41,242 nucleotides of DNA, taken from contig CAKZJX010000082.1 of assembly GCA_937120535.1 (NCBI GenBank), forward strand, positions 1-41,242, written 5' to 3'. The translations under genes and the position numbers were made by a program. The notes beneath the pieces were generated by a model, which worked only from the letters and a program-made list of their open reading frames with translations, was not told the DNA's origin and did no database searches. This stretch comes from an uncultured Anaerolineae bacterium (lineage in GTDB: Bacteria > Chloroflexota > Anaerolineae > Anaerolineales > Villigracilaceae). Positions 1 through 41,242 of this stretch are shown in pieces (within the stretch, counting starts at the first letter, position 1; every line of letters begins with the position of its first letter).

Positions 1-172
1 GAAAGGCTTCCGGGGTATCGGCAATCAGCCCTGCCACGAATTCCCATAAGGTGCGTGCTGTGAGACGCTCGCTCATCAGGTAATCGGTGACCACGTCGTG
101 GCTGACGCCTTCTAGATGTTCTGCCAGGTTCGTGCTCGTGAAGTTGCCAATCGTGCATATCAGAGATTCAAC
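1..172 (-). mobile_element. Transposase, 5' fragment cut by the window edge
   Basis: The minus strand reads an open frame from a TAG stop at 173-175 to the window edge. The product contains TSTNLAEHLEGVSHDVVTDYL, then LTARTLWEFV and IADTPEAF. This resembles the N-terminus of DDE transposases of the IS4/IS701-like type, which begin with a helical block containing a conserved 'GVSHD' stretch followed by 'LWE'. The catalytic DDE part lies outside the window. No ATG is in frame near the 5' end, so the start is either a rare codon (for example CTG near 163) or the 5' end is damaged. The stretch 173-256, between this fragment and the next gene, may hold the element's end; I cannot define an inverted repeat because the other end is missing. 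Confidence 0.7.
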
Positions 173-256
173 CTATTGCTGTTTGGTTATCATGCCCACA
201 GGATATCCATGGAAGCGTTGCAAGCGAAAGTCCTGTAAGGGATGGCGTCTCGGGAA

Positions 257-838
257 CTATGTCCCTTGACCGGGATGGCTTTCTTGGGTGACCTTTCTCC
301 ACCACCACCAAAGGAGAAACACCGCACCGACGATCAACAATGTGCCGATCACCATCGGCAGGAGAAGGGAAAGGATCGAGATGCCGGTGGCGGTCACATC
401 CTCAGCCACGCTGATCGGCACATTTCCTGCCCCGCCGGTGGTCGCTGTGACCGTCGGGCGGACGATGCCGGCCTTGGCAGTGTGCACACCGCCGGCCACC
501 AACAGCCCCACAATTAGCGCCAGCACGGGATGAACATCGGTGATCACGTTGGCGGCTGCCGCAAAGGCGATGGCGCCAGCGATCGGCCGAACGATGGTCT
601 GGATAGCATCGTTGAGGTGATTGACCACCGGAATCTTATCGGCCAGCATTTCGATAATCAGTAAGATGCCCAACACGATTAACACCCACGGATTGGAGAG
701 CGTATCCCACGGCTCCTGCAAGATGATCCAATCTGTGTAATGATCCAAGACTCCGATGATCAACAGAGGAATGTAGGCATTCAATCCGGCGCTCGCTGAG
801 AGACCGAAGGCAGAAAACAGAGCCGTGATCAATTCCAT
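257..838 (-). CDS. DUF4126 family membrane protein
   Basis: Predicted integral membrane protein of 193 residues, last gene of a three-gene minus-strand operon. The N-terminus (MELITALFSAFGLSASAGLNAY) and the glycine/alanine-rich middle with a 'HTAKAG' motif match the DUF4126 family, whose function is unknown. Hydrophobic segments lie at about residues 5-30, 48-66, 85-125 and 160-185, the last ending in a WWWW cluster before a short basic tail. An in-frame ATG lies 13 codons upstream, but the ATG at 838 is preceded by GGAGGGAAGAATC, a good ribosome site, so I start there. Only 14 nt separate it from the preceding DUF2085 gene, so co-transcription is likely. Function cannot be assigned. Confidence 0.85.
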   Translation of the reverse strand: MELITALFSAFGLSASAGLNAYIPLLIIGVLDHYTDWIILQEPWDTLSNPWVLIVLGILLIIEMLADKIPVVNHLNDAIQTIVRPIAGAIAFAAAANVITDVHPVLALIVGLLVAGGVHTAKAGIVRPTVTATTGGAGNVPISVAEDVTATGISILSLLLPMVIGTLLIVGAVFLLWWWWRKVTQESHPGQGT

Positions 839-852
839 GATTCTTCCCTCCC

Positions 853-1695
853 TCACAAGGAGAAGCCGGCGATCCAACTCGATGGGCCGATGGATAATCC
901 ATACCAGGTTCCGGTGAGTTGCAACCGAATCAGGTCAATGGTGAGGATCATCAGCAATGCTAAGGTGAAACCGGCTAGCAATGGCCATCCGATTTGCCGC
1001 ACGTGGATCAGGGTGTTCTCCTGGCGCATGACGATCTGCCATAACACGGTAAAGATCATCGTCAACAAGGCCAACACACCCAACGGGCCGAACAGCGCCA
1101 GGGGATATAAGACGAAGGGATGCTCGCTAAGGACCAGCAAGTCTACCCCCAGCAGAAGGCCATACAACCCCAAAAAATCGCGCCATCGTTCTAGGGTTGG
1201 GGCCGGATCGGGATGCTGCCAGATCGTGGCATGGAAGGCCGGCCAGAGCATAAGAGCCATGATCATCCCCATGCCAGTGCCGGTGAGCAAACGCAGCGCG
1301 TTGTTTGGCAGATATAGGTTGGGAACGTTTAAGAAAGCGCCACTGACTTGTTTGATCAGATACAGGTATGAGTTTCCTCCGTCGATGGCAAACGCTAGAA
1401 ACAGCACGCCAAACAACGGATAAAATTTCGGCGCGGGCATGCCGCTGCGCCGGGGAGCGATGATCGCCAACACCAAGAGCGTGATCGCCGCTGCAGAAAA
1501 CGTCCCTGAACAGCGCGCACAGAGCGGTAGGGGGCGATCGTCTAGGTGGAAAGATCGCTCGGGGATGCGATGGCATACCGCATAACCGATGGCATCTAGT
1601 TTCCCCAATAGGCCAGGGGGAGCGATCCATAGCCAGGCAGCCACAACCAGGGTTGCTGCCAACGGAAGCGAGCGCTGAAGTATGGCTTGAATCAA
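853..1695 (-). CDS. DUF2085 family membrane protein
   Basis: Predicted polytopic membrane protein of 280 residues. The family signature is visible near residues 35-65: a histidine/cysteine segment (AVCHRIPERSF) followed by PLPLCARCSGTF, the conserved cysteine and histidine pattern of DUF2085, suggestive of metal or redox chemistry at the membrane. About seven hydrophobic segments follow, and the C-terminus is short. The start is a TTG at 1693-1695, chosen because AAGGAG lies 6 nt upstream. The gene sits 24 nt after the ATP-grasp ligase gene and 14 nt before DUF4126, consistent with one operon. The family is uncharacterised. Confidence 0.85.
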   Translation of the reverse strand: MIQAILQRSLPLAATLVVAAWLWIAPPGLLGKLDAIGYAVCHRIPERSFHLDDRPLPLCARCSGTFSAAAITLLVLAIIAPRRSGMPAPKFYPLFGVLFLAFAIDGGNSYLYLIKQVSGAFLNVPNLYLPNNALRLLTGTGMGMIMALMLWPAFHATIWQHPDPAPTLERWRDFLGLYGLLLGVDLLVLSEHPFVLYPLALFGPLGVLALLTMIFTVLWQIVMRQENTLIHVRQIGWPLLAGFTLALLMILTIDLIRLQLTGTWYGLSIGPSSWIAGFSL

Positions 1696-1719
1696 GGATG
1701 TCTCCTTGGGTCTGCTCGT

Positions 1720-2835
1720 CTACCCTCGCCGAAGCGGTGGGGCAACTTCGCGCGGTTCGAGCAACCCCCAACGGCCGGCGGCCAAGTAGAGGATTTCTAG
1801 GATCAGGTCGTTGTAGGCGATCCCTTCGGCCTTGGCCTGCAAGCAGAGATCGCTGTAATCCGGCGTCAGGCCGGGCAGGGTGTTGATCTCCATGAGGCGT
1901 GGGTTCCCCTCCTCGTCTAAACGGATATCGGTGCGAGAAACGTCCAGGGCACCTAACACAAGATGGGCGCGATACGCGTAGTGTTTGAGTTTTTTCTCTA
2001 ATTCTGGTTCAATGGAGGCTGGGCAGAGGTAATCGGGTGCGCCTTGTTCGCCCACCTCCTTCGCCTTGGCGGCTTGGCTATACACATAGGGGGTCACCGA
2101 TCGGCTGGAGTCCAATTCCATCACTGGGAAGCGGTGGAATCCGTCCTTATCGTACCATTCTGGGTGACAAGAGTAGAGTTTGGCATCTGGCCGGCCCAGG
2201 ATGCCTACCGTAAACTCGCGGCCGGAGAGAAAGGTCTCCACCAGGGCCGGCTGTTGATAGGTTTGAATCACCCAACGGACGCGCTCGCGCAGTTCCTGTT
2301 CGTTATGAACGATTGCATTGCTATCCACGCCCATGCCGGTGCCCTCGCGTGCTGGTTTCACAAACAAGGGGAATTTCAGATCGGGGCGCAACGGCTCATC
2401 GCCGAGGAGGAACTCCTGAAACGGCGCCACCGGCAGGCGGCGATCGCGCCAGATGCGTTTGGTCAGGGTCTTATCCAGAGAAATGGCGTTGGTCAAGACG
2501 CGCGAACCGGTGTAGGGGATGCCCAGTAACTCGAGCAAAGCAGGAACCTGGGCCTCGCGGGCGTCGCCTCCCATCCCTTCGGCGATGTTGAAGCAAATGT
2601 CTGGCGCATAGTCCTGAACCGTCTTTGGCAGTGTGCGATCGGCCATCAGGAAGGTGGTCTCATGTCCATCGCTCTCGATGGCAGCACGAATGTGCTCGAT
2701 GGTTTCCATGGTATCGAAGTCGGCAAACGCATCGGGCGGAACGCCTTCAGGGACCGGTTGATCTTCATCCTTGATATTTGCAAGGACCGCTACGCGCCAA
2801 AATCGTTTCCCCTTCCGAATGTGAATCGCCTGCAT
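1720..2835 (-). CDS. ATP-grasp ligase, D-alanine-D-alanine ligase-like
   Basis: A 371-residue ATP-grasp enzyme that would join a carboxylate to an amine using ATP. Ddl-family marks are NIAEGMGGDAREAQVPALLE followed by GIPYTGS (about residues 82-110), the ATP-binding KPAREGTGMGVDS, and the metal/substrate segment RTDIRLDEEGNPRLMEINTL followed by PGLTPDYSDL. The C-terminus has an extra tail of about 30 residues. The protein is close to Ddl, but no peptidoglycan gene is beside it; its partners are DUF2085 and DUF4126 membrane proteins. It could therefore be a Ddl paralogue acting on another dipeptide-like substrate. The start ATG at 2835 has AGGAG just upstream, and a TTGCTA-16 bp-TATACT promoter lies at 2876-2903. 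Confidence 0.8.
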   Translation of the reverse strand: MQAIHIRKGKRFWRVAVLANIKDEDQPVPEGVPPDAFADFDTMETIEHIRAAIESDGHETTFLMADRTLPKTVQDYAPDICFNIAEGMGGDAREAQVPALLELLGIPYTGSRVLTNAISLDKTLTKRIWRDRRLPVAPFQEFLLGDEPLRPDLKFPLFVKPAREGTGMGVDSNAIVHNEQELRERVRWVIQTYQQPALVETFLSGREFTVGILGRPDAKLYSCHPEWYDKDGFHRFPVMELDSSRSVTPYVYSQAAKAKEVGEQGAPDYLCPASIEPELEKKLKHYAYRAHLVLGALDVSRTDIRLDEEGNPRLMEINTLPGLTPDYSDLCLQAKAEGIAYNDLILEILYLAAGRWGLLEPREVAPPLRRG

Positions 2836-2875
2836 CTCATCTCTCCTGCGATCAATCTCAAGTCCGCTGTCTGCG

Positions 2876-2903
2876 AGTATAAAACAGGATCGTGAGATAG
2901 CAA
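2876..2903 (-). promoter_or_regulatory. Promoter of the ATP-grasp/DUF2085/DUF4126 operon
   Basis: On the minus strand TTGCTA (2903-2898) and TATACT (2881-2876) are separated by 16 bp. Predicted transcription start is near 2869, giving a leader of about 34 nt containing AGGAG. Read by eye only. Confidence 0.5.
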
Positions 2904-2951
2904 GGGTTGGGGAAGAAAAGCAACTTTAAAATTTTCGCTGCAAGGCCAGGG

Positions 2952-4208
2952 CTAGCTCACCCCTCCAAGGGCGACCACCAGAACGTCGTAGTATGTCCCG
3001 GCGCCGAAGCCGTCGAACAGGATGTGATCGCCGAGCTTCAACTTTGGCAGTTGACGCAGAAAGGCGATCATGTTCGAGGCGGCACTGACGTTCCCAAAGT
3101 CGCTGAGCAGCCATGGCATAGGGAAACGAATCCCCAGATTGACCAGTTGTTTTTCCTTCAGCTTGTTGATTTTGTAGTTGGCGTGATGAACGATGGCTAC
3201 TGCGATGCGCTCGGGCTGTCCGAGGTCGGCCATCAGGCGCCGATAGGCCTCGACCACCTCGCTGACTACTTGAACACCGGTGCGGACGAACAGCTTGACC
3301 ATGCCCATCATGCCGGCCATCTCAATCGGAGCGCCGTCCCTCGGCTCGTTCATCAGGCCGGCCACCCGCAGATGGCCAGGGCCGGCCTGCGAAATCTCCA
3401 CCAAACTGCGACGCGAATGGGGATAATACATCTTGACGGCAAGTACGCCTTCTCGATCGTAGACCTCGTGGGCCTTGCCGGTCAGGAAGGTCATGGTCTG
3501 GCCAGGGATCACGCCGATCACCCCGGCGCCATTCCCGAACAACTGAAGGGCGTTCTTATCTCGCGCCTGACCGACAAAACGGCTCAACCCTTCGATCCCA
3601 CCGACCAACACCTTCTTCCCGTACAGGCGCTGGGCGAGGTTGACCAGACTCGGCGCGCCCAGCTCCGAGTTCAACGCCAGGTGCAAGCTACCCATCGAAC
3701 CGTCGCAGGCCTTGTGAACGCTGACCTTGATGGCGTGTTCAGGAATGCCGACGCGCTCGGCGATGCGCGACACATAATCATCCACCACCGGGCCGCTGAC
3801 GCCGATCAACACTCCTTCCACCTCGCCGGGGTCCCAACCGTTGGCCTGAGCTGCCTCGCGCAGCAAGCGCGCCCCCACCTCCACTTCCAACGCCAGATGG
3901 TCTTGCGGCGAAAGGGCGCCTAGATGATGGCGATACAGAAATCCCAACTCGGCCAAGTTCATCCGCTCCTCGTCGAGGATGGGTTCTCCCAAACGAGCGG
4001 CAATCCACTCGATCAACCGCTGATTGTCATAAGGCTCCCCCCAGGCCCCATACGCCCCACCGATTCCCACTTCGGAATTCCAAACCGTCTCGATTCCTAA
4101 AGGAACCCCGTTGCCGATCGGGAGGATCGTGCGATGGACGTTGGGCCGCTCGTAAAATGGCCCTTCAACCGCAATCTCCTCGGGCAATTGCAACTCATGT
4201 TCGTTCAT
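2952..4208 (-). CDS. KASIII-like (3-oxoacyl-ACP synthase III family) condensing enzyme
   Basis: A 418-residue thiolase-fold protein. The catalytic triad of ketoacyl synthase III enzymes can be placed: Cys168 in VHKACDGSMG, His341/342 in AIVHHANYKI, and Asn373 in FGNVSAASNM. The C-terminal FGAGTYYDVLVV is the usual glycine-rich end. The protein is about 90 residues longer than typical FabH (around 320), mainly through an N-terminal extension of about 60 residues rich in Gly and aromatic residues. The start at 4208 is preferred to the ATG nine codons upstream because AAGGAG lies 7 nt before it. It is divergent from an operon of an uncharacterised protein, a nucleotidyltransferase and a PAP2 phosphatase. 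The acyl substrate is unknown; it may serve a lipid or polyketide route rather than primary fatty acid synthesis. Confidence 0.8.
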   Translation of the reverse strand: MNEHELQLPEEIAVEGPFYERPNVHRTILPIGNGVPLGIETVWNSEVGIGGAYGAWGEPYDNQRLIEWIAARLGEPILDEERMNLAELGFLYRHHLGALSPQDHLALEVEVGARLLREAAQANGWDPGEVEGVLIGVSGPVVDDYVSRIAERVGIPEHAIKVSVHKACDGSMGSLHLALNSELGAPSLVNLAQRLYGKKVLVGGIEGLSRFVGQARDKNALQLFGNGAGVIGVIPGQTMTFLTGKAHEVYDREGVLAVKMYYPHSRRSLVEISQAGPGHLRVAGLMNEPRDGAPIEMAGMMGMVKLFVRTGVQVVSEVVEAYRRLMADLGQPERIAVAIVHHANYKINKLKEKQLVNLGIRFPMPWLLSDFGNVSAASNMIAFLRQLPKLKLGDHILFDGFGAGTYYDVLVVALGGVS

Positions 4209-4539
4209 AGCATACTCCTTCCTTGTGTAGATCAAAACCCCATTTCTCGTCTATCGCTACGATCTCAGAAGGATCGGGAGGATTTCTCCGCCATGCAGCC
4301 ATTACGCTGCTCAGGCGGTTGGGACAGGACGACCTCCCGGATGCTCAACATGCTCTGGCTGCTTCTCCACACTGGGCTTGGCAGAAAATCCCTGGAAAGG
4401 TTCTTGTTCGGGTTGTAGGAATCCCCGCGATTCGTGATTCGGGAGGCGTGGTACGAGATGGAAGGGGTAGTGAGAGCAAGGAGAGGGGACGGAGGCAGCT
4501 GCGCGGCGCGCGTTAGCAGTTATCCTGCCAAGAGTAACT
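4209..4539. other. Intergenic stretch without recognisable gene
   Basis: Between the divergent KASIII-like gene and the operon starting at 4597. I see no convincing coding region: the reading frames here have no recognisable product and no ribosome site. No strong hairpin with a T tract was found. The downstream operon's promoter lies immediately after it. Confidence 0.5.
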
Positions 4540-4568
4540 TTGCGCTTTCGCGCCAACGAGGTTATACT
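4540..4568 (+). promoter_or_regulatory. Promoter of the 4597-6878 operon
   Basis: TTGCGC (4540-4545), 17-bp spacer, TATACT (4563-4568). Predicted start is near 4575, followed by a 22-nt leader with GAGGAGG before the ATG at 4597. Confidence 0.6.
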
Positions 4569-4596
4569 CTCTGAAGATTTTTTCTGAGGAGGCGCC

Positions 4597-5502
4597 ATGA
4601 AGCGAGCGGTCAGCATCAGCATCGGATCCTCGAAGCGGGATAAGAAAGTGGAATTGACCTTGTTGGGGGAAAAGGTCATCATCGAGCGCATCGGCACAGA
4701 TGGCGATATGGAAGCCGCTGCCTTGAAATACAAAGAGCTGGATGGCCAGGTAGATGCCTTTGGCGTGGGGGGCGCCGATTTGGGGGCGATTGTGGATGGT
4801 AAATTCTATCCCTTCCATTCGGTGCAAAAGTTGGTTCGCTATGTGGAGAAAACCCCCATCGTTGACGGCGGAGGGCTAAAAAACACCTTGGAGAACAAGG
4901 CGCCGGCATTTCTGGAAAGGCATCTCAAAGAGTACCTGGACCAGCACGGTCGTAAGGTGATGATCACGGTGGGCGTGGATCGCTGGGGGCTGTCGAAATC
5001 CTTTGTCGAGGCCGGCTATGAGGCCGTCTTCTGCGATTTCATGTTCACCCTAGGGTTGCCCATCCCAATCCGCTCGTTGCGCAGCTTGCGTATCTTGGCA
5101 GCTCTGCTGATCCCGATCGTCAGCCGACTGCCCTTCGAGTGGCTGTATCCCACCGGCGGCAAGCAGGAAGTGCGCCAACCGAAGTGGGAGAAGTGTTATC
5201 GCTGGGCCACCGTGATCGCCGGCGACTGCCACTACATCAAGCGCCATATGCCCGACGACCTGCAAGGAAAGATCATCGTGACCAATACCACCACCCAAGA
5301 GGACGTTGAATTGTTCCGCCGGTGTGGCGTAAAATATCTGGTCACCACGACCCCCGTGCTGGAAGGGCGTTCCTTCGGAACCAACATGATCGAAGCGGCG
5401 CTGGTGGCGGTCTCCGGCAAGGGCCGGCCCCTTACCGTGGACGAGCTAAACCAGTTGCTCGATCAACTCGGCTTTGAGCCCCAGCTCCAAGAATTGAATT
5501 GA
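4597..5502 (+). CDS. Conserved protein of the family often labelled 'quinate 5-dehydrogenase'
   Basis: A 301-residue protein whose N-terminus (MKRAVSISIGSSKRDKKVEL, then GEKVIIERIGTDGD) matches a family found in Chloroflexota, Thermus and Firmicutes that databases often name quinate/shikimate 5-dehydrogenase. I see no classical NAD(P) GxGxxG motif, and the family has no firm biochemistry that I know of. Notable conserved-looking parts are VDAFGVGGADL (residues 50-60), KTPIVDGGGLK, MITVGVDRWGLSKS, CDFMFTLGLP, and a C-terminal KYLVTTTPVLEGRSFGTNM. There are no clear membrane segments beyond a weak hydrophobic patch near 165-178. It is the first gene of an operon with a nucleotidyltransferase and a PAP2 phosphatase, divergent from a KASIII-like enzyme. 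Function is unknown. Confidence 0.75.
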   Translation: MKRAVSISIGSSKRDKKVELTLLGEKVIIERIGTDGDMEAAALKYKELDGQVDAFGVGGADLGAIVDGKFYPFHSVQKLVRYVEKTPIVDGGGLKNTLENKAPAFLERHLKEYLDQHGRKVMITVGVDRWGLSKSFVEAGYEAVFCDFMFTLGLPIPIRSLRSLRILAALLIPIVSRLPFEWLYPTGGKQEVRQPKWEKCYRWATVIAGDCHYIKRHMPDDLQGKIIVTNTTTQEDVELFRRCGVKYLVTTTPVLEGRSFGTNMIEAALVAVSGKGRPLTVDELNQLLDQLGFEPQLQELN

Positions 5503-5551
5503 GCGCTTTCCCAGCGCAGCGGGAGATACCCTTTTTTCTCGAGGAGGCTAC

Positions 5552-6340
5552 ATGTACGCTGTTCTCACTGCTGGTGGAATTCCTCAACCTGAAGACCCAT
5601 TGTATCGCCACTCCAAGGGCGATCCCAAGGCCCTGATTGATGTAGCCGGCAAGCCGATGGTGCAGTGGGTGGTAGACGCCTTGAACGCAGCTCGGCATGT
5701 GGACGACATCATCTTGATCGGTCTATCAGCTAAAACCGGCTTGCGCAGCGCCAAACCGATTCATTACCTTCCCAATCAAGGGCGTATGCTGGCCAACCTG
5801 GTGGCCGGCATCAACAAGGCCCTAGAGCTGAACTCGGCTATAGAATACGTGTTGTTGGTGTCTTCAGATATTCCGGCCGTCACCGGCGACATGGTGGATT
5901 GGCTGATCACCACCTGCATGGAGACGCACCACGACCTGTATTACGGCGTTTGTCCGCGTGAGGTGATGGAGGCGCGCTTCCCCGGCTCCAAGCGCAGTTA
6001 CGTCCGCCTCAAAGACGTGGAGGTGTGCGGCGCCGACATGAACATCACTCACGTTCGCATGGCGACCGAGCACCTGGACCTGTGGGAGCAGTTGATCGGC
6101 TATCGCAAAAGCGCCATGCGGCAGGCGGCCCTGCTGGGCTTGGACACGTTTTGGAAAGTCTTCACCCGCAGCGTGACCCTGGAGGAGTTGGTGGAACACG
6201 TCTGCCGGCGCCTGAACATCCGCGGGCGGGTGATCGTTTGGGATCGGGCTGAAGCGGCGATGGACGTAGACAAACCTTATCAATTGGAACTTCTGCGCGC
6301 TGACCTGGCGAAACGATATGAACCTGCGCCCTCTGCTTGA
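5552..6340 (+). CDS. MobA-like nucleotidyltransferase
   Basis: A 262-residue NTP transferase domain protein. The N-terminal signature LTAGGIPQPEDPLYRHSKGD followed by PKALIDVAGKPM (residues 5-36) contains the nucleotide-binding LxAGG and the catalytic lysines. VSSDIPAVTGDMVDWL near residue 110 supplies the metal-binding aspartate. Such enzymes couple a sugar, alcohol or cofactor phosphate to NMP. The substrate cannot be read from the sequence; the C-terminal third (DKPYQLELL) is typical of the GlmU/MobA-like group. GAGGAGG lies 7 nt before the ATG. The next gene, a PAP2 phosphatase, starts inside its last 8 codons (23-nt overlap), which indicates tight coupling. Confidence 0.8.
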   Translation: MYAVLTAGGIPQPEDPLYRHSKGDPKALIDVAGKPMVQWVVDALNAARHVDDIILIGLSAKTGLRSAKPIHYLPNQGRMLANLVAGINKALELNSAIEYVLLVSSDIPAVTGDMVDWLITTCMETHHDLYYGVCPREVMEARFPGSKRSYVRLKDVEVCGADMNITHVRMATEHLDLWEQLIGYRKSAMRQAALLGLDTFWKVFTRSVTLEELVEHVCRRLNIRGRVIVWDRAEAAMDVDKPYQLELLRADLAKRYEPAPSA

Positions 6341-6878
6341 ACTCGACGCTCGCCTTTCTGATCGCATACGTGTAGCCGAACGGTACAGCTTGCTGCACCG
6401 CCTCATGGCCTTCTTGGCCCACTCGGGCGACTCCTGGTTTTGGGGAGCAGGCTTGATCCTGGTGTGGTGGCTCGGCGATGCCTTTTGGAAACGCTGGGCG
6501 CTTGCCTTGTTTGTTGCCATCGCCTTGTTGGCTGTGATTGTGATGATCATCAAGCTCATCGTCCGCAGGCGCCGGCCCGAAGGGGAGTGGGGCAGCATCT
6601 ATCGCAACACCGATCCCCATTCCTTCCCCTCCGGCCATGCAGCGCGGGCGTTCCTGATCGCTGTGCTGGTTCTGGGTCTGGGGCCGGCCTGGCTGGCCGT
6701 TTTGCTCTGGGTATGGGCGCCGTTGGTTGCGCTGGCGCGTGCCGCCTTGGGCGTGCATTACCTGTCCGACGTCCTGGCCGGCGCCCTGCTTGGCATCCTG
6801 ATCGGCCTGCTCGATTTGCAGCTCGTCCCCCTGTTTTTCGATAGCCTAACTCGCTGGTTGGGCCGGCCGCTCTGGTAA
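6318..6878 (+). CDS. PAP2 superfamily membrane phosphatase
   Basis: A 186-residue membrane phosphatase of the type-2 phosphatidic acid phosphatase family. All three active-site motifs are present: KLIVRRRRP (K-x6-RP), PSGH in HSFPSGHAAR with the catalytic histidine, and RAALGVHYLSD (R-x5-H-x3-D) with the nucleophilic-histidine partner. Four to five hydrophobic segments surround them, as in bacterial PgpB/BcrC-like lipid phosphatases. Likely substrates are lipid phosphates or pyrophosphates such as phosphatidic acid, phosphatidylglycerophosphate or undecaprenyl pyrophosphate. It starts within the end of the nucleotidyltransferase gene, suggesting a shared pathway that makes and dephosphorylates an activated or lipid-linked intermediate. 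Confidence 0.88.
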   Translation: MNLRPLLELDARLSDRIRVAERYSLLHRLMAFLAHSGDSWFWGAGLILVWWLGDAFWKRWALALFVAIALLAVIVMIIKLIVRRRRPEGEWGSIYRNTDPHSFPSGHAARAFLIAVLVLGLGPAWLAVLLWVWAPLVALARAALGVHYLSDVLAGALLGILIGLLDLQLVPLFFDSLTRWLGRPLW

Positions 6879-6885
6879 CTGCCTT

Positions 6886-7353
6886 CTACCCTTTCCCTTG
6901 GATCGTCCTCAAATGCTCCTTGAGGTGGGCTAGAGCGCGTTCCACCCATGTCTGTGTGGTGAAATCCTTCCCCAAGGTCACGTGTCGGCTCGGACGTGAC
7001 CAGGCCTCGTCGGGGAGCGCCCGCAAACGCCTCACGTTCTCCTGCACCAAGGCCGCCAATTCGTCCAAGATCGAATCGAGCGGTTCGTCTGGCCAGTAAT
7101 GCTGTGCCATGTGCGTATCGGCGTCAAACGACTCGAAGAGCGGGTTTTCCTCCTCCAGCGTTCGTCGGATGCGCGCCCCGTAGACCTCCCGCTCCACCTC
7201 CCGTACATGCGCTGCAATTTGGTGGATCGTCCACTCGCCGTCTCCAATACGGGCGAACGGATCGGCCGTCTGCTGGATCGCTCGGCAGAACTCTTCGGCT
7301 ATCGCCTGGTAGGTCTCTAACAACTGCTGACGATAATCTCTCAATCCATCCAT
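6886..7353 (-). CDS. DinB-like four-helix protein
   Basis: A 155-residue protein of the DinB/YfiT-like metal-binding four-helix-bundle superfamily. The metal-binding histidines are recognisable: His in HQIAAHVREVEREVY near residue 50 and the HLKEHL pair near the C-terminus. The WTIHQIAAHV segment is typical of the family. Members are thiol transferases or of unknown role. It is convergent with the PAP2 gene (7 nt apart). Two adjacent ATGs (7356 and 7353) follow GGAAGAG; I cannot separate them. A TAGAAT at 7395-7390 may be its -10 box. Confidence 0.75.
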   Translation of the reverse strand: MDGLRDYRQQLLETYQAIAEEFCRAIQQTADPFARIGDGEWTIHQIAAHVREVEREVYGARIRRTLEEENPLFESFDADTHMAQHYWPDEPLDSILDELAALVQENVRRLRALPDEAWSRPSRHVTLGKDFTTQTWVERALAHLKEHLRTIQGKG

Positions 7354-7547
7354 CATCTCTTCCTTTTCCTAAGGATTGCTTACCACGACATTCTACCCCA
7401 TCGTGTCCGATCGCTGTCCCCTGCTAACGACCCACGCACGCGAGAGGGCTGACTTCCCTGCAGAGCGCGCTGAACCCTTGCATTTTGCCCGCTCTGACGA
7501 GAACGACCCACCTCCTCAACAGCTCGCTCTTCCCCGCTCTCTTCAAG

Positions 7548-7553
7548 TAAAAT
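7548..7553 (+). promoter_or_regulatory. -10 box for leaderless gmk
   Basis: TAAAAT ends exactly 7 nt before the A of the ATG at 7560, so the predicted +1 is the start codon. No Shine-Dalgarno sequence and no clear -35 are visible. Confidence 0.55.
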
Positions 7554-7559
7554 ACGGCT

Positions 7560-8183
7560 ATGCACCACGAACATCACTTTCAACTCCCCCGATCCTACCC
7601 GTTGTTGATCGTTATCTCGGGGCCGTCTGGCGTTGGCAAAGACACCGTCATCCAACGCATGAAAGAGCGTGGCTTCCCCTTCCATTTCGTCGTCACTGCC
7701 ACTACCCGTCCCAAACGCCCTGACGAAGTGCATGAGCGAGACTACATCTTCGTCTCCAAAGAAGAATTCGCCCGGATGATCGAAGCCGACGAACTACTCG
7801 AATATGCCATCGTCTATGGCGATTACAAAGGTATTCCCAAATCTCAGGTGCGCCAAGCCCTGGCCAGCGGCAAAGACGTGATCTTGCGGATCGACGTTCA
7901 AGGTGCTGAGACCATCCGCAAGCTCGCCCCGGAAGCCTTGCTGATCTTCTTGACCACTGAGAGCGAAGAAGAACTGGTCCGTCGCCTGGAGCGCCGAAAG
8001 ACCGAGACTCCCGAAGAACTCAAACTGCGCATCGCTACGGCCCGCAAGGAACTCCAGCGGCTACAGGCCTTTGACTATGTGGTGATCAACCGTGAGTTTC
8101 AGCTCGACGACACTGTGAACTGCATCTGCGCCATCATTAACGCCGAGCACCATCGCGTCAAACCCCGAAGGGTATCCCTGTGA
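7560..8183 (+). CDS. gmk: Guanylate kinase
   Basis: Guanylate kinase phosphorylates GMP to GDP with ATP in the cytoplasm. The 207-residue protein has the P-loop ISGPSGVGKDT (residues 19-29) and the GMP-binding region TATTRPKRPDEVHERDYIFV, followed by YGDYKGIPKSQV and DVQGAETIRK, all diagnostic for Gmk. Length is normal (about 200). The P-loop ends KDT where KST is commoner. The ATG at 7560 lacks a ribosome site and sits 7 nt after TAAAAT, so translation is probably leaderless. The stop codon overlaps the GTG of the rhomboid gene (GTGA). Confidence 0.95.
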   Translation: MHHEHHFQLPRSYPLLIVISGPSGVGKDTVIQRMKERGFPFHFVVTATTRPKRPDEVHERDYIFVSKEEFARMIEADELLEYAIVYGDYKGIPKSQVRQALASGKDVILRIDVQGAETIRKLAPEALLIFLTTESEEELVRRLERRKTETPEELKLRIATARKELQRLQAFDYVVINREFQLDDTVNCICAIINAEHHRVKPRRVSL

Positions 8184-8956
8184 ACGCTTCCCCCGCTTCC
8201 TCTCCAGACCCCGAGCCGGCCGCGCCGTCCCCCGACTCCGTCCTCGTCTCGGTCTCCACCTCGCCCCCGCGCCTCGCCTTCCTCCTGCTCGGCCTGACGA
8301 TCCTGGTCTACCTGTCCCAGATCGTCTCCGACCTCCTGCTCGGCTTTGACCTGCCGTTGTGGCTGGGTGCAAAATCGAGCGATCTGATCCGGCAAGGTCA
8401 ACTCTGGCGCCTGCTCACCCCCATCCTGCTCCACGGCTCGGTCGCCCATATTGCCTTCAACATGTACGCCTTGTTCAATCTGGGGCCAAGCCTCGAGCAG
8501 CGCTTTGGCTCCTGGCGCTTCCTAGCCCTCTACCTGCTGGCCGGCTTTTCTGGAAACGTCTTCTCCTTCCTGTTCACCGATGGCCTCTCGGTCGGCGCCT
8601 CGACCTCGATCTTTGGTCTGCTGGCTGCCGAAGGGATTTTCCTCTACCGAAATCGGCGGTTGTTTGGCGAGCACGCTCGTCAATTCATCGGTCATGCAGT
8701 ACTTATCGCTGCCATCAACCTCTTACTCGGCGTGACCAGCGGCGGTCGCATTGACAACTGGGGGCACATTGGTGGCCTGCTGGGTGGGATGATCTTCGCC
8801 TGGTTCGCCGGCCCCTCTTGGGACGTGGAGGGAGCACCTCCCCACCTTCGCTTGGTGGATCGCCGCACTTTTGGGCAGGTGATCCTGGCAGCGGCGATCG
8901 TCCTGGTCCTCTTCGGCGCCCTATTCCTGCTGGGCTGGAGCGGCCTGCTGCCATAA
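8180..8956 (+). CDS. Rhomboid family intramembrane serine protease
   Basis: A 258-residue membrane protease that cuts within transmembrane segments of other proteins. The rhomboid core is present: WRLLTPILLHGSVAHIAFNMYAL (WR motif with His90 and Asn94, in two pieces), GASTSIFGLLAA with the nucleophile Ser141, and NWGHIGGLLGG with catalytic His196. The usual GASGAIFG is GASTSIFG here, which keeps the serine. Six hydrophobic segments are evident; the first 30 residues are a Ser/Pro-rich cytoplasmic leader. The GTG start at 8180 overlaps the gmk stop in a GTGA, so translation is probably coupled. A hairpin at 8963-8991 follows. Confidence 0.9.
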   Translation: MNASPASSPDPEPAAPSPDSVLVSVSTSPPRLAFLLLGLTILVYLSQIVSDLLLGFDLPLWLGAKSSDLIRQGQLWRLLTPILLHGSVAHIAFNMYALFNLGPSLEQRFGSWRFLALYLLAGFSGNVFSFLFTDGLSVGASTSIFGLLAAEGIFLYRNRRLFGEHARQFIGHAVLIAAINLLLGVTSGGRIDNWGHIGGLLGGMIFAWFAGPSWDVEGAPPHLRLVDRRTFGQVILAAAIVLVLFGALFLLGWSGLLP

Positions 8957-8962
8957 ACCAAG

Positions 8963-8991
8963 ACGCCGACCCTCCCCCCCATTGTCGGCGT
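8963..8991. terminator. Hairpin between rhomboid gene and tRNA-Pro
   Basis: ACGCCGAC (8963-8970) pairs perfectly with GTCGGCGT (8984-8991) around a 13-nt C-rich loop. It lies between the 3' ends of two convergent units. The T tract is short on the plus strand (TTTCTG) and absent on the minus strand, so it may be a weak bidirectional terminator. Confidence 0.5.
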
Positions 8992-8996
8992 TTCTG

Positions 8997-9070
8997 TCGG
9001 GGCGGTCGGACTTGAACCGACGACCCCCGCGTCCCAAACGCGGTGCGCTACCGGACTGCGCCACACCCCG
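8997..9070 (-). tRNA. tRNA-Pro (anticodon TGG)
   Basis: The minus strand folds as a 74-nt tRNA (73 nt plus discriminator A). The acceptor stem is CGGGGTG with CGCCCCG, the anticodon stem-loop is CCGCG-TTTGGGA-CGCGG with anticodon TGG, and the T-loop GTTCAAGTC is canonical. The 3' CCA is not encoded (the genome reads ACAG). A TTGACG-18 bp-TATACT promoter places the transcription start 3 nt before the mature 5' end. Confidence 0.96.
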
Positions 9071-9079
9071 TCGGACATG

Positions 9080-9109
9080 AGTATAATCGGTAGAGTGAAC
9101 GCGCGTCAA
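9080..9109 (-). promoter_or_regulatory. tRNA-Pro promoter, -10 overlapping the divergent gene's -10
   Basis: On the minus strand TTGACG (9109-9104), 18-bp spacer, TATACT (9085-9080); predicted +1 is 9073. The plus strand carries TATAAT at 9082-9087, so the octamer AGTATAAT serves both directions. Confidence 0.65.
9082..9087 (+). promoter_or_regulatory. -10 box for leaderless esterase lipoprotein gene
   Basis: TATAAT gives a predicted +1 at 9094, one base before the GTG at 9095. No Shine-Dalgarno is present. It decides the start codon: the in-frame ATG at 9077 lies upstream of the predicted transcription start. Confidence 0.6.
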
Positions 9110-9991
9110 GCGATACGCCTTCTTTTTTTTCCCTTCCTCTTCGGCGTTTTTCTTGCCTGTTCCCCTCGGCCTACCGAGCAACCCTTCCCTTCTCCTTGGC
9201 CTGCGCAGCTGCCTCGCCCTTCACCTCCGCAGCCGGCCCAACCGACTGCCTCCGCCCCTCCCACCGCCGCGCCCTCTCCAATCTCCCTTTCTTGCCTCCA
9301 ACAACCGGGCGAGCTGGTAACTGGCGAAGTGCCGACTCCGATCCGTCCGACTGTCTATATCGTCTATCTGCCGCCCTGCTACGGTCACTTCCCCGAGCGG
9401 CGTTACCCACTGCTCTACCTGCTCCATGGCCAAACTTACACCGCCGACCAGTGGGTGCGCCTGGGCGCTCCCGAAGTCGCCGACCGCCTGATCCGCAGCG
9501 GATCCGTTCCGCCCTTTCTCATGGTCTTCCCTGAAGATCGCTACTGGAACCTGCAGGTGGGTTTGCGCTTCGGGGAATATCTGTTGCACGACGTCATGCC
9601 AGAGGTGGAACAGCGCTTTCGTGTTCACGGCGATCGACGTTTTCGGGCCATTGGGGGCCTCTCGCGCGGCGGCGGTTGGGCCTTTCAACTCGGCTTGGCG
9701 CGCCCCGACCTGTTCTCTGCTATCGGTCTGCACTCCCCGGCCATCTTCGACGCCGATCGCGTGACCTTCGAACGCCGGCTACAACAGATTCCCCCAGAAC
9801 TGTGGCCACGCATCTACTTCGACATCGGCGAAAGCGACCGCGAACGCAGTTTTGCCCTCCACCTGGAGCAGGTCCTGAGCCGCTACCAATTCCCTCACGA
9901 ATGGCATCTCAACCTCGGCGCTCACGACGAAACTTACTGGCGAGCTCACGTAGAAGCCTATCTCAAATGGTATGCTTCGACCTGGCGATGA
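9095..9991 (+). CDS. Lipoprotein esterase of the enterochelin esterase-like family
   Basis: A 298-residue exported alpha/beta hydrolase. The start at GTG 9095 gives a short basic n-region (MNARQAIR), a hydrophobic core and the lipobox VFLAC with Cys22, followed by a Pro/Ala/Ser-rich linker to about residue 65. The catalytic domain is of the putative-esterase (PF00756-like) type: HGQTYTADQW in the oxyanion region, nucleophile Ser190 in GGLSRGGGW, DIGESDRE with the acid, and His in LGAHDETYWR. Such enzymes hydrolyse acyl or siderophore esters; the substrate is unknown. It is divergent from tRNA-Pro with overlapping -10 boxes and is predicted to be leaderless. Confidence 0.82.
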   Translation: MNARQAIRLLFFPFLFGVFLACSPRPTEQPFPSPWPAQLPRPSPPQPAQPTASAPPTAAPSPISLSCLQQPGELVTGEVPTPIRPTVYIVYLPPCYGHFPERRYPLLYLLHGQTYTADQWVRLGAPEVADRLIRSGSVPPFLMVFPEDRYWNLQVGLRFGEYLLHDVMPEVEQRFRVHGDRRFRAIGGLSRGGGWAFQLGLARPDLFSAIGLHSPAIFDADRVTFERRLQQIPPELWPRIYFDIGESDRERSFALHLEQVLSRYQFPHEWHLNLGAHDETYWRAHVEAYLKWYASTWR

Positions 9992-10027
9992 CCGCAGAAA
10001 AATCAATCTGGATCAGCCAGCCTCTGC

Positions 10028-10033
10028 TATAAT
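10028..10033 (+). promoter_or_regulatory. -10 box for near-leaderless yqeY
   Basis: TATAAT gives a predicted +1 at 10040, one base before the ATG at 10041. The in-frame ATG at 10032 lies inside the -10 box and so cannot be the start of this transcript. Confidence 0.6.
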
Positions 10034-10040
10034 GATCAGC

Positions 10041-10490
10041 ATGGATCTCAAAACTCAGCTCAACGAATCCCTGAAAGCGGCCATGAAATCGGGCGACGAG
10101 ATTCGTCGCAACACCCTTCGCATGGCCCTGGCTGCCATCAAACAAGCCGAAATAGATCGGCGCCTGGTCCTGGACGATGCAGCGGTGATCGCCCTGCTCC
10201 AGAAGGAGATCAAACATCGTCGCGAAGCCTTGGAAGAAGCGCACAGGGCCGGCCGAGCCGACCTGATCGCCACGAACCAAGCCGAGATCGCCATCTTGGA
10301 AGCCTTCCTCCCCAAGGCGATGAGCCCCGATGAACTGCGCACCGTGGTGCAGGCAGCGATTGCCGAAGTGGGCGCCGCCTCCCTGAGCGATATGGGCAAG
10401 GTGATGAAAGCCGTCATGCCACGCGTGGCCGGCCGTGCTCCAGGCGAAGCAGTCAGTGCCATGGTCAAAGAACTGTTGCAGTCCCGGTGA
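10041..10490 (+). CDS. yqeY: GatB/YqeY domain protein
   Basis: A 149-residue cytoplasmic protein of the YqeY family, related to the C-terminal tRNA-binding part of GatB. It begins MDLKTQLNESLKAAMKSGDE, has RRNTLRMALAAIKQAEID, and ends with a glutamine/alanine-rich helix and the conserved DMGKVMKAVMPRVAGRAPG segment. Length (about 150) is normal. Its precise role is unknown; a tRNA or amidation role is assumed from GatB. The next gene, pgpH, begins in its stop codon (GTGA), and the order yqeY-pgpH-ybeY-dgkA matches a conserved bacterial neighbourhood. Confidence 0.9.
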   Translation: MDLKTQLNESLKAAMKSGDEIRRNTLRMALAAIKQAEIDRRLVLDDAAVIALLQKEIKHRREALEEAHRAGRADLIATNQAEIAILEAFLPKAMSPDELRTVVQAAIAEVGAASLSDMGKVMKAVMPRVAGRAPGEAVSAMVKELLQSR

Positions 10491-12601
10491 ACTCCGCTCT
10501 CCTTCCCCAGATCACCCCTCGCTTGAGGATCTTTCGCTGGCTTCTCCTCGCCGTTGTCAGCTTGGCAACTTTTGGTGCCCTGATCCTGCCCGATCTCTTG
10601 CATCCGTCCTTGTTGCCGCTGAAGGTGGGAAACGTCTCGCCGCGCGACTTTGAAGCCCCGCGCGACATCACCTTTGAGAGCGTGATCTTCACCGAACAAC
10701 GTCGCCAAGCCGCAGCCGATGCTGTCCTACCGATCTACAACCCACCCGATCCCTCGATCTCGCGCCAACAGATGGCGCTCTTGCGCAATGCATTGGACAC
10801 TATCTCGCGCCTGCGTCAGGACTCTGCGCTTTCCCTGGACCAGAAGCGTGCCCAACTGGCCTCCCTCCCCAACCTCTCCCTCTCCGACGAGACGATCGAC
10901 TTCCTGCTGACCCTGGACGACGAACGGTGGGCCGTCTTGCGTGCCGAGGCGCTCACCGTCTTAGAGCGCACCCTACGCGGGGTGATCCGCGAGTCAGACG
11001 TGGAGACGGTGCGTCGCGCCGTCCCTTCTTTGGTGAGCTTTTTGCTGAGCGAGTCGGAGGCCGAGCAGGTAGCAACGCTGGTCCAGCCGTTCGTGATTGC
11101 CAATAGTCTGTATAGCCCGGAGCTGACCGAGGCAGCTCGGCGCACTGCGCGCGAGAACGTGGAGCCGGTGATGCGCACCTACAAAGCCGGCCAGATTGTG
11201 CTGCGCGCTGGCGAAGTCATCACCGAAGCCCATCTCGAGGCCCTCATCGCCCTGGGGCTGATCCGCGCCGGCCCTCAACTGTTGGCTCTGCTAGGGGCGG
11301 GTGTTCTCACCATCCTGGCTACGGGATTTGTCATCCTATACTTCCATCGCCGTCAGCGGTTGGGGTTTCTCTATGAACCGCGCAGTTTGCTGGTGATGGC
11401 GTTTTCTTACCTCTTCTTCCTGATCGCTGCTCGGTTGGTCATTCCCGATAACGTCCTGCTTCCTTACTTATATCCCCTACCGGCCCTGGGGATGCTCTTG
11501 GTCAACCTGTTTGGTCTAGAGAGCGGCCTGGTGATCTCGATCATCGCCGCCATCCTGGCCACCTACAACTTTCGCGCCGATCTCTTGCCCTATCACTTGC
11601 TCACCTCCCTGTTCGGTGTGTTGGCGCTTGGGCCAGCGCGCCGCTTCTGGTCTTATCTATGGGCCAGCGTAGCGGTGATCGGGGCCGGCGGGGCCATCCT
11701 AGTTGCCTTTCGCTTTGCCGAAGGAACGCTCGATTGGATCGGCATGATTCAACTGTTGTTGGCGGCCACCGGCAGCGGCTTACTCTCCGCCGCCTTGGCC
11801 TTGCTCGGCCAATACTTCTTGGCCCAGTGGCTAGGCCTGGTCACGCCGTTACACCTGCTGGAGATCTCGCGCCCCGACTTTCCACTCCTGCAATTCTTCC
11901 TGCGCAACGCGCCCGGCACCTACCAACACAGCCTACAAGTAGCCAACCTGGCCGAGCAGGCCGCCGAAGCGATCGGAGCCGACCCGCTGCTCACCCGCGT
12001 TGGCGCCCTGTTTCATGACATCGGCAAGGCCCTCAACCCGGCCTTCTTCATCGAAAACCAAGCCCCAGGCCAGTTGAATACCCACCAAGATATGAATCCC
12101 CACCAGGCGGCGGCCATCATCATCCAACACATTCGAGACGGCGTGGCCCTGGCCCGAAAATATCGCCTGCCCCGCCGCATTGACGACTTCATCTTAGAAC
12201 ACCACGGCACCATGATCACCCGCTACCAGTACAACCAGGCCCTCCAGCAGGCCGGCGGCGATCCCTCCAAGGTGGACCTCGAAAAATTCCGCTATCCCGG
12301 CCCCCGCCCTCGCTCGCGTGAGACGGCGATCCTGATGTTGGCCGACAGCGCTGAAGCCCGAGCTCGGGCCAGCAGCCCACGCGACGAGGAAGAAATCCGC
12401 GCCTTGGTTCGAGGGGTTATCGAACAAGCCCAAAAAGATGGCCAGTTGGACCATACCAACCTCACCTTGCACGATCTCCACCTGATCGTCGAATCCTTTG
12501 TCAACACCCTACGCGGCACCTACCACCCGCGCATTCAATATCCGGCGGCAGAAATGCCCCTGGCCGTCGAGCCGCTTCCGACCACCCCTCAACCCAAATA
12601 A
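10487..12601 (+). CDS. pgpH: PgpH-type 7TM-HD phosphodiesterase
   Basis: A 704-residue membrane protein that, by family, hydrolyses cyclic di-AMP to pApA. After an N-terminal membrane segment (about 15-35) comes an extracytoplasmic 7TMR-HDED domain to about residue 255, seven hydrophobic segments to about 455, then a cytoplasmic HD domain. Metal ligands are visible: His481 in TYQHSLQ, His510-Asp511 in FHDIGK, and His572/His573 in LEHHGT. The HD domain also contains the conserved FIENQ and DMNPHQAA motifs seen in PgpH. The GTG start overlaps the yqeY stop (GTGA). The C-terminus is a short Pro/Thr tail. In other bacteria pgpH also precedes ybeY and dgkA. Confidence 0.93.
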   Translation: MNSALLPQITPRLRIFRWLLLAVVSLATFGALILPDLLHPSLLPLKVGNVSPRDFEAPRDITFESVIFTEQRRQAAADAVLPIYNPPDPSISRQQMALLRNALDTISRLRQDSALSLDQKRAQLASLPNLSLSDETIDFLLTLDDERWAVLRAEALTVLERTLRGVIRESDVETVRRAVPSLVSFLLSESEAEQVATLVQPFVIANSLYSPELTEAARRTARENVEPVMRTYKAGQIVLRAGEVITEAHLEALIALGLIRAGPQLLALLGAGVLTILATGFVILYFHRRQRLGFLYEPRSLLVMAFSYLFFLIAARLVIPDNVLLPYLYPLPALGMLLVNLFGLESGLVISIIAAILATYNFRADLLPYHLLTSLFGVLALGPARRFWSYLWASVAVIGAGGAILVAFRFAEGTLDWIGMIQLLLAATGSGLLSAALALLGQYFLAQWLGLVTPLHLLEISRPDFPLLQFFLRNAPGTYQHSLQVANLAEQAAEAIGADPLLTRVGALFHDIGKALNPAFFIENQAPGQLNTHQDMNPHQAAAIIIQHIRDGVALARKYRLPRRIDDFILEHHGTMITRYQYNQALQQAGGDPSKVDLEKFRYPGPRPRSRETAILMLADSAEARARASSPRDEEEIRALVRGVIEQAQKDGQLDHTNLTLHDLHLIVESFVNTLRGTYHPRIQYPAAEMPLAVEPLPTTPQPK

Positions 12602-12612
12602 GCGATCCGATC

Positions 12613-13059
12613 ATGATCTACCTCGAAAACCCCCTTGACCTTCCGTTTGACCTGGCGTTGATCGAACAGGCGGCCCGCGCTGCCCTCGCCCATCAAGACG
12701 CCCATGGCGACCTGACCATCGTCCTCGCCGACGACGAATCCCTGCGCCGCCTCAACCGCGACTACCTGGACGTGGACGCCCCGACCGACGTGCTCTCCTT
12801 CCCCGCCTCCGAACGCGACCCCGAGACCGGCTCGCTCTACCTGGGCGACATCCTGATCTCCCTGCCCCGCGCCGAAGAACAAGCCCGCCTGGCCGGCCAT
12901 GCCGTGGAAGACGAAGTGCGTCTGCTGGTCGTTCACGGCGTGCTGCATCTGCTCGGCTTCGATCACGCCACCCAGTCGGAGAAGGCTGCCATGTGGCCGG
13001 TTCAGGCGGCCATCCTGCATGAGCTTGGCTTGGCCCACGTAGCAGCGCGCTTGCCCTGA
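12613..13059 (+). CDS. ybeY: Endoribonuclease/rRNA maturation factor YbeY
   Basis: A 148-residue zinc-dependent YbeY protein involved in 16S rRNA 3'-end maturation and ribosome quality control. The zinc motif H-x3-H-x5-H is complete as HGVLHLLGFDH (His108, 112 and 118). Other conserved pieces are LNRDYLDVDAPTDVLSFP and YLGDILIS. Length is normal. No clear ribosome site precedes the ATG; the 11-nt gap after pgpH suggests translational re-initiation. Confidence 0.95.
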   Translation: MIYLENPLDLPFDLALIEQAARAALAHQDAHGDLTIVLADDESLRRLNRDYLDVDAPTDVLSFPASERDPETGSLYLGDILISLPRAEEQARLAGHAVEDEVRLLVVHGVLHLLGFDHATQSEKAAMWPVQAAILHELGLAHVAARLP

Positions 13060-13086
13060 TTGGGCGTTCGCCCGAGCTTCCCGCCG

Positions 13087-13464
13087 ATGAAAGCCTTTCT
13101 CCTCTCTCGAGTTGAGTCCTTTCGTCATGCCCTGCGCGGCTGGAGCTATGTGATGCGCACCCAGCGCAACGCCTGGATTCACGGCATAGCGGCCACGTTG
13201 GTCTTCATAGTGGGCGTCTGGCTTCAGCTGCCGGCCCGCGATTGGGCTGTGCTCATCCTCACCATTTCCATGGTCTTTGCTGCTGAATTTCTCAACACCG
13301 CCATTGAAGCCGTAGCGGATTTAGCGACCAAGGAACAGCATCCTCTTGCCAAAGTCGGCAAGGATGTGGGTGCAGCGGCCGTCCTGATCGCCGCCCTGGC
13401 CGCAGTGTTGATCGGGCTGCTGATCCTGGGGCCGCCCCTCTGGGCGCGCCTGACCGGCCCCTGA
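13087..13464 (+). CDS. dgkA: Diacylglycerol/undecaprenol kinase family protein
   Basis: A 125-residue small membrane kinase of the DgkA/UdpK family, which phosphorylates diacylglycerol or undecaprenol at the membrane. Diagnostic residues are in EFLNTAIEAVADLATKEQ followed by HPLAKVGKDVGAAAVL, the family signature with Glu, Asn, His, Lys and Asp in the expected order. Three hydrophobic segments are present (about 35-50, 56-72, 97-118). The ATG at 13087 is preferred; a TTG at 13060 would add nine residues without family support. It ends the yqeY-pgpH-ybeY operon. In Gram-positive-like lineages this gene is often undecaprenol kinase. Confidence 0.9.
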   Translation: MKAFLLSRVESFRHALRGWSYVMRTQRNAWIHGIAATLVFIVGVWLQLPARDWAVLILTISMVFAAEFLNTAIEAVADLATKEQHPLAKVGKDVGAAAVLIAALAAVLIGLLILGPPLWARLTGP

Positions 13465-13476
13465 TATGCCTCTCCT

Positions 13477-13501
13477 CGGCCGGCCTCAGCGCAGCCGGCC
13501 G
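13477..13501. terminator. Hairpin between convergent dgkA and M48 genes
   Basis: CGGCCGGC (13477-13484) pairs with GCCGGCCG (13494-13501) around a 9-nt loop, in the 77-nt gap between two converging genes. There is no T tract, so a bidirectional terminator is plausible but not proven. Confidence 0.45.
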
Positions 13502-13541
13502 CCAGAAGAGAGACACCAGCCCTAGAATTCACCTCTCCCGA

Positions 13542-14774
13542 CTACTCCTGGGCGCTCACCGCCCGCAGGCGTTCGGGGATGGGCGGATGGGTGTAGTGAA
13601 GCAGGACGTACAACGAATGGGGATTCAGGTTGGCCAGATTCTCCTGGGCCAGTTTGCGCAGGGCGCGCAGCGTGGGCGAGATGCCGGCCATCTTGGCTGC
13701 AAAAGCATCGGCGGCGTATTCAGCTTTTCGGCTGATGGCGTTGACCGGAAGGCTCAGGATCAGATCGACCGGGCCGGCCAGCAGGCTAAACAGCACCAGG
13801 CTGAACCCGAAGTGTCCTCCCGATACCCCAAAGGCTTCTCCCAGCTGCGGGGTTTGCAGGATGCCCCCGATCAGAACGGTATATAGCCCGAGCAGCGCAA
13901 CCTGCACTCCCAGCAGGCGAGGCACATCGCGGTGAACGGCATGTCCTAACTCATGGGCCAAAACGGCCAGAATTTCCTCCCGATCGAGCTTCTCCAACAA
14001 CGTATCAAACAACACCACCTCGCGCGTCTGGCCCACGCCGCTGAAAAAGGCGTTTAACTTGGTTGAGCGCTTGGAGGCATCCATTACCGATATGGCGCGG
14101 ACGTTGAAGCCGACCTTGGCGGCCAGCGCTTGGATCGCTTCTTTGAGTTCGTCGTCCGGTAGGGGGGTGAGCTTGTTGAAGAGTTTGACGAACACCTTGG
14201 TGTTCAGCACCGCAAACAGGAGCACCAGGGCGCTCAACACACCCCAAGCAGAGAGCAGGAACCGCCACAACTGTTCATGGAAGGTAAGGTAGAGGAACTG
14301 CACGAGCGCTATCACCGATCCTCCCAGCACCGCCGCCAACGAGACTCCTTTGAGCAGGTCCAGGAAGAAGGTTTTGTGGGTAGTGGTGTTGAAGCCGAAC
14401 TTCTCCTCGATCACAAAGGTCTTATAATAGCTGAACGGCAAGCCAACGATCAGGCTGAACAAGCCGACCCCCCCCAAGAATGCCAGCGTCTGCAAGATGG
14501 GGTGGTCGAACAGGCGGTTGGTCCACTGCTCCAACAAGCCAAAGGCGCCCGAGACCAATAGGATCAACATCAACGCTATCATGACCGTTTTGGTGACGAT
14601 CTCGTAGCGCATGGTCTCCATGGAATAGCTTAGCCACTTGAGGTAGCGTTCTTGGTCGTAAATCCCCTGGGCGTGGGCCGGAATAGGCTTTCGGCTATGC
14701 CGGTCGTTGATCAGGGTGACGATCAGATCGATCAGGTAGGTGATGGCGATCAGGCCGACAATCCACAGTTTCAT
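13542..14774 (-). CDS. M48 family CAAX-type metalloprotease
   Basis: A 410-residue membrane zinc metalloprotease of the Ste24/HtpX class. The zinc motif HELGH is at residues 274-278 (LAHELGHAVHRD) and the third ligand is in SRKAEYAADAFA. The N-terminal half has hydrophobic segments near 3-20, 60-85, 100-120, 150-175 and 185-205, and a second pair flanks the active site. The KLNAFFSGVGQTREVVLFDT region before the active site is typical of CAAX prenyl protease-like M48A proteins. It probably degrades or processes membrane proteins. The start at 14774 follows AGGAG by 7 nt; an upstream ATG at 14816 has no such site. It is convergent with dgkA. Confidence 0.9.
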   Translation of the reverse strand: MKLWIVGLIAITYLIDLIVTLINDRHSRKPIPAHAQGIYDQERYLKWLSYSMETMRYEIVTKTVMIALMLILLVSGAFGLLEQWTNRLFDHPILQTLAFLGGVGLFSLIVGLPFSYYKTFVIEEKFGFNTTTHKTFFLDLLKGVSLAAVLGGSVIALVQFLYLTFHEQLWRFLLSAWGVLSALVLLFAVLNTKVFVKLFNKLTPLPDDELKEAIQALAAKVGFNVRAISVMDASKRSTKLNAFFSGVGQTREVVLFDTLLEKLDREEILAVLAHELGHAVHRDVPRLLGVQVALLGLYTVLIGGILQTPQLGEAFGVSGGHFGFSLVLFSLLAGPVDLILSLPVNAISRKAEYAADAFAAKMAGISPTLRALRKLAQENLANLNPHSLYVLLHYTHPPIPERLRAVSAQE

Positions 14775-14871
14775 TGTTCGCTCCTGAGGCGAGAATGTTC
14801 GCCAAGCGGTTTGCATCGGACGGCGTCAGACTTGCCTCGACGCCGACAAGCAATTAGGCGGGCCTTCCTCT

Positions 14872-15545
14872 CTAGCGTCCAATTGTATCCGATCCCTCCA
14901 CGGCGAAAAGGTTACATAACCGCCGAGACCGCCCAGTAGGCGGAGGCCTTATGAAGAACTCTGCGCTCTCTGCGGTTGGTTTTCGCAGTGGGCTTGTCCA
15001 GGCTGAGACGGATGCTGTGGCTGAGGGCTCGGCCCAACGCACCCTCTCCAACAGCTCCAGCAATCTTCCTGCCAACTCGATCACCGGCACACCGACTTTG
15101 CCCACGTTTTTGGCGGCTTGGATCAGCCCCTCGAGGCCCACACTTTACCATATTTTTGTTTTTGGAGTTCTTCCTGCGGGCGTTTCAGGTCTTCGCAGGC
15201 TTCATCGGCCTGCTCGGCGGAGAGATGGGCCAGTATGGCGTTCACGGCCGCCGTCAGCTCCTGCAGCGTGCGCCCGATTTCGTGGGAAAGCGCCGTATTG
15301 AAACCGTCCTGCACGGTCTGCTGGATGAGGTTTCTATCATCAATCGTCAGATTGCTTTGGAAGCAGCTGCGAATCACCGCCAGGGAGTCGCAGCGGGTGC
15401 GCTCGTCGTCGCCGACGCGGATTTCCACCCTGCGGCCGGCCGGGTCGGCCCGCACGACCCAAGCTCGGCGCGCTCCGCCCTCCGAAGGGCCATCCAAAAT
15501 TATACGCCATGTGCTGAATGCCCTGGGGAGCGAATGCCGGCGCAA
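14872..15545 (-). pseudogene. Frameshifted hypothetical protein with effector-associated-like helical C-terminus
   Basis: Two consecutive minus-strand frames appear to form one broken gene. The first (15545-15123) encodes 140 residues, including VRADPAGRRVEIRVGDDE and a helical region ending KQKYGKVWASRG then stop. The second frame continues directly with GLEGLIQAAKNVGKVGVPVI and ELAGRLLELL, a glycine/hydrophobic helix that I associate with the ends of small helical domains in Chloroflexota and cyanobacterial conflict-type proteins. The break is at about 15123-15141. Loss of one copy of a tandem CCTC would explain it, since the sequence reads GCCTCGAG where GCCTCCCTCGAG would restore KVWASLEGL. 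After about 15060 the second frame loses domain character. The family is not firmly recognised; the start codon is uncertain. Confidence 0.4.
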
Positions 15546-15609
15546 GGCGGGAAGGGGAGGCAGCCCGGCCAGCGGGCCGGCTAGTGGCTCACTGTGAGCA
15601 GATTCCAGG

Positions 15610-15615
15610 TAAAAT
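15610..15615 (+). promoter_or_regulatory. Possible -10 box for the LRR gene
   Basis: TAAAAT with predicted +1 near 15622, about 32 nt before the ATG at 15654. No good -35 is visible. Confidence 0.35.
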
Positions 15616-15653
15616 TAGCAGCGAGAAAGCACCGCCAAAGGGGACCCCTGCCG

Positions 15654-16001
15654 ATGAACTCCGCGACTCTCCTCTCCCGCCCCCGCCAGGCCGCCGAAAG
15701 CGGCGCCGTCTCCGTCGACCTCTCCGGCCTGGGCCTGACCGTCCTGCCGCCCGAAATCGGCCAACTCACCAACCTGACCACACTCCACCTTCGGAGCAAC
15801 CCACTCACCGCCCTGCCGCCCGAACTGGCGCACCTGACCCGCCTGGAACGCCTCAAGCTGCACGGCAACCCGCTGACCCTGGCCCTGCCGCGCGCCCTAC
15901 TGGGCGATATCTTCGACGGCGGCGACGCTCAAGCCATCCTGCGCTTCTACCGCGCCGTCTGGCAGGCGGGCGCACTCGCAGTTCATGGAGGTCAATGGTG
16001 A
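15654..16001 (+). CDS. Short leucine-rich repeat protein, probably a remnant
   Basis: A 115-residue protein with about two and a half bacterial 23-residue LRRs: VDLSGLGLTVLPPEIGQLTN, LTTLHLRSNPLTALPPELAH, LERLKLHGNPLTLALPRAL. After the repeats comes GGDAQAILRFYRAVW, which resembles the linker that joins LRRs to the Roc GTPase domain in bacterial Roco-type proteins. The frame then ends, so no GTPase domain follows. I read it as the N-terminal piece of a truncated LRR-Roc protein, but a small stand-alone LRR protein cannot be excluded. Its stop overlaps the GTG of the next gene. A longer start at 15594 is possible but lacks LRR sequence. Confidence 0.5.
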   Translation: MNSATLLSRPRQAAESGAVSVDLSGLGLTVLPPEIGQLTNLTTLHLRSNPLTALPPELAHLTRLERLKLHGNPLTLALPRALLGDIFDGGDAQAILRFYRAVWQAGALAVHGGQW

Positions 16002-16843
16002 CGGCTTCTTTTCGCTTTGGAACGGTAGGCTCGCCTCTGGCAACGCCGAAGAAACCCGGCGGGAGCGTAGGCGCCATCCAGTTCAGCAAATCCCTCGGCC
16101 TGGAGGCCTTAGAGCTGGGATGGGTGCAGGCGGTGCGGGTGACCGAGGAAACCTGCGCGGCTATCCGCCAAGCCGCGGAGGCCTATGGCGTGGCGTTGAG
16201 CGTGCATGCTCCCTACTTTATCAACCTGAACGCCGATGACGAGGAGTGGCCCAAATCTCGCAAGCGCTTAATGGACGCCGCCCACTACGGCTACTTGGCC
16301 GGCGCGACCGACATTGTTTTCCATCCCGGTTCCTACTTTGGCCGTGACCGGCGCCAAGTGCTATCGCTGGCCATGAGCCGCCTCGAAGGCTGCTTGGACG
16401 AGCTGCGGCGGGCCGGCAACCCGGTCATCCTGCGCCCCGAGACCATGGGCAAAGCGGCCATGTTGGGATCGTTGGAGGATGTGCTGGAGATGTCCAAGCT
16501 GCCCGGCGTGCAGCCCTGTCTGGACTTTGCCCATCTCCACGCCCGCACCGGCAGCGGCGCCATGAACACCGAAGACGAATGGGCGCGCCTGCTCGAAACC
16601 TATGCCCGAGCCCTGGGTCCCCAGGCGCTTTCCAACCTACACATTCACCTTTCCGGCATCGAATACGGGCCAAAAGGAGAGAAGAACCATCTTCCCCTGG
16701 CCGAGGCCGATCTGAACTGGAAGGGGCTGTTTGGCGTCCTCAAAGCGTTCGGCTGTAGCGGGCGCATCCTATGCGAAAGCCCGATCCTCGAGGAAGACGC
16801 GTTGCTGATGAAAAAGGAATGGGAGGCCCTCTGCGCCTCATGA
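15998..16843 (+). CDS. Endonuclease IV-like TIM-barrel protein (AP endonuclease 2 family)
   Basis: A 281-residue TIM-barrel protein of the Nfo/xylose-isomerase-like family. The metal-binding residues of endonuclease IV are all recognisable in order: VHAPYFINL, FHPGSYFG, RPETMGK, CLDFAHLHARTG, HIHLSGIEYG with the EKNHLPL loop, and ILCESP. It would cleave the DNA backbone 5' of abasic sites in base-excision repair. Length agrees with Nfo (about 280). An ATG at 15995 and a GTG at 15998 are in frame; I choose GTG because GGAGG lies 6 nt before it and it overlaps the LRR stop as GTGA. The next gene overlaps its stop in ATGA. Confidence 0.85.
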   Translation: MTASFRFGTVGSPLATPKKPGGSVGAIQFSKSLGLEALELGWVQAVRVTEETCAAIRQAAEAYGVALSVHAPYFINLNADDEEWPKSRKRLMDAAHYGYLAGATDIVFHPGSYFGRDRRQVLSLAMSRLEGCLDELRRAGNPVILRPETMGKAAMLGSLEDVLEMSKLPGVQPCLDFAHLHARTGSGAMNTEDEWARLLETYARALGPQALSNLHIHLSGIEYGPKGEKNHLPLAEADLNWKGLFGVLKAFGCSGRILCESPILEEDALLMKKEWEALCAS

Positions 16844-17754
16844 ACGACTCACGCTCCGAACGAGCGTTTCTCTGTTCGATCGGCCGAATCCTCGTCCGGG
16901 TGGTTCTGCTCTCCGCCCTAGCGGTCGCGGCGATCCTGGCCCTGCGGGCCCATCAGCTGCTCCAAGCCTATCTTCAGCCGGCGCGTCGCGCAGCCACCGG
17001 CGACTTGTTGCGCGCCCAGGGCATTCCCTTCCAGGAGATCACGCTCACCACCGACGATGGGGTCGCCCTGCGCGCCTTTGACGTTTCCTCTCGCAACAGG
17101 GCGTTGATCCTGGTGGCGCACGGCCACGGCGCAACGATAGACGAAAGCGTGGTAGCCATGTTTGCCCGCCATGGCTACGGCGTGGTGGCTTGGGACTTCC
17201 GCGCCCATGGCCGGAGCGGCGGCGAGCGATCCACCTTGGGCTATGCCGAAGTGCTGGACGTGAAGGCCGCCCTCGAGCTGGCGCTGGGCCGGCCTGCTGT
17301 TGATCGGGTGGGCATCTGGGGCGACTCGATGGGTGGCGCCACGGCCATCGAGGCGGCCGCTCGCTATCCGGCCATTCAAGCGGTGGTGGCCGACAGCGCC
17401 TTTGACACCCTAGAAAACGCCTTTGTGTGGCGGGTGCCGGCCCTGTTGCGGTCCCTGGTGCGGCTCTACGCCTTCTGGGAGACCGGCCTGTGGCCGCAGG
17501 ATATCGTCCGGCCGGTGGATTCGATTGCCCGCATCGCCCCTCGGCCGGTGCTCCTCATCCAAGGCCTGGCCGATCGGGCCATCCCGCCCCAGTCAGCACA
17601 TCGGCTGTTTGAGGCGGCTGGCGAGCCCAAGTTCCTATGGCTAGAGGCGGGGGTGGGTCATTCCGCCATGAGGCGGGTCTACCCAGAGGTCTACGAGCGG
17701 CGCGTGATCGGCTTTTTCGAGTGGGCCTTGTTCGGTCGAGGTTCCTTTCCCTAA
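16840..17754 (+). CDS. Membrane-anchored alpha/beta hydrolase
   Basis: A 304-residue serine hydrolase with an N-terminal membrane anchor (about residues 16-38). The lipase/peptidase-like core has HGHGATIDE in the oxyanion region, nucleophile Ser in GIWGDSMGGATAIE, the acid in GLADRAIPPQSAH and the histidine in AGVGHSAM. It resembles the BEM46/YqkD-like peptidase-esterase group. The substrate is unknown. The ATG at 16840 overlaps the stop of the endonuclease gene (ATGA), and GGGAGG lies upstream. A short GC-rich segment with partial pairing separates it from the convergent recN. Confidence 0.83.
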   Translation: MNDSRSERAFLCSIGRILVRVVLLSALAVAAILALRAHQLLQAYLQPARRAATGDLLRAQGIPFQEITLTTDDGVALRAFDVSSRNRALILVAHGHGATIDESVVAMFARHGYGVVAWDFRAHGRSGGERSTLGYAEVLDVKAALELALGRPAVDRVGIWGDSMGGATAIEAAARYPAIQAVVADSAFDTLENAFVWRVPALLRSLVRLYAFWETGLWPQDIVRPVDSIARIAPRPVLLIQGLADRAIPPQSAHRLFEAAGEPKFLWLEAGVGHSAMRRVYPEVYERRVIGFFEWALFGRGSFP

Positions 17755-17789
17755 TGCGGTCGGGCCGAATGGGCCGGCCCCGGCGGCGG

Positions 17790-19538
17790 TTACGGCGTCT
17801 TCGTCCCCTCTTTCATCATGTGACGGGCCGTCTGCAGGATCTCATGGGCCGAGCGCAGGGTGCCCTCGCCGACCTCCCCCAACATCTGCGAAAGTTCCAA
17901 AAGGCGTGCTTCGCCCTCCAACTGTCTGATGCGAGTGACCGTGCGCTGATGCTCGACCACCTTTTGCACCTGAAAATGCTGATCGCCAAAGGCAGCCAGC
18001 TGTGGTAGGTGAGTGACGCAGAACACCTGATGACTGCGCGCCAGATTCCATAGCTTGAAGCCCACGATCAGGCCCACCCGCCCGCCGATCCCCTGATCGA
18101 TCTCGTCGAAGATCAAGCTGGGGATCTGATCGGCACGGGCCAGGACGTTTTTCAACCCCAGCATCAGGCGCGAGGTCTCGCCACCCGAGGCGATCTTGAC
18201 CAGCGGTTTAAAGCCTTCGCCCGGGTTGGGAGCGACCAGGAATTCCAGCCGGTCGTAGCCATTCTGATCGAAGGCCACCTGCGAGCCATCCTCGAGAGGC
18301 AAGCCGTTGGGATCGGGCCGGGTCTGAAAGTCCACACAGAAGCGGGCCGAGGCCATCTTTAGATCGTCCAACTCGCTCTCGATGCTGCGGCTCAGGTCCT
18401 TGGCGGCTTGCTTGCGCCGTTCGGAGAGCTGGCGAGCCTGGGCGGCGAGCCGCTGCAGCAGGCCGGCCTCCTGGGCGGTCAGCTCCTCGATGCGCTCGGT
18501 GGCGGTGGAGATGGTTTCCAGCTGGCGGCGCGCTTCCTGCCCGAACTTGAGCACCGCCTCGATGCTCCCTCCGTATTTGCGCGTCAGTTGGAAGATCAGG
18601 TTGAGGCGTTCTTCCACCTCTTCTAGGCGTTTGGGGTTGACTTCGATGTCTTCTAGATAATCGCGCAGCTCACGGGTGAGGTCGCCCAGGGTTTCGAGGA
18701 GCAGGTCGAGGCGCTCGGCCAGGTCGGCGCGGGAGGGGTCGAGGCGGGCCAGGGCGTGAAGGGCCTGCGCGGCCTGTCCGAGCAGGTCCGAAGCGGAGGC
18801 GGCGTCGGGCGTGGATTCGTCGAGCAGGGTCAGGCCTTCCTGGGCATGACGGGCCAGAGTCTCGGCGTTAGCCAACCGATCCCGTTCTCGGCGCAGTTCT
18901 TCGTCCTCGCCGGGTTTTAGCCTGGCGGCTTCGATTTCTTGAACCTGAAAGGTGAGCATTTCGCTGCGGCGGGCGGCATTGGCATGGGCGGCGCGCAGCT
19001 CGGCCAGCTGGCGGCGCACCTGCAACAGGTCCTGGTAGGTCTTGCGGTAGTCGGCCAAGAGCGGGGTCACGTTGGCGAAGCGGTCGAGCAATCCTAGGTG
19101 GGCGCGCGGGTCGAGCAAGGAGAGGTGTTCGCTCTGGCCGTGGATGTCCACCAGATGAGCGCCTACTTCGCGCAGCAGGGATAGGTTCACGGTGCGGCCG
19201 TTCAGGCGGGCGATGGAACGTCCCTCGCGGCGCACTTCGCGGGTCAGGGTGACGAAGCGGGGGTCATCGAGCAGGTCTTCGCGCTGGAGGATGGTGTTGA
19301 CCGCTTCTTGGGCCGGGCCGGCGAGGGAGAAGGTGGCCTCGACGAAGGCCGATTCGGCTTCGGCGCGGATAACAGTGGTATCGGCGCGGCCGCCAAGCAC
19401 CATGGTGATCGCATCTATGATGATCGACTTGCCGGCCCCGGTCTCGCCGGTCAGGATGATCAGCCCTGGCCCGAAGGTCAGCTCCAGCTGATCGATAATG
19501 GCAAAGTTGCGGATGCGCAGTTCGGTGAGCATGCTCAT
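17790..19538 (-). CDS. recN: DNA repair protein RecN
   Basis: A 582-residue SMC-like ATPase that acts in double-strand break repair. Walker A is GETGAGKS (31-38) within the RecN start MLTELRIRNFAIIDQLEL. A long coiled-coil region runs from about 160 to 370. The ABC signature is ASGGETSRLMLGLKNVL and Walker B with the D-loop is SLIFDEIDQGIGG. The C-terminus HLPQLAAFGDQHFQVQK is typical. Length is normal (about 560-580). The start at 19538 overlaps the stop of the upstream membrane-protein gene (ATGA); a second Met at 19532 is possible. A 47-codon upstream extension in the same frame is out-of-frame coding of the neighbour. Confidence 0.95.
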   Translation of the reverse strand: MSMLTELRIRNFAIIDQLELTFGPGLIILTGETGAGKSIIIDAITMVLGGRADTTVIRAEAESAFVEATFSLAGPAQEAVNTILQREDLLDDPRFVTLTREVRREGRSIARLNGRTVNLSLLREVGAHLVDIHGQSEHLSLLDPRAHLGLLDRFANVTPLLADYRKTYQDLLQVRRQLAELRAAHANAARRSEMLTFQVQEIEAARLKPGEDEELRRERDRLANAETLARHAQEGLTLLDESTPDAASASDLLGQAAQALHALARLDPSRADLAERLDLLLETLGDLTRELRDYLEDIEVNPKRLEEVEERLNLIFQLTRKYGGSIEAVLKFGQEARRQLETISTATERIEELTAQEAGLLQRLAAQARQLSERRKQAAKDLSRSIESELDDLKMASARFCVDFQTRPDPNGLPLEDGSQVAFDQNGYDRLEFLVAPNPGEGFKPLVKIASGGETSRLMLGLKNVLARADQIPSLIFDEIDQGIGGRVGLIVGFKLWNLARSHQVFCVTHLPQLAAFGDQHFQVQKVVEHQRTVTRIRQLEGEARLLELSQMLGEVGEGTLRSAHEILQTARHMMKEGTKTP

Positions 19539-20095
19539 CGCCTGAGGAAGATGCCTGCGAAGCGCGAATAGGCCGTGGGCACGGCCAGGACGAGGTAAAT
19601 GATCTGCCAAAAGAGGGGGGAGCCAAACCCGTAGAAGATGTTGCGGAACGCGTCGGTGCCCATAAGCAGAAAAGCCCACAGAGTGCCCAAGCCGAGCAGA
19701 GACATCATCGGCAAAGTCCCAAGCACCAGGCTAAGCCCGAAGGTGAGGTTGAGCCAGCGCGAACGGCGCCCCTTCACTATGCCTCGGGTGAGATCGGCGA
19801 TGGTGATGCCGGCAAAGGGAGCGATGAAAAAGACGATCAATCCCCAGATGAAGGAGGAAATCAGGTAAATCAGATAGGAAGCCAAGGCAGAAAGCAGGGC
19901 GCCGCTCGCCAGCACGATGAGATAATCGTACCAAAAGGCAGTCTCAAATTTCTTTTGCTGGTTTCGCACACATTCTTGACAACGGTAGCCAGTGGGGGTG
20001 TGTGTGGCGCATGCCGTGCAGATCGGCCGTTCACACTGGTTACAGCGCAACAGCGTGGGCCGGTCGGGGTGTTTGTAGCAGGTGAGTTCGGTCAT
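19535..20095 (-). CDS. B-box-type zinc-finger membrane protein
   Basis: A 186-residue protein with an N-terminal B-box-like zinc-binding domain: CYKHPDRPTLLRCNQCERP then ICTACATHTPTGYRCQEC (residues 6-42), with Cys/His pairs for two zinc ions. Four hydrophobic segments follow (about 52-75, 76-100, 115-140, 155-178). This architecture is common in Chloroflexota and Actinobacteria, with a probable role in protein-protein interaction at the membrane, but its function is not known. The start at 20095 is chosen over 20107 because GGGAG lies about 6 nt upstream. It is between nadK (14 nt away) and recN (ATGA overlap). Confidence 0.82.
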   Translation of the reverse strand: MTELTCYKHPDRPTLLRCNQCERPICTACATHTPTGYRCQECVRNQQKKFETAFWYDYLIVLASGALLSALASYLIYLISSFIWGLIVFFIAPFAGITIADLTRGIVKGRRSRWLNLTFGLSLVLGTLPMMSLLGLGTLWAFLLMGTDAFRNIFYGFGSPLFWQIIYLVLAVPTAYSRFAGIFLRR

Positions 20096-20109
20096 GCATT
20101 CTCCCAAAG

Positions 20110-20961
20110 CTAAATCGAATTTTGCATCAAGTGAGCGGTCAGATTCCTATAGAAGTAACCACGGCTACCGAAGCGCACAAAGCGGGCGATGTATTCTCCG
20201 GCGGAGACCACGACCCGATCCTCCTCGGCCAGGCCGATCGGTTCCTGACCATCTACGCTGAGCACGGTGTTTTCGCTGTGGACGATGATCGTCACCGAAG
20301 ATCCTTCAGAGAGCACCACGGCGCGGTCTACCGAGAGGTGAGGGGCAATAGGCACGATCAAGATGTTGCGCAGCTCGGGCGGCAGGATGGGGCCGCCTGC
20401 GGCCAGCGCATAGGCGGTGGAACCGGTGGGAGTGGCAGCGATCACCCCATCGGCTACGTATTTGGTGAGCAGATGATCGTCTACCTTCACGGAAAGCCGC
20501 ACCGGTCGCAAATACTGGCCGCGGCTGATGGCAGCTTCGTTCAAGGCGTGGGAGACTCCCTTGCTCTCCCCAGCCCGCACGTGTTCTACCCGCAGCATCA
20601 TTCGATTTTCGATCCATCCCTTCCCCTGGAGCAATATCTCTAAGTTCTTGTAGCAGTTTTTGTGATCGATCTGGATGAGAAAGCCTAGCCGTCCCAGGTT
20701 GATCCCGAGGATGGGCACCTTGGAGGGAGCGCACAGATGAGCCGCTCGCAGCATCGTGCCGTCACCCCCCAGGGCGACTAACAGGTCGAACTCGCCGTTT
20801 TTTACGCGCCGGCGTAGGGTCTCGTCGTAGAGGGAACCGGTCGGCGCCGCAAGACCTTTCCTTTTAAAGAACTCGGCAATTTTCTGAGCTTCGGTCAGCG
20901 CCTCAGGCATCTTGGGATGGACTGCCACTACCGGACGCTGTGGCACAAATGGCTCGGACAT
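20110..20961 (-). CDS. nadK: NAD kinase
   Basis: A 283-residue ATP-NAD kinase that makes NADP from NAD. The catalytic GGDGTML is at residues 65-71, NEAAISRG gives the conserved NE motif, and ATPTGSTAYALAAGGPIL is the NAD-binding glycine-rich segment. C-terminal LSVDGQEP is also typical. Length is normal. The ATG at 20961 has no ribosome site and lies 8 nt after a TATAAT box (20975-20970), so the leader is predicted to be about 2 nt. It heads the nadK, B-box protein and recN unit. Confidence 0.94.
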   Translation of the reverse strand: MSEPFVPQRPVVAVHPKMPEALTEAQKIAEFFKRKGLAAPTGSLYDETLRRRVKNGEFDLLVALGGDGTMLRAAHLCAPSKVPILGINLGRLGFLIQIDHKNCYKNLEILLQGKGWIENRMMLRVEHVRAGESKGVSHALNEAAISRGQYLRPVRLSVKVDDHLLTKYVADGVIAATPTGSTAYALAAGGPILPPELRNILIVPIAPHLSVDRAVVLSEGSSVTIIVHSENTVLSVDGQEPIGLAEEDRVVVSAGEYIARFVRFGSRGYFYRNLTAHLMQNSI

Positions 20962-20969
20962 ACAGGATG

Positions 20970-20977
20970 ATTATAAT
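20970..20977. promoter_or_regulatory. Symmetric -10 site ATTATAAT between nadK and the adoK-ahcY unit
   Basis: The octamer gives TATAAT on both strands: minus 20975-20970 (predicted +1 at 20963, 2 nt before the nadK ATG) and plus 20972-20977 (predicted +1 near 20984). Neither side has a good -35. Confidence 0.5.
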
Positions 20978-21169
20978 GGATATAGGCGTAAAGTTGTTTG
21001 AAGAGTGGCGCCCTGACACTGTAACATTTTTGGTGGGTTGGAAAATAAGTGGGATAAAGCTGCCATTTCTTTGCTCATTTTAGGCATTTATGTGGGAGAA
21101 AATCGAAGATATGGCGCTGAAACAGGAAAAAAGTGGCTCACTCACCGTTTGTGTTACAGTGTGAATCAC

Positions 21170-21198
21170 TTTACATTCTTCCTGCTCCGTGATACACT
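21170..21198 (+). promoter_or_regulatory. Proximal promoter of the adoK-ahcY unit
   Basis: TTTACA (21170-21175), 17-bp spacer, TACACT (21193-21198). Predicted +1 is near 21205, giving a 52-nt leader that contains the hairpin at 21214-21237. Confidence 0.55.
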
Positions 21199-21213
21199 CT
21201 CGCTCGCTCAATC

Positions 21214-21242
21214 GGGCGCTCTCTTCAGAGGGCGTTCTTTTT
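21214..21242 (+). terminator. Terminator-like hairpin in the leader of adoK-ahcY
   Basis: A 7-bp core stem CGCTCTC/GAGGGCG (one G-T pair), extendable to 10 bp with further G-T pairs, has a TTCA loop and is followed by TTTTT (21238-21242). It lies 14 nt before the ATG at 21257 and no gene ends here, because the upstream gene is divergent. It could attenuate transcription of the unit. Confidence 0.55.
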
Positions 21243-21256
21243 GTGCGGAGAAGAGC

Positions 21257-22213
21257 ATGGAAATCTTGCTCACCGGTTCTGTTGCTTACGACTATCTCAT
21301 GACCTTTCCGGGGCTGTTCAAGGAGCATATCTTGCCCGAGCGGATCGGCTCTATCAGCCTGTCTTTCCTGGTGGATACGATGACCAGGCAGCGCGGGGGC
21401 ATCGCCCCAAACATCGCCTATACCATGGCGCTGTTGGGCAAACGGCCGCGCATTATGGCTACGGTCGGGGAAGATTTTGACGACTATCGGGCCTGGCTCG
21501 AATCGAAAGGGGTGGATACCAGCCTGATGAGGGTGATCCCAGGGCAATTCACCGCTTCGTTCTTCGCGACTACCGATCGGGCTTTGGCCCAAATTGCGTC
21601 GTTCTACCCCGGGGCGATGGCCCACGCTGCTAGCCAGTCTCTCAAAGACCTGCCTTTCCGGCCGGACCTGGTCGTGGTCTCCCCTAACGCTCCAGATGCC
21701 ATGACCAAGTTTGCTGCCGAATGCCGCGAGTTGAACATCCCCTACCTGTACGATCCTAGCCAGCAGGTTCTTCGCCTGGAAGGGGAGGATCTGGCTCGCG
21801 ATATGGAAAGGGCGTATTTCCTGTTCTGCAACGACTACGAATTTGGCCTGATCTCCAAGAAGACCGGCTGGGACCTAGAACAGATCATGCGTCATGTCAA
21901 GGTGGTAGTGACCACCCGAGGCAAAGACGGCGCCAACGTGTACGTCGATAACCAGGAGATTTACATTCCTACGGTCTCCGAATGTCAAGTGGTGGACCCC
22001 ACTGGCGTCGGCGATGCCTTTCGGGGTGGCTTCTTAACTGGCTATGCCCATGGGTTCGATTGGAAATTGTGCGGCGAGGTCGGCGCTCTGGCAGCAGTCT
22101 ATTGTCTGGAACATCAGGGGCCTCAGGCTCATTTCTACACCCGCCAGGAGTTCGTCCAACGTTTCCGCCGGCACTTTGACGATGGCGGACAGCTGGATCG
22201 ACTCCTGTCGTGA
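21257..22213 (+). CDS. PfkB-family kinase, probably adenosine kinase
   Basis: A 318-residue ribokinase-family protein. It has the PfkB N-terminal GG region (RQRGGIAPNIAYTMALLGKR) and the C-terminal signature DPTGVGDAFRGGFLTG, where the Asp of GVGD is the catalytic base. Substrate specificity is inferred from context: the next gene is S-adenosylhomocysteine hydrolase, and removal of adenosine by a kinase would pull that reversible reaction forward. Many unassigned Chloroflexota carbohydrate kinases look like this, so sugar kinase is the alternative. The start at 21257 has GGAG 6 nt upstream; the frame stays open far upstream, but without domain sequence. A terminator-like hairpin precedes the ribosome site. 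Confidence 0.8.
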   Translation: MEILLTGSVAYDYLMTFPGLFKEHILPERIGSISLSFLVDTMTRQRGGIAPNIAYTMALLGKRPRIMATVGEDFDDYRAWLESKGVDTSLMRVIPGQFTASFFATTDRALAQIASFYPGAMAHAASQSLKDLPFRPDLVVVSPNAPDAMTKFAAECRELNIPYLYDPSQQVLRLEGEDLARDMERAYFLFCNDYEFGLISKKTGWDLEQIMRHVKVVVTTRGKDGANVYVDNQEIYIPTVSECQVVDPTGVGDAFRGGFLTGYAHGFDWKLCGEVGALAAVYCLEHQGPQAHFYTRQEFVQRFRRHFDDGGQLDRLLS

Positions 22214-22251
22214 CCGCTGCCAAAAGATCGATGAATTCACCTTGTTTTTGA

Positions 22252-23523
<1,272 letters not shown>

Positions 23524-23564
23524 GCAGTACTGACGGGCCAGCCGCTTTTCTTAAGAATCTGGTG

Positions 23565-23570
23565 TATAAT
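23565..23570 (+). promoter_or_regulatory. -10 box of the response-regulator gene
   Basis: TATAAT, predicted +1 near 23577, about 53 nt before the ATG at 23630. The -35 region is poor. Confidence 0.45.
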
Positions 23571-23629
23571 CCCCATAACACTGCTTTGTCTAGCGTCGGT
23601 CGGTGTAGCTCCTGGTCTGTGTTCATCCC

Positions 23630-24286
23630 ATGAAAGAGTTTCGTATTCTTCTGATTGAGGGACGCCACGCTGAAATCCCTTCTTTTGCTGCCGATTTGCA
23701 AAAGAAGGGATTTGATGTGGTGACGATGCAGAGCGGGGGAGAGGCGGTAAAACGCCTGGACAAGATCGCTCCCCATCTGACGGTGGTCAATGCTGCATCG
23801 TTACGAACCAGCGGTGTGCGTATCTGTCAGGCCATGCGCGAGCGCGACTCCAGACTTCCGATTATCCTGATCGTGACTAAGGAGATGGAAGTGGATAAGG
23901 AAGTGGCCGACGTGGTGCTTACCTTGCCGTTCACCGTTCAGAAATTAGTGAATCGTATCAAACCGCTCTTACCTAGCGATGGCAAAAATATCATCCATGT
24001 CGGCCCGATTCGTCTGGATATTGAACACCGCCGGGTCAAGTGCCTGAACAAGAGCTCGAAGCTCACCCCGCGCCTGATGAAGTTGTTGCGCATCCTGCTC
24101 GATCACCGCGGCGAGGTGGTGGAGCGTGAGATCCTGTTCAAGCGCGTCTGGGACACCAATTACACGGGCGATACCCGAACACTCGATGTGCACATCTCCT
24201 GGCTCCGCCGGGCGATCGAGATCGATCCTCAGAGTCCCCGCTTTCTTAAGACCATTCGCGGGGTGGGGTATCGCTTGGACGTTTAG
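23630..24286 (+). CDS. OmpR/PhoB-type response regulator with degenerate receiver
   Basis: A 218-residue transcription regulator. The C-terminal winged helix (about 125-218) is clear: LTPRLMKLLRILLDHRGEVV, REILFKRVWD, RTLDVHISWLRRAIE and the wing TIRGVGYRLDV. The N-terminal receiver has the fold pattern but lacks the phosphorylation residues: the acceptor Asp position is Asn54 (HLTVVNAASL), the acidic pair after beta-1 is Glu10-Gly11, and the Lys before Pro-Phe is Leu99 (TLPF); only Thr83 is kept. It is therefore unlikely to be switched by aspartyl phosphorylation. No histidine kinase is adjacent. Its stop overlaps the convergent methyltransferase by 3-4 nt. Confidence 0.9.
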   Translation: MKEFRILLIEGRHAEIPSFAADLQKKGFDVVTMQSGGEAVKRLDKIAPHLTVVNAASLRTSGVRICQAMRERDSRLPIILIVTKEMEVDKEVADVVLTLPFTVQKLVNRIKPLLPSDGKNIIHVGPIRLDIEHRRVKCLNKSSKLTPRLMKLLRILLDHRGEVVEREILFKRVWDTNYTGDTRTLDVHISWLRRAIEIDPQSPRFLKTIRGVGYRLDV

Positions 24287-25506
24287 CACTCCACTTGAAA
24301 CTGCTCTCCTTCGATCGAAACCAGCCGGACGCAGACCTTGCGCCCGGCATGGATTTTTAATTGACGGGCGATTGCGCCGCGCCGTTGGGGACGCACCGCC
24401 TGGGCTACGCTTCGGAAGAGCTTCCCATCCCAGTCGGGGTCCACTTCCCAGTAATCCAGATCGTCGATCTCAGAGACGCGTACCTGGTCGGTGGAGCAAA
24501 CGACAGTGTAAGGTCGCGGTGGTTGGGGGAGCGGAGCGGGGGTCGAGGCGCTGCGCTCAAGGATGAAGGGGGCGCCGGCGTTCAGGAGCCGTTTGCGCGT
24601 GGTGTGGATGGCGCGAAAGGTCGAATCTACCGCTAGGAAACGTCGTCCTAATTGGGCTGCCACCAGGGGGGTGGTGCCGGAACCGCAGAAGAAATCGGCC
24701 ACGAGATCGCCCGGGTTGGAGGAGGCTAGGATGATTCGTTCCAGCAGGGCCTGCGGTTTCTGCGTGGGATAACCGGTGCGTTCGCGGTGCAAGCGGGCCA
24801 CCACTGGGAAATACCACCAATCTTCAGGCACTTTGCCACGCGCTAGATCGGGCACTTTGCCAAAGCCGGCCTTGGGGGAAGAAGCAAAAGTCTTTACCGT
24901 GGATGGATGGTAGGGCTTGCGCACGGCGTCGGCATTGAAGATGTAATCTGGACCTTTGACATACGCCAAGATGGTGTCGTGTTTACGGTTGAACGCACTG
25001 CGGATTGGGGAGGGGCCGTGATATACCCAAATGATTTCGTTCAACAAGTGGTCGGCGCCAAGCAGTTCGTCCAACAGGAGTCGCACGTATGCGTTGGCAT
25101 GCCAGTCCAGGTGAACGTAGAGGGTTCCATGGGGCGCTAGCAGGCGGGCCATCAGCGCCAGCCGCTCGTACAGGAACTGAAGGTAGGCGTCTAGGTTGTC
25201 CCAGCGGTCTGGGTATCCGTCGGCTAGTTTCCATTCGTCCGGCCGGCGCGAATCTTCCTCTTGTCCGATGCGGGCTGGGTAGGTGCGGTTGGTGAAGAAC
25301 GGCGGGTCTATGTAGATCAGATCGATCTGGCCCTCGATCTGTGGCAGGAGGGCGGCCATCACCCCTAGGTTATCTCCCCAGATCAGGCGGTTGACCGGCA
25401 AGGCCGAGGGATAGCCTTGTCCCTGTGGAAACAGGATCGCTTCGGCGATCAAGTCCGCCGGCGCTGGCGGTGAGAGGCGTTTTCCAGGCCAGAGCAGTTC
25501 GGGCAT
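24283..25506 (-). CDS. Orphan DNA methyltransferase (N4-cytosine/N6-adenine type)
   Basis: A 407-residue SAM-dependent DNA methyltransferase. Catalytic motif IV DPPF is at 67-70 (DLIYIDPPFFTNRTY) and the SAM-binding motif I FCGSGTT at 273-279, so the order is the beta class, as in type III Mod and MboII-like enzymes. GYPTQKPQALLERIILASS before motif I is also typical. The C-terminal 90 residues do not match a known target-recognition domain by eye. No restriction enzyme or helicase gene is adjacent; its upstream neighbour is an L,D-transpeptidase ending 3 nt before its ATG. It may be a regulatory orphan methylase. Confidence 0.85.
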   Translation of the reverse strand: MPELLWPGKRLSPPAPADLIAEAILFPQGQGYPSALPVNRLIWGDNLGVMAALLPQIEGQIDLIYIDPPFFTNRTYPARIGQEEDSRRPDEWKLADGYPDRWDNLDAYLQFLYERLALMARLLAPHGTLYVHLDWHANAYVRLLLDELLGADHLLNEIIWVYHGPSPIRSAFNRKHDTILAYVKGPDYIFNADAVRKPYHPSTVKTFASSPKAGFGKVPDLARGKVPEDWWYFPVVARLHRERTGYPTQKPQALLERIILASSNPGDLVADFFCGSGTTPLVAAQLGRRFLAVDSTFRAIHTTRKRLLNAGAPFILERSASTPAPLPQPPRPYTVVCSTDQVRVSEIDDLDYWEVDPDWDGKLFRSVAQAVRPQRRGAIARQLKIHAGRKVCVRLVSIEGEQFQVEC

Positions 25507-25509
25507 AGG

Positions 25510-26553
25510 CTAGTAGAAGATTCGCACCGCCGTGCCCAGGCCGCGGAAGTAATATTTTGTGTTTAGGTCGCTTGCCTGATGGCCGGGCATCGCCCAGCGG
25601 AAGAGCCACAGTGCTTCCGGAGTCCGCATGTTGATGCAACCGCGGCTCATCGGGGCGCCAAAGTTGTCGTGCCAGTAGGTGCCGTGGAAGGCGTGGCCAT
25701 ATTCGGTGAAATACAATACCCAGGCTACGCCGGGCAATTCGTAGTCGTTGATGTCGGCAAATAGATTGCCGTTCCCCATGTGTACCGAAGGCTGTTTCTC
25801 GGAAATGCGGAAGGTGCCGGTGGGGGTGATGGTGGAGATGGTTCCCGGCTTGCGCGGGTATTTGGCGCCGGAGGAGATCTTGGCCTGGAAGACCGGTTGG
25901 TCGTATTCGTAGGCTATCAGGGTTTGCGTGGTCAGGTTGACGTCGATGCGCTTTTTTTCTAGGGGAACGTCTGGCGAGATTGGCCCGAGTTCTTCGTGGG
26001 GGATCGGCCGAACGTGAAGTGAGGAGAGGTAGTAAGTGCCGACCACGTCGAACACACGGTACCAGGGCGTTCCATCTGGCCCTTCTGCGATGGCGTCAAT
26101 CCAATGCACTGAATCGTAGTACAAGCGCAGATTGGGCCGCCAACCATAGCGTTTGGAGTATTGGTAGGCCTGGGTGTAGGGCACGGTCACTTCGACCAGT
26201 TGGCGCGTGCCTTCGGGCAGGGAGGACAAAGGTGGGTTGAATAGGATTTTTACTCGCTGTAGGCGGGCACGATGGAGGTATCCTCTCCATACCCGATACC
26301 AAACAGGGTTATGAGCTGGGCCGTCTGGACTATGCACTTCTTCGTAGATTTGCACGAGTTCGTCGCGGTAGTAGGTCATGACGATCGGGCTTTTGTCGTT
26401 GGGTTCTTTGTATACGCTGACTGAGGTGGTGGTCACGCGGCCCAAGGTGGAGTCATCGAAGCGAAACGAGAAGGGAAGAACAGGGGAGAAGGCCAATGCG
26501 CCGATGGCTAAGCCGCTCAATTTGAGGAAGTCGCGCCGCGATAGTCGAGTCAT
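25510..26553 (-). CDS. Tat-exported L,D-transpeptidase (YkuD)
   Basis: A 347-residue cell-wall enzyme that would make or attach meso-diaminopimelate-type cross-links. The N-terminus MTRLSRRDFLKLSGLAIGAL is a twin-arginine signal. Residues about 40-120 form an SH3-like region, and the YkuD domain occupies the C-terminal half, with the catalytic motif HGTYWHDNFGAPMSRGCINM including Cys306. The enzyme is followed after 3 nt by the DNA methyltransferase gene. TACAAT at 26566-26561 puts the predicted start 1 nt before the ATG and there is no ribosome site, so it is probably leaderless. Confidence 0.9.
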   Translation of the reverse strand: MTRLSRRDFLKLSGLAIGALAFSPVLPFSFRFDDSTLGRVTTTSVSVYKEPNDKSPIVMTYYRDELVQIYEEVHSPDGPAHNPVWYRVWRGYLHRARLQRVKILFNPPLSSLPEGTRQLVEVTVPYTQAYQYSKRYGWRPNLRLYYDSVHWIDAIAEGPDGTPWYRVFDVVGTYYLSSLHVRPIPHEELGPISPDVPLEKKRIDVNLTTQTLIAYEYDQPVFQAKISSGAKYPRKPGTISTITPTGTFRISEKQPSVHMGNGNLFADINDYELPGVAWVLYFTEYGHAFHGTYWHDNFGAPMSRGCINMRTPEALWLFRWAMPGHQASDLNTKYYFRGLGTAVRIFY

Positions 26554-26560
26554 GGTTATG

Positions 26561-26566
26561 ATTGTA
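26561..26566 (-). promoter_or_regulatory. -10 box for leaderless L,D-transpeptidase gene
   Basis: TACAAT on the minus strand; predicted +1 at 26554, one base before the ATG. No Shine-Dalgarno sequence. Confidence 0.5.
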
Positions 26567-26633
26567 CTCGAAATTGGAGCAAGATCGCTAAGAGCCGGCC
26601 GGGTGAGGTCTTTCAGGGGGCCGGCCCAATGAA

Positions 26634-26668
26634 CTCAGGCCACCGGGCGCGGTATCCGATGGCCTGAG
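26634..26668 (-). terminator. Hairpin downstream of the PilZ gene
   Basis: Perfect 9-bp stem CTCAGGCCA/TGGCCTGAG with a 17-nt loop; followed on the minus strand by TTCATT. Weak terminator or other RNA structure. Confidence 0.4.
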
Positions 26669-26809
26669 GGTCAAGCCGAAGAGAACGAGCGTTTTTAAAG
26701 GCGCAATGATGAGATAGGCACGCAGCAGAAGAGAGGATCGAAGAAGACTAGTCGAGAAGTAACCTGTCGCCCGTTTTTCTTACGAGACCAGCAGGGCGTT
26801 GTTTGTAGC

Positions 26810-27199
26810 TCACTTCCATAGATAATCGTCTTTCCGTTTTGTCTCCTGAGGAGAGGGGGTACCGTATTTTTCAAACATACGGGTGAAAATCTCGTAGTCG
26901 CCGGGCGTCATGTTGGTGATTTGGAACCCAACGTTGAACAACGTGGGATCGATGGGGTCCACCTGACACCATTTGCTGCGCGCAGTAAAGACCATGAAGC
27001 TCTTGTGAGCAATGTCGGGGGTAAGATCGATGCGCAGGCGATAGTCTCGGTTGATGGGCAGGGCCTGTAGGGTATCTAGGCGGAAGCCGCCTATGCTGAT
27101 GTCTGCCAAATGGCCGAGGGGTTGGCCGCTTGTGTCGTCCAGGACGCGTATGTAGTAAGAAAACACTCGCCTTGGCAAATTGCGCCTTTCAAATGGCAT
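26810..27199 (-). CDS. PilZ domain protein
   Basis: A 129-residue single-domain PilZ protein, a likely c-di-GMP receptor. The RxxxR motif is present as RRNLPRR at residues 5-11 and the (D/N)xSxxG motif as DISIGG at about 35-40. The strand-rich middle and C-terminal helix agree with the family. The start ATG has AAGGAG 6 nt upstream. No diguanylate cyclase or phosphodiesterase of the GGDEF/EAL/HD-GYP type is visible in the window. It is divergent from fumarase; a TTGAAT-17 bp-TATATA promoter lies at 27243-27271. Confidence 0.85.
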   Translation of the reverse strand: MPFERRNLPRRVFSYYIRVLDDTSGQPLGHLADISIGGFRLDTLQALPINRDYRLRIDLTPDIAHKSFMVFTARSKWCQVDPIDPTLFNVGFQITNMTPGDYEIFTRMFEKYGTPSPQETKRKDDYLWK

Positions 27200-27242
27200 A
27201 GGATCTCCTTGCGATCAACGTTCAATCTGACAATTTTGATAA

Positions 27243-27271
27243 TATATATAACAAGGTTGGGTGAGATTCAA
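27243..27271 (-). promoter_or_regulatory. Promoter of the PilZ gene
   Basis: On the minus strand TTGAAT (27271-27266), 17-bp spacer, TATATA (27248-27243) in an AT-rich block. Predicted +1 near 27236, leader about 37 nt. Confidence 0.5.
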
Positions 27272-27357
27272 GTTAAGAAAGATGAGCAATGGCCGGTTGA
27301 TCTTTCGGAGAAACGCTGTGATGGCGCTGTTTCTGCGGCTAAAGGGGAATTTTTTCA

Positions 27358-27385
27358 TTGCCTTTTTGGCGTTTTGGGGTATCAT
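27358..27385 (+). promoter_or_regulatory. Promoter of the fumarase operon
   Basis: TTGCCT (27358-27363), 16-bp spacer, TATCAT (27380-27385). Predicted +1 near 27392. Confidence 0.5.
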
Positions 27386-27401
27386 GCAGGAGAAGTGAGA
27401 G

Positions 27402-28289
27402 ATGGAGAGAGCCATGAGAGATCTAACGAATGAGATCATTGAGTTGATCCGCCGCACGTCTACTCGTCTGCCGGCGGATGTGGAGGAGCGCCTGCGGGCA
27501 GCGATTGAGAAAGAAGCACCCGGTTCGGCGGCGCGTAACGCCCTGGAGACGATTTTGAAGAACATCGAACTCTCGCGCCAGAAATCTACGCCGATCTGTC
27601 AGGATACAGGCACACCGATTTTCTACGTCCACTATCCAGAAGGATGGAGCACACGCGCTCTCCGTGAACAGATTCGCAACGCGATGGCTGAGGCCACAAA
27701 GCGTTCCTACATGCGCCCAAACGCTGTGGATGCTATTTATGATCGCAACACTGGCAATAACTTGGGGGGAGATGATTTCCCCTACATCCACTTTGAAGAG
27801 GTGGATGCCGATCAGCCGTTGGTTATCGAGTTGATGTTGAAGGGTGGGGGGTGTGAGAATGTGGGTCGCCAATATTCGCTGCCAGATAATGAGTTGGGGG
27901 CGGATCGCGATCTGGCCGGCGTGCGCAAGGTAGTGCTGGATGCGGTGCAAAAGGCCCAGGGCCAGGGGTGTGCGCCAGGCATTCTCGGCGTGGCCATCGG
28001 CGGCGATCGCAGTTCGTCGTATCTCAAATCAAAAGAGGTGTTGTTCGAGAAGATCGGCGTGCGTAATCCCGATCCAGAGTTGGCGAAGCTGGAGGAGCGC
28101 CTGACCGAGGAGGCTAATCAGCTTGGCATTGGCCCGATGGGCTTCGGCGGTCAGACGACCGTGCTCGATACTAAGATCGTCGGCTTGAGCCGGCTGCCGG
28201 CCTCGTATTTCGTTACCGTCTCGTATATGTGTTGGGCCTATCGACGGCGCAAGATGATCGTCCGCGGCGATCAGGTGGAATATGAGTAG
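27402..28289 (+). CDS. Class I fumarate hydratase, alpha subunit
   Basis: A 295-residue subunit of the two-subunit, [4Fe-4S] fumarase that interconverts fumarate and malate. The cluster cysteines are in STPICQDTGTP, KGGGCENVGR and GQGCAPGILGVAIGGDRSSS, in the expected spacing for the TtdA/FumA N-terminal domain. The next gene encodes the beta subunit. Two ATGs compete: 27402 and 27414; the second has GGAGAGAG close upstream and gives MRDLTNEIIEL, so the true protein may be 4 residues shorter. The related L(+)-tartrate dehydratase is an alternative substrate assignment, but fumarase is more usual. Confidence 0.9.
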   Translation: MERAMRDLTNEIIELIRRTSTRLPADVEERLRAAIEKEAPGSAARNALETILKNIELSRQKSTPICQDTGTPIFYVHYPEGWSTRALREQIRNAMAEATKRSYMRPNAVDAIYDRNTGNNLGGDDFPYIHFEEVDADQPLVIELMLKGGGCENVGRQYSLPDNELGADRDLAGVRKVVLDAVQKAQGQGCAPGILGVAIGGDRSSSYLKSKEVLFEKIGVRNPDPELAKLEERLTEEANQLGIGPMGFGGQTTVLDTKIVGLSRLPASYFVTVSYMCWAYRRRKMIVRGDQVEYE

Positions 28290-28321
28290 CAAACGTCGAA
28301 TGTTCGGTTCGGAGGACAACC

Positions 28322-28948
28322 ATGCGCGAAATCACGATCCCGATTGACGATGAGGTGATCCGCAGTTTGCATGTGGGCGATTCGGTGGCTTTGACCGGCA
28401 TCATGGTCACTGCGCGCGATGCGGCCCATAAGTGGATGGTGGAAACGTTTATCAAGAAGACCCGCCCTCCTCAGGGAGAGGACGAACAAGTCTACGAAGC
28501 ATTGAAGAAGCTGCTCAACGGCGGTGTGATCTATCACTGTGGGCCGGTGGTTTCCAAGGATGAAAATGGCGAATATCACTTCTTGGCAGCCGGCCCGACG
28601 ACCTCGATCCGCGAGGAGCCATATCAGGCCGATGTGATGAAGCATTTCAACGTCAAAGGGGTGATCGGCAAGGGCGGGATGGGTGCGAAGACCCTCCAGG
28701 GGTGTCGCGAGACGCCTGGGGTGTATTTCCACGCCGTCGGAGGAGCAGCTACCTTTCTGGCGCAGACGGTCGAGAAGGTGCATGGGGTGTATAAGCTCGA
28801 GTTCGGCGTGCCGGAGGCCCTGTGGGTGATCGAGGTCAAGGAGTTCCCTGCGGTGGTCACCATGGATGCTCACGGTCAAAGCCAACATGCGATTGTCGAC
28901 GCCGCTTCGCGCCAGGTATTGGAGGAGTTGCTGAATAAGCCGTATTGA
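28322..28948 (+). CDS. Class I fumarate hydratase, beta subunit
   Basis: A 208-residue C-terminal-domain subunit of class I fumarase/tartrate dehydratase. LHVGDSVALTGIMVTARDAA, YHCGPVV, AAGPTTSIREEPYQADVMKH and GKGGMGAKTLQGCRE are characteristic and include the substrate-binding arginine and lysine region. It follows the alpha gene by 32 nt, with GGAGGAC before the ATG, so the two are co-expressed. Length matches stand-alone beta subunits (about 190-210). Confidence 0.92.
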   Translation: MREITIPIDDEVIRSLHVGDSVALTGIMVTARDAAHKWMVETFIKKTRPPQGEDEQVYEALKKLLNGGVIYHCGPVVSKDENGEYHFLAAGPTTSIREEPYQADVMKHFNVKGVIGKGGMGAKTLQGCRETPGVYFHAVGGAATFLAQTVEKVHGVYKLEFGVPEALWVIEVKEFPAVVTMDAHGQSQHAIVDAASRQVLEELLNKPY

Positions 28949-29041
28949 GCTCGGCGGGTTGGTTAGGGAGCCGTTCGAGCGCCTTCGTCCGATCGTCCAA
29001 GGGCCGGCTTTGCGGTAAGACCGAGGGATGTTGGACTGCAG

Positions 29042-29692
29042 TTATGGGAGAGGAGGGTCTGGCGCCGGCTCGGCTGGGGGAGCGAAGAGGAAGGTTTTGC
29101 GATGGATAGGCGTGTAGCCATGCTCCAGGATAGCACGGCGATGAAGCGCTGTGCCATATCCTTTGTGGCGGGCAAAGCCGTAGCCTGGATAGCGACTGTC
29201 TAGATGGCGCAGGTAGGCATCGCGAGCGGTTTTGGCCAGCACCGAGGCGCAAGCGATGCTCAGCGAACGGCGATCGCCCTTGACCAGGGAGGTGATGGAG
29301 AGCTCGAGCTCGGGGAGCAGACCAAAATCGGTGAGCAGGTGATCGGGAAGCGAAGGCAGGCCGGCCAGGGCGCGTTCGGCCGCTAGGCGGGTGGCTGCCA
29401 AGATGCCCAACGTATCGATCTCTTCGGCGGAGGCCCAGCCCAGGGTCCAGGAATCGGCCACCTGGCAGATCAGTTGGGCGGCGCGCTCCCGCGCGGGTGG
29501 GGTCATCTGTTTTGAGTCGCGCACCCCGCACAGGGTGGAGTGGAGAAGCGGGCGGTGAGCAGGGAGGACGACTACGGCTACGGTCACCGGGCCGGCTAGG
29601 GCGCCGCGTCCAGCCTCGTCCATTCCGGCGACAATTTTTGTGCCGTTGTTCCACAGGGAGTATTCGAGCGAGAGATCGGGCAGGTCAGTCAT
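29042..29692 (-). CDS. rnhB: Ribonuclease HII
   Basis: A 216-residue RNase HII that removes ribonucleotides from DNA-RNA hybrids. Active-site residues are in IVAGMDEAGRGALAGPV (Asp, Glu), VRDSKQM, and LVKGDRRSLSIACASVLAKT followed by ARDAYLRHL (Asp residues). HKGYGTALHRRAI near the C-terminus is also diagnostic. The last 15 residues are a Pro-rich tail. The ATG at 29692 overlaps the preceding GT2 gene by 8 nt (ATGACTGA), so I prefer it to the ATG at 29725, which would lie well inside that gene. Confidence 0.93.
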   Translation of the reverse strand: MTDLPDLSLEYSLWNNGTKIVAGMDEAGRGALAGPVTVAVVVLPAHRPLLHSTLCGVRDSKQMTPPARERAAQLICQVADSWTLGWASAEEIDTLGILAATRLAAERALAGLPSLPDHLLTDFGLLPELELSITSLVKGDRRSLSIACASVLAKTARDAYLRHLDSRYPGYGFARHKGYGTALHRRAILEHGYTPIHRKTFLFAPPAEPAPDPPLP

Positions 29693-30404
29693 AGCAACCG
29701 CGCAAGGCATTGGCATGGATGACAAAGATATCGCGTATCATGCGTAGCGCATCACGTATTACGCTCAATTTGGTGGCTGCATCGAAGCGCCAGCGGATGG
29801 GAACTTCTTGAATGGTCAGGCGGTAGCGCCGGGCTAGGTAGAGGATTTCAATGTCAAACGACCAGCCGATTAGGGTTTGGCGCGAGAAGAGTCGCTGGGC
29901 GGCATCGGCGGTGAAGCATTTGAAGCCGCATTGGGTATCGTGCATGCCGGGCAGGATGAGCAGACGAATGGCTAGGTTGATCAGGCGCCCACCGAGGTGG
30001 CGGTAGAGGGGCTCGCCGATCCGTTCCGCGCCGCGGGCCTCGCGCGAGGCGATCATCAGGTCGGCTTGAGCGGCTGGGGGGAGGAAAAGCGGCAGTTGAT
30101 CGATGGACATCGACAGATCGGCGTCGCACATGAAGCGATAAGCACCACGTGCGGCCAACATGCCACGACGCACGGCGTTTCCTTTTCCGCGCTGCTCTTC
30201 GTGGATCACGTGCAGCGCTGGGTAGCGCAGGGCGTATTCCTGGGCGATGGCCAGGGTGCGATCGGTGCTGCCGTTTTCGACGACGATCACTTCAGCCGAG
30301 TAAGGCTGGGTTTCTAAGAAAGCAAACACTTGTTCCAACGTTTGGGACAGGCGGCGTTCTTCGTTGTGGGCAGGGATGATGATCGAGAGGAAGGGTTGGG
30401 TCAA
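29685..30404 (-). CDS. Family 2 glycosyltransferase (dolichyl-phosphate sugar synthase-like)
   Basis: A 239-residue GT-A fold transferase. SIIIPAHNEERRLSQTLEQV starts the nucleotide-binding domain, VVENGSTDRT follows, and MCDADLSMSIDQLP holds the DxD motif. GMHDTQCGFKCFTADAA is typical of dolichyl-phosphate beta-glucosyl/mannosyl transferase-like enzymes that act on polyprenyl phosphates. No C-terminal membrane domain is present. The start is TTG, overlapping the stop of the upstream NERD-like gene (TTGA). Confidence 0.88.
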   Translation of the reverse strand: MTQPFLSIIIPAHNEERRLSQTLEQVFAFLETQPYSAEVIVVENGSTDRTLAIAQEYALRYPALHVIHEEQRGKGNAVRRGMLAARGAYRFMCDADLSMSIDQLPLFLPPAAQADLMIASREARGAERIGEPLYRHLGGRLINLAIRLLILPGMHDTQCGFKCFTADAAQRLFSRQTLIGWSFDIEILYLARRYRLTIQEVPIRWRFDAATKLSVIRDALRMIRDIFVIHANALRGCYD

Positions 30405-31423
30405 GGCTGGAGTCGGCTAAAGATCAGGATAGCCCCTCCGATCAGGACACATAGTTCGACCAGCACCAGGACGGCCAGGACGATAATTTGGGGAACAGTG
30501 AGGCCGAACAGACGGCGCCTGCGGAGCGCTGGTCTGCTTTGTGAGGCGATCGTTTCGGGCGAGCGTGGCTTGCGGACGAAAACCGTGGGCGAGGTGTCGT
30601 TCTCGAAGGCCAACTCTGGCGGGGAGCCAGGTTGCCGGGCGGCGGTGGGTGGTTCTTCTAGACGCTGTTGGGCGGTTTCGATCAGGGCGTCGCTCTGCGG
30701 GGCATGTAAGATGGTTTGCAGGCGCGAGGCGGGGATGGCCTCAGGTGGCTTGGAAGGCGGTTCTTCTCGGTCAGGGCCGGCGGGGGGAGAAGGAGCGCCC
30801 TCAGCGGTCGGCGGCTTGGCCGGGCGCAGGGGGCGTGGGTGTTCGAGGCGATCTACTAAATCGTTCACTTGAATGGCCGAATAGATCGGCCGGGCGGTGA
30901 GCAGGCCGGCGGCGAAACGCTCTATGGCGTCGAACATCACTACCCGCACGTTGGGGCGGATCGACTCAACATGAAGCCCCGGATTGGCTGCTATGAGGAT
31001 CGGCTCCACCGGCGCAGCTAGTTTCATCCCTTGCCGTTCCAAGAAGACCTGCACAGCGCGGGCCAGGCGCGCCGTGAAAACGATTAGGTTGACCGGATCG
31101 GGTTGAAATCGTCCATCAATCACGGAGCCCCATTCGTCGCCCCGTGCCCGATAGACTCCCTTGAGAGGAATGGCTTCGATGACGTAGATACCGGCCGGCC
31201 CGATCAGGACCAAGGGGACGATGATCTCGCTGCTCCCCAGGCGCTGGTTGCGAAACAGGGTGTATCCTTTTTCGAGGACGCGATTGAGTTGATCGATCAC
31301 GACTTCTTGGGCTTGCAGTTTGGCCGGCCAGGAATAGCCGTAGGTCAACATGCCTTTCAGGCGGTTGATCAGGCTAAGTTGACCTTTCTCATCGATCAAG
31401 GGAGTGTGGTCAATGACCTTCAT
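30401..31423 (-). CDS. NERD-like domain protein with C-terminal membrane anchor
   Basis: A 340-residue protein. Residues 20-160 resemble a nuclease-related (NERD) domain: QEVVIDQLNRVLEKGYTLFR, VLIGPAGIYVIEAIPLKGVY and a following strand-rich part. Residues about 195-290 are Pro/Glu/Ser-rich and probably disordered. A single hydrophobic helix lies near 308-333 (VPQIIVLAVLVLVELCVLIG). In NERD proteins catalytic residues include an acidic residue and a Q/E-x-K; here only the EAIPLK element is similar, so activity is uncertain. It is 27 nt after a small protein gene and overlaps the GT2 start. Function is unknown. Confidence 0.65.
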   Translation of the reverse strand: MKVIDHTPLIDEKGQLSLINRLKGMLTYGYSWPAKLQAQEVVIDQLNRVLEKGYTLFRNQRLGSSEIIVPLVLIGPAGIYVIEAIPLKGVYRARGDEWGSVIDGRFQPDPVNLIVFTARLARAVQVFLERQGMKLAAPVEPILIAANPGLHVESIRPNVRVVMFDAIERFAAGLLTARPIYSAIQVNDLVDRLEHPRPLRPAKPPTAEGAPSPPAGPDREEPPSKPPEAIPASRLQTILHAPQSDALIETAQQRLEEPPTAARQPGSPPELAFENDTSPTVFVRKPRSPETIASQSRPALRRRRLFGLTVPQIIVLAVLVLVELCVLIGGAILIFSRLQP

Positions 31424-31450
31424 GGACGATCTTCCACCATCGGTGAGGCG

Positions 31451-31759
31451 TTAGATGGCCAGCGCCCCTTCGAGGTAATCGCGCTCTGCATCTGGTTTGG
31501 TGGAGATGATCTCCTTCCCATTGCGCGACAGGAGCAACACTTCGTGAGCCGGGTCAAAGGTGCCGGCCAGAAATTCGAGACGCTGACCGGTCACAAACCG
31601 CTTGCGTGCTTTCAATCGTTCGATTAAGGCCGCTCGATCGAGCAGGATGCAATCTGAAAAAGCGGCCCCTCGTCGTTCGTAGGCACGGACGAATGCGATC
31701 TGTCCTTGAGGCGAATAGCGCACCGCCTCGATCACGCCGTCGAATCGTTGCTTCGGCAT
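31451..31759 (-). CDS. Small hypothetical protein
   Basis: A 102-residue protein that I do not recognise. The real start is the ATG at 31759, preceded by GGAGG with 7-nt spacing; the 35 codons upstream in frame have no ribosome site. The composition is mixed beta-like and charged (FDGVIEAVRYSPQGQIAFVR, RGAAFSDCILLDRAALIERL). TAAAAT at 31784-31779 suggests its own promoter. It is followed 27 nt later by the NERD-like gene. Confidence 0.7.
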   Translation of the reverse strand: MPKQRFDGVIEAVRYSPQGQIAFVRAYERRGAAFSDCILLDRAALIERLKARKRFVTGQRLEFLAGTFDPAHEVLLLSRNGKEIISTKPDAERDYLEGALAI

Positions 31760-31778
31760 GCTTTCACCTCCGTAGGGT

Positions 31779-31784
31779 ATTTTA
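31779..31784 (-). promoter_or_regulatory. -10 box of the small-protein/NERD/GT2/rnhB unit
   Basis: TAAAAT on the minus strand; predicted +1 near 31772 and a 13-nt leader containing GGAGG. Confidence 0.45.
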
Positions 31785-31817
31785 GCATAAACTTTTGGAG
31801 AACCAAACGCACTGCTT

Positions 31818-33527
31818 CTACGACGAACCCGATGTCGGTTGATCGCGTTTCTTCTGTTCCTCACGAAACTGATCGGCGCTCAGATGATAAATGGCGAACC
31901 ATTCAGCGATCCGTTCCCGTTCCTGAGCCACCTGGGTTGCGGTTTTGGCGGCAGCGCGCGCCATTCGCCGGCGGTCAATGTCCGATTGTACAGTTGCCGG
32001 ATCGACCACATCCTGAAATTCCATTGTTGAACCGCCCACCGAGATATACACAGTACCAAAGTTCAACAGGTTTCCAGCCAAGCCTACTCGTTGGAACTCG
32101 GTGCTCAGAATGTTCTCCAAGGGCGCTGAGCGTCGCTGCTCAGTGACAAAGGGTTTTTTGTCGACATCAATGATCTGGTCCGAAGTGACCATGAAAACAT
32201 CGTCCTTCCAATCCCAATACTGGTATCCCCACCACATCAGGAAGGGGAGGCATAAGATCGGCAGCGATAACACCAGCGTGTCAATCACCAGCCGGCCCTC
32301 TTGGATGGCAATCAGAGGCGTCTCTGGTGATGGATAGATCAAGAGTGAGAAGACGCGTACCACCCATCCGCCCAGCAGCAAGCTCGCCATCAGGGTGGGC
32401 ACCCAAACCTTTCTCAAGAGCACGAAGGGATGCTTGCGGTAGATGATCTTATCACCCTCTTCTAGGCGTACCGAGAACAATTGGGCAACCGCCAGCCGTA
32501 ACGCGCTGGGTTTTTTGGCCGGTGGCGGCGCAGGAGGCACCACCGGCGGTGGTGGTTGAGGCATAGGCAGGCCCAATCGCTTGCGGATGGCGTTTTTCAG
32601 AGCATCTTTCTCCTCGCTCAGGATGCGGTCTTTTGCCCGTCCCCAATACTCTTCCACCGCCCGAGCGGCGAGCGTAGGATGGCTGATGTACTCAAACGGG
32701 ATCTTGCCGACAAACGTGCGCACAATGACCGTGCCGTAATCGAACGCGCCCCCGATCGGATCGATGGCCGTCTCCACCGATAAAATGGTGTGAAGCGGCG
32801 CTTCGTGACGGCTATCAAACAAGCCGACCACTTTTTCCACCCACACTACGCGTTGGTTGGTCACCATGTAATAATCGTTTTCCCAATCCACCACTTCCCA
32901 GATGATCCAACCAATGATGCCCAAGATCAGGACAATTGCCACAGCAAACGGCCAGATAGCTGCAGTGAGCAATCCCCACCCAAACAGCAGAGCCGGCGCC
33001 ACAAAAGAAAGGATCGGCAAGACTAACGAACGCCATAAGACAACAGGGTGCTTGCGTGCCAGGAAATACACCACCTCATCCGGTCGCACCCATTTGAAAT
33101 GCACCTTACGCCATAGCCGGTGGCTGCTGATTACCACGTGAAAGTTGGTCTTAAGACCGGGGGATCGCTTGAGGAAGTCCTTCAACTTCCCGTACTCCAA
33201 CACCAGCAAATGCCCATTGGTCAGGGCGGCCACCGAAGCCACGCAAGGCTGGCGGCTGAAAAATTCTTCTTCGCCGAAGAAGTCCTGGGTGGTTAAATGA
33301 GCCAGGTTTTTCTCCTGACCTCTCCTGCCGGTTTGATACACCCGAAACGTGCCGCTATAAATCAAAAAGATGGCCTCGCCCGGCGCACCCTGGTTCAGGA
33401 TCACCTCCCCATTCGTCACCTGTCGATCGGTCATCATTTCGGCCAGGGCATTCAGATCGTTGTCCGAGAGGCTCCGAAAGAGATGGATTTTCTTTAGGAA
33501 AGCGATGCGCTGCTCGGTAGTAGTCAC
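31818..33527 (-). CDS. cNMP-binding-domain protein fused to two PH-like membrane modules
   Basis: A 569-residue protein. Residues 15-130 form a cyclic-nucleotide-binding-like domain (FRSLSDNDLNALAEMM, GEVILNQGAPGEAIFLIYSG, FFGEEEFFSRQPCVASVAAL). The usual Arg of the phosphate-binding cassette is replaced by Cys95, so nucleotide binding is doubtful. Two similar modules follow, each a pair of hydrophobic segments plus a bacterial PH-like domain: NDYYMVTNQRVVWVEKVV and DDVFMVTSDQIIDVDKKP are equivalent starts, and DYGTVIVRT and NFGTVYISVGG equivalent ends. A Pro-rich linker separates the modules. Start is the GTG at 33527, preceded by TAGAAT with no ribosome site (predicted leaderless). Function is unknown. 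Confidence 0.8.
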   Translation of the reverse strand: MTTTEQRIAFLKKIHLFRSLSDNDLNALAEMMTDRQVTNGEVILNQGAPGEAIFLIYSGTFRVYQTGRRGQEKNLAHLTTQDFFGEEEFFSRQPCVASVAALTNGHLLVLEYGKLKDFLKRSPGLKTNFHVVISSHRLWRKVHFKWVRPDEVVYFLARKHPVVLWRSLVLPILSFVAPALLFGWGLLTAAIWPFAVAIVLILGIIGWIIWEVVDWENDYYMVTNQRVVWVEKVVGLFDSRHEAPLHTILSVETAIDPIGGAFDYGTVIVRTFVGKIPFEYISHPTLAARAVEEYWGRAKDRILSEEKDALKNAIRKRLGLPMPQPPPPVVPPAPPPAKKPSALRLAVAQLFSVRLEEGDKIIYRKHPFVLLRKVWVPTLMASLLLGGWVVRVFSLLIYPSPETPLIAIQEGRLVIDTLVLSLPILCLPFLMWWGYQYWDWKDDVFMVTSDQIIDVDKKPFVTEQRRSAPLENILSTEFQRVGLAGNLLNFGTVYISVGGSTMEFQDVVDPATVQSDIDRRRMARAAAKTATQVAQERERIAEWFAIYHLSADQFREEQKKRDQPTSGSS

Positions 33528-33533
33528 GTTCCT

Positions 33534-33539
33534 ATTCTA
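33534..33539 (-). promoter_or_regulatory. -10 box for leaderless cNMP/PH membrane protein gene
   Basis: TAGAAT on the minus strand; predicted +1 at 33527, the G of the GTG start. No useful ribosome site at proper spacing. Confidence 0.45.
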
Positions 33540-33549
33540 GCACGAATCG

Positions 33550-34053
33550 CTACTGACGCACGATCGAGCAGCCGAAGGGCGGTGTTTCGGTTAGGGAGGG
33601 CAAGGTGCCGGCCAATAAAGCTTCCACAACTTCTTCGACGTAGGAACGAGTTGGCGTACGCTGGCGGAACGTCACATCGTCCGGTGCACCGTGATACCGC
33701 AACACCCCCTCCCGATCCACGATAAACACCTCAGGGGTTACCGTGGCCCCCAACCGATCGGCCACCTCCTGATGCGGATCATGCAGGACCCACGGCAAGC
33801 CGTGTGCCCGAGCGACGCGATCCAACGCCTCGACCGACTCGTTGGCGTTCGAAGCGATCGGCAGCAGCCACACCGCCTCCCCCCACCGTTGGAGCAAGGT
33901 CAGCAGGGCGGCGTCGGTCCGCTCTACGTGGGGGCATTCACATGACCAGAAGTTGACGATAACGATTCGGCCACGTCCGTCGCTCAAGCGATGGAGGTGG
34001 CCGTTCAGATCGGGCAGGGCAAAATCGGGCAGGGGTCGATTGAGCAGATCCAT
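33550..34053 (-). CDS. Thioredoxin-fold redoxin (AhpC/TSA-like)
   Basis: A 167-residue thioredoxin-fold protein. FALPDLNGHLHRLSDGRGRI starts the redoxin domain; the active-site region is NFWSCECPHVERTDAAL, with Cys-x-Cys-Pro in place of CxxC. The cis-proline region VTPEVFIVDREGVLRYHG is well conserved. It would act in thiol-disulfide exchange or peroxide reduction. There is no signal peptide, so it is cytoplasmic. It follows glgP by 48 nt and has no clear ribosome site. Confidence 0.8.
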   Translation of the reverse strand: MDLLNRPLPDFALPDLNGHLHRLSDGRGRIVIVNFWSCECPHVERTDAALLTLLQRWGEAVWLLPIASNANESVEALDRVARAHGLPWVLHDPHQEVADRLGATVTPEVFIVDREGVLRYHGAPDDVTFRQRTPTRSYVEEVVEALLAGTLPSLTETPPFGCSIVRQ

Positions 34054-34101
34054 ACGAAAGGCGGCCAGATGATCTCGCTCTAGCTAAACTGCTGATTGGG
34101 A

Positions 34102-36297
34102 CTAGGCAGGTGTTCTCTTTTTTCGATTTCGGTGGTTCGTCGGCACTTTCTCCAGCCTGGAGTGCAGTGCCGGCAGATACAACCGGTCCAGATATTCCTT
34201 GAGCATCCGGCGCGTGCTGAACTGAGGCACCAGAGTCTTGATGGCTATCTTGGCGCGAGCGATCCACTTGTGAGGGATGTTGTCATCGTCACGCTCGTAG
34301 TAGAGCGGGATGATCTCGTTTTCCAGCAGGCTATACAAGCTCTCGGCATCTTGAGCATCGTCCACCGGAGCATCCAGGGGAAGGTCCTGACCGATGGCCC
34401 AGCCGTTCTGTCCGTTGTAGGCTTCACGCCACCAGCCATCGAGCACCGAACAGTTCAGCACGCCGTTCAGGCAGGCTTTCATGCCAGAGGTGCCGCTGGC
34501 TTCCAGGGGCCGGCGTGGGGTGTTTAGCCACACATCCACGCCCTGCACCAGATAATGGGCCAAATTGAGATCGTAATCTTCCAGGAACACCAATCGACCG
34601 CCCGTCTCGGCTTTCTTCACCGTGCGGTAGATATATTGGATCAGTTGCTTGCCAGGTTCATCGGACGGGTGAGCTTTGCCGGCAAAGATAATCTGCACCG
34701 GCATGTTGGGACGGTTGATCAGGCGCAGCAAGCGGTCCACATCGTGCATCAGCAGGCCGGCGCGTTTATAGGTGGCAAAGCGTCGCGCAAAACCGATGGT
34801 GAGCGCATAGGGATTGAGCAACACTCCCGAGGCGATCACCTGCACCGGATGCACACCGCCTTTCAACCATTGCTGGCGAGCGCGCTCCCGCAGGTAAAAC
34901 ACCAGTTTGCGTTTCAGGTGCAGGCGGACACTCCAGAATTCATCGTCCGGAATGGTGTCCACCAATCTCCATAGTTCCGGATCATCTACCCGATCCAGCC
35001 AGTCCTGGCCGAAGTACTTGTCGAACAACAAGCGCATTCGGCGGGCGATCCAGTTGGCGGTGTGAATGCCGTTGGTCACGTAGGTGATCGGAACATCTTC
35101 CTCGGGGCGATCGGGCCATAGGAAATGCCACATGCGGCGCGCCACCCGTCCATGGAGCTCGCTTACTGCGTTGCGTCCCTCGGAGTGGCGCAGGGCCAAA
35201 ATGCCCATGCTGAAGGTTTCTCCCCAGGGTTGGGTGTTGCGCGCCAGGTCTACGAACTGCTCGCGCGTCAAGCCCAATTGAGGCCAGAGGGCAGCCAGGT
35301 ATTTGTCGATCAGCCACAAGGGGAATTCGTCGTTGCCGGCTGGGACCGGGGTGTGGGTGGTAAAGACATTGGCCGCGCGGGTCTGCTCGATGGCTTCCTG
35401 GAAGGAATAGCCCTTAGCAGTTAGCTCGCGCGCTCGTTCCAACACCAAAAAAGCGGCGTGGCCTTCGTTCATGTGCCAAACGCAAGGGGAATATCCTAAG
35501 GCACATAGGGCGCGTACTCCTCCCACGCCGAGCAATACTTCCTGAGCAATGCGGAAGTTCAAGTCGCTCCAATAGAGGCGCGCCGTGAGGGCCCGGTCAG
35601 GTTCACTGTTCTCGGGCAGATTGGCGTCCAGCAAGTAAAGTGGGACGCGGCCGACGCGCACCTCCCAAATTCGGAGCCGAATCACTCGATCCGGGAATTC
35701 CACGGCAATCGTGATCGGCTTTCCATCTTGGCCGGCGACGAGCAGGAAGGGATGCTCGTCCGCTTTGATCGGATTGTTAATCGCTTCCTGCCAACCGTCT
35801 TCGCTGATTCGCTGGGTGAAGTATCCTTCAGAGTAGAGGAATCCAACAGCGACCAGAGGCAGCCCCAGGTCAGAAGCTTCTTTCAGATGGTCGCCAGCCA
35901 ACACGCCCAGGCCGCCGGAGTAAATTGGCAGGGTTTCATGGAGGCCGTATTCCATTGAGAAGTAAGCCACCGGTCGCCCGAGCAATTCGGGATAATGGGT
36001 GGCGATCCAGGTATGCTGGTCGGAAAGATAGCGGTCAAAATCAGCCATGACGCGGTCGTACATTCTTGTGTAATCTGGGTTCAAGGCAGCGGCGTTGAGG
36101 GTAGACCGTCCGACCGTGTGCAGCATGAGGATTGGGTTATGCGCAATGCGCTCCCAATGATCGAAGTCCAACCGTGCGAACAAACGCGTGGCGTCTGGGT
36201 TCCACGTCCACCACAAGTTGTAGGCGAGTTCGCCCAGCCGGACAATGCGGCGCGGCAGATCAAAACCGTTGGGAAGTCGGGTCAAGAAGGTAGTCAT
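34102..36297 (-). CDS. glgP: Alpha-glucan (glycogen/maltodextrin) phosphorylase
   Basis: A 731-residue GT35 phosphorylase that releases glucose 1-phosphate from alpha-1,4-glucans. The bacterial short-form start is LGELAYNLWWTWNPDATRLF, followed by YFSMEYGLHETLPIYSGGLG and GDHLKEASDLGLPLV. The PLP lysine is Lys607 in ASGTSGMKACLNG. The protein has the roughly 100-residue shorter, Thermotoga-like architecture without the N-terminal regulatory segment. The ATG at 36297 is four nt after the predicted transcription start and lacks a ribosome site; the ATG at 36312 lies within the -10 box. It shares a -35 region with the divergent lutA-like gene. Confidence 0.93.
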   Translation of the reverse strand: MTTFLTRLPNGFDLPRRIVRLGELAYNLWWTWNPDATRLFARLDFDHWERIAHNPILMLHTVGRSTLNAAALNPDYTRMYDRVMADFDRYLSDQHTWIATHYPELLGRPVAYFSMEYGLHETLPIYSGGLGVLAGDHLKEASDLGLPLVAVGFLYSEGYFTQRISEDGWQEAINNPIKADEHPFLLVAGQDGKPITIAVEFPDRVIRLRIWEVRVGRVPLYLLDANLPENSEPDRALTARLYWSDLNFRIAQEVLLGVGGVRALCALGYSPCVWHMNEGHAAFLVLERARELTAKGYSFQEAIEQTRAANVFTTHTPVPAGNDEFPLWLIDKYLAALWPQLGLTREQFVDLARNTQPWGETFSMGILALRHSEGRNAVSELHGRVARRMWHFLWPDRPEEDVPITYVTNGIHTANWIARRMRLLFDKYFGQDWLDRVDDPELWRLVDTIPDDEFWSVRLHLKRKLVFYLRERARQQWLKGGVHPVQVIASGVLLNPYALTIGFARRFATYKRAGLLMHDVDRLLRLINRPNMPVQIIFAGKAHPSDEPGKQLIQYIYRTVKKAETGGRLVFLEDYDLNLAHYLVQGVDVWLNTPRRPLEASGTSGMKACLNGVLNCSVLDGWWREAYNGQNGWAIGQDLPLDAPVDDAQDAESLYSLLENEIIPLYYERDDDNIPHKWIARAKIAIKTLVPQFSTRRMLKEYLDRLYLPALHSRLEKVPTNHRNRKKRTPA

Positions 36298-36307
36298 AGC
36301 GGGAGCA

Positions 36308-36337
36308 ATCATACCACAAGGAAAAACGGTCTGACAA
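36308..36337 (-). promoter_or_regulatory. glgP promoter sharing its -35 with the divergent gene
   Basis: On the minus strand TTGTCA (36337-36332), 18-bp spacer, TATGAT (36313-36308); predicted +1 is 36301, four nt before the ATG. Confidence 0.55.
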
Positions 36338-36360
36338 ACTTTGCAAAATTAGGATAAAAT
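36331..36360 (+). promoter_or_regulatory. Promoter of the leaderless LutA-like gene
   Basis: CTGACA (36331-36336), 18-bp spacer, TAAAAT (36355-36360); predicted +1 is 36367, the A of the start ATG. The -35 overlaps the glgP -35 on the other strand. Confidence 0.6.
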
Positions 36361-36366
36361 GAATGC

Positions 36367-37113
36367 ATGGCAAAGGTGCAACTTTTCGTGACCTGTTTGG
36401 TCGACACGTTCTATCCAGAGGTAGGCGAAGCGGTCGTTGCGATTCTTTCTCGGCTGGGCGTGACCGTAGAATTTCCGCCGGCACAGACCTGCTGTGGCCA
36501 ACCGGCCTTCAATGCCGGCCTGTGGCACGAAGCGCGTCGGATGGCAGCACAGCTGATCCGGGCGTTTGAATCGCCCCCGACTGCAGAGGGGTGGAATGTG
36601 GTCTCTCCATCGGGATCGTGCGTTCATATGATTCGGCACAACTATCTGGAGTTGTTCAAGGACGACCCGGTCTGGCTGCCGCGTGCCCAAGCGCTCGCCG
36701 CCCGAACGTATGAATTCGGTGAATACTTGGTGAACAAGTTGCACGTTCTCGAGCTGGGCGCTTGCTGGGAGGGAAGATTGACGTATCATCCCTCCTGCCA
36801 CTTGCTGCGCGGCTTGGGGAGCGATGGCGCAGCCCGAGCGCTCTTGGCGGCTATAAAGGGAGCACAGGTTGTCGAGTTGCCGTACGCTGAGGAGTGCTGT
36901 GGTTTTGGCGGCATCTTTTCGGTGGTGCATCCGGAGCTGTCGCGAGAGATGTTGGTGCGCAAGATCGAGAACGTGGAAGCCAGTGGTGCAGCTACGTTGG
37001 TGGTGTCGGATGCCGGCTGTCTGATGCACATTGCCGGTGGTCTGAGGCGTCAGGGGAAGAAGCCGCGCGTGGTACACCTGGCGCAGGTGTTGAATAACGT
37101 GAAAAGGGATTGA
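36367..37113 (+). CDS. LutA-like Fe-S protein with CCG domains
   Basis: A 248-residue cytoplasmic protein with two CCG (heterodisulfide reductase-type cysteine-rich) domains: FVTCLVDTFYPEVG, TCCGQPAFNAG, SPSGSCVHM, then YHPSCHLLRGLG, EECCGFGGIFSV and SDAGCLMHIAGGL. This is the pattern of LutA/YkgE, the electron-transfer subunit of the LutABC L-lactate oxidation complex. No lutB or lutC gene is beside it; the following gene is a PIG-L deacetylase 1 nt downstream. Start is the ATG at 36367, with a TAAAAT -10 box exactly 7 nt before it. Confidence 0.88.
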   Translation: MAKVQLFVTCLVDTFYPEVGEAVVAILSRLGVTVEFPPAQTCCGQPAFNAGLWHEARRMAAQLIRAFESPPTAEGWNVVSPSGSCVHMIRHNYLELFKDDPVWLPRAQALAARTYEFGEYLVNKLHVLELGACWEGRLTYHPSCHLLRGLGSDGAARALLAAIKGAQVVELPYAEECCGFGGIFSVVHPELSREMLVRKIENVEASGAATLVVSDAGCLMHIAGGLRRQGKKPRVVHLAQVLNNVKRD

Positions 37114-37114
37114 G

Positions 37115-38077
37115 ATGGGCGCCCTGTCTCAAGCAGAATACCTCCCCCGATCCGCTATGTCCATCCATGCTCATCCGGACGATCAGGAATTTACCGTGGC
37201 CGGCACATTGGCCAAATGGGCCCGGGCCGGCTGCCAGATCGTTTCGGTCATCATCACCAGCGGCGATGCCGGCTCCAACCATCCCGAACACGATGAAACC
37301 TACAAACCCATCCTGGCGCGGTTGCGGGAGCGCGAACAGCGGGCGGCTAACCGTGTGCTCGGCATTCAAGAGACGATCTTTCTCGGCTATCCGGATGGAG
37401 AATTGGAACCCAGCATAGCCCTGCGCAAAGATTTGACCCGTCTGATCCGCAAATACAAACCGGAGGTTGTGGTGATCGGCGATCCCCAAGCGGTGTTCTA
37501 TGGTAGCGGTTACATCAATCATCCCGATCACCGTGCGGCGGCTCAAGCCGCCCTCTATGCGGTGTTTCCCTCGGCCGAGACGCGGCTGATCTTCCCCGAT
37601 CTTCTCAAAGAAGGATACGAACCCCATCGCGTGCGACGCGTCTACATTCACGGGGTGGAAAAGCCCGACGCCTGGGTGGATATTAGCGATACCATTGCCA
37701 TCAAAATCAAAGCGCTGCGTAAGCACAAGAGCCAGCTAGAAGGATGGAACCCTGCCAAGCTGATCCGTGAATGGGCGATGGCGCAGGGCCGAGAGAAGGG
37801 GCTGCGCTACGCTGAGGCGTTCAAGGTCATGTATCCCAACGAAGAGCAGCCGGAAAACAGATCGTCCCAAAGCCGCTCAAAAGAGCAGCAATCCTGCACC
37901 GATCGTTGCCAGGGGGACAGTGAGGTTGTCCACATCTGGAAAGGGGAGCGACTCGACCGCCGTGGCCAGCAAGGAAAGCAACGCCAAAGGCAAGAGGTAA
38001 CGCTCGAACGGTTGTGGGAAGACGTCACCCCAGACATACACCCACACGACGAACGCCGCCAGAGCGAAGCCGCCTAG
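37115..38077 (+). CDS. PIG-L/LmbE-family deacetylase with an unusual C-terminal tail
   Basis: A 320-residue zinc deacetylase of the PIG-L superfamily, which removes acetyl groups from N-acetylglucosamine-type substrates (mycothiol/bacillithiol or glycolipid precursors). The zinc motif AHPDDQEF is at residues 19-26, with HPDHRAAAQAAL further on. The enzyme domain ends near residue 247 (FKVMYPNEEQPE). The last 70 residues are Gln/Arg/Glu/Ser-rich and encoded opposite the convergent kinase gene (37877-38077), so they probably reflect a lost stop rather than a domain. The start at 37115 is 1 nt after the LutA-like gene; 37157 is an alternative. Confidence 0.82.
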   Translation: MGALSQAEYLPRSAMSIHAHPDDQEFTVAGTLAKWARAGCQIVSVIITSGDAGSNHPEHDETYKPILARLREREQRAANRVLGIQETIFLGYPDGELEPSIALRKDLTRLIRKYKPEVVVIGDPQAVFYGSGYINHPDHRAAAQAALYAVFPSAETRLIFPDLLKEGYEPHRVRRVYIHGVEKPDAWVDISDTIAIKIKALRKHKSQLEGWNPAKLIREWAMAQGREKGLRYAEAFKVMYPNEEQPENRSSQSRSKEQQSCTDRCQGDSEVVHIWKGERLDRRGQQGKQRQRQEVTLERLWEDVTPDIHPHDERRQSEAA

Positions 38078-38578
38078 GAACACACCGAGCGATCCCGCCC
38101 AAGACTTCCTATGGCTCCAGGGCAAACGTGGCGATGCCATGCGCCGGCCGATCACATCGGCGATTCCATCCCCGCCACACATCAGCATTAGGGCGATGAT
38201 CCCGATCGGCGTATCGCGCCAAAACAGCAGGGTAAGCGCGACGAAGACTATCCCATAGAAGAGCGGCCCACGCAGTATCTCGCGCCGATCGCCTGTGCGC
38301 GACATGGCCTGGACGGCGGCGTCATCCTTGAGAACACCTAGGCCAATCAGAGCGAACTGTACGGTAATCAGGAAGGGAATGGCCGCCGCCCACCAGCGCG
38401 CCGCAGGCGTCTCGCAGAACAGAAACCAACACAAGACGAAGATCGGACCTGTGGCAATGTGGATGATCTTGCGACTGAGTTGGCTTTCGATCCAGCCACG
38501 ATGAGCGGCAAAATCCATCGTTCGCAGCCAGATCAGGCTGATCAAGAGCGTCACAAGAGCAGCAATCGGTTCAGGCAT
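37877..38578 (-). CDS. Phytol/dolichol kinase-like membrane protein
   Basis: A 233-residue polytopic membrane protein of the CTP-dependent polyprenol kinase family (phytol kinase VTE5, dolichol kinase). RKIIHIATGPIFVLCW (about 36-51) and the GGDGIADVIGRR...SHRKSWAGSLGVFLGG motif (about 138-172) match the conserved catalytic region. It would phosphorylate an isoprenoid alcohol at the membrane. The start at 38578 follows AAGGAG by about 7 nt. It overlaps the convergent PIG-L gene by 201 nt. Substrate is unknown. Confidence 0.82.
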   Translation of the reverse strand: MPEPIAALVTLLISLIWLRTMDFAAHRGWIESQLSRKIIHIATGPIFVLCWFLFCETPAARWWAAAIPFLITVQFALIGLGVLKDDAAVQAMSRTGDRREILRGPLFYGIVFVALTLLFWRDTPIGIIALMLMCGGDGIADVIGRRMASPRLPWSHRKSWAGSLGVFLGGFALAAFVVWVYVWGDVFPQPFERYLLPLALLSLLATAVESLPFPDVDNLTVPLATIGAGLLLF

Positions 38579-38790
38579 AGTCTTCTCCTTTGGCAAAAGT
38601 GGACGTATAAAATAGCTGGCGTTGCTATTGTGAATGCTATAACGTTAAATTGACCGCGCTCTAGTTCAAATTGGAAGCCATACGAGAACAATGTAGTTAC
38701 AACGGAGAGCATGATCAAAGCGCTGCCTTTGTTGCGTTGGATGATCAAGGGAAGGAACAGGGTATTTAGGGCAAAGGAAAGGATCGTGGT
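38551..38790 (-). pseudogene. Possible membrane-protein remnant
   Basis: A minus-strand frame beginning after a TAG near 38790 reads about 80 residues including LPLIIQRNKGSALIMLSVVT, LFSYGFQFELERGQFNVIAF and TIATPAILYVHF. The RGQFNV segment in a hydrophobic context recalls multi-spanning glycosyltransferases of the GT87/DUF2029 kind. It ends within the start of the kinase gene. There is no ribosome site. Base composition is poorer in GC than the neighbours. Likely a decayed fragment near the MITE; confidence is low. Confidence 0.35.
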
Positions 38791-38875
38791 CTGATCCTAA
38801 GAGTGCAAAGATAGTCGGGGTAATTTTTTGTGTTTGTGCAGAGCCGCTAAAAGCCGACTCCGCTTCCATCAGTCA

Positions 38876-39057
38876 AACTGGACTGGGCTTGTTCAATAAT
38901 ATCCTTGAAGCAATAAGGAGAAGCCGGTAGAGTAGGCATGGGAGGGGAGCAGCGATGGAATCAGCCGCCGATTCAAGGGTCAAACGGCCTGCTTGCGGCT
39001 CTTTTAGAGACAGTTCGTACCATCCAAAGAGGCTTATTGAACAAGCCCAACTGGACT
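38876..39057 (+). mobile_element. MITE copy A with 9-bp target duplication
   Basis: A 164-bp element (38885-39048) with perfect 15-bp terminal inverted repeats GGGCTTGTTCAATAA / TTATTGAACAAGCCC. It is flanked by a perfect 9-bp direct repeat AACTGGACT at 38876-38884 and 39049-39057, the target duplication. Inside is a GGAGG followed by an ATG at 38955. No transposase is encoded, so it needs a helper in trans. A 165-bp inverted copy lies at 40498-40662. Confidence 0.85.
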
Positions 39058-39073
39058 CGACATTGCTCAGACC

Positions 39074-39643
39074 CTATACCTGCTCACTGGACGAGGTCGA
39101 AGCCTTGGGGAGGAGATCGTTCAGGCGGGAACGCGCTAGAAACAAGGCGGCCAGCGTTTTGGCATCGGGGATTTCGCCGCGTTCGGCGCGCTGTAGGGCT
39201 TCGGCCAAAGGGATAGGTTCCACGCGTAGGAACTCATCCTCGTCCGCCTCAAGCGGATTGGGGGTGAGATTGGTGGCCAGAAAGACGATCATGAATTCAC
39301 TGGAGTAGCCTGGCGCCAAGTAGAATTCGCCGATTTTTTCTAATCTTCCAGCAGCAAATCCAGTTTCTTCACGTATCTCACGGGCGGCACATACCTCAGG
39401 AGGCTCTTTGTCATCTAGGGTGCCGGCCGGCAGTTCGAGGAGGTCTTTGCCGGCGGCATGGCGATATTGATGAACGAACACAAGGTTCCCTTGGCTATCT
39501 ATCGGGATGAGCACCACGGAACCGCCATGTTCGATGATGTCAAACTTGGTCTCACGACCATCAGGGGTCTTTAGCCAATCGCGACGAATAGAAAAGGCAC
39601 GACCCTTGAGCAAGGTTTCCGATCGAAGGAGTTCAAAGGGCAT
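39074..39643 (-). CDS. NUDIX hydrolase, ADP-ribose pyrophosphatase-like
   Basis: A 189-residue NUDIX enzyme. The Nudix box GX5EX7REUXEEXGU is complete at residues 74-96 (GTLDDKEPPEVCAAREI, then REETGF). The N-terminal half (LLKGRAFSIRRDWLKTPDGR) and LPAGTLD preceding the box are typical of ADP-sugar pyrophosphatases. It would hydrolyse ADP-ribose or related nucleotides. AAGGAG lies 7 nt before the ATG. The gene lies between the two inverted MITE copies; MITE A ends only 16 nt past its stop. Confidence 0.92.
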   Translation of the reverse strand: MPFELLRSETLLKGRAFSIRRDWLKTPDGRETKFDIIEHGGSVVLIPIDSQGNLVFVHQYRHAAGKDLLELPAGTLDDKEPPEVCAAREIREETGFAAGRLEKIGEFYLAPGYSSEFMIVFLATNLTPNPLEADEDEFLRVEPIPLAEALQRAERGEIPDAKTLAALFLARSRLNDLLPKASTSSSEQV

Positions 39644-39671
39644 CTGACTCTCCTTAGGGCGATGATGGAAA

Positions 39672-39697
39672 ACGCCCAGGCGGTTGAGCCTGGGCGT
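39672..39697 (-). terminator. Rho-independent terminator of the LysM lipoprotein gene
   Basis: Perfect 10-bp stem ACGCCCAGGC/GCCTGGGCGT with a 6-nt loop, followed on the minus strand by TTTTCC, 20 nt after the stop of the LysM gene. Confidence 0.8.
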
Positions 39698-39716
39698 AAA
39701 GCACAGCTCCCACTCT

Positions 39717-40433
39717 TTAGGGGATATTGAGCACTTGACCGACGCTAAGCGGTGTTTCTAGGGTGATGCCGTTTGCCTGCGCAATTTGAAGAGGGTCAAC
39801 ATCGCCGAACAAGCAAGCGATTCCGTAAAGGGTTTCGTTTGGTGATACAACCGTGTAGGTGGTGGGGTGAGGGCGCAGAGCGCGTTCGCCTGGGAAGGAG
39901 CCACTCTGTGGTATCTTGAGCACGGTGCCGGCCATTAGAGAATAAGCTTGGGCGCGGGTGATCCCATTTAGTGCTAGCAGTTCATTAGGGTCGACATCAA
40001 AGCGCCGAGCAAGGCAATAGGGAAATTCCCCGCGCTGGAGGGTATAGGTGGCCGGGCGGACGACCGAGGTCGTCTCCGTAGGAATCGTCGTCTGGGGAGT
40101 AGCGATCGGAGTGGAGATCGAGGGCAATGTCGGGAGAGGTGGTAACGTGGCAAAGACATCTTCCGTTGAAGTTGGGAGAATCGCCTCGGTTGGCTGTTCG
40201 ATCGGCGGTTCAATCACAGGTGTCGGGGTCTCTTCTGCCTCAAGACCCGGCGCAGTTTTTGCAAGGGCTGTAGCCGTGGCAAATTCTTCGATCATCTTCA
40301 TCGGATCGACCGAAGGATCGAGAGGCGCATTAAAAGCACTGGTGGGAACTGGATAGGGATCAGCCGATCGTTGGCAGGAAACAAGCAGCAGTGTAAGAAC
40401 GATGGTCACCAGGCCAAATCGTTTATAGGACAT
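39717..40433 (-). CDS. LysM-repeat lipoprotein
   Basis: A 238-residue exported lipoprotein. The signal peptide is MSYKRFGLVTIVLTLLLVSC with lipobox LVSC (Cys20). A Pro/Thr-rich linker runs to about residue 130 (TPIATPQTTIPTETTSVVRP). Two LysM domains follow: TYTLQRGEFPYCLARRFDVD and TYTVVSPNETLYGIACLFGD, each ending in a lysine/asparagine-isoleucine-proline turn (LKIP and LNIP). It probably binds peptidoglycan or another GlcNAc polymer at the cell surface. The start at 40433 follows AAGGAG by 7 nt. A TTGACT-17 bp-TACTAT promoter is at 40462-40490. Confidence 0.88.
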   Translation of the reverse strand: MSYKRFGLVTIVLTLLLVSCQRSADPYPVPTSAFNAPLDPSVDPMKMIEEFATATALAKTAPGLEAEETPTPVIEPPIEQPTEAILPTSTEDVFATLPPLPTLPSISTPIATPQTTIPTETTSVVRPATYTLQRGEFPYCLARRFDVDPNELLALNGITRAQAYSLMAGTVLKIPQSGSFPGERALRPHPTTYTVVSPNETLYGIACLFGDVDPLQIAQANGITLETPLSVGQVLNIP

Positions 40434-40461
40434 GGAAACACTCCTTGCGGTTGATGATAAC

Positions 40462-40490
40462 ATAGTAGCATATCCATTCCTACAAGTCAA
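40462..40490 (-). promoter_or_regulatory. Promoter of the LysM lipoprotein gene
   Basis: On the minus strand TTGACT (40490-40485), 17-bp spacer, TACTAT (40467-40462). Predicted +1 near 40455. MITE B begins 7 bp upstream of the -35. Confidence 0.65.
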
Positions 40491-40497
40491 GTTTACC

Positions 40498-40662
40498 GGG
40501 CTTGTTCAATAAGTCTTTTTGGATGGTACGAACTGTCCCTAGAAGAGCCACAAGCAGGCCGTTTGACCCTTGAATCGGCGGCTGATTCCATCGCTGCTCC
40601 CCTCCCATGCCTGCTCTACCGGGCTCTCCTTTTGCGTCATGGGGTGCTTATTGAACAAGGCC
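40498..40662 (-). mobile_element. MITE copy B, inverted relative to copy A
   Basis: A 165-bp element whose reverse complement matches copy A closely over about 125 bp, with divergence mostly in the first 35 bp. Terminal repeats are GGGCTTGTTCAATAA and TTATTGAACAAGGCC (one mismatch). No target duplication is visible: the flanks are AAGTTTACC and ACCTTTCAT. It sits just upstream of the LysM promoter. Confidence 0.85.
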
Positions 40663-40667
40663 ACCTT

Positions 40668-40862
40668 TCATGCACCAACGCCATTGCCTGAAGTTGGTGC
40701 CGGTGTCGCTTTTGGTCGTGGTGTCGCTGTTGGACAAGGCTTGCAACACTTAACCCGATAACCATACTGACAGTTTGAGCTTTCGTATCCACCACATTCT
40801 CTTTCTCCTGCAGCGCAGAAATCACATCGCCAGGTACAATTACAACAGCTAGTTGCACTCAC
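40668..40862 (-). CDS. Cysteine-rich short ORF, probably truncated
   Basis: A 64-residue frame with 10 cysteines in its first 42 residues (SCCNCTWRCDFC, ECGGYESSNC, VKCCKPC), then a Thr/Pro-rich tail TATPRPKATPAPTSGNG typical of linkers in secreted Chloroflexota proteins. It begins with GTG without a ribosome site, shortly after an in-frame TAA, so it is probably the 3' end of a longer secreted protein gene cut by the transposase insertion. I do not recognise the family. Confidence 0.4.
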   Translation of the reverse strand: MSATSCCNCTWRCDFCAAGERECGGYESSNCQYGYRVKCCKPCPTATPRPKATPAPTSGNGVGA

Positions 40863-40920
40863 TTTATTTACTCGAGTTTAGACAAAATTGGGGTGGTTCT
40901 GCCCTTGAGCAAAACCGCCT

Positions 40921-40964
40921 TCTGGTAGAAACTTGGGATTGTGAACACTCCAGCTTCTACCAGA
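40921..40964 (+). repeat. Inverted repeat spanning the transposase start codon
   Basis: TCTGGTAGAA (40921-40930) is the exact reverse complement of TTCTACCAGA (40955-40964). The 24-nt loop holds the GTG start at 40941. It may hide the start region in long transcripts entering from outside. Confidence 0.6.
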
Positions 40965-41242
40965 GAGAACATTAGCAGACTTATCGCATTTCGTCAAGCG
41001 GTGTATGAGCGTGTCTTTACGGCGCGACGTGACGCCCTGTTCGATGTGCTGGATGCGCTCCTATCCGCCGGCAGTGTGTCGTCCTTCGCCATGCTCAGCC
41101 AGCACGAGCGTTTCCGGCGCCGGTGGCCCAGTCTGTACGCTGCCGTGGAAGATGGCCAGATCGACCGGGAAGCCTTGCGCACGCTGCTGATTGGTCAGCT
41201 GCCTCGGCGGGGCATTGGCCTCTTTCCCCTGGATGGTTCTTC
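40941..41242 (+). mobile_element. Transposase, 5' part, cut by the window end
   Basis: An open frame from GTG 40941 to the window end encodes at least 100 residues (MNTPASTRENISRLIAFRQA, then LFDVLDALLSAGSVSSFAML and SLYAAVEDGQIDREALRTLL). The pattern of two helical blocks followed by RGIGLFPLDGS, where the first catalytic Asp of the DDE triad is expected, matches the N-terminus of IS701-like/DDE transposases with an N-terminal 'LVDALL' helix. The family differs from the fragment at 1-172. The element's left end must lie between 40862 and 40940, but I cannot fix it. Confidence 0.75.

Follow-up and report, generated by a model that had tools for sequence, protein, structure and literature searches.

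What are the two short inverted repeats that stand on either side of a NUDIX hydrolase gene and a LysM-domain protein gene in the DNA of an uncultured Anaerolineae bacterium, and do they make the genes between them mobile? The stretch analysed, here called the window, is 41,242 nucleotides long, and the first-pass annotation of it had proposed two copies of a miniature inverted-repeat transposable element (MITE) framing a mobilisable 1.8-kb cassette. Our analysis leads to a different answer for the cassette and adds a feature that the annotation overlooked, namely the promoter register of the insertions (Table 1). We consider it very probable that copies A and B belong to a non-autonomous MITE family mobilised by a transposase of the IS5 family akin to that of ISTth7, that this transposase prefers sigma70-type promoters, and that recombination between copies exchanges their flanks. 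Such an enzyme would make 9-bp target duplications and would place its cut so that the duplication ends with the first T of the -35 box TTGACA; the core promoter would stay whole, some 8 bp away from the element.

Table 1. Features of the two MITE copies and their surroundings, in positions of the window.
Feature	Position	Strand	Remarks
-35-like TTGACT beside copy A, in family register	38871..38876	-	flank scoring
9-bp target duplication AACTGGACT, left of copy A	38876..38884	.	sequence
MITE copy A	38885..39048	+	164 bp, GGGCTTGTTCAATAA at either end
9-bp target duplication AACTGGACT, right of copy A	39049..39057	.	sequence
NUDIX hydrolase gene	39074..39643	-	PF00293 E 5.4e-17; ordinary neighbour, not cargo
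LysM-domain protein gene	39717..40433	-	PF01476 E 4.2e-15 on frame 39717-40490; start inferred from homologues
-10 box TACTAT beside copy B	40462..40467	-	spacer 17; faces LysM gene
-35 box TTGACT beside copy B	40485..40490	-	7 bp from element
MITE copy B, inverted	40498..40662	-	165 bp
Outer 9-mer of copy B, ATGAAAGGT in element orientation	40663..40671	.	same as right 9-mer of C42:19797

Copies A and B belong to a dispersed MITE family

No other repeat of 40 bp or more was reported in the window, and the A/B pair is real, not a chance resemblance. The coordinates of two inverted elements of 164 and 165 bp with 15-bp terminal repeats were confirmed, and the perfect duplication claimed for copy A is present on both of its sides. 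Copy B carries GGGCTTGTTCAATAA at 40498 and GGCCTTGTTCAATAA, one base apart from it, at its other end. The copies are closely related, although the description "nearly identical" goes too far for an identity of 89.8%. No duplication surrounds copy B, whose flanks match in 4 of 9 bases.

Searching the genome of the window (3.11 Mb in 140 contigs) with copy A revealed at least 44 BLAST matches (best 40 of 68 candidates scored), the best besides itself at E 3.7e-62 and one of them a 36-bp fragment, so the concern that there might be no other copies can be set aside. The stretches that we fetched held 55 copies or fragments, 51 of them complete in sequence (150-170 bp) and 42 with both ends; these two-ended copies average 87% identity between pairs, and their consensus is 164 bp long. 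There is no transposase gene in the element, as the listed ORFs of at least 80 aa extend beyond it, and the family has the marks of a MITE in its short length, 15-bp terminal inverted repeats, target duplications and many dispersed copies. The consensus was found in 0 of 149 other genomes of the host's family, seven of them of the same genus, when the best five candidates per genome were scored. In this respect the annotation's reading of a mobile MITE is supported: the family makes 9-bp duplications, is multi-copy in this genome and is lacking in the relatives searched. Beyond the family, a search for paired 12-bp ends across 84,980 species returned one Bacillota contig whose interior differed as judged by eye, and none of the viral contigs held one 26-base exact core pattern.

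A structured RNA was considered and rejected: an alignment of 20 of the 42 copies gave a covariation term of +0.22 with compensatory change in 1 of 38 pairs, and the fold of copy A was no better than that of shuffles (z 0.75 and -0.41 on the two strands). Rfam gave no match at 38700-40900. Separately, three MITE copies (C73:5028, C118:27384 and C127:7225) share a common left flank and a truncated left end, and are joined there to another dispersed repeat.

Insertions stand in one register with promoters

To describe the surroundings of the insertions, we read 97 flanks outward from the element ends and dropped 14 (11 running into another element and three near-duplicates), leaving 83. Similarity to TTGACA peaked at flank position 9 with a mean of 3.30 of 6, falling to 1.75 and 1.71 at the adjoining positions and lying between 0.95 and 1.95 elsewhere, and similarity to TATAAT peaked at positions 31-32 (2.05 and 2.27, against 1.35-1.87 elsewhere; n=83 for both). 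The resulting register runs from the element end through about 8 bp, a TTGACA-like box, 16-18 bp and a TATAAT-like box, which is the arrangement of an outward-reading sigma70-type promoter. Scoring each flank out of 12 for a -35 box at positions 8-10, a spacer of 16-18 and a -10 box, and calling a score of at least 9 a promoter flank, we found such flanks in 41 of the 83 distinct cases, as compared with 0.18% of 20,000 random sites in the same DNA. The sequence comparisons thereby show the family in register with predicted promoters. An ORF in the same direction lies within 400 bp ahead of 31 of the 41 promoter flanks and of 21 of the 56 other readable flanks, a count made on all 97 flanks with rough ORF calling.

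The remaining 42 of the 83 flanks score below 9. Assigned to sides, the 42 two-ended copies have a promoter on both in five cases, on the left only in 11, on the right only in 14 and on neither in 12, and the last group includes two copies with perfect duplications, C73:4233 and copy A of the window. Beside copy A the TTGACT is followed by no good -10 box, and its best score is 8/12 where the cut is 9. Among 17 other ends with the family's terminal repeat, five score at least 9 and five face another element. A palindromic target, TGTCAA-N7-TTGACA, was considered and given up, since the motif appears on just one flank of those copies whose duplications are intact.

Ends of this kind occur elsewhere too. 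At C120:70490-70612 lie 123 bp with the family's terminal repeats and a different interior that resembles the 3' end of an IS, and one flank of it is a promoter scoring 10/12. The ends GGGCTTGTTCAATAGGGAGTGGATAAAAAGGGG at C38:244, C48:63 and C93:63, mostly at contig starts, perhaps belong to a third element type.

A likely IS5-type helper and its relatives

The first-pass annotation could not read a helper transposase family from the ends; the same terminal repeat, however, fronts the start of an IS5-family-like transposase. In C105 the family end GGCCTTGTTCAATAA, with a promoter flank of 10/12, adjoins a 148-aa frame that runs off the contig and matches the NCBI profile NF033579 (IS5 family transposase) at E 5.7e-8 and 32.6 bits, the curated cut-off being 140. 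A profile search of this N-terminal fragment also gave a weak match to Pfam DDE_Tnp_1_5; its matches are to IS5 and not to Mutator families, and it is 39% identical to the transposase of ISTth7. A matching end at C37:17587 stands beside a C-terminal fragment with 45% identity to the ISTth7 transposase over 62 aa. The helper is likely of IS5 type, and an enzyme of this kind would move the MITE. A complete autonomous element was not found in this genome, which may reflect repeats collapsed in assembly. Elements of the IS903-type subgroup of IS5 make a 9-bp duplication and have ends beginning GGC; in the present family the duplication is 9 bp long and the ends begin GGG or GGC.

None of the other 151 genomes in the host's family gave a match to the fragment, nor did the genome_contigs or viral_contigs collections contain relatives of it, and full ISTth7 as query found none in viral_contigs either. 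Matches came from three of 399 other genomes in a sample of the phylum and from plasmids of Thermus and Aquifex, and these relatives match the IS5 and DDE_Tnp_1 profiles. Weak relatives occur in G328, G711 and G565, and a search for ends in G328 found nothing.

The Thermus plasmid match is annotated as ISTth7, and its 92 ends in 16 Thermus plasmid records gave 57 distinct flanks. Here too TTGACA similarity peaks at position 9 (mean 2.98), with 14 of the 57 flanks scoring at least 8/12 (0.3% of random sites) and seven at least 9 (0.035%). ISTth7 resembles the MITE family in its GGGCTTG ends, its 9-bp duplication, exact in 16 of 22 distinct full copies, and its promoter register; it differs in being a full IS of about 1.03 kb, in its high-GC host and in a looser promoter preference. 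PMC6352166 describes it as an active IS5-family element of the IS5/ISH1 subgroup with 8-bp repeats, and the word "promoter" is absent from the main text of that paper. In two other genomes of the phylum, G509 and G513, five of seven element ends score at least 9/12, and one stands at a 16S rRNA operon, in front of the 16S gene. ISAae1, an IS5-family element on the Aquifex aeolicus plasmid ece1, has a 9-bp duplication AACCAAGGT, ends resembling those of the MITE, and scores in register of 10/12 and 8/12; with 30% transposase identity, a single copy and AT-rich flanks, it is weak evidence.

Several observations on these relatives were made in passing. ISTth7 copies internally deleted to about 360 bp with both ends kept, and in this sense MITE-like, occur on several Thermus plasmids, for example at 114708-115069 of W09 (NC_017590.1) and similar places. 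Thermus plasmids of two strains (L163 and L135) carry ISTth7 at what seems to be the same target, CCTTCCCGTTGACC, with opposite ends adjoining it. Two copies of the G509 transposase gene (L097 at about 1515-1530 and L100 at about 1740) change frame at the same place, by shared decay or a programmed frameshift.

What guides the insertions

One explanation of the register is that the transposase reads the DNA motif N8-TTGAC alone and hits promoters since TTGAC is their -35 sequence, with no role for RNA polymerase. We regard this as a serious possibility, somewhat short of an even chance. It agrees with the poor-35 flanks, which have no excess of -10 boxes (one of the 33 reaches 5/6 at positions 31-33), and with ISTth7, where 16 of 57 flanks have TTGAC exactly at position 9 (0.03 expected), several of them without a convincing -10 box (a score of 2 or less in 5 of the 16). 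It sits less well with the -10 boxes of the MITE flanks themselves: TTGAC lies exactly at position 9 in 30 flanks, and 24 of these are followed at the proper spacing by a -10 box scoring 4/6 or better. Such a -10 box follows 17 of 71 intergenic TTGAC sites lying outside elements (p 2e-7) and 13 of the 34 among them that face a gene start (p 7.5e-4); in these comparisons sites inside elements were masked, and the Fisher tests treat sites as independent. Moreover, C78, C37:47193 and C120:70490 have -35 boxes of only 3-4/6 and yet have -10 boxes of 4-6 matches in place.

The -10 excess at TTGAC flanks, together with its lack at poor-35 flanks, indicates that both boxes matter and that the -35 sequence is required. 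With ISTth7 the excess is modest, with a -10 box of at least 4/6 in six of the 16 TTGAC flanks and in seven of 94 other TTGAC sites (p 0.0035), and masking sites inside elements changed this control little. Because of its weak -10 boxes and an insertion in the ago gene, reported in PMC6352166, the targeting by ISTth7 is not strict. Recognition would involve either promoter-bound RNA polymerase or the -35 DNA. Tentatively, we suggest that the IS5 branch to which the MITE helper, ISTth7 and the elements of G509 and G513 belong may have come independently to integrate under the guidance of RNA polymerase, or its sigma factor, bound at promoters. Insertion would then fall between the -35 contact and the region upstream of it, and dozens of promoters in this genome would have been separated from their upstream control DNA.

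Promoter targeting as such is known for Mutator-type elements, and what is new here is another distance and, probably, another transposase family. In PMC3942029, TnGBS, ISLre2 and ISKra4-group elements, all Mutator-like, are described as inserting upstream of sigmaA promoters at a distance of 13-17 bp, and a contact with the initiation complex of RNA polymerase is proposed. These elements and the MITE family have in common a fixed distance upstream of promoters, and in both the promoter may lie at either end of an element whose inverted repeats are near-perfect; they differ in that a Mutator-type transposase acts at 13-17 bp from the -35 box in the former, whereas the candidate for the latter is of IS5 type and would act at about 8 bp. 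Such published targeting by ISLre2 and ISKra4 might suggest a Mutator-type helper of either kind for our family, but we find this improbable, given that the -35 box at 8 bp falls outside the 13-17 bp range and that the frame behind the same terminal repeat, like its relatives, matches IS5-type profiles. "IS5" is absent from the main text of PMC3942029, and our literature search, which lay mostly among papers open without subscription, found no description of promoter targeting by an IS5-family element. Ty1, Ty3 and other eukaryotic promoter-targeting elements offer an analogy only, in their use of safe sites beside the machinery of transcription start, as Ty1 and Ty3 are retrotransposons with unrelated enzymes; the comparison with Ty3 is already made in the Discussion of PMC3942029.

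Still less probable, by a little, is near-random insertion followed by selection that retains copies harmless upstream of promoters. The copies do lie mostly between genes, where insertions are tolerated, and at about 13% divergence they may be old, but harmlessness cannot account for a one-base register with its peak at position 9, and the same register recurs in two other phyla, in ISTth7 of Thermus and at the one end of ISAae1 that scores 10/12. We infer that transposition itself, rather than later selection, makes the register.

If the IS5-type reading is right, a second, unrelated transposase family would join the few bacterial elements that aim at promoters, and with a tighter register. 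ISTth7 in Thermus thermophilus, an organism used in the laboratory, would offer a tractable system for studying guidance of a bacterial transposase by RNA polymerase. The insertions would mark dozens of likely promoters in a genome of an uncultured type, and would have stripped the marked promoters of whatever upstream control they had.

Duplications, tandem copies and exchanged flanks

A duplication matching in at least 8 of 9 bases surrounds 12 of the 42 two-ended copies, eight of which have a promoter on exactly one side and none on both, the other four being C73:4233, copy A and two distal tandem members (C11:55646 and C65:8779). Conversely, none of the five copies with two promoters has a duplication matching at this level.

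Since each insertion by the proposed mechanism would rebuild the target, the same promoter could be hit again, and tandem copies 9 bp apart are predicted and were found: at six places (C11, C26, C37, C54, C65 and C93) and at C38 a spacing of exactly 9 bp separates two outward ends, and in C33 a MITE is followed by 9 bp and a related end. Three of the tandem places hold two full MITE copies, with identities of 87.2%, 83.3% and 95.8%, exceeded respectively by 454, 751 and 7 of 861 random pairs. By these identities, two of the pairs look like independent insertions in one target, and the third, the most similar, could be a local duplication.

The many copies would also supply homology for recombination, by which flanks are exchanged. 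In three pairs of non-adjacent copies the left 9-mer of one equals the right 9-mer of the other at all nine bases; over 500 column shuffles the mean was 0.038 such pairs, and three never occurred. Two of the pairs, C22:27882/C22:39053 and C54:22235/C54:46038, are each in opposite orientation on one contig, and the third joins copy B to C42:19797 on a different contig. When the left flank of copy B, a single 9-mer and the right flank of C42:19797 are put together, the resulting 51 bp match, at 90% identity, a repeat that runs without interruption at C134:25-75, C52:80927-80977 and C123:26-76 and represents a related empty site. The annotation was right that copy B has no duplication, and had taken it to be older, rearranged or to have lost it; on the sequence evidence, exchange of flanks by recombination with another copy fits best. 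Such exchange would explain why the flanks of copy B and many others do not match as duplications and how some copies came to stand between two promoters, and some exchanged flanks could be errors of the 140-contig assembly. The dispersed repeat in question (GGCGTTGGTGCATGAATAGTTGACG... in C134, C52 and C123) holds a TTGAC site and served as a MITE target.

The LysM locus and the proposed cassette

Between copy B and the LysM gene, on the minus strand, lies TTGACT-N17-TACTAT (40490-40462), with the element upstream of it and the LysM start codon 28 bp further on. Upstream of LysM homologues, TTGACG-N17-TACCAT is found without the element in six of the six genus loci displayed (L187, second matches aside). 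This promoter, kept in the six loci, therefore predates the insertion, and the empty sites in relatives that the annotation had asked after do exist. At the C65 and C33 loci, relatives lack the element and also lack a comparable promoter.

That A and B form a composite transposon carrying the NUDIX and LysM genes is scarcely credible, even with two inverted copies 1.45 kb apart: no single duplication surrounds the whole unit, the outer flanks AACTGGACT (A) and ACCTTTCAT (B) being different, copy A has a duplication to itself, the left 9-mer of B recurs at C42:19797, and the LysM gene looks resident, with homologues in seven of seven other genomes of the genus and the MITE absent at all nine relative loci compared. 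The mobilisable 1.8-kb cassette accordingly gives way to two ordinary members of a dispersed family.

Another element lies at the contig break, where a 100-aa ORF (40941-41242), open at the contig end, corresponds to the N-terminus of the putative transposase NF041680 (E 6.8e-21, 74.8 bits, cut-off 440).
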